NCBI GenBank assembly: GCA_016490735.1
Contig: JAEMWC010000133.1
Span: forward strand, 137,501-201,500
Source: Pachyseris speciosa
Lineage: Eukaryota; Cnidaria; Anthozoa; Scleractinia; Pachyseridae
DNA: 64,000 nt
Direction of reading: 5' to 3'
Part shown: piece by piece, positions 1 to 64,000 of the stretch
Layout: each line of letters starts with the position of its first letter
Numbering within the stretch: position 1 is the stretch's first letter
Made by a program: the position numbers and the translations under genes
Notes under the pieces: model-generated
The model's input: the letters and a program-made list of their open reading frames with translations, nothing else
The model's database searches: none
Told to the model about the DNA's origin: nothing

Positions 1-2
1 CA

Positions 3-30
3 CTATTATTATTATTATTATTATTATTTA
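3..30. repeat. (ATT)n microsatellite
   Basis: About nine ATT units at the window edge. A SINE at 28848-29152 also ends in an (AAT/ATT)n tract, so this may be the tail of another SINE copy lying outside the window. Confidence 0.8.
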
Positions 31-231
31 TATGGTCTTCTATTTAACTTCTTTGAGAAACGTTCTTACCAATTCAAGCCAATGCAGAGGGTTGTTTGGT
101 AATAGTAGTTTGGAATGCACTTAGATGTTTAACTAACCATTTAAGTGTGGAGCACCTTCTCTGAGATTCTGTTTTCAACGAATTTACTTTGAAAACTGCG
201 TATAACTGGCTATTCCATTTACTACCTGAAT

Positions 232-1191
232 TCACGGTGTGTAAGTAATGAGTCCGCGAAAACGTGGCCGAGTCAAAAGTCCACTTTTGCAGAACTGAAC
301 AACTTTCGAGAAGCTTTCACGAAAATGTCTCATCCTTGATCCGTAAATAAGAAAGTTCATGGCGGAGTTGGATACTGCCAGTGTCTTAATCCACATCAAT
401 GCCACCCCATAACGCTTCACCATCAGCTCACCAGTGGACCAGAAGACCACAAAAAATGGAATCCACGACGCAGTGAAGACCAGAATAACAATTGCTAAAG
501 TAACAGCAACGCGGGCTTCGACACGAGAATTCTTGTCACTCTGGGGTAACCCAGGTCTTATTTGCTTTCTCATCTCCCTTTGCCTGACCAGTGATACCAC
601 GATCAGCGAGTAAGAAAAGAAAACGACAAGATAGGCGGAGCCTACCACACCTGACCCAAACAAAGCTCTGGCAAGCGGAGTATCTTGTACAAGCCAATGA
701 AAAATAGGAACAAGGATAGAAACTGCCCAACACGCTATCAGCATAATCTTTGATCCACAGCTTCCCATTATGAACTTGTGGCGCAGAGGAAACACAACAG
801 CGAACAAACGTTCCACGCTGATTGCGGCCATGTGAACGACCGAGGCAGCACAGGAAAGACGTACTATAACTAAAAACGGACCATTCAGGCTTGCTGCGCA
901 ACTGTTGAAAAACGTGTTCCTGGCGAGGATTACAACAAACATAGGCTCGCTTATCATGGTGACGATCAGATCAGCGATGGCTAAGCTGGCCAGAAGGTAG
1001 TTCGATCTTCGACGAAGACAGGGATTAGTAACAACAGCAACGCAAACCAGTATGTTGCCCAGCGTTCCCGACACACAAATCAGAGCATTGATTAAGATCA
1101 GGGCAATGCCATGAGGAACGGGAATAGAACAATCCAAGCCAAGAGAATCGTTTGGACGAAAAATACTTGAGTTTATGGCGGAGGTATTCAT
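232..1191 (-). CDS. Class-A (rhodopsin-like) GPCR, array copy 1
   Basis: Intronless seven-transmembrane receptor of 319 residues. I chose the ATG at 1191, which begins MNTSAINSS as in the paralogues; an in-frame ATG at 1242 would add 17 residues. Visible motifs: N-glycosylation sites in the short N-terminus, TM1 GTLGNILVC, TM2 LAIADL, an extracellular Cys before TM3 (FFNSC), ERLFAVVFPLRHK at the end of TM3 (ERL replaces DRY), SWIPFF in TM6 (Ser replaces the Cys of CWxP) and NSAMNFLIY in TM7 (NPxxY position). It acts at the plasma membrane through G proteins by family knowledge. The ligand cannot be told from the sequence. It belongs to the tandem array with 2339-3292 and 8229-9188. Confidence 0.93.
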   Translation of the reverse strand: MNTSAINSSIFRPNDSLGLDCSIPVPHGIALILINALICVSGTLGNILVCVAVVTNPCLRRRSNYLLASLAIADLIVTMISEPMFVVILARNTFFNSCAASLNGPFLVIVRLSCAASVVHMAAISVERLFAVVFPLRHKFIMGSCGSKIMLIACWAVSILVPIFHWLVQDTPLARALFGSGVVGSAYLVVFFSYSLIVVSLVRQREMRKQIRPGLPQSDKNSRVEARVAVTLAIVILVFTASWIPFFVVFWSTGELMVKRYGVALMWIKTLAVSNSAMNFLIYGSRMRHFRESFSKVVQFCKSGLLTRPRFRGLITYTP

Positions 1192-2338
1192 CGCGCAAAT
1201 CGGCTGACAGCTTAGTAAGCACCAAAAGTAGGCTATGTTCACAACAGACTGAACGCAAGCTCACAACGTAGTAAATAATATTGCTTGAGCAAACGGAATC
1301 TTCATCATGTAGAAGGTGCGATCAATATCGAAAAAAAAAACATCTATTTTGAGTAACAAACAGAACAAAGGCCACAAGAGTGTGGGTTAAAAGTGTGACC
1401 GGAACTTCGTAAATCCGGTCACACTTTTGTTGCTAAATAAACAGGTATAAATAACTTTGATGTCACGTAATCTACTTGAAATATCAAACACGTAGGGTCT
1501 TCAAAGATGATCACTTGGCTTCTTATTATGTCTGTTTCAATTATAACTGAACTGCGGTCAGTGGACGATCCGGTTAATATTACTACAACCTTATATGAAC
1601 GGAATACAGGGCTTATGGTTGGGCGGGAGAACCTTTATGCATGCCTGTTTTCGATCGATGTGATCTATTTTCAACACGCAACAAAATCTTATCTAACATT
1701 GACTGAAACCAGGGTACCATCTTTTAGACAGAAGAGAAGAAATGAGGAGACAACGTTCAACTAAAGTATGCACTCCTTTAAGCTTACAATATATTTTCAA
1801 TTTGGAGTTTTATTAACGTTATTTTTATATTTGAACCTTCAAGCAACAGAGTTATCACAAATTATTGTTCAACACATTGTGACAATGTCCAAGTATGGTC
1901 ATAGCGCGATCAAAATTCGACGGGCGTACTCGACAGATATCCCTCGACAGATATCCTACGTCATTATTCAACACGTCGTGGCAATCTCCAAATATGGCCA
2001 TGGCGCTCGAAATATTCGCCATGCGCACTCAACAGATATCCTGCGTATAAGTGGTTATCACGTTACGTCATCACCGCCATGTTGCATGATACGTCTAAAT
2101 TTTTATTCCGACTGTTCGCGACAGGTGAATTATCGGAAAAAGACACGTGATACGTGCTTTCTTTGTCTGGTTATATGTCCTGTTGTTCACGTCCATGACG
2201 GAAACAAAGAAAGCTTCCAGTTGATCACCATGTAAAAAGCCTCCTTTGCTAGTTAGTGAAATGGTCGTTATTTAAAATAGTAATTCACAAATTACTTTTA
2301 CATGTACAATGGCTCGTGAACACAAATCGTGTCTATAG
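1192..2338. other. Intergenic: receptor 5' flank block and dispersed repeat
   Basis: Bases 1192-1330 match the 5' flanks of the other minus-strand receptor copies (shared GCGCAAATCGG, AACGAGTAAATAA-like and CATGTAGAAAGTGTGATCA-like segments). Bases 1850-2050 hold two copies of a dispersed repeat containing TATTCAACACnnnGTGnCAAT and GACAGATATCCT; a third copy is at 28163-28265. Bases 2140-2225 resemble the 3' flank repeat seen at 10998 and 20710. Short ORFs here have no recognisable product. Confidence 0.6.
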
Positions 2339-3292
2339 CTACTGCGTTGGGTTTACACGGTACGTAACAGTCCGAGAAAATGTCCCAGTCAGTGGTCCAC
2401 AAAGCTTCCGGAAAATTCCCGCAAAACTTTCACTAAAGTTTTTCATCCTTGCCCCATAGATAAGGACATTCATGGCAGAGTTTGATAGCGCTAGTGTCCT
2501 TATCCACATGTAAGGTGCACTGTATCGCTTGAGGAGGAGCTTGCCAGTGGAAAAAATTATCGCAAAGAAGGGAATCCACGAGGCAGTGAACACGAGGATA
2601 ACAATCCCTAGAGTGACAGCAACGCGAGCTTCGACTCGATAGTTTGCCTCACTTTGAGGTAACCCAGCAGTTATTTGGTTTCTTGTCTTCCTATGCCTGA
2701 ACAGGGATATCATGATCAGCGAGTAAGACAAGACAACAATAATATAGTTAAGGCCTAGTGTGCCAAAACCAGCAAAAGGAAGGGAAACGAAACGGCTTAA
2801 AACTATAAGTGAAACCGGAACAAGCCACGATGCTATCACCATTGTCCGTAGTCCACAGCTTCCCATTATAAACTTGTGGCGAAGAGGGAACACAACAGCG
2901 AACAAACGATCCACGCTGATGGCTGCCATATGGATGAATGAAGAAGAACAAGAAAGCCGCGCTAGAACCAAGTACGGAAGTTCCAGGCTGATTGTATTGC
3001 AATCGTAATGGAATGTTCTTTTGAAAAGGACTGCAATAGTCAAAGGTATGCATATCATGGTGACGATCAGATCAGCGATGGCTAAGCTGGCCAGAAGGTA
3101 GTTGGGTCTTCGACGAAGACGAGGATTGGTAGCAACAGCAACGCAAACCAGTATGTTGCCCAGCGTTCCCGACACACAAACCACAGCATTAATCAAGATG
3201 AGGACAATGCCATGAGCCACGGGAAAAGAACAATCCCAGCCAACAGAGTCGTTTGAATACACATTACTTGAGTTTATGGCAGAGACATTCAT
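2339..3292 (-). CDS. Class-A (rhodopsin-like) GPCR, array copy 2
   Basis: Intact single-exon seven-transmembrane receptor of 317 residues starting MNVSAINSS. TM1 carries GTLGNILVC, TM2 LAIADLIVT, the end of TM3 DRLFAVVFPLRHK (DRL in place of DRY), TM6 SWIPFF and TM7 NSAMNVLIY. Two Asn-glycosylation sites precede TM1, and an extracellular Cys lies in FHYDC. It is very close to 8229-9188, including the third intracellular loop (RHRKTRNQITAGLPQSEA). It is an orphan receptor within a local tandem duplication. Confidence 0.94.
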   Translation of the reverse strand: MNVSAINSSNVYSNDSVGWDCSFPVAHGIVLILINAVVCVSGTLGNILVCVAVATNPRLRRRPNYLLASLAIADLIVTMICIPLTIAVLFKRTFHYDCNTISLELPYLVLARLSCSSSFIHMAAISVDRLFAVVFPLRHKFIMGSCGLRTMVIASWLVPVSLIVLSRFVSLPFAGFGTLGLNYIIVVLSYSLIMISLFRHRKTRNQITAGLPQSEANYRVEARVAVTLGIVILVFTASWIPFFAIIFSTGKLLLKRYSAPYMWIRTLALSNSAMNVLIYGARMKNFSESFAGIFRKLCGPLTGTFSRTVTYRVNPTQ

Positions 3293-3982
3293 CGCGCAAA
3301 TCGGTTGATAACTACGTGAGCACTAAATGTAGTCATAAAATCTTCAGTATATATGTTCACAGAAGACCCACAGTGGCTCCACACAACGAGTAAATAACAT
3401 TATTTGAGCAAACGGAATCTTTATCATGTAGAAAGTGTGATCAATATCGGACAAAAAGATGACGCTTTCAAGCTGTGCCAGACTGATCCCTATATTTTTA
3501 TACCAAAGTTCAATATCCGGGGAAATATTTCGACTCTTAAAATACTGATCGGGCTATGTTTGACTCACGTAAAACTGAACTCACCCTGCAACTAGCTACA
3601 ATATCTGAAGGATGCTGGAGCTAAATCAGTGAAAACAAGTCAGTACAATTTCAGAAGTCAGTAACAATCATTTCTATCCTTGCGTTTAGTCTTACATTCA
3701 GTAAAGCTGAGAGTCTCTTCAGATTTGTAAACGATATCGACCCGTTACCATGGATAGAAACGTCTTTAAAATATTATGGCTAGAAACAAGTTTCTGTATT
3801 TAATTTCCTGCAGTATCGCAGTCAGTCATGGGTTACCTATTGAGATCGTTTATCTTGTACATCAGTCTTTCATCGTGGTTGAAGCCTCTTTATGAGTTAT
3901 TATTCCCTGGTTAAATTTTAGCCAAGTTCAAGAGGAGTGTAGATAAGTGTAAACGCTTTACCTAGCTCAGTTAACAACATTA

Positions 3983-4964
3983 GGCCCCGTCCACACATAT
4001 TCGGATATTTTTAAATCCGCAACTTTTTCTCTGCCGATTCAAAAATTTTCACGTCCACAAGTAACGTATTCAAATCGAATTTGCCACGCGTATCCGGATT
4101 CGTTCTAGTATCCAGGATTCTGTGACTATGGTCAACAGAGCATGCGCCATCAGGCGTAGTTGTTGGGGCAAATTCATTCTCGTCCCCAGAGCCACTCGTC
4201 TTAAAATTTCGTTGACGAGTGGCTCTGGACGCGCCAAAAAATTCGACTATTTTCATTGGCTAATAAAAAACTGAATGCGCACCAAGGATTAAGTGATGAA
4301 TTACTGCGCACTTCCTGTCATTCTCGTCCTCAGAGCCACTCGTTTGCACTTACCGTTACGAGTGAGATTTATTTTGCACAAATCAACCACGAGCGAGAGA
4401 AGCTGCCATATCAACGATTTTCGAAACCCCCGTGGGCAAAATACACCCCCAGTCTCGTTTCCTTACAACTTCTGCATGCAAGGCCGCTTGTTGTTCCCTT
4501 TTCCTTTAGTAAATTTTCTAATTTTAATGAAATTAGTCTCTTTCAAATCTTCGCCGAACCAGCTTTCAAGCCAGCCATCATAAAAGCCAAAGCTGAACCG
4601 GTCACTCCCACCCTGAGGATACATACCTGAGCATGAGCAAATGCATTCTTGACTATTTGACATGCGCTACCGGATGTCCGTTATTTACGGACATCCGGTA
4701 ATTGCTGCTACCAGGCCCCTCCGTTTCTCCGACCACGTGACCCAAAAGAAACGGAGGCTCTGGGGACGAGAATGGGGCAAATTCACTTGTTTGTTTTCGG
4801 CACGTGCGCCATCGGATTAGAAAATTCTTTGCGTATTCAAAAACTTCCACTCGGGAGAGCGGATTTAAAAAGTACGTTGCGGATTCGCATGTTTGATTCG
4901 CCAGCGAATCCGGAAAGAAAAAGGTTGCGGACTCTAAAATGTCCGGATACGTGTGGAAGGGGCC
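3983..4964. mobile_element. MITE with GGCCCCGTCCACAC termini
   Basis: The left end GGCCCCGTCCACAC (3983-3996) is matched by the right end GTGTGGAAGGGGCC (4951-4964), an imperfect inverted repeat. The homology extends inward (CGGATA/TCCGGATAC segments). No transposase is encoded. The size is inflated by the nested element at 4177-4772. The target duplication is not clear. Confidence 0.75.
4177..4772. mobile_element. Nested short inverted-repeat transposon
   Basis: Perfect 17-bp terminal inverted repeats TTCTCGTCCCCAGAGCC (4177-4193) and its complement (4756-4772) are flanked by a perfect 13-bp direct repeat TGGGGCAAATTCA (4164-4176 and 4773-4785). It lies inside the MITE at 3983-4964. It carries an internal palindrome on AGAGCCACTCGTC and no transposase. 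Its small ORFs are not recognisable. Confidence 0.78.
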
Positions 4965-5439
4965 TTTAAATGTGCATGATTGAGCAGCGCAAGTGAAACA
5001 AATTACATAACCCAGTACTTCTTCTATAAGGCTATCCTTTTTTATTTTAATACCTGTCTTCTATGTTTAATTTAGAGGAGGACTATATAAAGTTCCATCA
5101 GAAAGGAAGACGCTGAAAATAGTTTTTACGAATTTTCTGTCGTGACCGACAAATTACCATGTGGCCTTCAGTCAGACACGTTGCGGACAAAACTGTTATT
5201 GCAACGCGTCATCTTTGCAATTTGTCGGCATGCATGCTAGGATAAAGAGCTTTGCGCCTTGAAGTAGACTATTATTCTTACATTGCCATGTCTTGATTTA
5301 TTTTTGTGTTTTTGCTCTTTGTCCCTTGCCCTTGTCAGTTGCAAATGACGTTATCAGTGTTAAGGTATCAGGATTAATTCACCAGACATGCCCGATTAGC
5401 CTGACTAATAATAATCAAGGTCAGAGAATAGCACAAAAA

Positions 5440-5696
5440 CACAACAAGGTAGCGTTTAACCCGGAAAAGGATTTGGGAAACAAATCTGCAACAAGCCAAT
5501 TAATGAAAGGAACAGCGCCACAGTTCAAGATTCTGCCAGCATAGTTTTTAATCCGTAGCTTCCCATTATCAACTTGTGGCTTAAAGGAGACACAGCAGCG
5601 AGCAAGCCGCAATCCACGCAAATGAACCAAGACTCAATCTCGGCCAACAGAGTCGTTGGCACATAAATTACTTGAGTTTATGGCGGAGTTATTCAT
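5440..5696 (-). pseudogene. GPCR pseudogene, internal deletion
   Basis: Remnant of the same receptor family. The N-terminus (start at 5696, beginning MNNSAINSS) runs about 20 codons to the residues before TM1. It is then joined directly to the second intracellular loop/TM4 region (PLSHKLIMGS-like). TM1-TM3 and everything after TM5 are missing. The flank upstream (5697-5860) resembles the 5' flank block of the intact copies. Confidence 0.8.
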
Positions 5697-6332
5697 GGCG
5701 CAAATCGGCTGTGAGTTACCTGAGCGAAAAAATTCTAGTGCAGGATTTGGAGAAATTCACGGAAGACAGTGATCGCTTGCGTACATCGCAGTTAAGAACA
5801 TGAACAAAGCAGAAATCTTTACCATGTACAAAGTGCGACCAGTATTGAACAAAAACAGCGAACAACTAAGAAAAGGTGGCAAACATCACCTTTCTGTGGC
5901 TCAATACGCGAGCAAATGATGAAAGCATTAAACATACCCATTAATTAAACTATCGTTGACTAATTATTATAATCCACATCTGAACTAACAGCAACCTGAG
6001 TCTTTCGCTGAATATTGTTTTCTCTTAGTATGATAAAACAATGCGTTTTCAAAAATTTCAAATGTTTAGTTTACTTTTGGTTTTTGTATAAAATTTGCAT
6101 TTATTGTATATTCAAAAACTCATTAATATTCAGAAGGTAAATTGTCCAATTAAAAGCCGCAAGAGTTTAATCACGTGCAAGGACCTTAATACCCCATACA
6201 GCGTTTTCATTCACGTGACTACCGGCCATATTGATACTTAAACAAGAAACTATTTGCATAAAAATAGATTTCAATTCCCAGAGGTTTAGTTTGGGACATC
6301 AACATGGCCGCCGTTTCTTTGTTTTGGGACAC

Positions 6333-6364
<32 letters not shown>

Positions 6365-8228
6365 CTATAAAATTCATCAAACTCAGTGAGAAACCTGGGG
6401 AGGGCTTTGCTTTCAGTCTCAGGGGAAATACGGGGTTGGATGACTGAAACAATCAAATACTAATTAAGATGAAATTTTTGTATCAAGAATACTAATGAAC
6501 ATGAAATTTTGTGTGAAGAATACGATGAAAATATCTTCATCCTAATTAGCATTTCGTTTGCAAACCTCCTGTACAAAGTTGGCCAACCAAACATTTAGCG
6601 ATTCTGTTGTCATGTTGACGATATTTGTGTCTACGCTCTCCACTTTCTCTTTGTCAATTGTGAATGAGCAGCTTTCTAAACTTGGCTCTTTGTTGACCCT
6701 CTGAATTTGCCACTCCTTGAAAAGTTTAAACGCCCATTTGGTAGCGCTTCGGGTTGATTTGGGAACACTTCCCTCGATTTTCTCTCCACTTCAGCAGATT
6801 TAGCAGGACGAAAACGTCTTTTACTTGGGAGCATCTTCAAATTCTAGAAGTATAATTTTCCAAACCACTCTAAAAGGCAATTAATTTTTACACTAGCCTT
6901 TAGGACGCGACATGTTTGTTATTTTGGCTGTCTTTGTTCGGCATTTTAGATCAATCACCTTTTGAACTTCGCGCTCGAATTTTTAAACTTGACCCTGAAA
7001 ACAATGCTGTTCGTATTTTAAACAGTACATAATATCCGAGTGTACTCTTTAATCGACGCTGAAACCCCAAGGCGAATTACCCTCCACCGAACATATATCT
7101 ACCGAAATTTGTAGATGGGTGCCCCTGATAACATTTGTTTTTTATAAGTTTCGTATCACCTACCCTCTTCACCAATCGTCGAAAAGCCTCTGGGGTCCTC
7201 GTCAAAGCCGTCTGATCACTTTTACCAACAAATCAGCCATTGCCTGCCCTACCAGAGGTAGGTTGAAGCTTTGACGATAAAGAATGTTATTTCAAAGCTG
7301 CGACCACAGAAGCCATTTTCCTGGGAAAGCCACCATAACATTGATGGTGATCTAGGTAATGCCACGGATGATCAATGTTGTTTGAGTCGGTTCTTGGTAA
7401 CAACAAGAGCAACAATAGGCTTTATTCGAATGATTATAACTTCTTACAGTATAAAGCATGCAACCGGAACAAAAAAATATATAATAAAGGGATAAATAAT
7501 TAAGGTACATCAGTCTGAGCTGAAATGATGTGTACTGCTTAAATTTAACTGAGCATGATCATAACTGAAACCTCGTCAATTGAATGCTAATTAAAACAAA
7601 GCATTCATCACATTAATTCGTTTGTAGTTTCTACTGTAGATAATATTGTTTGATTTTTTGGTAGGTGGTGTTCTTTTCTTTCTGTAAAGCATTTCCCTAA
7701 GAATTGAGTTTTTAGTTAAGACAGTAAAACTGTAAGTGAATTTCCGATCTTCAATTTGATTTGAACGGCAGTTAGGACGAAGTCTGTTAATTCTTGCTTT
7801 TTGATCACATCTACCAGTTTCAATCATTAGTTTGTGAGCCTCGGATTGAAATCAACTCCTGTTTCAGTGAAAACGGTCTTGATATCACACTGACGTTTCC
7901 ATGCAAATGAAAGAAAATTAAGGTAATGTTTAATTTACTATCAAAAATTAGTAAACTGGAGCTACATCCAGTGCATCGAAACCAGCAGCATGCAACTGAG
8001 ATGCGTTTCCATAAGCAATCTGTTCATATAAATCTAAGGCCTCAAGTTCCGTGACTGAGGACTTGTCTTGAGGAATTTATTTGTACCATGTTGTTCATAC
8101 TGAGCACATAAACGCCTCTCTACATCTGCAGCTTACTGACCACTGTAAATTCCTTTTTCATTTACTAGTTTACATAACAAGTAAAAGACCGCGAAAATGT
8201 CCACGTCAATGGTTTGATAACTGGCTTT
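5697..8228. other. Intergenic, mostly unique AT-rich DNA
   Basis: Bases 5697-5860 are a degraded copy of the receptor 5' flank block. Bases 6210-6360 contain two copies of a repeat unit with ACCAACATGGCCGCCGT, followed by TGACGTCACGTG, which combines a CRE-like site and an E-box; this looks repeat-derived. Bases 8170-8228 begin the 3' flank of the next receptor. I see no supported gene in the rest. Confidence 0.5.
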
Positions 8229-9188
8229 TCATTCACCAACTGAATTTACAGTGTATGAAACAGTCCGTGAAAATGTCCGAGTCAAGAGTTCACTCTTCCA
8301 GAAAACAACTTTAGAGAAGCTTTCACGAAAGTTTTTCATCCTTGATCCGTAGATAAGAAAGTTAATGGCGGAGTTGGATAGGGCCAGTGTCCTTATCCAC
8401 ATGTATGCTGGACTATAGCGCCTGACGAGAAGTTTGCCATGGGACAAAATAATCACAAAGAAGGGAATCCACGACAAAGTGAAAACAAGGATAACAATCC
8501 CTAGAGTGACAGCAACGCGAGCTTCGACTCGATACTTTGCCTCACTTTGAGGTAACCCAGCAGTTATTTGGTTTCTTGTCTTCCTATGCCTGAAGAGGGA
8601 TATCATGATCAGCGAGTAAGACAAGAAAACAGTGATATAGCTAAAGGCTAATACAGTGCCCACACCAACAAAAAGGAGAGAAACGAATTGGCCAATAACG
8701 AGAAGTGAAATCGGTATCAGCCACGACGCTATCATCATTGCCTTCAGTCCATATCTTTCCATTATGAACTTGTGGCGAAGAGGGAACAAAACAGCGAACA
8801 AACGATCCACGCTGATTGCTGCCATGTGGAGGAATGATGTAGAACAGGAAAGCCGCGCTAAAAGCAAGTACGGATGTTCCAAGCTGATTATATTGCAATC
8901 GTAAAGGAATGTTATTTTGAAGAGGACTGCAATAGACAGAGGTATGCATATCATGGTGACGATCAGATCAGCGATGGCTAAGCTGGCCAGAAGGTAGTTC
9001 GATCTTCGACGAAGACGAGAATTGGTAGCAACAGCAACGCAAACCAGTATGTTGCCCAGCGTTCCCGACACACAAAGCATGGCACTGATTAAGATGAGGA
9101 CAATGCCATGAGGAACGGGAAAAGAACAATCCCAGCCAACAGAGTCGTTTGAAGGCAGAGTACTTGAGTTTATGGCGGAGTTATTCAT
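8229..9188 (-). CDS. Class-A (rhodopsin-like) GPCR, array copy 4
   Basis: Intact seven-transmembrane receptor of 319 residues from the ATG at 9188 (MNNSAINSS). An upstream in-frame ATG at 9257 would add 23 residues that are not conserved in copy 2. Motifs: GTLGNILVC in TM1, LAIADL in TM2, DRLFAVLFPLRHK after TM3, SWIPFF in TM6 and NSAINFLIY in TM7. The third intracellular loop is almost identical to copy 2, which marks these two as the youngest pair in the array. Ligand unknown. Confidence 0.94.
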   Translation of the reverse strand: MNNSAINSSTLPSNDSVGWDCSFPVPHGIVLILISAMLCVSGTLGNILVCVAVATNSRLRRRSNYLLASLAIADLIVTMICIPLSIAVLFKITFLYDCNIISLEHPYLLLARLSCSTSFLHMAAISVDRLFAVLFPLRHKFIMERYGLKAMMIASWLIPISLLVIGQFVSLLFVGVGTVLAFSYITVFLSYSLIMISLFRHRKTRNQITAGLPQSEAKYRVEARVAVTLGIVILVFTLSWIPFFVIILSHGKLLVRRYSPAYMWIRTLALSNSAINFLIYGSRMKNFRESFSKVVFWKSELLTRTFSRTVSYTVNSVGE

Positions 9189-12100
9189 CGCGCAAATCGG
9201 TTGACAGTTAAGTGAACTAAATTGAAGAAGCAGACTTAAATGCTTCCGTGTGTTCACAGAAGACCTTCAGCGGCTGCACACAACGAGTAAATAACATTGC
9301 TGGAGCAAACGAAAGTCTTTATCATGTACTAGAGAAAGTGTGATCAGTATCGAGCAAAACGATGACGCCAGCTTCCAGACTGCATGGCTGATATCCTTAA
9401 TCTTTATTATGAAGCTCAACATGCAAGAGAATATTCCGACTTTTAAAAATACCGATGGGGCTATGTTTGACTCAAGTTATAAGGAACTGACTTTGTAACC
9501 TAGCTGCTGCAATGTCTGAAGGATGTTGCAGCTAAATCTGTTTAGATTGGTTTTTCCATTTAAATGAAAGGCATTGGCTAGTAATGTCCCACGATCCCGT
9601 TTGATTTCAACTACAATTTCAGAATTTTGTAACAATCATTAATTTTTTTCCCTTTGGCATTTAATCTTACGTATTATCTCGTCTTTATGTCTGGGTTCCT
9701 CGACGAAGCTGCCTACACACATCCGTCAGTAAAGCTGAGAGTCTCTTGAGTTTTGTAAACGATATCGACTATCCTATATCTATCCTATATCGATATCGAT
9801 ATCGATTATCCGCTAGTAAATCCAGAGAAACGAAGCGAAACGAATCGATCAGAACAGGTTTTGTTTTTGATTTCCTGCAGTATCGCAGCCGGCCAAGATC
9901 GTTTATTTTGTACATTAGTCTTTCTTCGTAATTGAAGCCTCTTTATGAGTTATTATTTCCTGGTTTAACTTGAGCCAAGTTCGAGAAGAGCACAGATAAG
10001 TATAAACACTTTACCCAGCTCAGTGAACAACACACATTTTCAGTGACTTATATTTAAGCAGTTAATATGATTGATCAGCGCAAGTGAAATTACATTACAT
10101 TACATTACATTAACCCATTCCATAAGTCAGCATTTTATTAGACTTATCTGGTCTTCTATGTTTAACTTAAGAGGAGGACTATGTAAATTTCCATCAGTAG
10201 GGAAAACGCTGAAAAGAGTTTTTTTTTTTCGAATTTACTGTCGTGACGGACAAATTACCATGTCAGTGGCCTTCAGTCAAGCACGTTGCGGACAAAACTA
10301 TTATTATAACGCATCATCTTTGCAATTTGTCATGTAAGCATAAATAGCTTTGCGCCTTGAAGAAGACTATTTTTCTTATATTGCTGTGTCGTGATTTTTA
10401 TTGTGTTTTTGCTCTTTGTCCCTTGTGTTTTTTCCTTATTATTTCGATCAGTTGCAAATGACATTATGTAAGGTATCAGTATTAACACATCTGACAAATT
10501 TATTTTCATCATGTGACATCTAACTTAAGCATAAGTGCAGATGTTCAAAACAGTTTATTTATAATGGTAAGAGCACCGAGTGGAGTCCAGTTCCATCGAC
10601 GTCAACCACATTGTTTTGGAACAATATTTCTGATTGAAACCAGGGATTTCGTTCCGGCACGGGCTTGCAAAGTTAGACTTTTCGACGGCGATTCAGCTGG
10701 AAAAGGCATTCCGCCATACTTCTCTTACCAAACAAGAAAGCTTAACTTCAAAGTTCAAAACCGTGGCGGATAAAGCTGGAAAGTGACCAATTATTGTGTC
10801 AAAGAACGACTATCGATGTCAATAAACAGGATCAGATTGAAACCAGTGGAAAAGTAAAAAGCTTAGAGAGGTATGTCAAAAAATTTAATTTTCTTCACTC
10901 AAGTCTCTCTATTTATGCTCGCCATGTTTTTAGCGTGATTTTTCTAAGTGTCGCTACGAACTGCGCACGCGCGTCCCTCATTTCTTGCCATGCGGAAAGA
11001 GACACGTGATCATGTGGGAGAAGCGAGGGCAAGCAGTGTTTCGTTTGTCTGGTTATGTGTATTTTACGTCGTCCTTTTTTATTGCGGGCACGAAAAGTAT
11101 AGTACTTTAAGAGCTTCAATTATCATCTTAATTGAAATTCTCACCGAGCCTAATTGGTTAAATTGGTAGAGTAACGTGACTTTTTCCCATGGAGATTGAC
11201 ACTGTTATGCGATAGTAGGGTTTTTTTACTTGCATGGATATAATTCGTCACAGATAAACACTTAGTTAGCAAACGAGTTGCTACCATTGCACTTATTTTT
11301 CACGTTTATAAGTTTTATTTTATTTCAACCCTTATTTATTTTATTTTATTTAAGGCACATTACAAATAAATCAAATATAAATGTAAACAAAAAGCCACAG
11401 GGATAATCTGTAAAAGAGTACTAACACTTCATACTAAGACAGATCACCAATAAGCTCAACTAAAGATGAGATAAATATGAACTGATAAATATAAGCTAAT
11501 CTAATAAAAACAAGAGGCTACAATTAGCCTAAACTCGGGCTTGCAAAAAACAGTATTGTATCCCTAACTTAGCGCTAAACAAAAGAATAGAGGGAAGTCT
11601 GTCTTTCTTACATCGGACGCATTGTGTTTAGCTTGTGTTGGAGTCTATTCTTTAGACCCCTATCAACATATATTCCTCTAAAGTACAGCTCAACCATTGA
11701 GAACAATAATTATAACACTTAAAATATATACGTAAAAAATATTTCTAAAAGGACAAGAAAAAGAGAAACAGAAAAAATAAAGCCCGTGATATATACCACT
11801 AAAAGACATCGAACCCGGGTTAGCTGCGTCACTGGCAGGAACAATGACCTTTAGGCCACAGAGGTTTATCGTTATGCAATGTGATAAAAATAGTGTATTG
11901 ATTCCAAAAAAAACTAAGCACACTTGTTTTCGCTTCGATGGATAATTGTTTGAGAAAGGAAACGCTTATCGAACGATGTAGGATTTTTTCGCATAAACGT
12001 TAATGGAGTCTCGGTGAAATGTGAGTAGAAAATTAATTAGCAGAGTGAAACTGTTTACAAATACGTCAATCCAGGGTCATTTGAAACACAAGAAAGGAAC

Positions 12101-12297
12101 GTTTCTGGACAGTTTCAAGTGACGCTAGTACATTTGTAAAAACTAATCGCTTATCATTCAAAAATTAAAGTCCAGAAATTGAGATATTGTGGGAAAATAG
12201 TAAATAAACTACCTGTCAAAGTCTCAGGGGTGTGTGATATCGATATCCCGTACTTTAGTTATTCAACAAAATGTACATCTCAATGGAGCGGATACGG

Positions 12298-12830
12298 GGA
12301 ACACGGCAGTCCATCTGGAGTTAAATTTTTGTCATGTTAAAAGCTTTCTTCTCGCTGTTGAACTTGCAAACATTCGTATAGACACTTCTCTTAACATATT
12401 AGTTGTTCAGACTTCAAAGACACAAGGTGAATCGACGTTTTCCGATACGTGACAACAGGCATCATTCTTGCTGTTGATATGAGATTTACACTTGCGAATC
12501 ACTCGGCCGTGAAAGGTCAAACTCCCTTTGTCTGTAGTCTCTAATTTTTGGCGCTCCCCTCGCGTCGCGTCTCCTCGCAACTTCGCGCGCGCACGTGTCT
12601 TTCGCCCGCTCCCCAATCCATCGCCAAAATTAGAGACTACTCGCAGTCTACTGAAGCAGACACGAGGAAACACGGCAGTCCATCTGGAGTTAAGTTTACT
12701 CATGTTAAAAGCTTTCTTCTCGCCGTTGAACTTGCAAACATTCGCATAGACACTTCTCTTAACATATTGTTTGTTCAGACTTCAAAAGACACAAGGTGAA
12801 TCGACATTTTCCGATACGTGACAACACTCA
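12298..12830. repeat. Tandem duplication, period about 370 bp
   Basis: Two near-identical segments at 12298-12466 and 12667-12830 share ACGGCAGTCCATCTGGAGTT at their start and TTTTCCGATACGTGACAAC at their end. A related sequence lies at 19300-19440, where the CGT-rich boundary (12880-12915 versus 19235-19290) is in the opposite orientation. Short reading frames across it appear non-coding. Confidence 0.7.
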
Positions 12831-13280
12831 TCACTCTGTTAAAAATAGTTAGCGCTTGCGCAGAAACGCCGGAAGTGAGTTTTGTGGATGATACTCGACG
12901 ACGAAAAAGAAGAACCGTCGGTAATTTTAGACCCGGGCGCCGCGCGAGACGCGGGCGGCCCGAGCAAATATAAGCTAATCTAAAAATATAATAAAAATAC
13001 ATATAACTAAGCTATACAACAATAAAATAATTGAATCAAAAATATTGTTTTCCTGCTCTGGAATCATGATTTTAAAACATAAAAAAAATATAAAAAATTT
13101 TCCTGTACTCAGAGCACAATTAAAAGACTTAAAAAAGTGGAATATTTCGTTCGGATCAACCGAACTTCGTCAGCCACAATGTAATCCCAGCCCCCTTTCC
13201 CCACCCCATTTATGACAACATGAAAATTTTTTTGACTCCTAGCTTAAAAGCTGCCAGACTGGGTGTTAATCTTACCTCTG

Positions 13281-13834
13281 AAGCCTGGTTTTCACTTGCG
13301 ACGCAAGCACAAAGCGCAAGCACAAGCGCAAACATAAGTAGCTTATGCCAAGTGAAAACGAACGTCGCTTTCACACTACGCAAGCGAACGCAAGCATAAG
13401 CGCAAGCACAAGGAAAAGGGAAAATTTTTATCCTTGCGCTTGTGCTTGCGCTTATGCTTATCTTTGCGTTAAGCCCGTTTTTACGTTGTGCGTTTAATAA
13501 ATGCGCAGGAATGTTTTGTCAAGTTTAAAACACGAGGCGCAGCTGAGTGTTTTAGGACTTGATAAAACACGAATTGCGAATTTATTGAACGGCTTAAAAA
13601 GCTTTACTTTACATCTATCCATTCTTATACTAAAATTTAGATTTTGGGTTATTTTGGCCTAGAAAATCGGATGTAAAATTTATCCGTATCTTCATACAAA
13701 GACACTCATTAAAAATTAATTTCTTTTGTATTTCCTTCATGAATTATTAATGAGTTTTTTTAAGGTGAAATAAGCGCTCTTGGGCTTGCGCTTATACTTG
13801 TGCTTGTGCTTGAGTCACTAGTGAAACCAGGCTT
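13281..13834. mobile_element. Fold-back MITE with AAGCCTGGTTTTCACT ends
   Basis: Left end AAGCCTGGTTTTCACT (13281-13296) and right end AGTGAAACCAGGCTT (13820-13834) form inverted repeats. Inside each end are many copies of GCGCAAGCACAAG-type hexamer/octamer repeats in opposite orientation (about 13310-13400, and about 13433-13470 plus 13780-13815). No protein is encoded. Confidence 0.75.
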
Positions 13835-14106
13835 AAGGGTAAAGAATTCCATATTCCTACAATGCTGTTAAAATATCTGTGTTGAAATTTAGTGGTCCTT
13901 GCAAAGTTCAACTTTAAGGAATAATCAACAACATGTTCAAACCTAGTTAAGTCCAAATTAACGTAGCCATTTAGAGCTTTTTACAAGAATGTCACATCAA
14001 AAAGGCGTCTCTTTTCAAGGGACAGCATGTGTTACTAGCGAAATCTCTGCATCAGAGGGCGATGCTATATATGTGCTACGGGACTGAACTGAGCACATGC
14101 AGGCGG

Positions 14107-14457
14107 CCCAAGCTCCCGTGGTGTGATGCACGATCATCTTGTGTAATAACGGTCATGGCGAAATTATAAGAGTTTGAATGGGAGTGTTTACGATCGGTCT
14201 TAGAAAGCAAAAGTACTCTCAAATTCTTAATAAAAATAGCTAACCTTACTTCCACGCTGCATTGCTTGTTGTCTGTTAGCTTACTTTGCTGTCTTGAGGC
14301 CTTTTCAGCGAATCATTTCTTGCGGATTTTTTTCGTAAATCATTCCCATACAAACTCTCGTAATTTCGTCATGCCCATGCAAACTCTTATAATTTCGCCA
14401 TGACCGTTATTACGCAAGATGATCATCACACCACGGGAGCTTGGGAGCTTGGGCCGT
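14107..14457. repeat. Fold-back element with arms of about 75-100 bp
   Basis: The left arm from GCCCAAGCTCCCGTGGTGTG (14107) reads through AATAACGGTCATGGCGAAAT. The right arm is its reverse complement ending near 14457, with a partial second arm copy at 14345-14370. The arms enclose about 140 bp. No coding potential is seen. Confidence 0.75.
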
Positions 14458-15079
14458 GTGTGAACTGACAAGAGAAATTCCTCAAAGAAGTGAGACTGAT
14501 AGCTTTGATTTTTGTTGTTGTTTGAGTCATTCATGATCTACTGAGCTTTGACTCTGCTTTGAGAATCTAAAGGTCATTGCAAATTGAAAAAAATTTGAGC
14601 ATAGTTTGTTGTAACAGGCAGTTTTATTAAAGACATCCCGACGGTCTGCAACGTACGTGTACGTGCCTTATATACTGGAACAAGAGACATGGCCGGATGC
14701 AAGACGAACATTGGGCAAGCGGTGTTTACTGTGTCTGGTTAAACGTATTGTAATTAGTTTGCATGATCACGGGGACGAAAAGCCAGTGCCTCTAAAGCAA
14801 CTTTTTGTTTTCTTTCTGTGTATCAATCCACTAGCCTCCAACATAAATCTTTACACATTGGAATACACAGAATTAAGAAGGTTCCTTTATGTCCATCTTT
14901 TCGCGCACAGATAACCCTATTTTGTGCTTCTACTTCGTGAGAAAATCCTTCAGTTTCAGTACCAATAACGTGCTCTGTTTTGGGAAATTATAAAGTTACA
15001 ACTCAATTGCAATCTCTTTACTCAATTTTTTTTTTTTGGCGGTTATTGGACCACAGTTATACCTACTCAGTTTTGTTTA

Positions 15080-16038
15080 TTAATTTACTTTGTATGTGAC
15101 TGAATGCGAAAATGTCTCAGTCAAAACTTTACAAATCTTCTGGAAAATTGCCGTAAAGCCAGTGCGAAAGTTTTTCATCCGTGATCCGTAAATAACAAAG
15201 TTCATGGCTGAGTTCGATAGCGCAAGTGTCCTAATCCACATGAATGCCGCGCCATGACGCTTCACAAGGAGTTTACCAGTCGACTTAAAGATCACCGTTA
15301 AGGGAATCCACGACGTAGTGAAAACAAGGATCACAATCGCTAACGTGGTAGCAACGCTGACTTCAACACGCGAAGAAGCATCGCTATAAGAAAGCCGAGG
15401 ACTCAACTGGTTTCTTATCTTCCTGTGCCTGATCAGTGATATCACGATCAGCGAATAAGAAAAGAAAACAATAAGATATGCGACGCCGAACATACCGAGA
15501 CCGAGAAAACCTTTGGGAAAAGAATCCGGTACGAATCGATTCAAAACAGGGACGATGATCGGTACCACCCAAGATGTTATCAGCATAGCCCTTAATCCGT
15601 GGCTTTCCATTATGAACTTGTGGCGCAGAGGGAACACCACAGCGATCAAACGATCCACGCTGATGGCTGCCAAGTGAGTAACCGAGGCAGTGCAAGAAAG
15701 CCTAGCCAAAGTCGCATAAGGCCTTTCCTAGTTTGCTGCGCAGTTGTTCCAAAATGTTCTCTTGAATAGACCTACCACAAACAGAGGTTCGCAAATCATG
15801 GTGACGATCAGATCACTAGAGCGATGGCTAAGCTCGCCAGAAGGTAGTTAGATCTTCGACGAAGACGGGGATTGGTAGCAACAGCAACGCAAACCAGTAT
15901 GTTGCCCAGCGTTCCCGACACACAAACCACAGTATTGATTAAGATGAGGGCAATGCCATGAGCAACGGGAAAAGAACAATCCCTGCCAACAGAATCGTTT
16001 GGACGAAGAATACTGGAGTTAATGGCAGAGTTATTCAT
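15080..16038 (-). pseudogene. GPCR pseudogene (frameshift and nonsense)
   Basis: Full-length receptor copy by position, disrupted twice. A 5-bp insertion at about 15809-15825 in the TM2 codons shifts the frame (compare the intact copies at GATCAGATCAGCGATGG). A TAG stop at about 15728-15730 lies in the first extracellular loop, where the relative at 21303-22243 has a Leu codon. The N-terminus with TM1 (15808-16038) and the TM3-to-C-terminus segment (15080-15709, including DRLIAVVFPLRHK and NSAMNFVIY) are otherwise well preserved. This suggests recent loss or a non-functional allele. Confidence 0.88.
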
Positions 16039-16850
16039 CGCGCAAATCGGTTGACAGCTAAGTGAGCAACAAAAGTATCAAGCTCAGTGCAGTATGTTCA
16101 CAGAAGACCTTCAACGGCTGCACACAACGAGTGAATAACATTGCTGCAGCAAACGGAAATCTTTATCATGTAGAAAGTGTGATCAGTATCGAGCAAAACG
16201 ATGACGCTTCCAGACTGTGGCTGATATCCTTAATTTTTAACTTGTGCGCAAGCGGAAATATCCCGACTTTTAAAAATACCAATCGGGCTATGTTTGATTC
16301 AAGTAATACTGAACTGACACGTCAACCTGATGCAATGTCTAAAGGATCGATATTGCAGCGAAATCAGTGGGGAAAGAAAGAGTCAGAAATACAACGAACC
16401 CATTAGATCAGTCCGGCCATTTATATGAAAGAAATTGGCCAGTACGTTCCTGCGATCCCGTTTGTTTTACTACAATTTCAGAATTTTGTAACAATCATTT
16501 TTTCTTCCCATTTAATCTTACGTATCATATCTTGTAATATCTAAAGTGTAATATCTATACTGAAATATCTTAATTCTGGATTTCTCGATAAAGCTGCGTA
16601 AACAAATCAGTAAAGCTGAGAGGCTCTTCAGATTTTTGGCAGTGCAAACGATATCGACCCGTTACCATGGATACAGACTTTTTTAAATTAGTGTGGCCAG
16701 AAATACAAGCAAATATTAACCGCCTGTGTCACATATCAGTATATATGAATATATGTTTTAATTTGAGTCTCGTAATTTATAATTATCCGCAAGTAAATCC
16801 AGAACAACAAACCCGAGGAATCGTTCAAAACAGGTTTTTGTTTTTGATTT

Positions 16851-17284
16851 ATAATGGTAATAGGACCGAGTGGAGTCCAATTCGGTCTGTAATCATACGA
16901 ATAATTTACAAAATCGGACGACCGCGAAGCGGGAGTCCGATTTGTTAATCACGAGTATGATTACAGACAGAATTGGACGACACGAAGTTCTGTTACCAAT
17001 TAATCAAAACTATGACAAAATTTGAGAAACGAACTAGCCAGCGGTTGAGCGTTAAACGGTTACACGTAGTTATAAATAATGAAAAACATAATAGTTTACT
17101 CAACAAAATGCACGACAACAGCGCGCGCAAACTGACGCGTACTGTCTAATTACACAGGCATGACGCGTAAACTGTCCTATTACACTGTCCAATTACCAGC
17201 ATGACGCGTACACTGTCCTATTGGTGCTCAAATCGGGCTGCTGATAACCAATCACGTTCGAGAATTTTGTTATAGTTTTTATTA
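16851..17284. mobile_element. Fold-back element inserted in a receptor flank
   Basis: Compared with 9850-9890, where GTTTTTGATTT runs directly into CCTGCAGTATCGCAGCC, this copy has about 434 bp inserted between them. Its first 140 bp form a long hairpin: GGTAATAGGACCGAGTGGAG-type left arm from 16856, mirrored by the right arm to 16997. The remainder ends in sequence complementary to its start (AAAACTATGACAAAATTT and AATTTTGTTATAGTTTT). A related fragment is at 10555-10590. Confidence 0.72.
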
Positions 17285-17706
17285 CCTGCAGTATCGCAGC
17301 CGGCCATGGGTTACCTTATAGAGATCGTTTATTTTGCTGAGTCTTTCTTCGTGGTAGAAGCCTCTTTCTGAGTTATATTATTCCCTGGTTTAATTTTAGC
17401 CAAGTTTAAGAAGTTCACCCAGAAAAGCGTAAACACTTTACCCACATCAGTGAACAACATAAGCGCATGTGAAACGCATTACATAACCCAATATCTTATA
17501 AAACCATCCTTTAGTTTAAGTTTTAACACCCGTCTTCTATGTTTATTTAATTTAGAGATGGACTATACAAATTTCCATTAGTAGAGAAAACACTGAGAAG
17601 AGTTTTTACGAATTTACTGTCGTGACCGACAAATTACCATGTTGCCTTCAGTCAGACACGTTGCGGACAAAGCTATTATTGCAACGTATCATCTTTGCAA
17701 TTTGTC

Positions 17707-17811
17707 CCACTCCCCTCGGGGGGTACTCCCTTGTATGGGCTATATAGGTATGTGCGGCCATAAAGGGTACGTTTTTGTAGTCCCTTTGTATAGGTAATCA
17801 CATGATTTCGA

Positions 17812-17847
<36 letters not shown>

Positions 17848-18985
17848 TCAAAGACTCACAAAATTGCACGAACCCGTAGGGCGAGTGCAACGTGTGGTCT
17901 TTGAAAAAATTTACAAGTGCTTATTAATTTTATTCCAAATTGCACAAGAAAAATCATGTGATTACTTATGAATAATATACATGAAAAAAATGCGAGATAG
18001 CTTCTTAACTTTGCAGAAGCAACGCAACGAAGCTAAGGTGAATTAAAAGAACACTTTTCTCAATGTTTTTAAAGCGTTTTTAGCTGTAAAAACTGGCTAA
18101 ACAATTACAGGCTATAGCTATAAGGCTACTTTGTTTGCTAAGAGTATATCAAGCGCTGTAATCATTACTTTCAGGCTTTCTAGTTCGTTATCTTCGCCTT
18201 GTTTGTCCTTGTTTGTTTATTAATCTCGGCGTCACTCCAGCGTAGTGTTGAATTCAACGGACTCGTAATTCCAATTACGTCGGTAATTTCCTTCTCTGGA
18301 CACCACTGTTTCCAAACAGACAGCTAAAATACAGTGCTTTTCGCAGCCTTTCTTCTTTTTAGAGCTGTTTTGCAGCTTCTCTGCTGTTATTGCGGTCACG
18401 AAGAAAGAAAACCTGCTCAAAAAGACAGCCATTGTTTTCGCTCGCAGAGTCGCTTGCAGCTTTTCAGTCTTTCGCCATTCAAAGGCTGCGTTTGATTGGC
18501 TCAATTTCAGTTCCTTTGTTAATTAACCAATCAGAATCGTCTGTTGTTTACCTCTTTTTTTGCACTGAATTACCTTTTTTCTGCATCGTGTTTCCTAAAA
18601 ACTGCATTTCTCTTAGCCAATCAGAATCGATAAATTTTTTCATGTATATTATTAGGTCTTAAATAGGGTATCGATTTTGAACATTTTTCTCTGAAATAGG
18701 GTATGGTTTTGTCTTGAATTGGGTATGTTTTTTTAGAAGAAGCTATTTCTTCATCATTCGGCGATAAGACCATCAACAAAAGCCGTCCGCAAATTATGTT
18801 TACGCCAACCGTGTACGCGAAATAGGCCTGATATAGAGTATTGACGTTTTGGTCAGGTCTGAAAAAGGGTAGAGAAAATCACAGATTTTGGTCGGAAATA
18901 GGGTAAGGCCGGTTGTTTCAGGAAGCAGGCTGCACACCCCCATCCAATTTTTCAGGAAGTCCCTCCCCCGGGAATTTCTCGAGCT
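17707..18985. mobile_element. Composite repeat insertion in a receptor flank
   Basis: In the copies at 5225 and 10330 the block ending CAATTTGTC continues directly into the GATAAAGAGCTTTG/ATAAATAGCTTTG block. Here about 1.28 kb intervenes. It begins CCACTCCCCTCGGGGGGTAC and ends near AGTCCCTCCCCCGGGAATT, which suggests CCCC-rich inverted ends. It contains a nested fold-back at about 17800-17970 (AATCACATGATTT...AAATCATGTGATTA) and repeated CCAATCAGAATCG at 18527 and 18617. No transposase is visible. Confidence 0.65.
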
Positions 18986-19234
18986 AGGATGAAAAGCTTT
19001 GGGCCTGGAAGTAGACTATTTTTCTTACATTAGTGCTATGTTTTGATTTATAATTGTGTTTTTGGTCTTTGTCCCTCGTGTGTTCCTTTTTCCCTTCATT
19101 TTTGATCAGTTGCAAATGAAGTTATAAAAAGCACCAGTATTAATACATCAGACAAATTTATTTTCATCATGAGATATCTTATTACTCGGACCTCCGCCGG
19201 AAGAAGTCCGAGGTTTAAAATGTCGACTGTTTTT

Positions 19235-19236
19235 CT

Positions 19237-19270
<34 letters not shown>
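19235..19270. repeat. (CGT)n microsatellite
   Basis: About twelve CGT units with one CGC interruption. The poly-Arg reading frames on both strands here are products of the repeat, not genes. Confidence 0.9.
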
Positions 19271-21302
19271 AGAGTTTCATCCACAAAGCTCACTTCCGGC
19301 GTTTCTGCGCAAGCGCTAACTAAAAATAAAACTCTGGGAGCGAGATTGCACAATAACAAGAATGCTGTCACGGAAAATATCACGCACACTAAAACGTCGA
19401 TTCACTTAATGTTCTTGAGGTTTGAACAACTAATAATGTTTGCAAGGTCAACAGCGAGGCGAAAGGTTTTAACATAGCTAAACTAAACTGCAGATTTTTC
19501 CGGGCCTCATACCAAACTCTGTAATTTTGAGTGGTTGAATGAGTTTTCTGATGTGGTTTAAGCTTATTGTGCCAATAGCATTCCGTGTTATTAAAAGTTA
19601 GCTTTCAGAGCTTGCCATTTAGTAAGGAACCACCGACTGAGAAGCCGCACAGGCTCTGAAGAGCAGGTAAATTCAATCATTTCTTCTTGCTTCAAGTCCG
19701 AAAGTGCACCGGGAGTAAGATCGTCCTGACTGAAAAACCCGTTTCAAATTACGTGACGAGCGCGTGTTGGAATTTGATCTCGATGTTCCCTTGAGACATC
19801 AATGTGTTAATCTAATTTATTCCAGAAAACATGTTGCAAACTTGACGTTAAAATATTTTTGCAAGCAAGAAACTGAACGAAGCGCGGAAAACGGCCGGCT
19901 GTCATAATTTTTTCCACAACGTGAAAAATGATAGGTTTTGTAGGGAAAGCTCTGTAAACAACAAAATGTCTTCCATGTCTGCTTGTTGGCTCTGTATTTT
20001 CCTTTTCCGCTGCAGTTCGTCTAACGCTGATATGCCGTCAACAGTCACCAACTCTTGAAACACATTGCTGGCATTGTATAAACCAGAAGTCAGTGTGGGA
20101 GCGGACGCATTCTCAAGATTCAGAAATACTTTTCTGAATCAAAGGTCTTATATTAAGAACACAAGGTTATTTAATTGGAAATCAAGAAAAAATCTTAAAA
20201 CAAGAGAAGTTCTGGATTTTTTTTTTTTTTTTTTTTGTTATTTTCAAAGAAATTAACTAAAATTAAAAAAATTTTCTGAAATTAAGACCTTAAAAATGAG
20301 AGACAAAAACCTTTTGTCCTACAATTAAGAAATTGGGTTTTAGCGTGTGAATAACTCAAGTATGTGATATCCCTGAGACTCTGACAGGTCGATTATTTAT
20401 TATTTTTCTACAATATCTCAATTTCTTGACATTTGTGCATTTATCTGTACATGATCAAAATACGGATACTGTATCTAAAATAAGATATTGAAAGAAATTC
20501 CTATCGCCTCTTGGAAGGCCGAGTGAAGGCCCTTATGGCCTCTTGTTTAACTTTTAATGCAGAAGTTCAAAAAAGCTTATTTGATAGCATACCGGCCTGG
20601 TCTAAATATGTGATTGTGACAGGATCGTAAAACTTCTCGGAAAAATACTTTGTGAGATACTGGTCTGCGGCACTCTTATCCCGACGGATAGCGTCACGTG
20701 AATTATCGGAAAGAGACACGTGATCATGTGGAAGGAGCGAGGGAAAGCAGTGTTTCAATTGCCTCACGAGGGGTTATGTGTATTTTAGTTACTCTTTTTT
20801 ATTGAAGTCATGAAAAGTATATATAGCACTTTAAGCGGTTCACTTACTTGGATGGATATAAGTCGTCACAGAAAAAACTTCGTTTCTCAGGTTTATTGGT
20901 TAGCAAAGGGGTTGCTCACATTGTCTTCATCAGTGGGCAAGCGCCCGCAAGCGGTGTTTACTGTGTCTGGTTATGCGTCTTGTAGCTACTTTATAGTAAT
21001 CAAAGCCAGTGCTCCTAGACCGACTTTGTGTTTTATTTGTGTGTTTTGATCCACCATCTTCGAAAATAAATCTTTACATATTGGAATACACAGAAGAAGG
21101 TTCTTGTGTCCATCTTTTCGCGCACAGATAACCCCTATTTTGTGCTTCTACTTTGTGACAAAATGCTTCAGTTTCAAGGCCAATGAAGTGTTCTGTGTTT
21201 TGGGAACAACTTACCATCTCATTTGTTTAGGTCTTTACTGACAAGATTTTTGCGTGATTGGACCACAGTTACGAGCATTTTGCTTTAAATATGTTCATTT
21301 TG

Positions 21303-22243
21303 TTAATTTACATTGTATGTGACTGTATTAAGCGAAAATGTCTGAGTCAAAACTCCACAAATCTTCCGACAAATTGCTGTAAGGCTAGTGCGAAAGTTTT
21401 GCATTCTTGATCCGTAAATAGCAATGTTTATGGCTGAGTTCAACAGCGCCAGTGTCCTAATCCACATGTATGCCGCGCCATTACGCTTCACAAGGAGTTT
21501 ACCAGTCGACCAAAAGATCACAAATAAGGGAATCCACGACGCAGTAAAAACAAGGATCACAATCGCTAACGTGGTAGCAACGCTGACTTCAACACGCGAA
21601 GAAGCATCGCTATAAGAAAGCCGAGGACTCAACTGGTTTCTTATCTTCCTGTGCCTGATCAGTGATATCACGATCAGCGAATAAGAAAAGAAAGCAATAA
21701 GATATGCGACGCCGAACATACCGAGGCCGAGAAAACCTTGGGAAAATAATCCGGTACGAATCGATTCAAAACAGGAACGGCGATCGGTACTACCCATGAC
21801 AATATTAACATAGTCATTAATCTGCGACTTCCCATCATGAACTTGTGGCGCAGAGGGAACACCACAGCGATCAAACGATCCACGCTGATGGCGGCCAAGT
21901 CAGCGACCGAGACAGTGTACGAAAGCCTAGACAAAATCGCATAAGGCCTTTCCAAGTTTGCTGTGCAGTTGTTTATAAATGTTCTCTTGCAGAGGACTGC
22001 CACAAACAGGGGCTCGCATATCATGGTGACGATCAGATCAGCAATGGCTAAGCTCGCCAGAAGGTAGTTGGAGTTGCGGCGAAGACGAGGATTGGTAGCA
22101 ACGGCCACGCAGACCAGGAAGTTACCAAATGTTCCAAGCAAACACACCATAGCGTTAATTGAGATCAGCGCAATGCCATGACCTACAGGGAAAGAACACT
22201 CTCTCGTCGAATCGTTAGATTGTTGATTACCTGTGAAATCCAT
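21303..22243 (-). pseudogene. GPCR copy 6 broken by a 1-bp frameshift
   Basis: The N-terminal half (from the ATG at 22243, MDFTGNQQS) encodes TM1-TM5, with GTFGNFLVC, LAIADL and DRLIAVVFPLRHK. The C-terminal half lies in another frame and includes SWIPLFVIF and NSAINIAIY. The break is near 21737-21745, where a T is missing relative to 15515-15525. A single indel could also be an assembly error. The 3' flank is shared with the copy at 15080. Confidence 0.82.
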
Positions 22244-24008
22244 CACGAAAATCCGGCGTAGTAGGCGAGCAACTGCATAAACTGCAACAGATTTCGTTTC
22301 AGGATTTTGGGAGACAGCAAACTTCAACATCGAGCGACATAAAGAACTATCAGAAGATAACCGAAGTCTTTATTGTATACCTAATGCGATCACTGATCGT
22401 TGAAAACCATACAATTTGAACAACGTAACTAATATCCTTGCTACTCATCATCGGAGAAAGAAGGCAACCTTTAGAAACTGAAATAAATTGTCGCAAGATT
22501 TGCCTTGTGGAACACTTCCTACAGAGCAGATTCACACAAAATGTTTAGTCCGAGACGGCTGTTGGATGAAAACATACTTTCAAAAGTATTGGTTACGTAC
22601 TATTAATGCTATTACTATTTAAGAATCGACCACTCTGTCAGTCTCTTTTTCGTGAATCATTCGTCAAATTGTTAAGGTGATTCCTCACAATTGCATTTTT
22701 TTAATGTCCTATGCATGGCTATCAACTGTGCCAAGTTCAGTTTAAAAAAAATCTGGTTAGTACGTGCTAACAAGTTCAACCTCGCGTAACGTACCATTAG
22801 TTTTCAGTCCCCAATAAACTAAGGCTGTCTGTAAAACTGTCCAATCACATGTCAGGATGATTTCAAAACATCCAGTCACTGAATGATGTGATCAGCGTAT
22901 AGCGACTGGAGGCCATAATATTACGGGATTTTACATGCGTATTGCAGTAGGCTATCACTATTAACAAACAGTCATCCCATCGTAAGTGTGTAAATCCGTC
23001 AAATGTTTCAGACGATTTGTCTTGACGTTTTGATTGGTCAAGAGACGAATAAGTTGCATGTAAATAACTGTCAAGGAATTATGCGTTGTTTCCTTTTAAT
23101 TGCGTGTTAAAGCGCTAAAATATTTTTATGCCAGAAATATTCATGATATTATGCTCGTGCAAAGTTTTAACTCCCGGTATTGGTCCTTAGGCATACAGGA
23201 ACCTCAGCATCGCAGCCCTCTTTAAAAAGAGCGTAAGCGAATTAGTAGAAGTTTACCACGATGATCTTCGTGGTAGCTATTTGAAAAAGGAACAAATAGT
23301 GAACTTCTTTCTAAGGCTCGGCCTTCACAGAGGGAAAGGTATTAATTACCGGCGTACAGAAATAAACAGAACTCGATCGAGAAATGTGCTTTTCAAGCTC
23401 TTGGCTATTTCCAACGTGGGCGTCGGTGTGTTTAGAGAGATTACGCATTTTCTTCTTGGGAATAACGTAGATTTTTTGTAAAGCCAAAACAATGCTGACG
23501 GAAATAACGACGAGAATAGAGGGTATACAAGCAGTCTCCAGAGATTCGAATGAATCAAAAGAAGCTAATGAGAAATCTTTTGTTCACGGTAAACCAACGT
23601 GGCGGTGATGAATTAACGTGCATACGCCCTATAATTTGACAACTGAAGTTTGGGTTGATAAGCAACCACAAGATAAAAATCTTTTGATCGGGTACAGATT
23701 GAATTTAAAATCAGCGATATTGCAAACTTACAGAAAAATATTGAAGCTAAAAGTACAGTGTTACCTAAAGGAAAATTAATACAGAATACACCGACAATTA
23801 TAGTCATTATACATAGTCAGTCAGTTAAATACCGGCTGGGTAAAGATTACTTCTGAATGGTTGTTGTCCATATACTACAGCTGAGCTTTTCAATTTCCTC
23901 TCTAATTAAAGTTACTGTTACGCTTACTGAAGGATCAACTTCTACATCAAATTAAAGCTTCCAGGAAGCATCTAAGAACAAAATCGTCCAAATACGATAG
24001 CACTAAAT
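22244..24008. other. Intergenic, no recognised gene
   Basis: Mostly unique AT-rich sequence. Bases 23195-23480 contain a modest open stretch on the plus strand (IVNFFLRLGLHRGKG region) with no family I can name. It could be an exon or transposon fragment. Nothing else is supported. Confidence 0.4.
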
Positions 24009-24914
24009 TCACTGGCGGCGACAAATCTTGCGGAATATCTTGGCGTACGCATCACGGAAATCCGGGATTCTCGCTGTGTAAATCAGAAAGTTCATGGCGG
24101 AGTTGGACAGAGCTAGTGTACGCAGCCACATGTGGGTGGGCTTGTACAACGAAATGAGAGGTTTCCCTGTAAGAAATAAGGAAACCATAATTGGCACCCA
24201 ACAGACGGCGAACACACCAATGACTATGGCCAGCGTAAAAGCAACGCGTACTTCCATGCGCGAGCTCTTATCAGCAGACGAAGGACGACCACTCAACTCT
24301 TTTCTTTTCTTCCTTTGGAAGAACACAAATCCGAGAATAATTAGATAGGACGAAGTTATGATGAGAACACATAGACCGAAATTGATGGCAATCAGGTGTC
24401 CTATAGGAAAGGACCTTGGAAGGACGATCCGCAAAACAGGAAGCGAAAGCGGGTACACCCACGAGATTACTAGCATTGTTGGCAATCCACATTTATCCAT
24501 GCAGGTGCGATAGCGTTGAGGGGAGCAAACAACGATGAGACGGTCCACGCTGATCGCGGCCAAGTGCAAAACGGACGCAGCACAAGAAATTTTGGTTAAG
24601 ATTCCATACGGAAATTCCAGATGTTTTGTTGAACAGTCGTAAAAGAATGTTCTCTTGCTGAAGATTTTCAATAACAGAGGCTCGCAAACCATGGTGACGA
24701 TCAAATCAGCGATGGCTAGGCTGAAGAGAAGGTAGTTGGAGCTGCGGCGAAGACGAGGATACGTAACGACGGCCAAGCACACCATTAAGTTACCAAGTGT
24801 TCCAAACACGCAAAGCAAAGAATTGGCTGTCATCAGAACGATGCCATGGGCTAATGGAAGAGAACAGTCTCCTTGGGATGGCGGATTTGAAGTGTTTTCC
24901 AATGAGAAATTCAT
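24009..24914 (-). CDS. Class-A (rhodopsin-like) GPCR, divergent array member
   Basis: Intact 301-residue seven-transmembrane receptor from the ATG at 24914 (MNFSLENTS). It is more diverged than copies 1-6. TM1 has GTLGNLMVC, TM2 LAIADLIVT, the end of TM3 DRLIVVCSPQRY, and TM6 keeps the classical CWVP. TM7 has NSAMNFLIY, and the tail is short and basic (KIFRKICRRQ). It lacks the shared 5' flank block of the younger copies, which fits an older duplication. Ligand unknown. Confidence 0.93.
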   Translation of the reverse strand: MNFSLENTSNPPSQGDCSLPLAHGIVLMTANSLLCVFGTLGNLMVCLAVVTYPRLRRSSNYLLFSLAIADLIVTMVCEPLLLKIFSKRTFFYDCSTKHLEFPYGILTKISCAASVLHLAAISVDRLIVVCSPQRYRTCMDKCGLPTMLVISWVYPLSLPVLRIVLPRSFPIGHLIAINFGLCVLIITSSYLIILGFVFFQRKKRKELSGRPSSADKSSRMEVRVAFTLAIVIGVFAVCWVPIMVSLFLTGKPLISLYKPTHMWLRTLALSNSAMNFLIYTARIPDFRDAYAKIFRKICRRQ

Positions 24915-27353
24915 GGTTCAGTCGGTGGAGTTGGTGAGGACTGTGATCTGATCTTGAAGGACGTCTTGAAGGGCGGCAACACACGAGCGCAATACTGAAC
25001 GTATCGCTGATGTATACTTCAGACAGCCTTCTGGTTTGCTTGCGTATCGCTTTCGCCGAAAACACTGCTGTTTGTATCGCTTCTATAAGCAATAAACGAC
25101 GTCAATAACAGGTGAGATATTGAGTTTGTTGAACTATAATCTTCTTTCACAAGTGTTTCTCTGATCACTGATGAAAAATATGCTGAGTGAAAGATATTTC
25201 AACAGCATTTTGAAACACTTGTCCTCCGGCGACAACATTAATTGCATCAGTTTCAACAAGAGATCTAAAAGTTTTGTAATTAATTAATTTTCTAAAATAT
25301 ACTTGCCTCTAATATTCGTTTAATTTCTGCCATAAGGTTTTAAGAATTCACAAGCTGGTATTGATCATGAGACCTATCAATTCGTGCCATTATTTGATGT
25401 GATATCACTTATTTTTAGAATCTGTCAGTGCTCTAGCTATCAGATAGCTTGATTGCAGTTTGGTCCAATTGCAGTATAAATAAAGCTATTTTGATATTAC
25501 AGATATAAGCTGACCATGTTAATCCACTATCGGAAAACTATGCATGCATAAAATAACTGATTAGATATCCTCTGATTTCTATCACATCCGTAAGCAGCTC
25601 AATATGTGCAAAATGGAAATGGAATGTGATTTACTGAAAAAAAAATGGAAAATTAATGTGCAATGCGAAGACAAAATGCTGTTATTTGCAGTTATTTTCT
25701 GTTTTTGGAAGAGATTTCCCTCGTTTTTAGCTTCAAGTTCATTCAGTAAGTGGTCTTATTTCTGAAGGTTGCGATAGATTAAGTTTCGTCGACAAATTTG
25801 AAGTACAGTTAGTTGAATAGGACGACATTTTATCGGGAGTCATTCCTGGCGATGGAATAGAGTATAATTACATGCGCTTTTCCAGCGTCAAGAGAGGGCA
25901 GTAGTTGTGTCGAAATTTTGTTTCTTTTATCAAGGAAATTTCCATGCTTGGCATAAAATAGCCAACACTTGTCCTCACAAAGTTGGTGGAATTTTTGTGA
26001 CATGCACCGGTCCAACAACAAATGCCAAAATTGTCGGTCAAATTTGTTTCTGAATACACCGTCCTAAGAAACAGTGCGCCGCGCTGTAGGGGCTTGGACT
26101 GAGCTAGTTTGTTGTCATGACAATCACTAACATTCCCTTGGGAAACAGTTGACTTGTATACATGCGCAGGTCGTCTCGCCAGGTCCTCTTTAAGGCTCAT
26201 TTGTGTCAATTGTGTCACGTTTGTGTCGGCGAGAAGGCGATTTGATAATACAGGTCGGTTTTGTCTCAAATGCATTTCCAACTGATCATTCTAATTCCCC
26301 ATCTGTTTCAGTAATCTCTTAAAGTCTTTTACCATTGTACGTTTAGTGTACGATAGCATTTCCCTCTCTTCACTGAGCCGGCATTCATGCTCTCTCTTTC
26401 TCTCTCTTCCTTATAGAGTTCCAAGAACAATCTTTCTTTCGTCGCTTATACACCCTTTAGTGGAGCTTCTATCAGTTGGTGTTCTCTTTGGGAACGACAT
26501 AAGTTACATTCCTTCTCCAGCAATACAGAAACCGCAATTGTGATAAAACACTATTTTGCCTTTACGGTTTCCTTTCGATGTACCAGACAATGACCAGAGT
26601 TCATTTGCAGTGATCCTTTTTGTGCCATCTGAACAGTCTCTCTTTGTTAACGTACCGAGCGAAAATTTGGACATTATGTATTCGGTGTTCTACATCCAAT
26701 TGCCTGTCTTTTTCTAACAATTTTTGCTAAAACCAATCGCAAATTTACCGTCCCACGTAATTAGTCGTCAGTTCACTTACATTTTTAGTCTAACCTCTCA
26801 AATAAATTCGAAAACGGTCACTTTATTGGTGTGGTTATGGAGGGTTTAATGACTCATATGCACGGAGTAAACAGTTTGCTTCAAGTAATGGCAACTTAAC
26901 TCTCACTTTACACGTTTTACCTGAGTGTACCATTTGACAGAAATAATGACACTTGTTTAATTTACACCATCTTGGTTAGTAACGCATTAACGGAAGTAGC
27001 GATATTATATGGTGTAGTGTTTTGTTCAAAAGGACCCTAATGAGACTAATTTTAGTGAGAACTCAATTGAAACCGCCTCTTATGTGTCTTTATTACTGCA
27101 GGTTTTTATATTCGCTATATAGTCATCTAAGATTGAGCGTTAGCGATAGTAAAACCGAACGACGTCTCGGTGACTCCATGTCATCATTATCGCCGGCTAA
27201 TGATCATTCTTAATTAAATGTTTAAAAATTACCTTATGTTATTAGATATAGTCATCACCGTAAAAAATATCGTTCTGGATCACGTGACTGACCCAATTTT
27301 GGGAATGTATTTTTTGACCCCCTTTTTTCAGTCTTCAGTCATAATGAACTGCT

Positions 27354-27602
27354 TAAAGGAGCACGGTCACGATATTTGGGTCATTATAAGAGAGATTTTT
27401 AAGCTAAATTTTTCAAAAAGGTAATTTGCAATCCGTTTCAGTCTTCTCCATCCTTCACCATCCTCGCCATATTTGCATTTATTCTTGTCTCTTTGGTGCT
27501 TGTCTTCCCTGAAAATTGTTATTTCACTGTTTCGCATTATTTAAATGCATTTTTTTATCTCTGTAATAATGACCCAAAATATCGTGACCGTGCTCCTTTC
27601 AC
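27354..27602. mobile_element. MITE, about 250 bp
   Basis: The left arm AAAGGAGCACGGTCACGATA (from 27355) continues through TTTGGGTCATTAT. The right arm (27563-27602) is its reverse complement ending GTGCTCCTTT, with a 1-bp length difference. The inverted repeat is about 38 bp. There is no coding capacity. Confidence 0.8.
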
Positions 27603-28162
27603 TAAACTGACTCTGACAACAAATCTGAGCCCTTCAGGTAACACCGTATTCGAACATGTTTTGGTAATAGGGAATTTTTTAAAATAGTATTCAAGGTGAA
27701 ATAATATCAGGGCTCGCTTTTGAATATTTATGATTTATTATTCTGGGGCACATGATAGTTTGTTTCGATGAAATATCTGCTCCGATTGCCTTAACCTCCA
27801 GAAAATTTAAATTTGCCTATGATGAAAATCTAGACTTTCATCTGAGGAAATTTAAGGCCATTTCATTCACGTAGTCAAGTTATCAACGGGGCGAGGTGAA
27901 AAGTCTCATCAACAGTGCAAAATATAGAATATTTGGAGAGCCAACATCAAATTGAACTAAACAAGTTTGGGAAAAGGGTTTTGTCCCCTATTAGATTACA
28001 AGATTTTTTTTTTCTGAAAAGGGATGATATTGACAAACGACCTGGGATTTACAACTTGAAAAATACTTCGATGATTTTGCGCGAATGTTCTTTCTCGGCA
28101 TTACTGATTACTTCGTTAATATTTCTTTTCTTCTTCTTACGTTTGACCAATTCACCAGGCCG

Positions 28163-28265
28163 CTTTTACAGGCCTTTATTATTCAACACAGTGTGACGAC
28201 AATGCCCAAGTATAGTCATGGCGCTCTCAATATTCGTTGTGCGTACTCGACAGATATCCTGCGAA
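28163..28265. repeat. Dispersed repeat (copies at 1850-2050)
   Basis: It shares TTATTCAACACAGTGTGACG, a GTCATGGCGCTC-type core and CGACAGATATCCTGCG with the two adjacent copies near 1860-2045, all in the same orientation. Confidence 0.6.
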
Positions 28266-28363
28266 TTGCGTTAAATTTTGCGTTTTGCCGATAGAAATGG
28301 CGAATTTTCCAGCTTTTCTGCTATTAACCCAGTAAACTTTGCTTTGTTATAAATTTGTTGAAT

Positions 28364-28460
28364 AACAAAACAATTATTCTGCGAAATCTCTTGAATATCG
28401 CCTGATTTTCGACTAAGACTAATCAGGCGATATTCCGCGCGATTTCGCAGGATTAATTAT
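28364..28460. repeat. Palindromic repeat, about 95 bp
   Basis: Arms contain ACAATTATTCTGCGAAATC and AATATCGCCTGATT on the left, with their complements AATCAGGCGATATT and GATTTCGCAGGATTAATTATTGT on the right. They would form a long hairpin. Confidence 0.75.
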
Positions 28461-28845
28461 TGTCGAGAATGTCTTCACAAAGAACTATGCTCTAAGTGGT
28501 CTTTATCTTAATTAAGCAAAGAAAAGTTTTATCTTAATTAAGAGCTGATTACCTGAGCCAAAAAAGATAACATGAAAATTCAACAACTACTTTTCGAAAA
28601 TGGCGTGTTAGAATTTTTTAGAAAATAACGCGGAAAAGAAGTGTTTAACGACACCCGGCATTTCTGTGATAAACAGGATGTTGCTATGACGCAAATCGCA
28701 AAACGCTTTGATTTGCAAGGAAAAATGCATCTGGACGTACACAGTATGAAATTATGTGTTGTTTACGCGTAGAGCACGCAGAGAGAATATTGTACAAGGT
28801 TTATCAATGAAACTTTTAAAATAACATAGCTTTTCAGAGCGAGCT

Positions 28846-28847
<2 letters not shown>

Positions 28848-28890
<43 letters not shown>

Positions 28891-29152
28891 CTTTCCTTAC
28901 CCTCGGTAGTATTTATAGCGCAAGGTTACTGAGGCCGAGCAAATACAGAAACAAATAATTCAAATCAGTAAACATCACATGATAAGAATCCCAACTGACC
29001 GGAGACAAACCAGTTGGCTATTTACAAGGATGGGCGAGGAGTTGAACCAGGGACTACCCAGAACAAGACCAGCTAGTGGCCAGAGCGGGATTTGATCCCG
29101 GGGTGACCGCATTGAAATCTAGCGCCCCAAACCACTCGGCCATCCTGCCTCC
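28848..29152 (-). mobile_element. tRNA-derived SINE
   Basis: Read on the minus strand, the head (29150 down to about 29080) looks like a tRNA-Leu/Ser-derived pol III promoter. It has GGATGGCCGAGTGGTTTGG (A box) and GGGATCAAATCCCG (B box). A non-tRNA body follows, ending in an (ATT)n tail at about 28888-28848. The order head, body, simple-repeat tail is the SINE layout. It is not a functional tRNA gene because no proper acceptor stem or anticodon arm can be drawn. Confidence 0.75.
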
Positions 29153-30941
29153 TGCCTTTTTATTTTAATCTGAAAGCATGGGCCTACCCACAAGATGATA
29201 ACTGAGCAATGAGAACGTTTCTGTGAGTTTTACAACCGAATTAATGCAATCAGTCACAAAAAAAATTGATACAAATTTTAATATACTAGTTATTAGGAGG
29301 CGTTCGGTAATTGTCGTAAAGCCGGTCAGTTACACTCGCCTACCAAATAAATCTATTTCCCAGAACAAAGTCGGGCCGGACACATTATCCATCAGTGCAT
29401 AACGAGATAAAGGTGTAATTGCAAATTGTGTGTCATTTGAAAGTTGTAGCTGTAGTTGTAATATTAATTTTACTTAAAATCACAAAGAAACCAATATTCT
29501 TTTTTTTTACTTTCCTTTTAACATTCGGATTTGAAACTGAAACGACTAGCTGCAGGCATGGGAGAATTGATATTCATGTTTTCTCGTATAATTGATTTGT
29601 CGAGTTAGTGTGTCCAATATTAAAGATGTACGACATAAACTGGCAACGATATCATTGAGCGTTGTCATCTAAATTCCTTCCGTGGATGCCTTTTATCAGT
29701 TTGTACCACAATCTTTTTTCTTTCCCTTTCTATCTCTCTCCATTTACCTACAGTTTCACCTTAGTTTTTTGTAAGTAATGCAACTATAGATTCCGCGCTC
29801 CTGACGCCTACACATTTTCACACAGCATATTCTGTAATGAATTTAATTATCATCCGATGTAATTTGTTGCATTTACTAGGTTTGTGCTTTAATTTTTCGG
29901 CTTCTGTCCCCTGCACTAGCTGCGGCTTTGCTAATTAATATAAATTGCACCCCAGAAGAAACATGGACCTCATAAGCCCCGAGGTTCTAGTTTACTGGAC
30001 CTCGCTCGTCACCAAAGATTTTTTTATATGCATCACTGTATCTAATACATCATGAGTAGCAAAACATGCATACACGATCAAGAGGCACAAATTCCAAGCA
30101 TGCGAGACAAAATTTTGCAAGTGCCTGGCTAAACGAGCACTTTTCCTATTTCCCGAGCAATGTGAAGAGAAGCCAATTAGTGGGCTTTAATTGACCATTT
30201 TTCGCGTTCTTTGATGTCAACAACAAATTTGCGAGGCCGGTCAGTATCAATGGTAATCATCTAACAAGAGAGCAAATATTGAAGGCTATTTTGTAGGTTT
30301 TAAAATAAGCTTGAGCCGCGCGCGGCCTGGGATGACTGAAGAGATACCAGACTTTGCTAAGGTGATCACATCACTGGGATTAGAGTTCTGAAACTTCCGA
30401 GTCCAAACACTCAGATCAACTGACGCAAGTTTTCCTTTGTAGCGCCGAAAATTTACTTCACTTTCTAATAGCTGACTATAGCCGAATATAGAAATAAAGC
30501 TTGCTTGTTGTCCATATTAATTGTGTATCTTTCCGGCCCCCCTGTTCTTGCATAGAGACACACAATGGAAACGCTTTTAAGTTTGGCCTTTGAGGACTTG
30601 CGTCCTTCCTTTTTAGTGCGCAACAAGCATTTCTCTGTCCATTAACTCAGACTACAAATTACAATGTTCGTCCTACTAAACCCACGTCTTCTTAAGGTTA
30701 ATTAATATCTTTTCCGGCCCTCCTGTTGTCAGTCTATATAGACCGACAATTTTAACCGCGGCTTTCCAGTTGACAACTCAGAGTTGATACCGGGAGCTCT
30801 GAGCTGGGTTTGATGCTCTGGATATATATCACTCAAATTCAAAAGGTCTCAGTAGCAAACCGTGCCTACTTCTTCGTTCAGTTCTTGATTCCGTTCCCTC
30901 AAAAGCAGCTTCAGTGTTCAGTACATGCGCCTTGGATCACC

Positions 30942-31898
30942 ATGAAACACTCGGCGAACAGCAGTAACCCTTCTAACTTGATGCCCGCACAACTCTGCTC
31001 TCTTCCAGTAGCTCATGCTATCCCCCTGATCACAACCAATGCCATGGTGTGTGTGTTTGGAACACTCGGGAACTTACTCGTTTGCGTAGCCGTAGCCATG
31101 AACCCTTGTCTCCGCCAAAGCTCTAACTTCCTTCTAGTAAGCTTAGCCGTTGCTGATTTGATCGCCACACTGATATGCGAACCACTGTTTCTTGACATCC
31201 TGGTCGAGAGAACCTTCTATGATGACTGCGTGTTGGCTGCGGAGCGTACGTACTTTTACATCTCTAACTTCTCTGCGGCAGCCTCAGTCGTGCATATGTC
31301 TGCTATCAGTATTGACCGATTCATAGCCATTGTTTTCCCTTTTCGCCACAAAACTACCATGCAGGATGTCGGGATAAAAGCACTGCTGATAGCGAGTTGG
31401 TCAATGACAATTGCACTGTTTATTTTGGGAAAGTATCTTCATTTGCCAGTCCAAGCCAAAGGTTTCCTCCACCTGTCGATCTTCGTTTTCTGTTACGCAA
31501 TCATTGTCGTCTCATATTCGCTGATTGTGGTGTCACTCGTGCAGCAAAAGAGGGTAAGAAACCAACTGAGTGCTCATTCTTCTGACGTCGCCAGCTTTCG
31601 CTATGAAGCGCGCGTTGCTGCCACTCTGGCGATAGTGATAGTCGTGTTCTCCGCTTGTTGGTTTCCACTGTTTGCCTTCTTCGCTGCCGCCGGGAAACCG
31701 CTGATCAAGATGTATGGTCGGGCGCACTTTTGGATCAGAACTGTTGCTCTGTCAAACTCGGCCATGAACTTTCTCATCTATGGATCAAGGATGCGTAACT
31801 TTAGCGAAACATACCTCGCGATTTTTAAGAAGATTATTGGCTATTCACGAACACCGTTCTGTAAATCTCGACGAATAGGGCCGGAAAGCGTAACATAA
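30942..31898 (+). CDS. Class-A (rhodopsin-like) GPCR, plus-strand member
   Basis: Intact 318-residue receptor from the ATG at 30942 (MKHSANSSN), with N-glycosylation sites at the N-terminus. The frame is open upstream to an ATG at 30810, but those 44 residues are not conserved in the family. Motifs: GTLGNLLVC in TM1, LAVADL in TM2, DRFIAIVFPFRHK after TM3, ACWFPLF in TM6 (CWxP kept) and NSAMNFLIY in TM7. It has the opposite orientation to the rest of the array and divergent flanks, so it is an older member. Ligand unknown. Confidence 0.93.
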   Translation: MKHSANSSNPSNLMPAQLCSLPVAHAIPLITTNAMVCVFGTLGNLLVCVAVAMNPCLRQSSNFLLVSLAVADLIATLICEPLFLDILVERTFYDDCVLAAERTYFYISNFSAAASVVHMSAISIDRFIAIVFPFRHKTTMQDVGIKALLIASWSMTIALFILGKYLHLPVQAKGFLHLSIFVFCYAIIVVSYSLIVVSLVQQKRVRNQLSAHSSDVASFRYEARVAATLAIVIVVFSACWFPLFAFFAAAGKPLIKMYGRAHFWIRTVALSNSAMNFLIYGSRMRNFSETYLAIFKKIIGYSRTPFCKSRRIGPESVT

Positions 31899-32832
31899 GC
31901 AAGGCAAACTTAAGTGAAGTTTGTGAAAGACGAGTGGGTCGCTTAAATCATCTCAGAAGATACACTAGTGATAACATGTGGTTACACACACAAGTCGGCC
32001 AATTCTGTAGTACTATATTGACATATACCTCCCTGGCATGTTTATTTTGTTAAGTTAAAAACACCAGGCGTTAATTATTACCATTATAGTGAGTATTTGA
32101 ATTCAAGTGTTTTTTCCTGGCTTACAATTCACATTATATACTTTATGTACGTCTTATGCTTAATACTTTTCTAATGAGAGGTCTTATTGACGTTTATGAA
32201 CTGGCCGATCATATGAAAAGATCAAGAAGTCTAACAGAGAATTGTTTGTGGCCATGGTAACTATCTGTACCGTGCTATCGATGGCACACCTTATTATAAG
32301 AACAAGATGAAATTAAAAATTGTTTTAGAACATTTTCTTGAGTACCTGAAAAGTTCATGATCAAACATCCTATAGCTAGAAAGATAATGAGATCAGCGAC
32401 GGAAGATTAGATCGGACCCTTTCATTAGAAACTAGCTTCATTTGTTTACAAACTTATTTCCGAACTTTTAGAGAAAGAGAGAGGTTGATGAAACCACCCG
32501 TCGGTGACAAAAAAGGTATATGGCATCTACTCTACATCTACGTACACTTTACTTTATAGCGGATAACCACGCATAGCAGTATACTGACAAAATAGATCAA
32601 TAAAATCTGTAGAATTATGTACATTATGAAATAGATTAAACAAAAGGTGAAAATGAACAAAGAAATGTTATAAACAATGTAATGTAATAAACAATTAATG
32701 TATATCAGTACCAGTTGACGGATCAATTGCACTGCATTGTGGTTGAACCTTCCTTCATTTAGTGTATATCGAAGAGTTTTTTTTATTCTCTTATCACTAA
32801 ACATATACTACTAGAATAATATAAATGTTATT
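31899..32832. other. Intergenic between the last receptor and element E1
   Basis: AT-rich. A hydrophobic 88-codon frame on the minus strand (32538-32804) has no recognisable family. At 32804-32813 the sequence TATACTACTA is the inverted form of the first bases of the E1 terminus (TAGTAGTATA, 32832-32841), 18 bp away. Confidence 0.5.
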
Positions 32833-33001
32833 AGTAGTATAGTGTTTGGGGGTTTCAGCACATAAATTAATTTAGGGGGTGTTTTAGCAAAATGATCTCG
32901 TATTTTGGAATCTATAGTTTATTATAAATGCGTGACTTTCTCGGAAAAATCACCAAGCGTGACATTCTCGGAAAACAGGGAATGAGTCATCACCTATAGC
33001 T
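32833..33001 (+). repeat. Left terminal repeat of E1
   Basis: It matches the E2 terminal region 47111-47419 in blocks: AGTAGTATAGTGTTTGGGGG at the tip, TGATCTCGTATT, CTATAGTTTATTATAA and the distal segment ending GAGTCATCACCTATAGCT. A roughly 19-bp direct repeat GCGTGAC(A/T)TTCTCGGAAAA occurs twice near its inner end (32929-32975). It is shorter than the E2 copy because it lacks the 25-bp repeat expansion. Confidence 0.85.
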
Positions 33002-33069
33002 ATTATTCTAAGTCACGTGACGTCATGTGTTAGTGACATAAAAAATAATATCTCATATAATAGTATAGA

Positions 33070-33633
33070 ATGAGTTGTAATTCAGTAATCCACAATGAAT
33101 TAAAGAATATGGGGGAATTGACATGTCCTTTTTGTGATCAGCAATTGGTTGAAGTTGTTAATAGTGTTGTTGTGCCATGCTGTGATAAACAGAAAATGTT
33201 TAATGATTATGGTGAAAATGTTTGCCTAAATTGTGGTTCCGTCCATGGTTATGATTTTTGTAAAGAATACGTTGACTTTCATGAGAATATGTATAAAATA
33301 AGACGAAAATCTGTATATCATCGGAAGTACCATATTGGAAATGTGGTAAATGGTATATGTCGTAAGAATGGATTTCAAATTTCTGTAAAAGATAAGGGTA
33401 AAATATTTAAAATATTCGAAGAGATAGACAAAGTGCTTCCCTTGGTAAATAAGAATCGTAAAAGGATGATAAGCACGAAATTTATGTTAAAGAAAATATT
33501 TTTAATGCTTGGTCTTCCATTTGAGAATATAATAGTTACTAGATCAAAAAAGACGCTTGGATTTTATGATCGATATTGGGTTGACATTCTAATGTTGAGA
33601 TTTGATAAAATTATTCGTATTATCAGGCAGTGA
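33070..33633 (+). CDS. VLTF3-like late transcription factor
   Basis: 187 residues. The N-terminal zinc-binding region has Cys pairs CPFC, PCC and CLNC. The C-terminal part has YHRKYHI followed by LPLVNKNRKRMISTKF, LKKIFLMLGL and SKKTLGFYDRYW. This layout resembles the poxvirus late transcription factor VLTF3 family, which is also found in other large DNA viruses and in some Polinton-like elements. The inferred role is transcription of late virion genes. It is the first gene inside the left terminus and converges on the next gene with an 11-bp overlap. It is intact. The family call is by pattern, not by search. Confidence 0.7.
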   Translation: MSCNSVIHNELKNMGELTCPFCDQQLVEVVNSVVVPCCDKQKMFNDYGENVCLNCGSVHGYDFCKEYVDFHENMYKIRRKSVYHRKYHIGNVVNGICRKNGFQISVKDKGKIFKIFEEIDKVLPLVNKNRKRMISTKFMLKKIFLMLGLPFENIIVTRSKKTLGFYDRYWVDILMLRFDKIIRIIRQ

Positions 33634-34108
33634 ATTTTTCATCATATTTCAGTAGGTACTTATCAATAATTGGACTATTATCAGTCACATAATCATCGAT
33701 ATTCTTCATTGAGATTTGTATACTTGAAGCATCAAAATCACCACTTCTCAACTTGTCTTTTATTGAATTGAGTAGATGTTGATAGCTTTGATAAGCATAT
33801 GTGCAATTTTGGATTTTTAAATCTAGGTTTTTATGCTTCATCCACCCTTGTATCAAAAGTGCTGCTGTACTGATGGCTACCAAACTAACACCACCTGTTG
33901 CAACGCTTGTGGCGAGACCTCCAGTTGCAAAGATGATGGACAAGGAATTCCCCAGTAATTTCCATTTTTTGAACCGTTTAACCGCCTGTTTATGAGCCCA
34001 ACACTTTCTGTGATATGTGTGGTAATAGGCTTTTAATTCACTAATCTGATCTTCTGTTAATTCACTTGAAATATGGTTCCAGCTGAATATGCTTTCTCGC
34101 TCTTTCAT
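33623..34108 (-). CDS. Membrane protein, unknown function
   Basis: 161 residues, intact. The N-terminal third is soluble and basic (HRKCWAHKQAVKRFKKWK). Two closely spaced hydrophobic segments follow (LGNSLSIIFATGGLATSVATGG and VSLVAISTAALLIQG), then a helical charged C-terminus. Two transmembrane helices with a cytosolic tail recall SLATT-type proteins, but I cannot confirm that. A TATATG start context precedes it (AAAATATATG). Confidence 0.6.
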   Translation of the reverse strand: MKERESIFSWNHISSELTEDQISELKAYYHTYHRKCWAHKQAVKRFKKWKLLGNSLSIIFATGGLATSVATGGVSLVAISTAALLIQGWMKHKNLDLKIQNCTYAYQSYQHLLNSIKDKLRSGDFDASSIQISMKNIDDYVTDNSPIIDKYLLKYDEKFTA

Positions 34109-34250
34109 ACATATATTTTATATAACTATTCTCTTGAATATGCAATAAAGTATTCCAGAGATCTGACCACATAATGGAGATCTTTTTATCCATCTTGGTG
34201 TGACCTTTTTGGGTATGACATATGTGTACCCTCGGTCTAATAAATGATGG

Positions 34251-34544
34251 TCATAAAATCGACCAAAAAGCATCATGCAAACTGCTGTGTGAGTGCATTA
34301 TATGCAACGGACTTAATATTGTTTCCAAGAACCATTTAACACAGCCATTGCCAGGTCCGATTAGACCTATGTCATTATTATTTAGTTCGAGGACATCATT
34401 GACTGATATGAATACCCCGAAATTTTTATGGTACAGATATTGATATACTAAAGCTGATTTCAGTATGACATCATAAACACTGTCATGTTGTTGTTTGGTT
34501 TCTTTGAAGAAGTAGTTAACATATTTGATTGCGTCTTCTATCAT
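34251..34544 (-). CDS. Small ORF downstream of fibre 2, unknown
   Basis: 97 residues starting MIEDAIKYVNYFF, with its ATG overlapping the stop of the fibre-2 frame as ATGA. A TATAATATATG context sits right before the start, as at other genes of this element, which supports expression. No domain is recognised. Bases 34109-34250 downstream hold no clear gene. Confidence 0.5.
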   Translation of the reverse strand: MIEDAIKYVNYFFKETKQQHDSVYDVILKSALVYQYLYHKNFGVFISVNDVLELNNNDIGLIGPGNGCVKWFLETILSPLHIMHSHSSLHDAFWSIL

Positions 34545-35532
34545 ATATTATATCGTTGCATTAAAACGCTATGATGATCCAAAATTGTTTTTTCATCTAA
34601 CATGAAATCCAAGTACACACAGAAAAAAATAACACTACCGTCAAGAGGTGCGATAGAGCTAGGATCCAAATCACCAAAAGTCATTTGCTGACTACCACTT
34701 CTATTGGCAGCTGTAAAACTTCCAATATGTTTTTTATTCCAATAGATTTTACTTGTGTTTGTTTTTGGAGAAGATAAATTATCCCAGTGAACAGACAAGC
34801 AGTGCCAAACATTTATTTGACCCAAATCATTTACTGAATAATCTGCTATTTTTCTGAAATTTGTATAGATGCTGCTGGACCAAAATATACACAATTTGAT
34901 TGATCAACACCACTTATAGCTAAATTTGAACCATTGTAATAGCTGACAAACTTATCATAACCTCCATTATCATGACCAAAAAGCCCATTTTTCCATTGAT
35001 TTCCACCTGTATTTGAATTTAATTTATAAACAATGAAGATATTAACAACATCATTATTTAAATTGATTTGACTTATCATTCTCTGTGATCCATTAAAGTC
35101 TAAATAATAACGACCATTATGCTTATTAGCTTTGGTACAAACAGTGGGTCTTATGTTTAAAGTTGATTGTGTTGCATTATTTTCTTCATTCGAGAGATCG
35201 TACAATGTTTCAACTTTTCTGTCTGCATTCATATCTAGAAAATTATTATTTGCTCTGTCGATTCGATAAACGCATTTTGAATACAATCTAATGAATTCAG
35301 AAACCCACAAATCCAAAAAACTATCTCTGACAATATCTGAAACTTGTGATTTGATAACAACATGATCAGAATCATTGCCTGCTTTTACATTAGTCAAATG
35401 TTTGTTTCCAAGATCATAGTGACCATCTTGTGTTAATGTAAAACCAATTCCTTTATCACCTTTATCACCTTTAGGGCCTCTTTCACCAGTTCTTGTATTA
35501 TCTTGATTTTGTGGAGAATTAAAAACTCCCAT
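34541..35532 (-). pseudogene. Fibre protein 2, collagen stalk and lectin-like head (frameshifted)
   Basis: It starts MGVFNSPQNQD, almost the same N-terminus as fibre 1, which suggests a shared capsid-anchoring peptide. Five Gly-X-Y triplets follow (GERGPKGDKGDKGIG). The rest resembles a concanavalin/LamG-type head (GRYYLDFNGSQRM, NIFIVYKLNS, NGLFGHDNGGYD, then LSVHWDN). The frame breaks in an A-run near 34850-34855. The C-terminal part (34541-34894) continues in the next frame to a natural end. A receptor-binding role is inferred from position and architecture. Confidence 0.72.
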
Positions 35533-35549
35533 TATAATATTAATTTAGA

Positions 35550-38500
35550 TTAATTCATGACCACTTCAAGTGTGAATGCTGTATCAAATGCTCCACTATT
35601 GGGATGTGAATAGTCAATTATAAAATAGCCTCTTGATAATGATTTGTTGACGTTAACCGTTGTGATGTTTCTACTCAAAGAAGTAATTCTATATTCGAAA
35701 ATAGTTGCTGGTAATGGTAATACTCCAGCGCCTTCATTCTTTTTCTTGAAGTAGAACATTCCGGGTTTTGTTCCTTGTAAAATATACATATTCTTAATAT
35801 GAAAGTTATTGTTATGAATAACTAAAAATTCAGAGCCATTTATCAATACAGGCTTCAAAGCATTCTTATTATGTCCTTGTTTGGCTTTAACAAAGCAATT
35901 TAAATATTGTATTTGACCAATTATATTATTCCCATTCAAATTTAGATCACCTCCTAATTTCGGCTGGTAAAGAGCAAATCCACCTAGATCGAGAGCTGTT
36001 TCCATGATTACACCTGTAACGCTTGAACGAAATAGATTCAAACTATTATTATGAATTCTATAGCCATTCAGATTTAAATCACCACCAAGTTTAGCCTCAC
36101 TTATAAGAAAGCTGTTCATATTAATATTATTTAGCATTGTCAATTCACCATTTTGACCGTCAAATAATTTTGATGAATTATTAATCAAGGCATGTCCATT
36201 CAAATCTAAATCAGTTTGTAATTGCATTTTTTCATTCACGATTTTATAAGCTTCTGCGAAGTCGTAAACACTTGATGGAACGTCTGCTGCTTCAAAATCA
36301 ATACCATATGCAACACAATGAACTTTGTACTTATTTGGATAAGTTGGGTTAGCATTAATATGAATCGTACAATATAAATATTCAGGTGGTGAACTTACTG
36401 AAGGTTTTTCAATCCATAATAAATATCTCGAATGATCTTCATTTCTGTTATCAAATTTTCTCCCTACAGTTTTATGAATTGTAATTCCACCAGTTGCACT
36501 GAATGTTACACTACTAAAATTCATTCCTTCATAATCAGGAAATAGCCATTCAAGAATGAAAGTGTATTTTCCATCTTTTATTGTATACATATTAAATCCA
36601 ATTCTAGCTCTGTAAACATGATTAGCTTCTTTATTCAAGTCTATATCAATGACCTTTTTTGAAATCAAATGTGGTGAACGAGGTAAATTGACATATCCAT
36701 TAACTTTCAAGCCATATTCAGTACTGACTTCATCGATATCATTCATCAAATATTTGAAAGCATTCTTTGGATGAGAAGCAGATGAAATATGACTTTTTTC
36801 TAATTGATCTAAATTTACGGCATCGGTTTTATTTGTTCCTTCTTTTAAGTTAATGATTTTATGCCCTCCAAGTTTCATATCCGCTGCCATCGCATTTGTT
36901 CCATTCAATAATAAAGCGTTTGCTCTAATAACTATTCCAGCTCGATTTAAAACACTGAAGTTCACAGCATCAGTTTCATTCGACGGGTCCGCTAAATTCG
37001 TCACTTTATTTCCACCCATTGACAAATCGCCATACATCGCAGTCGAACCGTCTCGTCGGAGAAAATATTCGTCAGTATAAAGTTTTGTCACCGCATCGTC
37101 TGCGTTGACAGGTGGAGCAAGATCAGTGATGGCATTGTTGTTCATATTTAGATTTTGTTGTGCAATCGTATCGAGTTTGGTTTGCAACCTCTGGTCCACA
37201 TAACTTTTGTTCACAGCATCTTGTGGGTTTGAGGGGTTATCCTGCAGGTTGAGGATTTTGTTTAATTTCATGTCAACATTACTACCAAACGCAACATGGC
37301 CGTTTTCAATTTCATACGCTGGGTCGTGCACAAAGTAAGACAAATTGGTATGATAGCCATAGGCCCCATAAACGATGATATGTGTTTTGGTGTTAGACGC
37401 AGGAGCTGTGCTGGAAAGTTCCACCTGTATTGCCGCTTGCCCACCACTGGTTTTTTCGATTCGGAAAAGCTTCTTCATATAACCATCAACGTGTGGAGTT
37501 TGGGGAAAAGGTTTTTGAAACGGCTGTTCCGCATCTCGTATATTTACAGTTGGAAGGAATATATCGACTGTTGCACTTCTTGGATCAGATGGTGAGTAAA
37601 ACTCAACAACAAAAGTGTACTGACTGTTTCTTAAAGATGTCAAATCAAAACGAATTTTGGATGTAAAGTTACCACTATGTGAAATGATAAAAGACAATGA
37701 GGACTTATTTATGTGGTATGGTGATCTATCAAAATTCTCAATTTGAAGGTTTGTTGCATCACTGACTGCAGAAGACTTGGATATGTCTTTTAACAGAAAA
37801 GCGAATGGGTTGCGTTGGGTACCAGATGCTGATAAAATAAGGTCATCAACATACTTTTTGTTGGCAGAATCTTTGTCAGAAGTTGGAGCCCCAACATTTG
37901 TTATTTCATTGTCACCCATGTCAAGATCACCAGTCATTGCAACACTTCCATCTTTTTTAAGAAATGGAGAAACATCAATGCCAGTAATTCCAGCAATTTC
38001 AGTATCAACATACCCCTTTGTGGCTGTATCATTGTTTGCTGTTGGCGCTGCTACATTAGTCAATTTGTTACCTCCAAGATTCAAATCAGAAGTCATTGCA
38101 ACGCTTCCATCTTTTTTCACAAAGTTATTATTGAGATATGTTGCACTCACTTTACCTCTTACACCATCATCAACGTATTTTTTAGTTGCGCTGTCTTGTG
38201 GAAGTATAGGGCGTGCAACATTGACTATTCTATGAAAACTCATTTTAACCTCATTATTAAATACAATTCTTCCTTCTTCTATTTCAAAAGCTGGGTCGTG
38301 AATATGTGATAAAATGATATTAGAAAATCCATAAACACCATAAACTATGACATGATGTTTGGCATTATTTGATAAATATGGTGAGATCAACAATAATTCC
38401 ATTGATGTAGCTCCTTGACTTGTTTTTTCAAGGAAGAATATTCTCTTAAGATAACCATCAACAAGATGAGTCTTTGGAAATGCTCTTTTTATTGAATCCT

Positions 38501-39104
38501 TTCTTTCAATTAAATTAGATGACAGATTGTCGTCATCGACTGTTGCATTATTTGGGTTACCATCAGTATAAAACTCAACAACTAAAGTGTACTTTGAAAC
38601 TTCCAATTGTGTCAGATCAAAACGAAGAACAGTTGTAAGACCAGCAGAAGGAATCACAAAAGACAATGATTTTTTATTGATATTGTATGGGCTTTTATTA
38701 TAGTCTTCTAATTGTAGATTATTCGCATTTCTGATAATGGTTGTTTTTGATATATCTTCAAGAAGAAATTTAAATGGATTTTCCCTTGTTCCTTCAATTG
38801 ACAAAACAGAATCGTTTACGTATCTCATATTAACAGCATCTTTGTTAGAAGTTGGGTCTGCTACATTACTAATTTTTTTGTTTTCAATGTCATAATTACC
38901 ATCTTGTGTTAATTTGAATCCATCACCTTTATCACCTTTGGGACCAACAGCTCCAGTAGCTCCTTGTGGACCAATTGCACCTGTATTACCTTTTGGACCT
39001 CTATCACCTTTTTCACCTTTGGGACCAATTGGACCAGCTGGGCCTCTTTCACCAGTTCCAGTTTTTGTTTTATCTTGATTTTGTGGAGAATTAAAAACTC
39101 CCAT
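35550..39104 (-). CDS. Fibre protein 1, collagen stalk with phage-fibre-type repeats
   Basis: 1184 residues, intact. Residues 1-17 are the MGVFNSPQNQD anchor and residues 18-62 are fifteen uninterrupted Gly-X-Y triplets. The rest has several modules of the form MTGDLxMGxNKIxNVxxPTxxxDAxNKxYVD, the repeat seen in many bacteriophage tail fibres. Between them are two beta-rich modules of about 150 residues (FDLTQLEVSKYTLVVEFY and FDLTSLRNSQYTFVVEFY). The C-terminus is a distinct domain. It probably forms a trimeric spike that contacts the host cell; this is inferred. E2 carries a decayed, rearranged copy from 60365. Confidence 0.82.
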   Translation of the reverse strand: MGVFNSPQNQDKTKTGTGERGPAGPIGPKGEKGDRGPKGNTGAIGPQGATGAVGPKGDKGDGFKLTQDGNYDIENKKISNVADPTSNKDAVNMRYVNDSVLSIEGTRENPFKFLLEDISKTTIIRNANNLQLEDYNKSPYNINKKSLSFVIPSAGLTTVLRFDLTQLEVSKYTLVVEFYTDGNPNNATVDDDNLSSNLIERKDSIKRAFPKTHLVDGYLKRIFFLEKTSQGATSMELLLISPYLSNNAKHHVIVYGVYGFSNIILSHIHDPAFEIEEGRIVFNNEVKMSFHRIVNVARPILPQDSATKKYVDDGVRGKVSATYLNNNFVKKDGSVAMTSDLNLGGNKLTNVAAPTANNDTATKGYVDTEIAGITGIDVSPFLKKDGSVAMTGDLDMGDNEITNVGAPTSDKDSANKKYVDDLILSASGTQRNPFAFLLKDISKSSAVSDATNLQIENFDRSPYHINKSSLSFIISHSGNFTSKIRFDLTSLRNSQYTFVVEFYSPSDPRSATVDIFLPTVNIRDAEQPFQKPFPQTPHVDGYMKKLFRIEKTSGGQAAIQVELSSTAPASNTKTHIIVYGAYGYHTNLSYFVHDPAYEIENGHVAFGSNVDMKLNKILNLQDNPSNPQDAVNKSYVDQRLQTKLDTIAQQNLNMNNNAITDLAPPVNADDAVTKLYTDEYFLRRDGSTAMYGDLSMGGNKVTNLADPSNETDAVNFSVLNRAGIVIRANALLLNGTNAMAADMKLGGHKIINLKEGTNKTDAVNLDQLEKSHISSASHPKNAFKYLMNDIDEVSTEYGLKVNGYVNLPRSPHLISKKVIDIDLNKEANHVYRARIGFNMYTIKDGKYTFILEWLFPDYEGMNFSSVTFSATGGITIHKTVGRKFDNRNEDHSRYLLWIEKPSVSSPPEYLYCTIHINANPTYPNKYKVHCVAYGIDFEAADVPSSVYDFAEAYKIVNEKMQLQTDLDLNGHALINNSSKLFDGQNGELTMLNNINMNSFLISEAKLGGDLNLNGYRIHNNSLNLFRSSVTGVIMETALDLGGFALYQPKLGGDLNLNGNNIIGQIQYLNCFVKAKQGHNKNALKPVLINGSEFLVIHNNNFHIKNMYILQGTKPGMFYFKKKNEGAGVLPLPATIFEYRITSLSRNITTVNVNKSLSRGYFIIDYSHPNSGAFDTAFTLEVVMN

Positions 39105-39298
39105 TATAATATTAGATTAGATAACACAGTAAACTTTGTTCTATCAATTACCATTGTTGTCATTGTTGCCATTGTTGCCATTGTTACCATTGTTGCCATT
39201 GTTGTCATTGTTGTCATTGTTGCCATTGTTGTCATTGTTATCTTTTTTACCTTTGTAGGCATTTCATATGTATATATATTTGGATTGAATGTTGCCAT
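39104..39298 (-). CDS. Small variable ORF between fibre 1 and ATPase
   Basis: 64 residues from the ATG at 39298 (MATFNPNIY), preceded by the TCTAATCCAATATTATATG start context. Most of it is a Thr-Met-Ala run encoded by a roughly 9-bp tandem repeat (CCATTGTTG units on the plus strand, 39150-39243). E2 has a 24-codon ORF in the same place (60278-60352) without the repeat. The start context is kept but the content varies, so the encoded protein may not matter. Confidence 0.45.
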   Translation of the reverse strand: MATFNPNIYTYEMPTKVKKITMTTMATMTTMTTMATMVTMATMATMTTMVIDRTKFTVLSNLIL

Positions 39299-39314
39299 AT
39301 AATATTGGATTAGA

Positions 39315-39956
39315 TTAAACTGCACCATAAAAATTTCTCTTGATTGTCTTCATCGGCTTGTCAACATAACAGAAGGAATATGGTTTCTTGGTTGCTTCAA
39401 TGTATTTCTTCTTGTCAATTCCAAGTTCTTGTGAAATCAGATTCCTTTCTCTTGAGGATGGGAAATCATAAATGCAGAAGTGACTGCAATTGAGTCTGAT
39501 TGATTTTGGACAGCCATAGAATGATTGTGTGAGATATATGACTGAACAGTTCTTGTGTCTTCCCTGAATGAAATAGCTGATTATCTGATCTTGTTTCTTG
39601 TCAGTCACGAAATCATCAAACACAACCAATCGTTGTAAATCAGTGTCTTTAATCTGTTCAACAGGTGATATTTCATCTTGACTGCAAACCAAGGCAGGAT
39701 ATCCAATGTGACTGCTTATTTCATCCATTACTTTCCGAAGATATTTGTACTTGTCTTGATCCAAATTTTTTGCATAAAGATGTATCTGATCATAATAAAC
39801 CAATGGTTCCATAATCAGATGCATGAACAATGTTGTCTTTCCAGATCCAGAATTACCAGCCAATAACATTCTAAATGTATCTTTTGGCATATACGGATAC
39901 AACTGTCTGAATGAATTATTTGAATTCTGAATGATATCATAATTTGGAATTTCCAT
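39315..39956 (-). CDS. FtsK/HerA-family (A32-like) packaging ATPase
   Basis: 213 residues, intact. Walker A is LLAGNSGSGKTT (residues about 30-41) and Walker B is RLVVFDDF near residue 117. A downstream VIYLTQSFYGCPKSIRLN segment contains the Gln/Asn sensor region typical of A32-type ATPases. Known role in Polintons and NCLDVs: pumping DNA into preformed capsids. It is transcribed divergently from the structural cluster that begins at 39993. Almost the same protein is encoded at 59623-60261. Confidence 0.92.
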   Translation of the reverse strand: MEIPNYDIIQNSNNSFRQLYPYMPKDTFRMLLAGNSGSGKTTLFMHLIMEPLVYYDQIHLYAKNLDQDKYKYLRKVMDEISSHIGYPALVCSQDEISPVEQIKDTDLQRLVVFDDFVTDKKQDQIISYFIQGRHKNCSVIYLTQSFYGCPKSIRLNCSHFCIYDFPSSRERNLISQELGIDKKKYIEATKKPYSFCYVDKPMKTIKRNFYGAV

Positions 39957-39992
39957 ATGTTAATAGTTCAGATTAGTCTAACACAATTGTAT
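39957..39992. promoter_or_regulatory. Bidirectional start region between ATPase and structural genes
   Basis: Only 36 bp separate two divergent ATGs. Each ATG has the recurring start context on its own strand: TCTAACACAATTGTATATG to the right, and CTAATCTGAACTATTAACATATG to the left. The same arrangement is kept in E2 (59587-59622). It must carry both promoters, which implies very short or absent 5' leaders. Confidence 0.6.
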
Positions 39993-40574
39993 ATGGATAT
40001 AGAACGTATGAAAAGGCTTCTTAAAAGTGGAATTGAAGCTGGAAATAAAACAAGAGAAGTTCGTGATGTTATCAAGACTTATGAATACAGAAAACAGGAT
40101 GCATATGATACAACATCAGAATTGCTGAAACCCTCTATTGATGTCCAGAAGAGTGTGAAAGAAAGTGTTGACAAAAAACAGGATGAAGTTATTGAACAGT
40201 TGAAAAAGAATCAAAAAGCCTTGACATCCGGTTTTGAAGATCTTATGCTATTAAACACGTTACCTGAATCAGTACCTATGAAAACAACATTACCAATTGA
40301 TTACAAACCTAAAATGATGACTGAAACAGAACCAAAGTATAAGTCAAATCTTGATAAAGGTTTTTCACTTGAGGATATTCAAACATTGATGAAATATAAT
40401 TTAGCTCCTCCATCACAGATATTTGAATCATATATGGATGGAACAATCGATATTAATGAGTATGATCGAATGATTGGTAAATTAACCAAAGTTATTGGAA
40501 GTGGAAGACAAAAAGCTCATCTATCAACAACCAAAAAGAATAGGGATAAAAATAAAGAACAAATTCATAAATAA
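39993..40574 (+). CDS. Structural-cluster protein, helical, unknown
   Basis: 193 residues from MDIERMKRLL. I chose this ATG because it carries the TGTATATG context and is matched in E2 (59586). It is highly charged and predicted helical, with a likely coiled coil (VQKSVKESVDKKQDEVIEQLKKNQKAL), a Pro-containing linker and a lysine-rich C-terminus. Its position between ATPase and penton suggests a minor capsid or scaffold role. No named family is recognised. Confidence 0.65.
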   Translation: MDIERMKRLLKSGIEAGNKTREVRDVIKTYEYRKQDAYDTTSELLKPSIDVQKSVKESVDKKQDEVIEQLKKNQKALTSGFEDLMLLNTLPESVPMKTTLPIDYKPKMMTETEPKYKSNLDKGFSLEDIQTLMKYNLAPPSQIFESYMDGTIDINEYDRMIGKLTKVIGSGRQKAHLSTTKKNRDKNKEQIHK

Positions 40575-40873
40575 CTCAAGAGATCAAATTATTGCAAAAG
40601 TACCGAAAAAGAATTGGCGCCGTTGAGGAAGGTGCACAAACTATTGGTTCAGGTATCAGAAAGAAAAAAAGACAATCTGGAGCAGGTGTTTTTCATTATA
40701 ATAATATTGGTGACTTGCTTTCACGTTTACAGTTACTTGGTGGGTCTATTTCAGCCGGCAACAACAGCAAAAATGTTCAAAATGAATTCACAAAAATATT
40801 GCATACATTGAACAGACTGGGAATCCTGAAAACCGGTGAGTTGAATAAAATAATGATGAAATATCTAATGTAA
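40575..40873 (+). CDS. Small conserved ORF without an ATG, unknown
   Basis: About 90 codons (…LLQKYRKRIGAVEEGA…ENEFTKILHTLNRLGILKTGELNKIMMKYLM) conserved between E1 and E2 (58742-59014). The C-terminal half is helical. No in-frame ATG lies at the conserved N-terminus in either copy. In E1 the expected start position reads ATA, overlapping the upstream stop; in E2 a 1-nt difference gives TTG. This is either non-AUG initiation or loss of the start in both copies. The next gene starts 6 bp after it. Confidence 0.55.
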
Positions 40874-40879
40874 AAGTAT

Positions 40880-41665
40880 ATGACAGAAATTTCATTACGA
40901 TTCAACAGTAAAAACAGAGACAAAATTGGTGTTAGTAAGAGTCATGATTTTGAAAAAAGATTCAATACACCTCTTAAATTAACGAATGATTTGAAATATG
41001 AAATGGCTGTGAATGTTATCAATATGACATACAGTTGGTACAATATCAGAGATTTTTTTGGGAATAATCAAATGAAATATAGCTATGACAAAGGTGTAAA
41101 CTGGGAAACAATAACATTCGTTGACGGGATGTATTCATACGACGATATCAATAGTTACATTCATGAGTACATGAGTAAAAATAGCCATGTACTGAATCCA
41201 TCTGAAACAGACAAATCAAAATTCAAGTATGGTATTAACATGTATTTCGTTTTGTCAACATATCGCATTTTGATTGAACTTGATGAAAACTATCGAGTGG
41301 ATCTGAGAAATCTTGATTTCAGAAAACTTATCGGTTTCGATTCAAAATTAGTTTCAGCCACAGAATATGGAACAAATCTACCTGATATTACAAGAGGAGT
41401 AGATGAAATTTATATCAATTGTGATATGGTGATAGATAGCATTGTTGATGGAAATAGCACAAATACAATCGCAGTTATACCAGTCACAGATCTCGTTAGA
41501 AGTTTACCTTTCACTTACAAACCTCGTTTTCTTTCATGGAATCCTGTCTCAACACACACAATCAGCTCAATACGTTTTTATGTCACTGATTCTTCTAGAC
41601 AACCAGTTGATTTAAATGGGATAGATTGGTATATTGAGTTATTCTTGAGAGGTGTGGAATTATAA
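40880..41665 (+). CDS. Penton, single jelly-roll minor capsid protein
   Basis: 261 residues, intact, starting at AGTATATG. The N-terminal HDFEKRFNTPLKLTNDLKYEMAV and NMTYSWYNI segments match the Polinton/adintovirus penton pattern. Further beta-strand-rich sequence follows (ITRGVDEIYINCDMV, SSIRFYVTDSSRQPVDLNG). Known role: pentamers at capsid vertices. E2 has a near-identical intact copy at 57950-58735. Confidence 0.85.
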   Translation: MTEISLRFNSKNRDKIGVSKSHDFEKRFNTPLKLTNDLKYEMAVNVINMTYSWYNIRDFFGNNQMKYSYDKGVNWETITFVDGMYSYDDINSYIHEYMSKNSHVLNPSETDKSKFKYGINMYFVLSTYRILIELDENYRVDLRNLDFRKLIGFDSKLVSATEYGTNLPDITRGVDEIYINCDMVIDSIVDGNSTNTIAVIPVTDLVRSLPFTYKPRFLSWNPVSTHTISSIRFYVTDSSRQPVDLNGIDWYIELFLRGVEL

Positions 41666-41678
41666 AACCTAATAGTAT

Positions 41679-41945
41679 ATGAAACGGTTTGAGTTTAAAA
41701 AATATGAACAACATGGTGAAGGTATTGTGACTGATATGATCAAAACAGCTGTAAAAAAAGCAGCTGAAAAAGCAGCCACAACAATTGGTGAACATGCTGG
41801 CAAAAAAGCTGGTGACAAAATCATAGAACTTTTGAAAAAGAGAAAAAGTGGAAACAAGAGTGGAACTGAGAGTGGAACTGAGAGTGTGAGCCAGACTGGT
41901 GGTTTAATCAAAAGAAAGAGAGGCAGACCTCGTAAAATCAAATAA
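41679..41945 (+). CDS. Basic AT-hook protein, probable core/DNA-binding
   Basis: 88 residues, very Lys-rich. The central helix has repeated AxKKA units and the C-terminus KRKRGRPRKIK carries an AT-hook (RGRPRK). A Ser/Thr/Gly-rich linker differs in length from the E2 copy (76 residues, 57706-57936). By position between penton and hexon and by composition, it resembles a virion DNA-condensing protein. That role is inferred. Confidence 0.65.
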   Translation: MKRFEFKKYEQHGEGIVTDMIKTAVKKAAEKAATTIGEHAGKKAGDKIIELLKKRKSGNKSGTESGTESVSQTGGLIKRKRGRPRKIK

Positions 41946-41967
41946 CGTTTATCTAACACAATAATAT

Positions 41968-43243
41968 ATGTCAAACTATCGTGACTCAAAATATATCGAA
42001 AGATATGAAGATGTAGTGTTCGAACTAGAGACAGCACTTAATACTGTAGTAGCAAACAATGCTCATCAGAGGAAAACAGGTTACCGTTTCGTTGTTGATA
42101 ACAGTGGAGAGACTACACCATTTGACTGGTATAATGCCCGTTTCAATGTTATTTTCAAAGAAAATAAGCTTGCAGATGGAGCTGACATTGCTGCTGCAGA
42201 TCGAAATGGTATTGTTAATTCAGTTCACGCTCTTATTAACACCATTAATGTAAAAATGAATGGTCTTGATGTTTATGAATGCCAACCAAGCCACAAATAT
42301 TAAGTCATTGCTTGAGTATTCACAGGGTTATGCTGTAAGTCAGGGAACCAATGAGTTCTTCTATCTTGACACCAGCAGAGGTGCTGAAAACAGAGTGGCA
42401 CAAGCTGCTTATAACAAAGGATTCTCAGATCGTAAAGCTTTGCTTAATGATGGTGGTGAAATAAATGCAGAGATAGCATAGAACAGATACGGTTTTTTCA
42501 AGAGCTTTTGGGATGAACTCATGCCTAACTCGAAAGTAGAGGTGAACCTAACACTTGAGAGTGATGACAATTTGATTTGGCAAGCTACTGATGAATGTCG
42601 TGTGATACTAACTAAATTCCAGCTAATTGTTCCTCGCATTGTTTTCAATTCTGCGGGAAAGTCTTTATACATGAGCAAGTATCTTGACAACAGAAAGTGG
42701 ACTTACATGAGAGAAATGGTTGAGAGAGGCAATTCAACAAGACAACAGACAGCCAATTTCCGTATTTCCACAGGAATAAACAAACCCAGGCATGTCTTTG
42801 TATTCATCATCAATGATGCTAATGATTCGTCTCAGACAGCCAATAAATTTCTCTATAACACATTCTCAGTTGTAAATAACCGAACTTTGACTGATTGTTA
42901 TCTTGAAGTTGGCAATGGAAATGATTATCCAGAGGTACATTATAAACTCTCAACTGAACCAACAAGAGTATTTAGAGATGTTTTGAAATATGTTCAAGCT
43001 GTAAATGATTTCAGTGAAAGTACCCTTCTTAACAGGGGCAACTTCGGTACAATATTCCCTTTCATTTATTTTGATTTGACGAAACAGAAACAGGATATCA
43101 AAGATGGAATGACAAAACTGACTTTCAAATACACTTTGAGTGCTGCAACAAATGATGATTACAGTGTGTATGCACTGGTCCTCTATGAGCAGGATATTGA
43201 GATGAGAAAGACTGATGGAAAATTAATTCTGAGATCAATGTAA
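41968..43243 (+). pseudogene. Hexon, double jelly-roll major capsid protein (broken)
   Basis: It begins MSNYRDSKYIERYEDVVFE at the ATATATG context and ends …EMRKTDGKLILRSM; family motifs include LMPNSKVEVNL, WTYMREMVERGNSTRQ, KPRHVFVFI, LEVGNGNDYPE and GTIFPFIYFDLTKQ. Two lesions are visible by comparison with E2. An 8-bp deletion near 42286 shifts the frame, and a TAG at about 42478-42480 replaces a Leu codon. The E2 copy has neither but carries its own 1-bp deletion. The intact length would be about 425 codons, usual for Polinton hexons. Confidence 0.87.
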
Positions 43244-43337
43244 ATTAAATAATAAATAAATAAATAAAATAAATAAATAAATAATAAAATTAAATGATTG
43301 TTTGTATTAAATACAATTTAGTATAAACATATATTAT
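43244..43337. repeat. (AAAT)n-rich spacer before the pVI-like gene
   Basis: AATAAATAAATAAAATAAAT-type microsatellite at about 43249-43290, followed by AACATATATTATATG leading into the next start codon. The matching E2 spacer (56334-56400) is shorter and lacks most of the repeat. Confidence 0.8.
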
Positions 43338-44198
43338 ATGACTACTTATCATCCTCATGGAGTGACACTTTCACAAGGTCAGAAACAAAAGCTAGCAAAA
43401 GCTTATGCAACAAATTCACCTGTAACAATAAGGTTGACGCATAGTGAATTGTCTGGAAATGATCAACTAATGTTGACTAAGAGGCAAATCAACAAACTGA
43501 TTAAATCAAGTAGATCAGGAAAAGGTTCAGACATCAAGATATCAAAAAATCAAATCAGAAAGGCTGTTGTAGAAGGAGGTTCTCTTTGGTCCAGTCTTTT
43601 TTCACTTGGAACAAGACTATTGCCTTATGCAGGTAAAGCAGTAGCTAAAGCGGCTCCAGCATTGGCTACTGGTGCTCTGTCTTCATTAGCAAGTCTCGGT
43701 GTTGATAAACTATTTGGGAAGAAACAAAGTGGAGGATTTCTTATTCCTAATGCCAATTTATCCCAATTATTGAATGTAGGAAATTTATTGAATACGAGAC
43801 AGATGGCAGATATTATTCAAAAAATGCAGTATGGTGGAGACGTTGTTATAAAACCAACAAAAACACAGATTGGAAATGGTATTGGAACAATACTCGCCAG
43901 TATTGGAATTCCTTTGGCCATAGAAGCAATTAGAAAATTAACTGGAAAAGGATTGCATGTTGAAAGCAGCCGTCCAAGACGGTCATTACCAGTTCATGTT
44001 CCAGATTCCATTGCAATAAATAAAAATAAAATTGGTGGAAAACATGCTATGATTCCATGGCAATCCCCTCCTGTTTTTGGTACATGGGATAACCCAATAG
44101 GCATGGGAATGAAAAAAAAAAAGACAAAGGGAAAAGGACTTCTACTAGGCAAAAACAGTCCATTCAATTCAATCCCCATACTAGGAACCATTTTGTAA
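43338..44198 (+). CDS. pVI-like minor capsid/membrane-active protein
   Basis: 286 residues in this frame. The N-terminus is basic (MTTYHPHGVTLSQGQKQKLAKA). A Gly/Ala-rich hydrophobic stretch (RLLPYAGKAVAKAAPALATGALSSLASLG) and an amphipathic segment (IGTILASIGIPLAIEAIRKL) follow, then KHAMIPWQSPPVFGTW and a poly-Lys tract. The layout and position just before the protease fit adenovirus pVI-type proteins; this is inferred. After the A11 run at 44112-44122 this frame runs 26 more codons to a stop, while the protease frame lies -1. In E2 the two are one continuous frame. Confidence 0.68.
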   Translation: MTTYHPHGVTLSQGQKQKLAKAYATNSPVTIRLTHSELSGNDQLMLTKRQINKLIKSSRSGKGSDIKISKNQIRKAVVEGGSLWSSLFSLGTRLLPYAGKAVAKAAPALATGALSSLASLGVDKLFGKKQSGGFLIPNANLSQLLNVGNLLNTRQMADIIQKMQYGGDVVIKPTKTQIGNGIGTILASIGIPLAIEAIRKLTGKGLHVESSRPRRSLPVHVPDSIAINKNKIGGKHAMIPWQSPPVFGTWDNPIGMGMKKKKTKGKGLLLGKNSPFNSIPILGTIL

Positions 44199-44647
44199 AT
44201 AAACCCTTATCCAACTTTGATTTCATCAATTGGGTTAAACAACTTGGAATAAAACATTTTAGAGGAGTATTTTCAAGAGACAATCTGCCAAACCTGATGA
44301 GAAACAATGAATGTGGAATAGTCAATCTCGACAGTCAGATTGGACCTGGTACTCACTGGGTATGTTATCGAATTGGTGATAGATACTGTGAATACTTTGA
44401 CTCATTTGGTTTAATGATGCCAACAGAAGTACAGAAATACATGGCTACAAGTGGAAAACAACTTGAATACTCTGGAGATGAGATACAAGAAAGGGATTCA
44501 GTATTGTGTGGATATTGGTGTTTGTACTATCTTCTCGAGAGACAGAATGGTAAATCGATTCTGAACACAATACATAATGCTGTTTTTGATCCCACAGTCA
44601 CAAGTGTCAATCACAGATTCATTATAGATTACTTCGAAAATATCTAA
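44117..44647 (+). CDS. Adenain-type cysteine protease (C5 family)
   Basis: The frame is open from the poly-A run at 44112-44122 to 44647. Conserved protease sequence starts at NKPLSNFDFINWVKQLG near 44200 and includes FRGVFSRDNLP. The catalytic set is His in GTHWVCY, Asp in YFDSFG and Cys in LCGYWCLYY. Known role: processing virion precursors. No ATG precedes the conserved N-terminus; the first in-frame ATG (44297) would delete about 30 conserved residues. It therefore probably depends on fusion with the pVI-like frame: in-frame in E2, by a -1 slip on A AAA AAG (44117-44123) in E1, or E1 carries an indel. Confidence 0.85.
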   Translation, partial: KKDKGKRTSTRQKQSIQFNPHTRNHFVNKPLSNFDFINWVKQLGIKHFRGVFSRDNLPNLMRNNECGIVNLDSQIGPGTHWVCYRIGDRYCEYFDSFGLMMPTEVQKYMATSGKQLEYSGDEIQERDSVLCGYWCLYYLLERQNGKSILNTIHNAVFDPTVTSVNHRFIIDYFENI

Positions 44648-44658
44648 CCTATTGGTAT

Positions 44659-44814
44659 ATGAAGTCTTATTGTGTGAAACAGAAGAAAGTCACTGAATGT
44701 GTACCAGGAAGTGAAAGATATCAGAAGACTAAAAATGGTCGAACTGTGATGAAATGTACTTGTGCTGAATGTGGAATCACAAAGACTAAATTTGTCAGAA
44801 ATCGGGGAAACTAA
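44659..44814 (+). CDS. Zinc-ribbon mini-protein, DUF5679-like
   Basis: 51 residues from the TATTGGTATATG start. It has YCVKQKKVTEC, then KTKNGRTVMKCTCAECG and KTKFVRN, which resembles the small viral zinc-ribbon family DUF5679. The last sense codons CGG GGA AAC followed by a stop form the in-phase slippery heptamer GGGAAAC, and a hairpin follows 6 nt later. The 51-residue form would then be the non-shifted product, with a -1 product entering the PLA2 frame. E2 keeps the same gene (54861-55019). Confidence 0.75.
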   Translation: MKSYCVKQKKVTECVPGSERYQKTKNGRTVMKCTCAECGITKTKFVRNRGN

Positions 44815-44837
44815 TTAGCCCGTCTGAAGGGGCGGGC
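44805..44837 (+). promoter_or_regulatory. Candidate -1 frameshift signal 1 (zinc ribbon to PLA2)
   Basis: Slippery heptamer G GGA AAC at 44805-44811 is in phase with the zinc-ribbon codons. A 6-nt spacer (44812-44817) contains the stop. A hairpin 44818-44837 has eight pairs (GCCCGTCT with GGGCGGGC, including G-U pairs) and a GAAG loop. The -1 frame is exactly the PLA2 frame. E2 has identical heptamer and stem sequence (54838-54870) even though its spacer and downstream sequence differ. Confidence 0.8.
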
Positions 44838-45515
44838 ATAGGATCAACATTATTAACAACTGGATTAGATTTGCTTGGTCATGCGGCTCCAATGATTGGT
44901 AAAAAGGCATTGCAAGCTGGAAGATATTACGCTTCAGAAGCTCTCAGAAATCCAAAAAATCAACAGTATTTGATTGACAAAGGACTTTCCCTAGCAAAGC
45001 CGGCTATTAGTTCAGTTGGAAAAAAAGCATTATTTGATTTAAGTACAAAAATACGTCCAAAGCGTGCTGACAAGAGACAAACCCATAAAACAGATATCAA
45101 GGGTATTGATTATACACGTGGTGGTGCTATTGATATTCATAAGGTTATTGGCAAGCTTCCTAAACCAAAAGCAGGTTGGACTCCAAGTAAGTATAAATAT
45201 ATGGGCCCTTATAATCCATTGGATGAACAACTGGAATATGATCCATTGACTGGAGAGGTGTTAAAATGGAATGTCCTACCTTACAATAAAGTAGATGAAA
45301 TAGCAGCTTATCATGATATTTGTTATGATATGGGAAAAAATAAAGGTGATTGTGATAGAACAATGGTCGAGTCACTAGATCAAATACCATATGGTGAGAT
45401 GCCAAAATGGGGTCAAACAGCCAGATTCTTAATTGACAAAAAACAGAAACTTGGTCTCGGCATTTCAAAAAACGGAAAAAGCCGTCGAGTGAAGAAAACT
45501 GGCAAGAAAAATTAG
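44811..45515 (+). CDS. Phospholipase A2 domain protein (parvovirus-VP1-like)
   Basis: The frame is open from the frameshift site; the first in-frame ATG is at 44892. After a Gly-rich start come a helical region (QAGRYYASEALRNPKNQ) and the PLA2-like core. The core has a calcium-loop-like GPYNPLD, AAYHDICYD with the catalytic His-Asp, and CDRTM. Known parallel: PLA2 domains in parvovirus capsid proteins act in endosomal escape. The C-terminus is basic. The codons TCA AAA AAC near the end form a second slippery site, leading -1 into the integrase. No TATATG start context is present. Confidence 0.8.
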   Translation, partial: LISPSEGAGIGSTLLTTGLDLLGHAAPMIGKKALQAGRYYASEALRNPKNQQYLIDKGLSLAKPAISSVGKKALFDLSTKIRPKRADKRQTHKTDIKGIDYTRGGAIDIHKVIGKLPKPKAGWTPSKYKYMGPYNPLDEQLEYDPLTGEVLKWNVLPYNKVDEIAAYHDICYDMGKNKGDCDRTMVESLDQIPYGEMPKWGQTARFLIDKKQKLGLGISKNGKSRRVKKTGKKN

Positions 45516-45560
45516 CAGATGAATTACATGCACCCATAAAACGAAATTTCACTCGGCGGC
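45467..45560 (+). promoter_or_regulatory. Candidate -1 frameshift signal 2 (PLA2 to integrase)
   Basis: Slippery heptamer A AAA AAC at 45467-45473 is in phase with PLA2 (TCA AAA AAC). A 7-nt spacer GGAAAAA leads to a 13-bp stem between GCCGTCGAGTGAA (45481-45493) and TTCACTCGGCGGC (45548-45560). It has one G-U pair and a 54-nt loop. The PLA2 stop (45513-45515) lies in the loop. The -1 frame runs straight into the integrase. The whole arrangement is conserved in E2 (54134-54227). AAAAAAC is a classical retroviral slippery sequence. Confidence 0.82.
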
Positions 45561-46435
45561 GTGTGATTGTAAATAAAATTGATGAAATATGGGCAAGTGA
45601 TCTAGTTGAAATGCAACAGTTCAGTAAATGGAATAAAGGTTATCGATATCTTCTTACGGTCATTGATGTCTTCAGCAAATATGGTTGGATTGTCCCATTG
45701 AAGGATAAGAAAGGTGAATCTGTCACTGAAGCATTCAAATCAATATTCAAGGAAGGCAGAAAACCACAGTATTTATGGGTCGACAAGGGAAAAGAGTTTT
45801 ACAACAAACACTTGAAGGACTTGCTAGAGAAACATAGTGTACAGATGTACTCAACTGAGAATGAAGAGAAGTCAACAGTAGTTGAAAGATGGAATAGGAC
45901 AATCAAGTCCAAAATGTGGAAGCAGTTCACTGTTCAAGGTAATACACAGTATTTAGACATGTTACCAAAATTAGTGAAACAGTATAATAATACCAAACAT
46001 TCAAGCACAAAGATGACACCCGTTGAAGCATCTGATAAGAGGAATGAAGGAACTGTTTACTTCAATTTGTATGGTGATATGAAAACATTAAAACAGAAAC
46101 CGAAATTCAAAATAGGTGACAAGGTCCGAATATCTAAGTATAAACGGAATGTGTTCGACAAGGGCTATACACCAAATTGGACTGAAGAAGTGTTTACAGT
46201 TGATAAAATCCAATACACTAATCCAATCACTTACAAACTAAAAGATCTTAGAGGAGAAGATATTGAAGGGAGTTTTTATGAAGCTGAATTATTGAAAGCC
46301 AGACAGGATGTATTCCGTATTGATAAAGTCATTCGCAGAGATTACAAGAAGAAACAAGCTTTGGTGAAGTGGAAGGGATATAGTGATGACTTCAACAGTT
46401 GGATACCGTTCAAGGATTTAAAAGACATATTATAA
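45473..46435 (+). CDS. Retrovirus-type integrase (rve) with chromodomain
   Basis: In the -1 frame from the slip site the protein has a short basic linker and the ELHAPIKRNF segment typical before Polinton integrases. The rve core follows: IWASDLVEM (first Asp), LWVDKGKEF (second Asp) and VVERWNRT (Glu about 35 residues later). The C-terminal chromodomain has FRIDKVIRRDYKKKQALVKWKGY and SWIPFKDL. Known role: inserting the element DNA, with a 6-bp target duplication. The first in-frame ATG lies inside DLVEM, after the first catalytic Asp, so ordinary AUG initiation would give a dead enzyme. It is intact in E1. Confidence 0.92.
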   Translation, partial: RKKPSSEENWQEKLADELHAPIKRNFTRRRVIVNKIDEIWASDLVEMQQFSKWNKGYRYLLTVIDVFSKYGWIVPLKDKKGESVTEAFKSIFKEGRKPQYLWVDKGKEFYNKHLKDLLEKHSVQMYSTENEEKSTVVERWNRTIKSKMWKQFTVQGNTQYLDMLPKLVKQYNNTKHSSTKMTPVEASDKRNEGTVYFNLYGDMKTLKQKPKFKIGDKVRISKYKRNVFDKGYTPNWTEEVFTVDKIQYTNPITYKLKDLRGEDIEGSFYEAELLKARQDVFRIDKVIRRDYKKKQALVKWKGYSDDFNSWIPFKDLKDIL

Positions 46436-46585
46436 AGAGAAAATTATCTAACATATATGTAAAGGAGACCTACAGTATATCTGTTATTTGCTATTATGTA
46501 GCCAAGAATATTATTATTCCTGACTATATTTAAAAACACAGGTCGAAAATGAATTAAAAATAAATTATTATAATATAATATACAA

Positions 46586-47110
46586 ATGCAAAAATATTCC
46601 TACGATAACAAAGAATTAGATGCATCAATAGACTGTTATGTTGATGATAAAAATGATATATGGTTCAGAGGTAGAGACATTGCCAATATTCTCAACTATA
46701 AAAATCCACAAAAAGCAATCAGAGATCATGTTGATTCTGAAGATAAAATCTTATTGGACTTCAAACTGTCCATAAATTCCAAAACAAAGTCAATTTTCGC
46801 TGATGCAATCGAAAAAACTTTCAAATGTTTTTCTATAAATGAAACAGGATTTCATTCACTTTTATTCTCATCCAAAAACAAGAAGCCAAAGAAATTAAAC
46901 ATTGGGTTACTAAAAAGGTTTTACCATTAGTCAGAAAACGAATATATCACAAGCAGTTCAACAACAGAAATAATAACATGCTGATGATTGAAAGTGAAGA
47001 TGATCTGCACTACAAGATTGTGTCATTCATCAGAAAGAAATATGAAGGTGCATTAATGATAGTCGGTCTTGGTGAAAATCAAATAAGCTCAAACATGCGA
47101 ATCAGAAGTT
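46586..47110 (+). pseudogene. BRO-N/nuclease gene, truncated by the E2 insertion
   Basis: The N-terminus is a BRO-N domain (DDKNDIWFRGRDIANILNYKNPQKAI, later FSINETGFHSLLF). The frame shifts by -1 near 46877-46885, inside the domain, and the -1 frame continues (HWVTKKVLP, FIRKKYEGALMIVGLGENQISSNM). The gene stops at 47110, where the E2 terminus begins. In E2 the equivalent continues with a PD-(D/E)XK-type core. E1 is thus cut just before the catalytic residues. Confidence 0.8.
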
Positions 47111-47419
47111 AGTAGTATAGTGTTTGGGGGTACCAGATCATTTTTACATTCAACGGTTTCAACATTTTGATCTCGTATTCTGGAATATATAGTTATTTAA
47201 TTTGATGGAATATATAGTTATTTAATTTGATGGAATATATAGTTATTTAATTTGATGGAATATATAGTTATTTAATTTGATGGAATCTATAGTTGTTCAA
47301 TCTGATGGAACCAAGGTCAGCACACTTCATCTATAGTTTATTATAATGCGTGACATTCTCAGAAAAATCACCAAGCGTGACATTCTCGGAAAACAGGGAA
47401 TGAGTCATCACCTATAGCT
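47111..47419. repeat. Terminal repeat of E2, PolB side
   Basis: It shares its tip and inner blocks with E1 32833-33001, including the duplicated GCGTGAC(A/T)TTCTC(A/G)GAAAA motif and the GAGTCATCACCTATAGCT end. It differs by an internal expansion of a 25-bp unit (47181-47305) and by extra sequence after the GGGGG tip. Confidence 0.88.
47181..47305. repeat. 25-bp tandem repeat, five units
   Basis: Four identical 25-bp units (each beginning TGGAATATATAGTT) at 47181, 47206, 47231 and 47256 are followed by a diverged fifth (47281-47305) and a partial sixth. E1 has a single related unit (TGGAATCTATAGTTTATTAT) at the matching place, so this is a copy-number expansion in E2. Confidence 0.92.
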
Positions 47420-48104
47420 GCAGAAAAAAAATAGCAAAACTGGTGGCCACCAGAACCTCTCATGAGGGACTTAATTTGGAATTTGAATCACCACCCGTCC
47501 CTCATGAGAGGTTTTTTTGTTTTGTTTTTTTGAATTCCCACCACCTCACCACCAGAGCTCTGGCCCTATCAGACCCTCTTGGGGCCAAGTATTTGTTTCA
47601 TTGTTTTTTTTCACCCTCCGGCTTGAGATTGAACCGGCACTTCTGTCAAAGCCTAAGCTTCCACTATAGCTCTACCCAACAATCCGACACCATCTAAGGG
47701 TGATTTTTTATTTTTCATTTTTTATTTTTCATTTTTTTTATTTTTCATTTTTTTATTTTTCATTTATTATTTTTTTTATTTTTCAACCCATGGAATAACG
47801 GCGGGGGTTTTTCATTATTCCACGGGGTGGCTTGTATACATTTCGCTAACGAAAGGCCCCCGCTTTTTCCAATCGTTAGTATACTCTGCATACAAGCCAC
47901 TCTTTATCTGTGTGAAACAACCCTTATATATTCGTTTGTATTTTCATTTTTATGCTTGTGGTACATAAATGAAATTTACAAAGATAAAAAATAATACGCA
48001 TGTGTAAAAAGCGAAAAATCTGACGTAGTTTGATGACTCATTCGAAAGGGAAACCCCCAAAGAGGGCAGTATTTTAAAACTCACAAAAATCATATGGCGT
48101 GACG
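47420..48104. other. Non-coding region between E2 terminus and PolB
   Basis: It holds a 15-bp-arm inverted repeat at 47455-47512 (ACCTCTCATGAGGGA and its complement), a T-rich TTTTTATTTTTCAT-type repeat at 47703-47785, and a nested hairpin at 47827-47900. The small ORF 47443-47697 lies across these repeats and looks non-coding. Confidence 0.6.
47827..47900. other. Two-tier hairpin near the PolB end
   Basis: Outer arms GTGGCTTGTAT (47827-47837) and ATACAAGCCAC (47890-47900) pair perfectly over 11 bp. Inner arms CTAACGA (47846-47852) and TCGTTAG (47873-47879) pair over 7 bp around a loop containing GGCCCCCGC. A GCGGGGG at 47800 could compete for the loop. It lies 200 bp downstream of the PolB stop and could be a 3'-end or replication structure. 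Confidence 0.6.
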
Positions 48105-51100
48105 TCAACAGCTACAATAGATTTCATAATGTCCATAAGCAAAGCTTGTCACGCCATTATCATGAATATACCGCTTGTCGTCAAAGCAGCTGAGTGATAC
48201 TTTATTTATCTCATAACTTCCAAGTTGATGGTTCTGACTTCTAATTGTTTTCATTCTATGATGCATCTGTTTATTATCAAATAGTGTCTCTTTATAATTT
48301 TCATGTTTGATGTTATTCTTAATAATATTCTTACTAATACCTTTTGCTGTCTTCCCTCCTTTCTGATCATCTTTAATATAGCTATACATCTTCGATCTCA
48401 GTCCTACGAATTCACATATTGGGACTCCAGCAGTCTCATCTTTCATCTTACCAATTACTTTTTTATTGGTCTTATCGGAGAATGGCGAGCTTTCAGGATA
48501 GTCACTGTTATCAAATTTATTTTTATCCTTCCAGAAATTTCTATAGATGTCATGGGTTCCAATTTCATAGGTCAAACTGTCTGTGTCTGTGAATAATAAT
48601 TTTGCTTCATCTCCATATTTCTCTTTGATGTAGTTGTAATGGAAATCGTACATCAGTGTCTTGCTAAGGTCTAGAATACACATCCCCACGTATGCTGGCC
48701 GGTTTAAAGTAAGTGTTTCTTTTATCTTATGAACAGCTACTAGATTTTCATTGAAGATTTTACTGCTAACATAAGTGGGTTTACTAGCTAATTTCAATAG
48801 CTTCTCCTCATCAGTCACCAATCTGACGTCTACTCGCTTTCTAAGGTTTTCCATCGTTTTGCCAAATACACTGTTATTCATCAGCTTGAAAAAGTCTTTC
48901 TCAAAGGCATTTTTAGCGTTAGTTCTTTTCTGCGTGTTGAAGTCGATGTACTGTCTGAGCCACGCGGACTGATTGAATTCTAACACTCGATGGATTTTAG
49001 TTATTTTCAAACCGAGATCAGTATATAATTGGAGGTTCCTATAATGGAGCACGTATTTTTCTTTGTTGCTTAATGTTGGTATTAGTTTATGTACCAGACC
49101 AGTTGATATATTGTATTTCTTTGCTATGTTTTTACAATAATCTGATAGCATGTCCCCAGTCACTTTAATTTTTTCCGGTCCCAGTGGATAATCATTATGT
49201 AAATCATGTAACTCGTGTGGGTATTTTAAATCAACTTCAAGAATCAAACCCTTTGCACTATCTTCTTTATAGACAGCCAGGTCTAAATTATTGATCTGTT
49301 TTTGTGTCATCCATCTGAAACCACCGGTTGGTAAATATTGACTCATAGCCCAACCATACAAATTATTAGCATCAAGATACACGATGTATTTCGAGGGCGC
49401 CTTCTCGTCATACTCTTTCATGTATTTATTATTTGCTTTACCGTAACGGTTGGCTATATAACTGATACCACCGCGCAGACCCTTTTCAATGAACTGGAAC
49501 ATATCAATATCAGTCATCAATTCTAATTTTATGTCAGTCATTTTTAGCATGGCGTCCCAAGATAAACCGGGAGATGTGAAATAGTGACACGGGTCCAGTT
49601 TATAGTACTCAAGGCATGTTTTTCTGAAGTTTTCAAATACATCAGCCAGTAGGAGTACATCTGTTTTAAGGTACAGGTCATGATAATCACCCATGTTTTT
49701 CAAAGAGAATGCTTTCCAAACAGTCTGAGCATGTGTATAGTCTTCATCTGATATATGCGTATCACTCAGTATGCTATAGAATTCATCTTTTGAGGGCAGC
49801 TTCTGATTGAATTGATCGAAACTGTCCATGTAGTCGTAAGGATAAACACCTTTCTGTGCCATTAGATTAAGATCCTTTCCCTTGAACTCTTGTGAGGTGT
49901 ATTTTAAAGCCTCTTTTGGTAGATTGCCTACAAGTTTTTCCAAACTGGAGCTCATGAACTGGAAACTATCAATGAAGGTCAAGTGGTTGCCAAGCATGAA
50001 AGCCATATACTTCTCCATGTTCTTTGGGATAGCATTGATATTCATTTGACAGTCTTCACCTTTCTTGTTTTTGTAAGTGTGCTTCTTAACAATAGCTCCA
50101 ATCTCCTGCATAATAAAATGACTATCATAGCCTCTTAGATTGTGAAATATGACTGGTATTTTTATTTCTTCTGGGTTCACTCTGAGTTTCAGATTACAAT
50201 CTTGGTGAGCAGAACCTCTGTATTTACCAGTGATGTGACAATGATCTCGGACTCTAATATCCTTTTCAGTATATTTCTTATCACAGATGTGACAAACTTT
50301 GGCTTTTCGGAATTTCTCTTCATCATCTTTAGTCATTTTCAATGGTTTGTTAAAATTTTTTTTCACAACATTCTTGCAATATTTGACCTCCTCCAACATA
50401 GCTTTCATGAATTTGTACACAGCCTTTTCACCCCTGTATATTACTGCTGGTTTGCTGTATTTATCGTCATAGCAACAAACAACTTTATAGCCGTAGCCAC
50501 AGTCAGTATGCTTCTGATAGGCTTCAGTGTATGATTTATCATTGTTGGGTTGGCAACCGTGTATTTTTTCAGTGATGGCCTCAAAATCAGCATATATAAC
50601 AAATGGTACCCGCTGTTGTTTATGAAAGTTGTTGAATTTCACTATGTTGTTATCTTTGTTTGGCATTTTTATTGCCTGTGTGCCATTTACTTGCATGCAG
50701 TTGTCCTTGTGATCATTCAACACCCTTTCAGAGCTGAAGCATTGAAGACAGTGCATACAAAAATGTTTTCTTTCTTTGTGCTTTGTTTGATTGTACATAA
50801 ACTTATTGAAATCTTTGATCAGCACATAATGCTTGTTTTCATTTTCAGTTATTAGAAGCAGATTCAAGCAGTCTGCATATTTCTCTTTTGATATATATAT
50901 TGGATATGGCTGTCTATTCTCATAACCAAAAACATTGATGTTGATCTCATTTTGTTTCTCTATCTTGTTGTAATGCTTGGTTGCAACTGGGAATTCAATC
51001 CCTGTATAATCCAATTTTTCAATGTATTTTTTGTCAACTTTTTTAATCCTCTGTGGGTATTTCTCTTGTGGGTTCAGGTGTCTGATGTGACACCATCGGA

Positions 51101-51335
51101 AGCATTCATTATCCTCATTTTTCAAGTTAATTAAACCCTTTGCACTGTTTCTGAGTTCATTCGGTAGTTTAATGTATGAGGAGCCCTTCATTGGCGCATA
51201 TTTCACAACATTGAGGTAATGGCTGTCAACAGATTCAATTGTCCAACCTGAACCTTCAGATACCCAAACTGCAATCTTATTCATTATTTGGTCTTTTGAC
51301 AACTGTAGTGATTCAGTTACTTCCAGATTATTCAC
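48105..51335 (-). CDS. Protein-primed type DNA polymerase B, main frame
   Basis: 1076 codons in one frame. Motifs in order: a Cys/His finger (FCMHCLQCF…HKDNC), ExoI YADFEAI, an HNH-like zinc module (CHICDK…RDHCHITGKYRG…CN), ExoII NLRGYDSHFI, ExoIII YLKTDVLLL, motif A YLDANNLYGWAMSQYLP, motif B NNSVFGKTMEN and motif C LFTDTDSL. All catalytic acidic residues are present. Known role: replication of Polinton DNA. The frame begins at a GTG at 51335, and the gene probably continues upstream into 51328-51924 across a 1-nt frameshift. Confidence 0.93.
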   Translation of the reverse strand: MNNLEVTESLQLSKDQIMNKIAVWVSEGSGWTIESVDSHYLNVVKYAPMKGSSYIKLPNELRNSAKGLINLKNEDNECFRWCHIRHLNPQEKYPQRIKKVDKKYIEKLDYTGIEFPVATKHYNKIEKQNEININVFGYENRQPYPIYISKEKYADCLNLLLITENENKHYVLIKDFNKFMYNQTKHKERKHFCMHCLQCFSSERVLNDHKDNCMQVNGTQAIKMPNKDNNIVKFNNFHKQQRVPFVIYADFEAITEKIHGCQPNNDKSYTEAYQKHTDCGYGYKVVCCYDDKYSKPAVIYRGEKAVYKFMKAMLEEVKYCKNVVKKNFNKPLKMTKDDEEKFRKAKVCHICDKKYTEKDIRVRDHCHITGKYRGSAHQDCNLKLRVNPEEIKIPVIFHNLRGYDSHFIMQEIGAIVKKHTYKNKKGEDCQMNINAIPKNMEKYMAFMLGNHLTFIDSFQFMSSSLEKLVGNLPKEALKYTSQEFKGKDLNLMAQKGVYPYDYMDSFDQFNQKLPSKDEFYSILSDTHISDEDYTHAQTVWKAFSLKNMGDYHDLYLKTDVLLLADVFENFRKTCLEYYKLDPCHYFTSPGLSWDAMLKMTDIKLELMTDIDMFQFIEKGLRGGISYIANRYGKANNKYMKEYDEKAPSKYIVYLDANNLYGWAMSQYLPTGGFRWMTQKQINNLDLAVYKEDSAKGLILEVDLKYPHELHDLHNDYPLGPEKIKVTGDMLSDYCKNIAKKYNISTGLVHKLIPTLSNKEKYVLHYRNLQLYTDLGLKITKIHRVLEFNQSAWLRQYIDFNTQKRTNAKNAFEKDFFKLMNNSVFGKTMENLRKRVDVRLVTDEEKLLKLASKPTYVSSKIFNENLVAVHKIKETLTLNRPAYVGMCILDLSKTLMYDFHYNYIKEKYGDEAKLLFTDTDSLTYEIGTHDIYRNFWKDKNKFDNSDYPESSPFSDKTNKKVIGKMKDETAGVPICEFVGLRSKMYSYIKDDQKGGKTAKGISKNIIKNNIKHENYKETLFDNKQMHHRMKTIRSQNHQLGSYEINKVSLSCFDDKRYIHDNGVTSFAYGHYEIYCSC

Positions 51336-51924
51336 AATTGTTTGAGCTACACTGTTGAAATATGCGGTTTTTAAACTCTAATTGTCCATCAGTCATTTTT
51401 GCAAATGTTACCTTGAGTGTTTCAACAAATTTGAGACCTTTAATTTCATTCAACAATTTTATAATATTATATGCAACAGCCTTTCTTGTGTTTTGCAGTT
51501 GCGCAAGCGGGTCTTTGTTATTTTTTATACCGATTTCAAAAGATTTTGTGAAGCCCTTCAGAGCTTTCTCTGTTTGCTCTATCTTAGTCCTGGGTGTAGG
51601 TGTTGGTCTCTGAATCACCTGTTTGGTTCTGGGGGCTGGGATCGGTCTCTTTTTCAATTGTTCTATTTCTTCCAACCATTCTTTTGGTGGTGCTGGTAAT
51701 CTTTTTCTTTCGAAGTAATCAACCAATTCTTTCACAGTTGGTCTTTTCGTCCTTGGGGCGGGAATTGGTCTTGTTCTTGGTTTAGGTACAGGTTTTGTGT
51801 CATCAACTATAATAACTTTAGGCTTTTTCTGCTGCTTCAACAGCAATTCGATTAGCTTGGATTTGCTCAATTTTTTGAGACTTTTCTTGTCCATATTACT
51901 ACTAGTTTCGATAATTTTTTCCAT
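51328..51924 (-). CDS. Proline-rich N-terminal part of the PolB gene (frame-disrupted)
   Basis: 198 codons from the ATG at 51924 (TATATTATAAATG context). Repeated KPRTRPIPAPRTK-like units are followed by a helical region (ALKGFTKSFEIG, KGLKFVETLKVTF). The frame is +1 out of register with PolB. The switch lies in an A-run near 51366-51372, after which the PolB frame upstream of 51335 is already open. The simplest reading is one polymerase gene with a single-base insertion. The proline-rich leader could hold the terminal-protein or partner-binding region; this is inferred. Confidence 0.7.
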   Translation of the reverse strand: MEKIIETSSNMDKKSLKKLSKSKLIELLLKQQKKPKVIIVDDTKPVPKPRTRPIPAPRTKRPTVKELVDYFERKRLPAPPKEWLEEIEQLKKRPIPAPRTKQVIQRPTPTPRTKIEQTEKALKGFTKSFEIGIKNNKDPLAQLQNTRKAVAYNIIKLLNEIKGLKFVETLKVTFAKMTDGQLEFKNRIFQQCSSNNCE

Positions 51925-52027
51925 TTATAATATATCTATAGTTATTTTTCTTTAAAACATTTCCGTCTGCGTTTAAATATGGTTGAGAATTCAATTGATC
52001 CAATTACTGGATCCTTTTGAATTGTAA

Positions 52028-52225
52028 TTATTGAAGAATATTTTTTTGATGTTTTTTTGTTTTAATATGACAAGATTTTCCTGCCATTGTGTAGTTACGT
52101 CCTGTCTTACATATGTTACAGTACCATTCTTTATTTAGCATATAGGTAGTCTTGTGTTTTTTTCTTTCCTCATCACTGAGAACTCTAGGCCTTCCCCGAC
52201 CTCTCTTGACATTTTGATTCTCCAT
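52028..52225 (-). CDS. AT-hook plus C2H2-like zinc-finger small protein
   Basis: 65 residues. N-terminal AT-hook KRGRGRPR, then EERKKHKTTYMLNKEW, then a U1-type finger YCNIC…KSCHIKTKKH. It is intact, with a TATATATG-like context at the start. Probably DNA- or RNA-binding and regulatory. It lies between PolB and the nuclease gene, in the same orientation as both. Confidence 0.65.
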   Translation of the reverse strand: MENQNVKRGRGRPRVLSDEERKKHKTTYMLNKEWYCNICKTGRNYTMAGKSCHIKTKKHQKNILQ

Positions 52226-52258
52226 ATATAATCTATATATTTTTATTTTTATATCAAT

Positions 52259-52579
52259 TTAATTTTCTTTTAAATCTTTCCTTCGTGATAAGTATAATTT
52301 GCTTTCTTCCAAGTGTTTGGTTATTTCATGAATCAAGTCTTCGAAACAATTGCTCATGGTGTATTTACATTTGTTTTTCTCATACATTTGCTTCATACTT
52401 TTTTGTTTATCTGACACTTGATACACACCAGTTGGACTTTTGAATTCAAGACAAAGAGCATTGTATTTTCTAGTGGGATTCAACAGCATTAAATCACACT
52501 GTCCAGCCATATATCCTTTCTTATAACTTCTGATTCGCATGTTTGAGCTTATTTGATTTTCACCTAATCCCGCCACCAT
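52259..52579 (-). CDS. PD-(D/E)XK (VRR-NUC-like) nuclease, C-terminal part of the BRO gene
   Basis: 106 codons. It has GENQISSNMRIRSYKKGYMAGQCDLML, then LCLEFKSPTG (E-x-K) and a C-terminal helical part ending in HEITKHLEES. The D…ExK spacing and following Gln-rich helix (VSDKQKSMKQMY) fit the VRR-NUC/PD-(D/E)XK pattern. E1 shows the upstream sequence fused to BRO-N; in E2 a 1-nt loss near 52590 separates them. Inferred role: resolving or processing element DNA. Confidence 0.7.
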   Translation of the reverse strand: MVAGLGENQISSNMRIRSYKKGYMAGQCDLMLLNPTRKYNALCLEFKSPTGVYQVSDKQKSMKQMYEKNKCKYTMSNCFEDLIHEITKHLEESKLYLSRRKDLKEN

Positions 52580-53110
52580 TAAAGCATCTTCATATTTTTT
52601 CTGATGAATGATACAATCTTGCAGTGCAGATCATTTTCACTTTCAATCATCAGCATGTTATTACTTCTATCATTGAACTGATTGTAATACCCCTGTTTTC
52701 TGATTGATGGCAACACTTTAGATGTAACCCAATGTTTGAATTTTATGGCTTCTTGTTTTTTGGAAGACAGTATAGGGAATAAAATCCTGATTCATTTATA
52801 AAAAAACATTTATAAGACTGTTTGACCTGATGGACACTTTCGGTCCCTCTGCTTCCGACCTGATGGACACTTTCGGTCCCTCTGCTTCCGACCTGATGGA
52901 CACTTTCAGTCCCTCTGCTATTCGTCATTATTTTGTGGTCTATAAGATTTTATCATCAGGTACAACATAATTTCTGATTGCTCTTTGTGGATTTTTATAG
53001 TCAAGAATTTTAGCTATGTCTCTTCCTCTGAACCAAACGTTATTTTTATCATCAAGATAGCAATCTATTGATACATCTAATTCTTTATTATCGTAGGAAT
53101 ATTTTTGCAT
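52580..53110 (-). pseudogene. BRO-N domain remnant with inserted 33-bp repeats
   Basis: It starts at 53110 (MQKYSYDNKEL) and matches the E1 BRO-N N-terminus (NVWFRGRDIAKILDYKNPQRAI), then stops at 52940. The middle is replaced by three 33-bp units, after which BRO-N sequence resumes (FFINESGFYSLYC). It then breaks in frame at the same A-run as E1 (here AAAAAAC) and again near 52590. Confidence 0.78.
52824..52919. repeat. 33-bp tandem repeat, three units
   Basis: Units begin GACCTGATGGACACTTTC at 52824, 52857 and 52890 (the last truncated and with one change). On the minus strand they would encode repeated GTESVHQVGSR. The repeat is absent from E1. Confidence 0.9.
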
Positions 53111-53259
53111 TTGTATATTATATTATAATAATTTATTTTTTAATTCATTTTCGACCTGTGTTTAAATATAGTCAGGAATAATAATATTCTTGGCTACATA
53201 ATAGCAAATAACAGATATACTGTAGGGTCTACTCACATATATGTTAGATAATTTTCTCT

Positions 53260-54221
53260 TTATAATATGTCTTTTAAATCCTTGAACGGGATCCAACTGT
53301 TAAATTCGTCACTGTAACCCTTCCACTTCACCAAAGCTTGTTTCTTCTTGTAATCTCTGCGAATGACTTTATCAATACGGAATACATCCTGTCTGGCTTT
53401 CAATAATTCAGCTTCATAAAAACTCCCTTGTATTTCTTCATCGTTGAGATCTTTTAGTTTGTAAGTGACTGGATTAGTGTATTGGATCTTATCAACTGTA
53501 AATACTTCTTCAGTCCAATTTGGTGTATAGCCCTTGTCGAACACATTCCGTTTATACTTGGATATTCGACCTTATCACCTATTTTAAATTTTGGTTTCTG
53601 TTTTAATGTTTTCATATCACCATACAAATTGAAGTAAACAGTTCCTTCATTCCTCTTATCAGATGCTTCAACGGGTGTCATCTTTGTGCTTGAATGTTTG
53701 GTATTATTATACTGTTTCACTAATTTTGGTAACATGTCTAAATACTGTGTATTACCTTGAACAGTGAACTGCTTCCACATTTTGGATTTAATTGTCCTAT
53801 TCCATCTTTCAACTACTGATGATTTCTCTTCATTCTCAGTTGAGTACATCTGTACACTATGTTTCTCTAGCAAGTCCTTCAAGTGTTTGTTGTAAAACTC
53901 TTTTCCCTTGTCGACCCATAAATACTGTGGTTTTCTACCTTCCTTGAATATTGATTTGAATGCTTCAGTGACAGATTCACCTTTCTTATCCTTCAATGGG
54001 ACAATCCAACCATATTTGCTGAAGACATCAATAACCATAAGAAGATATCGATAACCTTTATTCCATTTACTGAACTGTTGCATTTCAACTAGATCACTTG
54101 CCCATATTTCATCAATTTTATTTACAATCACACGCCGCCGAGTGAAATTTCGTTTTATGGGTGCATGTAATTCATCAGCTAGTTTTTCTTGCCAGTTTTC
54201 TTCACTCGACGGCTTTTTCCG
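53260..54221 (-). pseudogene. Integrase of E2 (1-bp deletion)
   Basis: Near-identical to the E1 integrase, including the three catalytic acidic residues and the chromodomain. One base is missing near 53567-53571 (E1 has GTCCGAATATC at that place), shifting the frame between core and chromodomain. Upstream the frame is open to the AAAAAAC slip site at 54221-54227, as in E1. Confidence 0.9.
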
Positions 54222-54227
54222 TTTTTT
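54134..54227 (-). promoter_or_regulatory. Candidate -1 frameshift signal 2, E2 copy
   Basis: On the minus strand: AAAAAAC (54227-54221) in phase with PLA2, a 7-nt spacer (54220-54214), stem arm GCCGTCGAGTGAA (54213-54201) and the pairing arm TTCACTCGGCGGC (54146-54134). All paired bases are identical to E1. Confidence 0.82.
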
Positions 54228-54864
54228 GAAACACCGAGACCAAGTTTCTGTTTTTTGTCGATTAAGAATCTAGCTGTTTGACCCCATTTTGGCATCTCAC
54301 CATATGGTATTTGATCTAGTGACTCGACCATTGTTCTATCACAATCACCTTTATTTTTTCCCATATCATAACAAATATCGTGGTAAGCTGCTATTTCATC
54401 CACTTTGTTATAAGGTTGTACATTCCATTTCAAGACCTCACCTGTGTTTTTATCATACTCTAACTGTTTATCGAGGGGATTATAAGGTCCCATGTATTTA
54501 TACTTTCCGGGTGTCCATCCACTTTTCGGTTTAGGAAGCTTGCCAATAACCTTATGAATGTCAATAGCACCGCCATAATCTAATCCTTTGATATCTGTTT
54601 TGTAACGAATATTTGGTCTCACTTTTGTTGAGAGTTGTTTCAAAGCTTCTGACCCAACCTTTGTGATTGCAGGCTTTGCGAGGGAAAGTCCTTTGTCAAT
54701 TAATTTCTTTTGCAGCTTTGGATTTCTCATTGCTTCAGAAGCATAATATCTACCCATTTCAACACCCTTCTTCGCTAAATAAGGGACTCCATGTTCAAAA
54801 ATCCTGTTAGCGCCATATCTGCGGCTGAATCTAGTATGCCCGCCCCTTCAGACGGGCTATTCAG
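54179..54864 (-). pseudogene. Phospholipase A2 protein of E2 (N-terminal frameshift)
   Basis: The domain core is intact from MGRYYASEAM (54757) to the C-terminal KKTGKKN, with GPYNPLD, AAYHDICYD and CDRTM. The -1 frame entered from the slip site (54864-54870) runs through a GAGILDSAAD segment and then breaks in a T-run at 54797-54801, where one base appears to be missing. The upstream 60 codons differ strongly from E1, whereas the frameshift signal does not. Confidence 0.78.
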
Positions 54865-54870
54865 TTTCCC
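54838..54870 (-). promoter_or_regulatory. Candidate -1 frameshift signal 1, E2 copy
   Basis: On the minus strand: GGGAAAC (54870-54864) in phase with the zinc-ribbon codons, a 6-nt spacer TGAATA (differs from E1 TAATTA) and the same 8-bp stem with GAAG loop (54857-54838). Confidence 0.8.
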
Positions 54871-55019
54871 CGATTTCTGACAAATTTAGTCTTTGTGATT
54901 CCACATTCAGCACAAGTACATTTCATCACAGTTCGACCATTTTTTGTCTTTTGATATCTTTCACTTCCTGGTACACATTCAGTCTGCTTCTTCTGTTTCA
55001 CACAATATGATTTTACCAT
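54861..55019 (-). CDS. Zinc-ribbon mini-protein of E2, DUF5679-like
   Basis: 52 residues (MVKSYCVKQKKQTEC…), one codon longer than E1 at the start and otherwise nearly the same, with KTKNGRTVMKCTCAECG. It is intact and ends in the in-phase GGGAAAC followed by TGA. The preceding TAATGGTATAATG is the expected start context in weakened form. Confidence 0.75.
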   Translation of the reverse strand: MVKSYCVKQKKQTECVPGSERYQKTKNGRTVMKCTCAECGITKTKFVRNRGN

Positions 55020-55031
55020 TATACCATTAAG

Positions 55032-56333
55032 TTAGATATTTTTAAAGTAGTCTATGATGAATCTGTGATTGACTCTTGTGTCTGTTGGATCAAATTCAGC
55101 ATTATGTATTGTATTAAGAATGGATCTCCCATTTTGTCTCTCGAGAAGATAGTACAAACACCAATATCCACACAAGACTGAATCTCTTTCTTGTATCTCA
55201 TCTCCAGAGTATTCAAGTTGTTTTCCACTTGTAGCCATGTATTTCTGTACTTCTGTTGGCATCATTAAACCAAATGAGTCAAAGTATTCACAGTATCTAT
55301 CACCAATTCGATAACATACCCAGTGAGTACCAGGTCCAATCTTACTGTCAAGATTGACTATCCCACATTCATTCTTTTTTATTTGTCTCGGCAGATTGTC
55401 TCTTGAAAATACTCCTCTAAAATGTTTTATTCCAAGTTGTTTAACCCAATTGATTAAATCAAAGTTGGATAAGGGTTTGTTTACAAAATGGTTCCTAGTA
55501 TGGGGATTGAATTGAATGGACTGTTTTTGCCCAGTAGAAGTCCTTTTCCTTTTCTTTTTTTTTTTCATTCCATAACCGATTGGGTTATTCCATGTACCAA
55601 AAACAGGAGGAGATTGCCATGGAATCATAGCATGTTTCCCACCTTTCTTTCTGGGTACAATGTCATCTGGAACATGAACAGGTATTGACCGTCTTGGACG
55701 GCTGCTTTCAACATGCAAACCTTTTCCAGTTAATTTTCTGATTGCTTCTATAGCCAAAGGAATTCCAATGCTGGCGAGTATTGTTCCAATACCCTTTCCA
55801 GTCTGCGCTTTTGTTGGTTTTATAACAACGTCTCCACCATACTGCATTTTTTGGATAACATCAGCCATCTGTCTCGTATTCAATAAATTTCCTACATTCA
55901 ATAATTGGGATAAATTGGCATTAGGAATAAGAAATCCTCCTTTTTGTTTCTTTCCAAATAGTTTATCAATGCCGAGACTTGCTAATGAAGAAAGAGCACC
56001 TGTAGCCAATGCTGGAGCCGCTTTAGCTACTGCTTTACCTGCATAAGGCAATAGTCTTGTTCCAAGTGAAAAAAGACTGGACCAAAGAGAACCTCCTTCT
56101 TGGACTGATTTTCTGATCTGTGCTTTGGATATCTTTACATCAGCACCTGTTCCATTTCTCTGTGATTTGGCTAATTTTTTTATCTGTGTTTTTGTCAACA
56201 TCATTTGATCACCTCCAGTGAGATCTCCATGTGCGAGTCTCAATGTTACCGGTGAATTTGTTTGTATAGCTTTTGCAAGCCTTTGCTTCTGACTTCCTGA
56301 AAGTCTTACTCCATGAGGATGATAAGTAGTCAT
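55032..56333 (-). CDS. Continuous pVI-like plus adenain-type protease frame
   Basis: 433 residues in one frame. Residues 1 to about 255 are the pVI-like part (same hydrophobic and amphipathic segments as E1), then a Lys/Arg linker after the same A11 run. The protease follows from NKPLSNFDLINWVKQLG, with GTHW, YFDSFG and LCGYWC. E1 has two extra bases just after the run and is therefore in two frames. In adenoviruses the protease uses a pVI peptide as cofactor, so covalent linkage would be functionally suggestive; the fusion could also be an indel artefact. Confidence 0.82.
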   Translation of the reverse strand: MTTYHPHGVRLSGSQKQRLAKAIQTNSPVTLRLAHGDLTGGDQMMLTKTQIKKLAKSQRNGTGADVKISKAQIRKSVQEGGSLWSSLFSLGTRLLPYAGKAVAKAAPALATGALSSLASLGIDKLFGKKQKGGFLIPNANLSQLLNVGNLLNTRQMADVIQKMQYGGDVVIKPTKAQTGKGIGTILASIGIPLAIEAIRKLTGKGLHVESSRPRRSIPVHVPDDIVPRKKGGKHAMIPWQSPPVFGTWNNPIGYGMKKKKKRKRTSTGQKQSIQFNPHTRNHFVNKPLSNFDLINWVKQLGIKHFRGVFSRDNLPRQIKKNECGIVNLDSKIGPGTHWVCYRIGDRYCEYFDSFGLMMPTEVQKYMATSGKQLEYSGDEIQERDSVLCGYWCLYYLLERQNGRSILNTIHNAEFDPTDTRVNHRFIIDYFKNI

Positions 56334-56400
56334 ATAATATATGTTTATACTAAATTGTATTTAATATAAAACAATCATTTAATTTATTTAATTATTTAAT

Positions 56401-57683
56401 TTACATTGATCTCAGAATTAATTTTCCATCAGTCTTTCTCATCTCAATATCCTGCTCATAGAGGACCAATGCATACACACTGTAATCAGCATTTGTTGCA
56501 GCACTCAAAGTGTATTTGAAAGTCAGTTTTGTCATTCCATCTTTAATATCCTGTTTCTGTTTTGTCAGATCGAAATAAACAAAAGGGAATATTGTACCGA
56601 AATTGCCCCTGTTGAGAAGGGTACTTTCACTGAAATCGTTTACAGCTTGAACATATTTCAAAACATCTCTAAATACTCTTGTTGGTTCTGTTGATGGTTT
56701 ATAACGAAGCTCTGGATAATCATTTCCGTTGCCAACTTCAAGATAACAATCAGTCAAAGTTCGGTTATTTGCAACTGAGAATGTGTTATAGAGAAATTTA
56801 TTGGCTGTCTGAGATGCATCATTGGCATCATTGATGATGAATACAAAGACATGCCTGGGTTTGTTTATTCCTGTGGAAATACGGAAATTGGCTGTCTGTT
56901 GTCTTGTTGAATTGCCTCTCTCAACCATTTCTCTCATGTAAGTCCACTTTCTGTTGTCAAGATACTTGCTCATGTATAAGGACTTTCCCGTAGAATTAAA
57001 AATAATACGAGGAACAATTAGCTGGAATTTAGTTAGTACCACACGACATTCATCAGTAGCTTGCCAAATCAAATTGGCATCACTCTCAAGTGTCAATTTC
57101 ACCTCTACTTTTGAGTTAGGCATGAGTTCATCCCAAAAGCTCTTGAAAAAACCGTATCTGTTCAATGCTATCTCTGCATTTACTTCACCACCATCATCAA
57201 GTAAAGCTTTACGATCTGAGAATCCTTTGTTATAAGCAGCTTGTGCCACTCTGTTTTCAGCACCTCTGCTGGTGTCAAGATAGAAGAACTCATTGGTTCC
57301 CTGACTTACAACATAACCCTGTGAATACTCAAGCAATGACTTAATATTTGTGGCCTGGTTAGCGTCTCGGCATTCATAAACATCAAGACCATTCATTTTT
57401 ACATTAATGGTGTTAATAAGAGCGTGACTGAATTAACAATACCATTTCGATCTGCACCAGCAATGTTACCTCCATCTGCAAGCTTGTTTACAATGAAAAT
57501 AACATTAAAACGGGCATTATACCAGTCAAATGGTGTAGTCTCTCCACTGTTATCAACAACGAAACGGTAACCTGTTTTCCTCTGATGAGCATTGTTTGCT
57601 ACTACAGTATTAAGTGCTGTCTCTAGTTCGAACACTACATCTTCATATCTTTCGATATATTTTGAGTCACGATAGTTTGACAT
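56401..57683 (-). pseudogene. Hexon, double jelly-roll major capsid protein of E2 (1-bp deletion)
   Basis: The N-terminal part (57399-57683) and the rest (56401-57396 and slightly upstream) are in different frames. One T is missing near 57421-57424 relative to E1 (CAGTTCACGC there). Everything else of the family pattern is present: LMPNSKVEVKL, WTYMREMVERGNSTRQ, KPRHVFVFI, LEVGNGNDYPE, FPFVYFDLTKQ. The lesions in the E1 copy are elsewhere. Confidence 0.88.
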
Positions 57684-57705
57684 ATATTATTGTGTTAGAT
57701 AAAAG

Positions 57706-57936
57706 TTATTTTATTTTACGCGGTCGGCCTCTCTTTCTTTTGATTAAACCACCAGTCTGGCTCACACTCTCAGTTCCACTCTTTCTCTTTTTCAAAAGTT
57801 CTATGATTTTGTCGCCAGCTTTTTTGCCAGCATGTTCACCAATTGTTGTTGCTGCTTTTTTTCCAGCTGTTTTGATCATATCAGTCACAATACCTTCACC
57901 ATGTTGTTCATATTTTTTAAACTCAAACCGTTTCAT
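57706..57936 (-). CDS. Basic AT-hook protein of E2
   Basis: 76 residues, Lys/Ala-rich helix and C-terminal KRKRGRPRKIK. Twelve residues shorter than E1, with in-frame losses in the AxKKA repeat and in the Ser/Gly/Thr linker. It is intact and starts at AGTATATG. Confidence 0.65.
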   Translation of the reverse strand: MKRFEFKKYEQHGEGIVTDMIKTAGKKAATTIGEHAGKKAGDKIIELLKKRKSGTESVSQTGGLIKRKRGRPRKIK

Positions 57937-57949
57937 ATACTATTAGGTT

Positions 57950-58735
57950 TTATAATTCCACACTTCTCAAGAACAACTCAATATACCAATCTATCCCATT
58001 TAAATCGACTGGAGCTCTAGAAGAGTCTGTGACATAAAAGCGTATTGAGCTGATATTATGTGTTGAGACTGGATTCCATGAAAGAAAACGAGGTTTGTAA
58101 GTGAAAGGTAAACTTCTAACGAGATCTGTGACAGGAATAACAGCGATTGTATTTGTGCTATTTCCATCAACAATGCTATCTGTCACCAAATCACAATTGA
58201 TATAAATTTCATCTACTCCTCTTGTAATATCAGGTAGATTTGTTCCATATTCTGTGGCTGGAACTAATTTTGAATCGAAACCGATAAGTTTTCTGAAATC
58301 AAGATTCCTCAGATCCACACGATAATTTTCATTGAGTTCAATCAAAATGCGATATGTTGACAAAACGAAATACATGTTAATACCATACAGGAATTTTGAT
58401 TTGTCTGTTTCAGATGGATTCAGTACATGGCTGTTTTTTCTCATATACTCATGAATGTAACTATTGATATCGTCGTATGAATACATCCCGTTAACGAATG
58501 TTATTGTTTCCCAGTTTACACCTTTGTCATAGCTGTATTTAATTTGATTATTCCCAAAAATATCTCTGATATTGTACCAACTGTATGTCATATTGATGAC
58601 ATTCACAGCCATTTCATATTTTAAATCATTCGTTAATTTAAGAGGTGTATTGAATCTTTTTTCAAAATCATGACTCTTGCTGACACCAATTTTGTCTCTG
58701 TTTTTACTGTTGAATCGTAATGAAATTTCTGTCAT
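57950..58735 (-). CDS. Penton, single jelly-roll minor capsid protein of E2
   Basis: 261 residues, the same length as E1 and nearly identical, from AAGTATATG at 58735. HDFEKRFNTPLKL, NMTYSWYNI and the C-terminal SSIRFYVTDSSRAPVDLNG segments are conserved. It is intact. Confidence 0.86.
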   Translation of the reverse strand: MTEISLRFNSKNRDKIGVSKSHDFEKRFNTPLKLTNDLKYEMAVNVINMTYSWYNIRDIFGNNQIKYSYDKGVNWETITFVNGMYSYDDINSYIHEYMRKNSHVLNPSETDKSKFLYGINMYFVLSTYRILIELNENYRVDLRNLDFRKLIGFDSKLVPATEYGTNLPDITRGVDEIYINCDLVTDSIVDGNSTNTIAVIPVTDLVRSLPFTYKPRFLSWNPVSTHNISSIRFYVTDSSRAPVDLNGIDWYIELFLRSVEL

Positions 58736-58741
58736 ATACTT

Positions 58742-59014
58742 TTACATTAGATATTTCATCATTATTTTATTTAGCTCACCGGTTTTCAGGATTCCCAGTC
58801 TGTTCAATGTATGCAATATTTTTGTGAATTCATTTTGAACATTTTTGCTGTTGTTGCCGGCTGAAATAGATCCACCAAGTAACTGTAGTCTTGAAAGCAT
58901 GTCACCCAAAAATGCATCCCTTGAACCCATGCCTGAACCAATAGTTGATGCACCTTCCTCAACTGCGCCAATTCTTTTTCGGTACTTTTGCAGTAATTTG
59001 ATCTCTTGAGTCAA
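58742..59014 (-). CDS. Small conserved ORF without an ATG, E2 copy
   Basis: About 90 codons matching 40575-40873, except for a different central stretch (SGMGSRDAFLGDMLSRL). The conserved start position reads TTG. The frame extends upstream without an ATG. The C-terminal helical half (NEFTKILHTLNRLG) is identical to E1, which argues for a real product. Confidence 0.55.
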   Translation of the reverse strand: MTQEIKLLQKYRKRIGAVEEGASTIGSGMGSRDAFLGDMLSRLQLLGGSISAGNNSKNVQNEFTKILHTLNRLGILKTGELNKIMMKYLM

Positions 59015-59034
59015 TTCATAATTTTTCTTTGAAT

Positions 59035-59586
59035 TTATCCCTCTTCGTTTTGGTTTGTGATAGATGAGCTTTTTTCTCTTCCAACATCTTGGGTTAATTT
59101 ACCAATCATTTTATCATACTTGTCGATGTCGATTTCACCATCCATATATGATTTAAATATCTGTGATGGAGGAGGTAATTTATATTTCATCAATGTTTTA
59201 ATATCCTCAAGTGAAAAACCTTTATCAAGATTCGACTTATATGGTGTTTCTGTTTCAGTCATCATTTTAGGTTTGTAATCAATTGGTAATGTTGTTTTCA
59301 TTGGTACTGATTCAGGTAACGTGTTCATCAGCATAAGATCTTCGAAACCAGATGTTAAGGCTTTTTGATTCTTTTTCAACTGTTCAATAACTTCATCCTG
59401 TTTTTTGTCGACACTTTCTTTCACACTCTTCTGGACATCAATAGAGGGTTTCAGTAATTCTGATGTTGTATCATATGCATCCTGTTTTCTGTATTCATAA
59501 GTCTTGATAACATCACGAACTTCTCTAGTTTTGTTTCCGGCTTCAATTCCACTTTTAAGAAGCCTTTTCATTCGTTCTATATCCAT
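59035..59586 (-). CDS. Structural-cluster helical protein of E2 (C-terminal frameshift)
   Basis: From MDIERMKRLL (ATG at 59586) it is the same protein as 39993-40574 up to about residue 170. It then diverges because an A-run near 59070 is one base longer than in E1, giving a different short tail. The main helical body is intact. Confidence 0.65.
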   Translation of the reverse strand: MDIERMKRLLKSGIEAGNKTREVRDVIKTYEYRKQDAYDTTSELLKPSIDVQKSVKESVDKKQDEVIEQLKKNQKALTSGFEDLMLMNTLPESVPMKTTLPIDYKPKMMTETETPYKSNLDKGFSLEDIKTLMKYKLPPPSQIFKSYMDGEIDIDKYDKMIGKLTQDVGREKSSSITNQNEEG

Positions 59587-59622
59587 ATACAATTGTGTTA
59601 GACTAATCTAAACTATTTACAT

Positions 59623-60261
59623 ATGGAAATCCCTAATTATGATATTCAGGGTTTAAAGAATTCATTCAGACAGTTGTATCCGTATATGCCAAAAGACACT
59701 TTCAGGATGCTGCTGGCTGGTAATTCTGGATCTGGAAAGACAACATTGTTCATGCATCTGATTATGGAACCGTTGGTCTATTATGATCAGATACATCTTT
59801 ATGCAAAAAATTTGGATCAAGACAAGTACAAATATCTTCGGAAAGTAATGGATGAAATAAGCAGTCACATTGGATATCCTGCCTTGGTTTGCAGTCAAGA
59901 AGAGATATTGCCAGTTGAACAAATAAAAGACACAGATTTGCAGCGATTGGTTGTTTTTGATGATTTTGTCACTGACAAGAAACAAGATCAGATAATCAGC
60001 TATTTCATTCAGGGGAGACACAAGAACTGTTCAGTCATATATCTCACACAATCATTCTATGGCTGTCCAAAATCAATCAGACTCAATTGCAGTCACTTCT
60101 GCCTTTATGATTTCCCATCCTCAAGAGAAAGGAACTTGATTGCACAAGAACTTGGAATCGACAAGAAGAAATACATTGAAGCCACCAAGAAACCTTATTC
60201 CTTCTGTTATGTTGACAAGCCGATGAAAACAATCAAGAGAAATTTTTATGGTGCTGTTTAA
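59623..60261 (+). CDS. FtsK/HerA-family packaging ATPase of E2
   Basis: 212 residues, intact and almost identical to E1. Walker A is LLAGNSGSGKTT and Walker B is RLVVFDDF, with TQSFYGCPKSIRLN downstream. It is divergent from the structural cluster across a 36-bp spacer, as in E1. Confidence 0.92.
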   Translation: MEIPNYDIQGLKNSFRQLYPYMPKDTFRMLLAGNSGSGKTTLFMHLIMEPLVYYDQIHLYAKNLDQDKYKYLRKVMDEISSHIGYPALVCSQEEILPVEQIKDTDLQRLVVFDDFVTDKKQDQIISYFIQGRHKNCSVIYLTQSFYGCPKSIRLNCSHFCLYDFPSSRERNLIAQELGIDKKKYIEATKKPYSFCYVDKPMKTIKRNFYGAV

Positions 60262-60277
60262 TCTAATCTAATATTAT

Positions 60278-60352
60278 ATGGCAATCAATAATTTCCAAAA
60301 TGTTGAAAAACAGGAGAATCCAAAAACAGAAAGAATCGAAAAATTAATCTAA
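60278..60352 (+). CDS. Tiny ORF between ATPase and fibre
   Basis: 24 codons (MAINNFQNVEKQ…) with a TCTAATATTATATG context. It sits where E1 has its 64-codon Thr/Met repeat ORF. The sequence is not conserved beyond the first residues. Only the start context supports it. Confidence 0.35.
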   Translation: MAINNFQNVEKQENPKTERIEKLI

Positions 60353-60364
60353 CAAGATTGTATA

Positions 60365-63300
60365 ATGGGAGTTTTTAATGCTCAAATAAATCAAGATAAA
60401 ACAGAAACTGGTGAAAGAGGCCCAGCTGGTCCAATTGGTCCCAAAGGTGAAAAAGGTGATAGAGGTCCAAAAGGTAATACAGGTGCAATTGGTCCACAAG
60501 GAGCTACTGGAGCTGTTGGTCCCAAAGGTGATGGATTTAGATTAACACAAGATGGTAATTATGACATTGAAAATAAACGTTTGACATATGTTGGTGATCC
60601 AGTAAATCATTATGATTCTGCTAACTTGGGATATGTTAATGATGCTGTTTTATCAATTGAAGGAACACGTGTTAATCCATTCAAATTTCTTCTTGAAGAT
60701 ACATCAAAAACAACTATTCTTAGAAATGCGAATAATCTGCAATTGGAAGATTTTGACAAAAGCCCTTACTCATTTAATAAAATAGCCTTGTCTTTTGTTA
60801 TTCCTACTGCTGGTCTTACAACTGTTCTTCGTTTTGATCTGACACAATTGGAAGTTTCAAAGTACACTTTAGTTGTTGAGTTTTATACTGATGGTAGCCC
60901 AAATAATGCAACAGTCGATGACGACAATCTGTCATCTAATTTAATTGAAAGAAAGGATTCAATAAAAAGAGCATTTCCAAAGACTCATCTTGTTGATGGT
61001 TATCTCAAAAGAATATTCTTCCTTGAAAAAACAAGTCATGGTTCCACATCAATGGAGTTATTGTTGATTTCACCATATTTACAAAATAATAAAAAACATT
61101 ATGTTATAGTTTATGGTGTTTATGGATTTTCTAATATCATTTTATCACATATTCACGACCCAGCTTTTGAAATAGAAGAAGGAAGAATTGTATTTAATCG
61201 TGAGCTTAAAATGAGTTTTCGTAGAATAGTCAATGTTGCACACCCTATATTACAACAAGACTGTGCAAATAAAAAATACGTTGATGATGCTGCCATATAT
61301 CTGACGAATAATAAAGCGAATATAGCATATGTTAATTCTAACTTTGTGAAAAAAGATGGAAGCGTTGCAATGACTTCTGATTTGAATCTTGGAGGTAACA
61401 AATTGACTAATGTAGCAGCGCCAACAGCAAACAATGATACAGCTACAAAGGGGTATGTTGATACTGAAATTGCTGGAATTACTGGCATTGATGTTTCACC
61501 ATTTCTTAAAAAAGATGGAAGTGTTGCAATGACTGGTGATCTTGACATGGGTGACAATAAAATAACAAATGTTGGGGCTCCAACTTCTGACAAAGATTCT
61601 GCCAACAAAAAGTATGTTGATGACCTTGTTTTTTCAGCATCAGGAGCTCAACGCAACCCTTCGCTTTTCTGTTAAAAGATATATCCAAGTCTTCTGTAGT
61701 TAGTGATGCAACAAACCTTCAAATTGAGAATTTTGATAGATCACCATACCACATAAACAAGTCCTCATTGTCTTTTATCATTTCACATAGTGGTAACTTT
61801 ACATCCAAAATTCGTTTTAATGTGACATCTTTGAGAAACAGTCAGTACACTTTTGTTGTTGAGTTTTACTCACCATCAGACCCAAGAAGTGCAACAGTCG
61901 ATTTAACCCTTCCAACTTTAAATATACGAGATGCGGGACAGCCGTTTCAAAAACCTTTTCCCAAACTCCACACGTTGATGGTTATATGAAGAAGCTTTTC
62001 CGAATCGAAAAAACCAGTGGTGGGCAAGCGGCAATACAGGTGGAACTTTCCAGCACAGCTCCTGCGTCTAACACCAAAACACATATCATCGTTTATGGGA
62101 CTATGGCTATCATACCAATTTGTCTTACTTTGTTCATGACCCAGCTTATGAAATTGAAAACGGTCATGTTGCGTTTGGTAGTAATGTTGACATGAAATTG
62201 AACAAAATCATCAACCTGCAGGATACCCCTCAAACCCACAAGATGCTGTAAACAAAAAGTATGTTGATGCTGAAATTGCTGGTATTGATGTTTCTCAATT
62301 TCTTAAAAAAGATGGAAGTGTTATAATGACCGGCAATCAGAATTTTGGGGGGTTTATTATTAGAGGCCATGGGATAGGAAACCAACCAGCAGATCTTGTG
62401 AATAAATCATATATTGACACTAATCTCGCATCAAAAAGCAGTATCGGTCAAACTCTACTTCGAGATGGAACACAAGAAATGACTGCTAATTTAAATCTGG
62501 CTGGTAACAAAGTGATCAACTGTGCAACACCAACTGCTAACAGAGATGCTGCCAATAAGTTTTATGTAGATGATAAAACTAAAGATATAATTGGATTTAC
62601 ATCTGATGGAAGCTTTGATTTTTTAAACAAACACTTGGAGAATGTTGGCCAGATTCATACTTCAGACTACATTGACATGAATAATAATAAAATAACAAAT
62701 TTAGCGGACGTGGCGAATGAAACTGATGCAGTGAACTTTAGAGTTTTAAATCGAGCTTCACAAACCATCAGAGCAAACACTTTATTATTGAATGGAACAA
62801 ATGCGATGGCAGCGGATATGAAACTTGGAGGGCATAAAATCATTAACTTGAAAGAAGGAACAAATAAAACCGATGCCGTAAATTTAGATCAATTAGAAAA
62901 AAGTCATATTTCATCTGCTTCTCATCCAAAGAATGCTTTCAAATATTTGATGAATGATATCGATGAAGTCAGTACTGAATATGGCTTGAAAGTTAATGGA
63001 TATGTCAATTTACCTCGTTCACCACATTTGATTTCAAAAAAGGTCATTGATATAGACTTGAATAAAGAAGCTAATCATGTTTACAGAGCTAGAATTGGAT
63101 TTAATATGTACACAATAAAAGATGGAAAATACACTTTCATTCTTGAATGGCTATTTCCTGATTATGAAGGAATGAGTCTTAGTAGTGTAACATTCAATGC
63201 AACTGGTGGAATTACAATTCATAAAACTGTAGGGAGAAAATTTGACAACAGAAATGAAGATCATTCGAGATATTTATTATGGGATTGAAAAACCATCAGC

Positions 63301-64000
63301 AAGTTCACCACCTGAATATTTATATTGTACGATTCATATTAATGCTAACCCAACTTATCCAAATAAGTACAAAGTTCATTGTGTTGCATATGGTATTGAT
63401 TTTGAAGCTGTAGACGTTCCATCAAGTGTTTACGACTTCTCTGAACCTTTCAAAATCGTGAATGAAACAATACAATTACAAACTGGTTTAGATTTGAATG
63501 GTTTTGATGTGAAAGAAAATGAAAATTGGTTGTTTGGTGGAGACAATGGTGAATTTACAATGCTGAATAATATTAATATGAACAGCTATTTAATAAAAGA
63601 GGCTAAACTTGGTGGTGATTTAAATCTAAATGGCCATAGAATTCATAATAATAGTTTGAAACTATTTCGTTCAAGCGTTACAGGTGTAATTATGGAAACA
63701 GCTTTCGATTTGGGTGGATTTGCTCTTTACAGGCCGAAATTAGGAGGTGATCTAAATTTGAATGGGAATGGAATAATTGGTCAAATACAATATTTAAATT
63801 GCTCTGTTAAAGCCAAACGAGGACATAATAAGAATGCTTTAAAGCCTGTATTGATAAATGGCTCTGATTTTTTAGTCATTCACAACAATAACTTTCACAT
63901 TAAGAATATGTATGTAATACAAGGAACAAAACCCGGAATATTTTATTTCAAGACAAAAGCTGAAGGTGGTAGGCCTTTGCCATTACCAGCAACAATTTTT
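60365..64000 (+). pseudogene. Collagen-stalked fibre gene of E2, multiply frameshifted, runs off the edge
   Basis: Anchor MGVFNAQINQD, then fourteen Gly-X-Y triplets and phage-fibre-type repeats as in E1. The frame breaks near 61660, 61965, 62095, 62225 and 63285 by single-base losses or gains compared with E1. Between about 62260 and 62700 the repeat modules differ from E1 in order and sequence, which suggests module exchange. The 3' end lies outside the window. Confidence 0.85.

What the first reader, a model, noticed from the sequence alone, without database searches (positions are those of the whole stretch)
45467..45560. Second -1 frameshift signal: PLA2 to integrase, retrovirus-like
Seen: TCA AAA AAC in the PLA2 frame gives A AAA AAC, then a 7-nt spacer, then a 13-bp stem (one G-U pair) around a 54-nt loop that holds the PLA2 stop. 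The -1 frame runs uninterrupted into the integrase in both elements (E2: 54134-54227). The first in-frame ATG of the integrase is inside DLVEM, beyond the first catalytic Asp, so plain AUG initiation cannot give an active enzyme. Known: AAAAAAC is a classical retroviral slippery site.
Basis: partly seen in the sequence, partly recalled or inferred. Interest (0 to 1): 0.92.

Follow-up and report, generated by a model that had tools for sequence, protein, structure and literature searches.

The report
Ribosomal frameshift signal before Polinton integrase
In a virus-like transposon of a probable coral genome, the integrase gene seems to be readable only when ribosomes slip back one base near the end of the preceding phospholipase gene, the same trick that retroviruses use to make their enzymes.

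Summary
Of 782 slippery heptamers on both strands of the window, this site and its E2 twin have the two strongest downstream stems; 0 of 3000 shuffles match. In the window's own genome I took 100 integrase copies by a motif away from the signal: 98 have the junction; 70 have both frames open across it, with integrase -1 in 60, same frame in 7, +1 in 3. Stem pairs hold in 1267 of 1274 cells. Integrase of 33 -1 copies is under purifying selection (pN/pS 0.11-0.16). A second site 662 nt upstream (zinc ribbon to PLA2) shows heptamer swaps, GGGAAAC to TTTAAAC, over a like hairpin. Best reading: double -1 programmed frameshifting. Against: in-frame fusions exist (33 of 120 listed clusters, 3% of members); E2 is damaged; site 2 lacks two-sided covariation; nothing was measured. 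New variant of a known kind.

The parts
44659..44814 (+). E1 zinc-ribbon ORF (DUF5679-like), frame 0 of the proposed double-frameshift unit
   Evidence: Sequence; Pfam DUF5679 E 5.5e-4, below its gathering score
44805..44811 (+). Site 1 slippery heptamer G GGA AAC, zinc ribbon to PLA2 (-1)
   Evidence: heptamer swaps in own-genome copies
44818..44837 (+). Site 1 hairpin, 8 bp, 4-nt loop, 6-nt spacer
   Evidence: z -4.6; a hairpin of 7 bp or more in 61 of 63 -1 copies, 5 of 6 +1 copies and 0 of 4 same-frame copies
44790..45515 (+). E1 PLA2 open frame (parvovirus-type phospholipase A2 domain)
   Evidence: Pfam PF08398 E 1.9e-7
45467..45473 (+). Site 2 slippery heptamer A AAA AAC in PLA2 phase
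   Evidence: AAAAAAC in 93 of 98 copies
45474..45480 (+). 7-nt spacer GGAAAAA
   Evidence: identical in 95 of 98 copies
45481..45493 (+). 5' arm of the stem
45494..45547 (+). 54-nt loop with the PLA2 stop at 45513-45515
   Evidence: 54 nt in 93 of 98 copies
45548..45560 (+). 3' arm of the stem, inside integrase codons for FTRRR
45437..46435 (+). E1 integrase open frame (rve core and chromodomain), no ATG before 45611; -1 translation would enter at 45467
   Evidence: Pfam PF00665 E 1.1e-10 and PF00385 E 1.5e-7; PFV integrase among PDB relatives of its alignment
54134..54227 (-). E2 copy of site 2: heptamer 54227-54221, arms 54213-54201 and 54146-54134
   Evidence: arm coordinates by offset from the E1 layout
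54838..54870 (-). E2 copy of site 1: heptamer 54870-54864 and hairpin
53260..54269 (-). E2 integrase, interrupted by a frame break in its C-terminal third

Best explanation
The junction is a -1 programmed ribosomal frameshift signal. Ribosomes translating PLA2 pause at the 13-14 bp stem with A AAA AAC in the P and A sites. Most continue and stop at 45513. A minority slip back one base and continue into the integrase, giving a PLA2-integrase fusion. A similar signal upstream (G GGA AAC plus hairpin) links a zinc-ribbon ORF to PLA2, so two slips would give zinc ribbon-PLA2-integrase. Shown by computation: anatomy, frame relation, absence of an upstream AUG, conservation of heptamer, spacer and pairing, and purifying selection on the out-of-frame integrase. 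Inferred: that slippage occurs, its efficiency, that the fusion is the active integrase, and that fusion to a virion protein delivers integrase into particles as Gag-Pol does.
For: (1) Exact anatomy; top two of 782 heptamers, 0 of 3000 shuffles. (2) 100 own-genome integrases, the first 100 listed of 1495 hits to a motif outside the signal: 98 have the junction, AAAAAAC in 93 of 98; frame -1 in 60, 0 in 7, +1 in 3 of the 70 with both frames open; first ATG past the Asp in 59 of 60; 37 of 60 also have at least 450 nt of open PLA2 and integrase to its usual end. (3) Pairing: 1161 Watson-Crick, 106 G-U, 7 broken of 1274 cells. In the 3' arm the CGN third base opposite U is A or G only, and the other synonymous third bases of ACN and CGN do not vary, while one CGN third base outside the arm takes four states (81 copies). 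(4) Integrase pN/pS 0.11-0.16 in 33 -1 copies; pS is 0.05 in the overlap and 0.12-0.29 after it. (5) 20 further copies picked as divergent PLA2 matches: 15 have AAAAAAC, 7-nt spacer and 14-bp stem between separate frames. (6) Listed database PLA2 tails carry xKN or GLN at the slip in 102 of 112 anchored and 44 of 48 anchored new ones. Paired with the -1 peptide of relatives these residues allow only AAAAAAC, or TTTAAAC/T. (7) Site 1: 76 GGGAAAC, 4 TTTAAAC, 1 each GGGAAAT, TTTAAAT, TTTAAAG among 83 readable copies, same spacer length, same or nearly same hairpin.
Against: No RNA, ribosome-profiling, proteomic or reporter data. Site 2 shows no swap of its heptamer at DNA level in this genome; the swap is inferred from protein pairs of mostly unnamed assemblies. 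The 5' arm is nearly invariant, so there is no two-sided covariation. The arms were located by likeness to E1, so the pair count leans towards the structure. The C/T variation in the 3' arm is all that Phe codons allow, and a CGN third base just outside the arm (+88) is invariant too, so the synonymous-site argument is modest. Copies are related and the integrase half looks homogenised. The sample is limited to copies with an intact DKGKEFYN string. Same-frame fusions exist (7 of 70; 33 of 120 listed clusters). In 13 of 120 listed integrases the frame stays open upstream to an MG... start inside PLA2, and P0185, P0190 and P0211 also reach upstream, so AUG starts cannot be excluded there. Whole-fold z is only -2.3.
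Confidence: 0.88

Rival explanations
1. Shared frameshift mutation: the ancestral gene was a PLA2-integrase fusion in one frame, and these copies descend from a master that lost one base in the A-run. Integrase here is dead and supplied in trans.
For: Same-frame fusions exist: 33 of 120 listed clusters. In DNA an extra A in the run joins the frames in L039, L088 and L119; for database fusions this is my inference from protein sequence.
Against: -1 copies dominate (60 of 70; fused forms are 3% of listed member sequences). Integrase in -1 copies is under strong purifying selection. A dead junction does not explain the stem at the right spacing or its kept pairing.
Confidence: 0.06
2. Separate initiation: integrase starts at a near-cognate codon such as GTG 45563, or at an AUG inside PLA2 in some relatives, from a dedicated transcript or by scanning.
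For: Among 33 intact copies GTG at this place is kept in 30, and weaker near-cognates also precede the Asp: ATT in 33, ATT in 32, ATA in 32. 13 of 120 listed database integrases have an MG... start upstream in frame.
Against: 25 AUGs lie from the zinc-ribbon start, included, to the Asp codon in E1. In 59 of 60 -1 copies a stop closes the integrase frame 30-45 nt upstream of the heptamer. It does not predict the heptamer or the stem. A promoter inside PLA2 was not tested.
Confidence: 0.04
3. Splicing joins an upstream exon in frame to the integrase.
For: None found; introns occur in some eukaryotic DNA elements (general knowledge).
Against: No AG in 45301-45600 has 60% pyrimidines in the 15 nt before it (a crude test on E1 alone, without known splice sites as a control). 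Splicing does not explain the heptamer, spacer and stem.
Confidence: 0.02

Closest known systems
Retroviral gag-pro-pol -1 frameshifting, especially the double frameshift of betaretroviruses (A AAA AAC and G GAU UUA in MMTV, recalled)
   Same: Same heptamer class and phase, short spacer, stem downstream, structural protein then enzyme in -1, rve integrase as end product, two successive -1 slips.
   Different: DNA element with integrase directly after the slip and no reverse transcriptase between them; the upstream partner is a PLA2 protein; simple long-loop stem, pseudoknot not shown.
Polintons/Mavericks and adintoviruses (nearest named coral example: Stylophora coral adintovirus, named in PMC11071308 passages)
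   Same: rve-chromodomain integrase, A32-type ATPase, long polymerase-like ORF, compact gene array.
   Different: In vertebrate Mavericks integrase is listed as its own gene (PMC8097293 passages). I found no paper describing a PLA2-integrase frameshift.
Hypothetical -1 frameshifts in adintovirus Penton and Hexon-Adenain (PMC11071296, passages read)
   Same: -1 frameshifting suggested for Penton, by KnotInFrame, in the same broad virus group; a similar relation is noted there for Hexon-Adenain.
   Different: The passages concern capsid proteins and protease, not integrase or PLA2, and are worded as hypothesis.
IS3-family bacterial insertion sequences (OrfA-OrfB, A AAA AAG; recalled)
   Same: A DDE recombinase made as a -1 frameshift fusion.
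   Different: Bacterial ribosomes, other heptamer, no virion proteins.

Membership tests
-1 programmed ribosomal frameshift signal | X XXY YYZ heptamer in zero-frame phase | tested here: met
   AAAAAAC in 93 of 98 copies
-1 programmed ribosomal frameshift signal | Stable downstream structure 5-9 nt away | tested here: met
   13-bp stem at 7 nt; rank 1-2 of 782; 0 of 3000 shuffles
-1 programmed ribosomal frameshift signal | -1 ORF overlaps the zero frame and lacks its own early AUG | tested here: met
   First integrase-frame ATG past the Asp in 59 of 60 -1 copies
-1 programmed ribosomal frameshift signal | Heptamer replaced by another slippery heptamer in relatives | tested here: inconclusive
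   Site 2: inferred from protein pairs only. Site 1: met at DNA level
-1 programmed ribosomal frameshift signal | Two-sided covariation in the stem | tested here: inconclusive
   Only one-sided, pairing-preserving changes at site 2
-1 programmed ribosomal frameshift signal | Measured slippage | not testable with these tools
   Needs reporter, profiling or proteomics
Polinton/adintovirus | rve integrase with C-terminal chromodomain | tested here: met
Polinton/adintovirus | FtsK/A32-type packaging ATPase | tested here: met
   PF04665 E 6e-17 at 39315-39959
Polinton/adintovirus | Protein-primed PolB | tested here: inconclusive
   1090-aa ORF 48105-51377; Pfam reported only Endonuclease_7 there; a TDTDS stretch is visible in its translation
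Polinton/adintovirus | Capsid proteins and Ulp1-like protease | tested here: inconclusive
   No Pfam hit for three candidate ORFs
Polinton/adintovirus | Terminal inverted repeats | not tested
   -
Retrovirus | Reverse transcriptase between frameshift and integrase | tested here: not met
   The integrase frame overlaps PLA2 directly

The most novel reading that the evidence does not exclude
A double-stranded DNA virus lineage has converged on Gag-Pro-Pol logic: two successive -1 frameshifts make a zinc ribbon-PLA2-integrase polyprotein, so that a small fixed share of a membrane-penetrating virion protein carries the integrase into the particle and the next host nucleus, and integration is coupled to infection.
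Probability: 0.5. Interest if true: 0.92.

Novelty: new variant of a known kind. Interest (0 to 1): 0.82.

Why it matters
It would be, to my knowledge, the first case of a Polinton-type integrase expressed by -1 frameshifting, in a family with at least 1495 integrase motif hits in one genome. It gives a concrete way in which such elements could set the integrase dose and load it into virions, it means that gene finders can cut these integrases at a false start, and the ~150-nt signal can be tested in a standard reporter.

Tried and rejected
Viral contigs: three scans with the integrase, its alignment and the PLA2 alignment found no relative. Prokaryote genome contigs: one weak match to the chromodomain end in a cyanobacterial MAG, not pursued. 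E1/E2 agreement was set aside as evidence once their integrase starts proved 98% identical. A third signal between the PX-like ORF and the protease (44093-44198) was considered: the frames are -1 in E1 and equal in E2, with an 11-A run but no stem above 5 bp after the in-phase heptamers; treated as a likely indel. A loop-downstream pseudoknot was looked at by eye only. Papers: PMC11071296, PMC10120064, PMC11071308, PMC8097293, PMC12567637, PMC8363768 and PMC12721341 were seen as passages only; the rest as search listings; PMC8502044 is not held. That no paper describes this signal rests on searches of open-licence PMC text only; one search found three papers with both terms and listed two.

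Counts and drops: of 875 PLA2 hits 120 were listed and 112 of these had the anchor (82 xKN, 20 GLN, 3 KN in other context, 4 other, 3 long). Of 120 listed, 90 were new and 48 had the anchor (38, 6, 3 other, 1 fused). The 120 listed integrases come from 6735 hits, themselves capped; 33 fused means 32 by Pfam and P0144 by its sequence. L063 and L094 were dropped for lacking the junction; five copies lacked the PLA2 motif; 4 of 37 were dropped for length. In one search, 2 of 85 (L067, L109) were cut off at the edge; in two of the four TTTAAAC copies (L028, L084) the zero frame is not in the fetched stretch. In one search, of 20 extra copies: 15 as described, L114 with AAAAAAA and the stem, L119 and L127 in one frame, L116 and L122 without the full signal.

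Full report
What is there. E1 on the + strand carries, in order, a zinc-ribbon ORF (44659-44814), a PLA2 open frame (44790-45515) and an integrase open frame (45437-46435), each one base back from the one before. Pfam supports PLA2 (PF08398, 1.9e-7), rve integrase (1.1e-10) and chromodomain (1.5e-7); the zinc ribbon matches DUF5679 only below its gathering score. A profile of integrase relatives finds foamy-virus integrase among solved structures. The claimed heptamer, spacer, stem and loop are at the stated places.

Chance. I scored every X XXY YYZ heptamer of the window on both strands for the best stem starting 5-9 nt downstream with a loop of up to 100 nt. Among 782, E1 45467 and E2 54227 are first and second with score 34 (14 pairs, two of them G-U); the next is 26. 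None of 3000 dinucleotide shuffles reaches it; for site 1, 51 of 3000 reach its score. Whole-fold z-scores are -2.3 for site 2 (5 of 200 shuffles as good) and -4.6 for site 1 (0 of 200).

E1 and E2 are not independent. Their integrase starts differ at 14 of 688 nt, while PLA2 differs at 140 of 677 nt besides indels. E2 is damaged: its PLA2 frame breaks near the N terminus and its integrase breaks in the C-terminal third. I therefore turned to the rest of the genome.

Own genome. The window lies in an unnamed 984-Mb assembly. A DKGKEFYN codon pattern, about 300 nt downstream of the signal, gives 1495 exact hits and none for the reversed control. I fetched the 100 places listed, which are in contig order. 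98 hold the junction; AAAAAAC is present in 93 of 98. In 93 the PLA2 motif could be placed, and in 70 both frames are open across the heptamer: integrase is -1 in 60, in frame in 7, +1 in 3. Of the 60, 59 have AAAAAAC, 58 have the PLA2 stop 39 nt on, 59 have an integrase-frame stop 30-45 nt upstream, and 58 have their first integrase-frame ATG at +137, past the Asp (one at +134, one at -67); 37 also have at least 450 nt of open PLA2 and a full integrase. A tree of 73 copies from integrase sequence downstream of the signal shows several separated lineages, with rough support values.

Constraint. Over 98 copies and 13 pairs, 1161 cells are Watson-Crick, 106 G-U and 7 broken; the spacer is GGAAAAA in 95 and the loop 54 nt in 93. 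The arms were placed by likeness to E1, so this leans towards the structure. In 81 copies without indels the CGN third base of the 3' arm that faces U is A or G only, other synonymous third bases of the arm's ACN and CGN codons are fixed, one CGN third base before the arm takes four states and one just after it is fixed; I count this as modest support. In 33 intact -1 copies integrase pN/pS is 0.11-0.16 in all five segments; pS is 0.05 in the overlap, 0.12-0.13 just after it and 0.25-0.29 further on. PLA2 in 37 copies has pN/pS 0.32 at pS 0.48. An integrase kept by selection while out of frame and without an AUG must be translated somehow. Twenty further copies, chosen as divergent PLA2 matches, gave 15 with the full signal between separate frames.

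Other genomes. Listed database PLA2 proteins that reach the slip carry xKN or GLN there in 102 of 112 and 44 of 48 anchored cases. Taken with the -1 peptide of relatives, QKN with KKR allows only AAAAAAC and GLN with FK only TTTAAAC or TTTAAAT; the same script gives back the actual E1 heptamer as a control. This is inference from proteins that need not share a contig. Fused PLA2-integrase proteins make up 33 of 120 listed integrase clusters but 212 of 7088 member sequences. Many other listed integrases start at what look like prokaryotic TTG/GTG calls or at the ATG past the Asp (my reading). 13 of 120 start with MG... inside PLA2, and P0185, P0190 and P0211 also reach upstream.

Site 1. The same elements carry G GGA AAC, a 6-nt spacer and an 8-bp hairpin at the zinc ribbon-PLA2 joint. 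Of 100 copies, 85 have the hairpin's 5' arm and 83 can be read at the heptamer: GGGAAAC in 76, TTTAAAC in 4, and GGGAAAT, TTTAAAT or TTTAAAG in one each, over the same or nearly the same hairpin; in the seven exceptions the -1 reading gives a PLA2-like N terminus. In 73 copies where both genes could be placed, a hairpin is present in 61 of 63 -1 copies, 5 of 6 +1 copies and 0 of 4 same-frame copies (Fisher 2e-5 for -1 against same frame, but the four fall into two types and copies are related). 39 of 77 zinc-anchored copies have site 1 complete and site 2 open in -1 with AAAAAAC. PLA2 itself has an in-frame AUG at 44892, so site 1 is not strictly needed for a PLA2 protein; site 2 has no such bypass for integrase in E1.

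Alternatives. A shared inactivating deletion conflicts with selection and with the stem. Near-cognate starts would have to pass 25 AUGs from the zinc-ribbon start on, although near-cognate codons before the Asp are themselves well kept (GTG 30, ATT 33, ATT 32, ATA 32 of 33). Splicing lacks a pyrimidine-rich acceptor in E1 by a crude test. None has been excluded by experiment.

Known work. In the open-licence literature searched I found no report of frameshifting for a Polinton integrase. PMC11071296 suggests -1 slippage in adintovirus Penton ORFs and a similar relation for Hexon-Adenain (passages). Retroviral, betaretroviral and IS3 parallels are recalled.

Verdict. The signal is real, far beyond chance in this window, conserved across the sampled copies and tied to a selected integrase without a start codon. 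-1 programmed frameshifting is the best explanation (0.88). The packaging idea is inference (0.5).

Noticed in passing
44805-44837 (E1) and 54870-54838 (E2): A second -1 signal, GGGAAAC plus an 8-bp GC-rich hairpin, joins a zinc-ribbon ORF to PLA2, with heptamer swaps to TTTAAAC in other copies.
   Followed up: yes
44093-44198: PX-like ORF and protease overlap in -1 in E1 around an 11-A run but are one frame in E2 (55032-56360); no stem above 5 bp follows the in-phase heptamers, and the protease frame has no ATG before 44297.
   Followed up: partly
L023, L032, L052, L071: Copies with zinc ribbon and PLA2 already in one frame lack both the heptamer and the hairpin of site 1.
   Followed up: yes
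44790-46124 against E2: PLA2 is much more diverged than the integrase start between E1 and E2, and across copies pS is 0.48 in PLA2 against 0.05-0.13 at and just after the joint; constraint, recombination or gene conversion.
   Followed up: no
G000: 1495 exact hits to a DKGKEFYN codon string in a 984-Mb genome, a very large integrase family.
   Followed up: no
46583-46927: A BRO-N domain ORF (PF02498, 1.9e-16) directly after the integrase.
   Followed up: no
48105-51924: The polymerase-like ORF is preceded by a separate 198-aa ORF, reminiscent of the split terminal protein noted for a Stylophora polinton.
   Followed up: no
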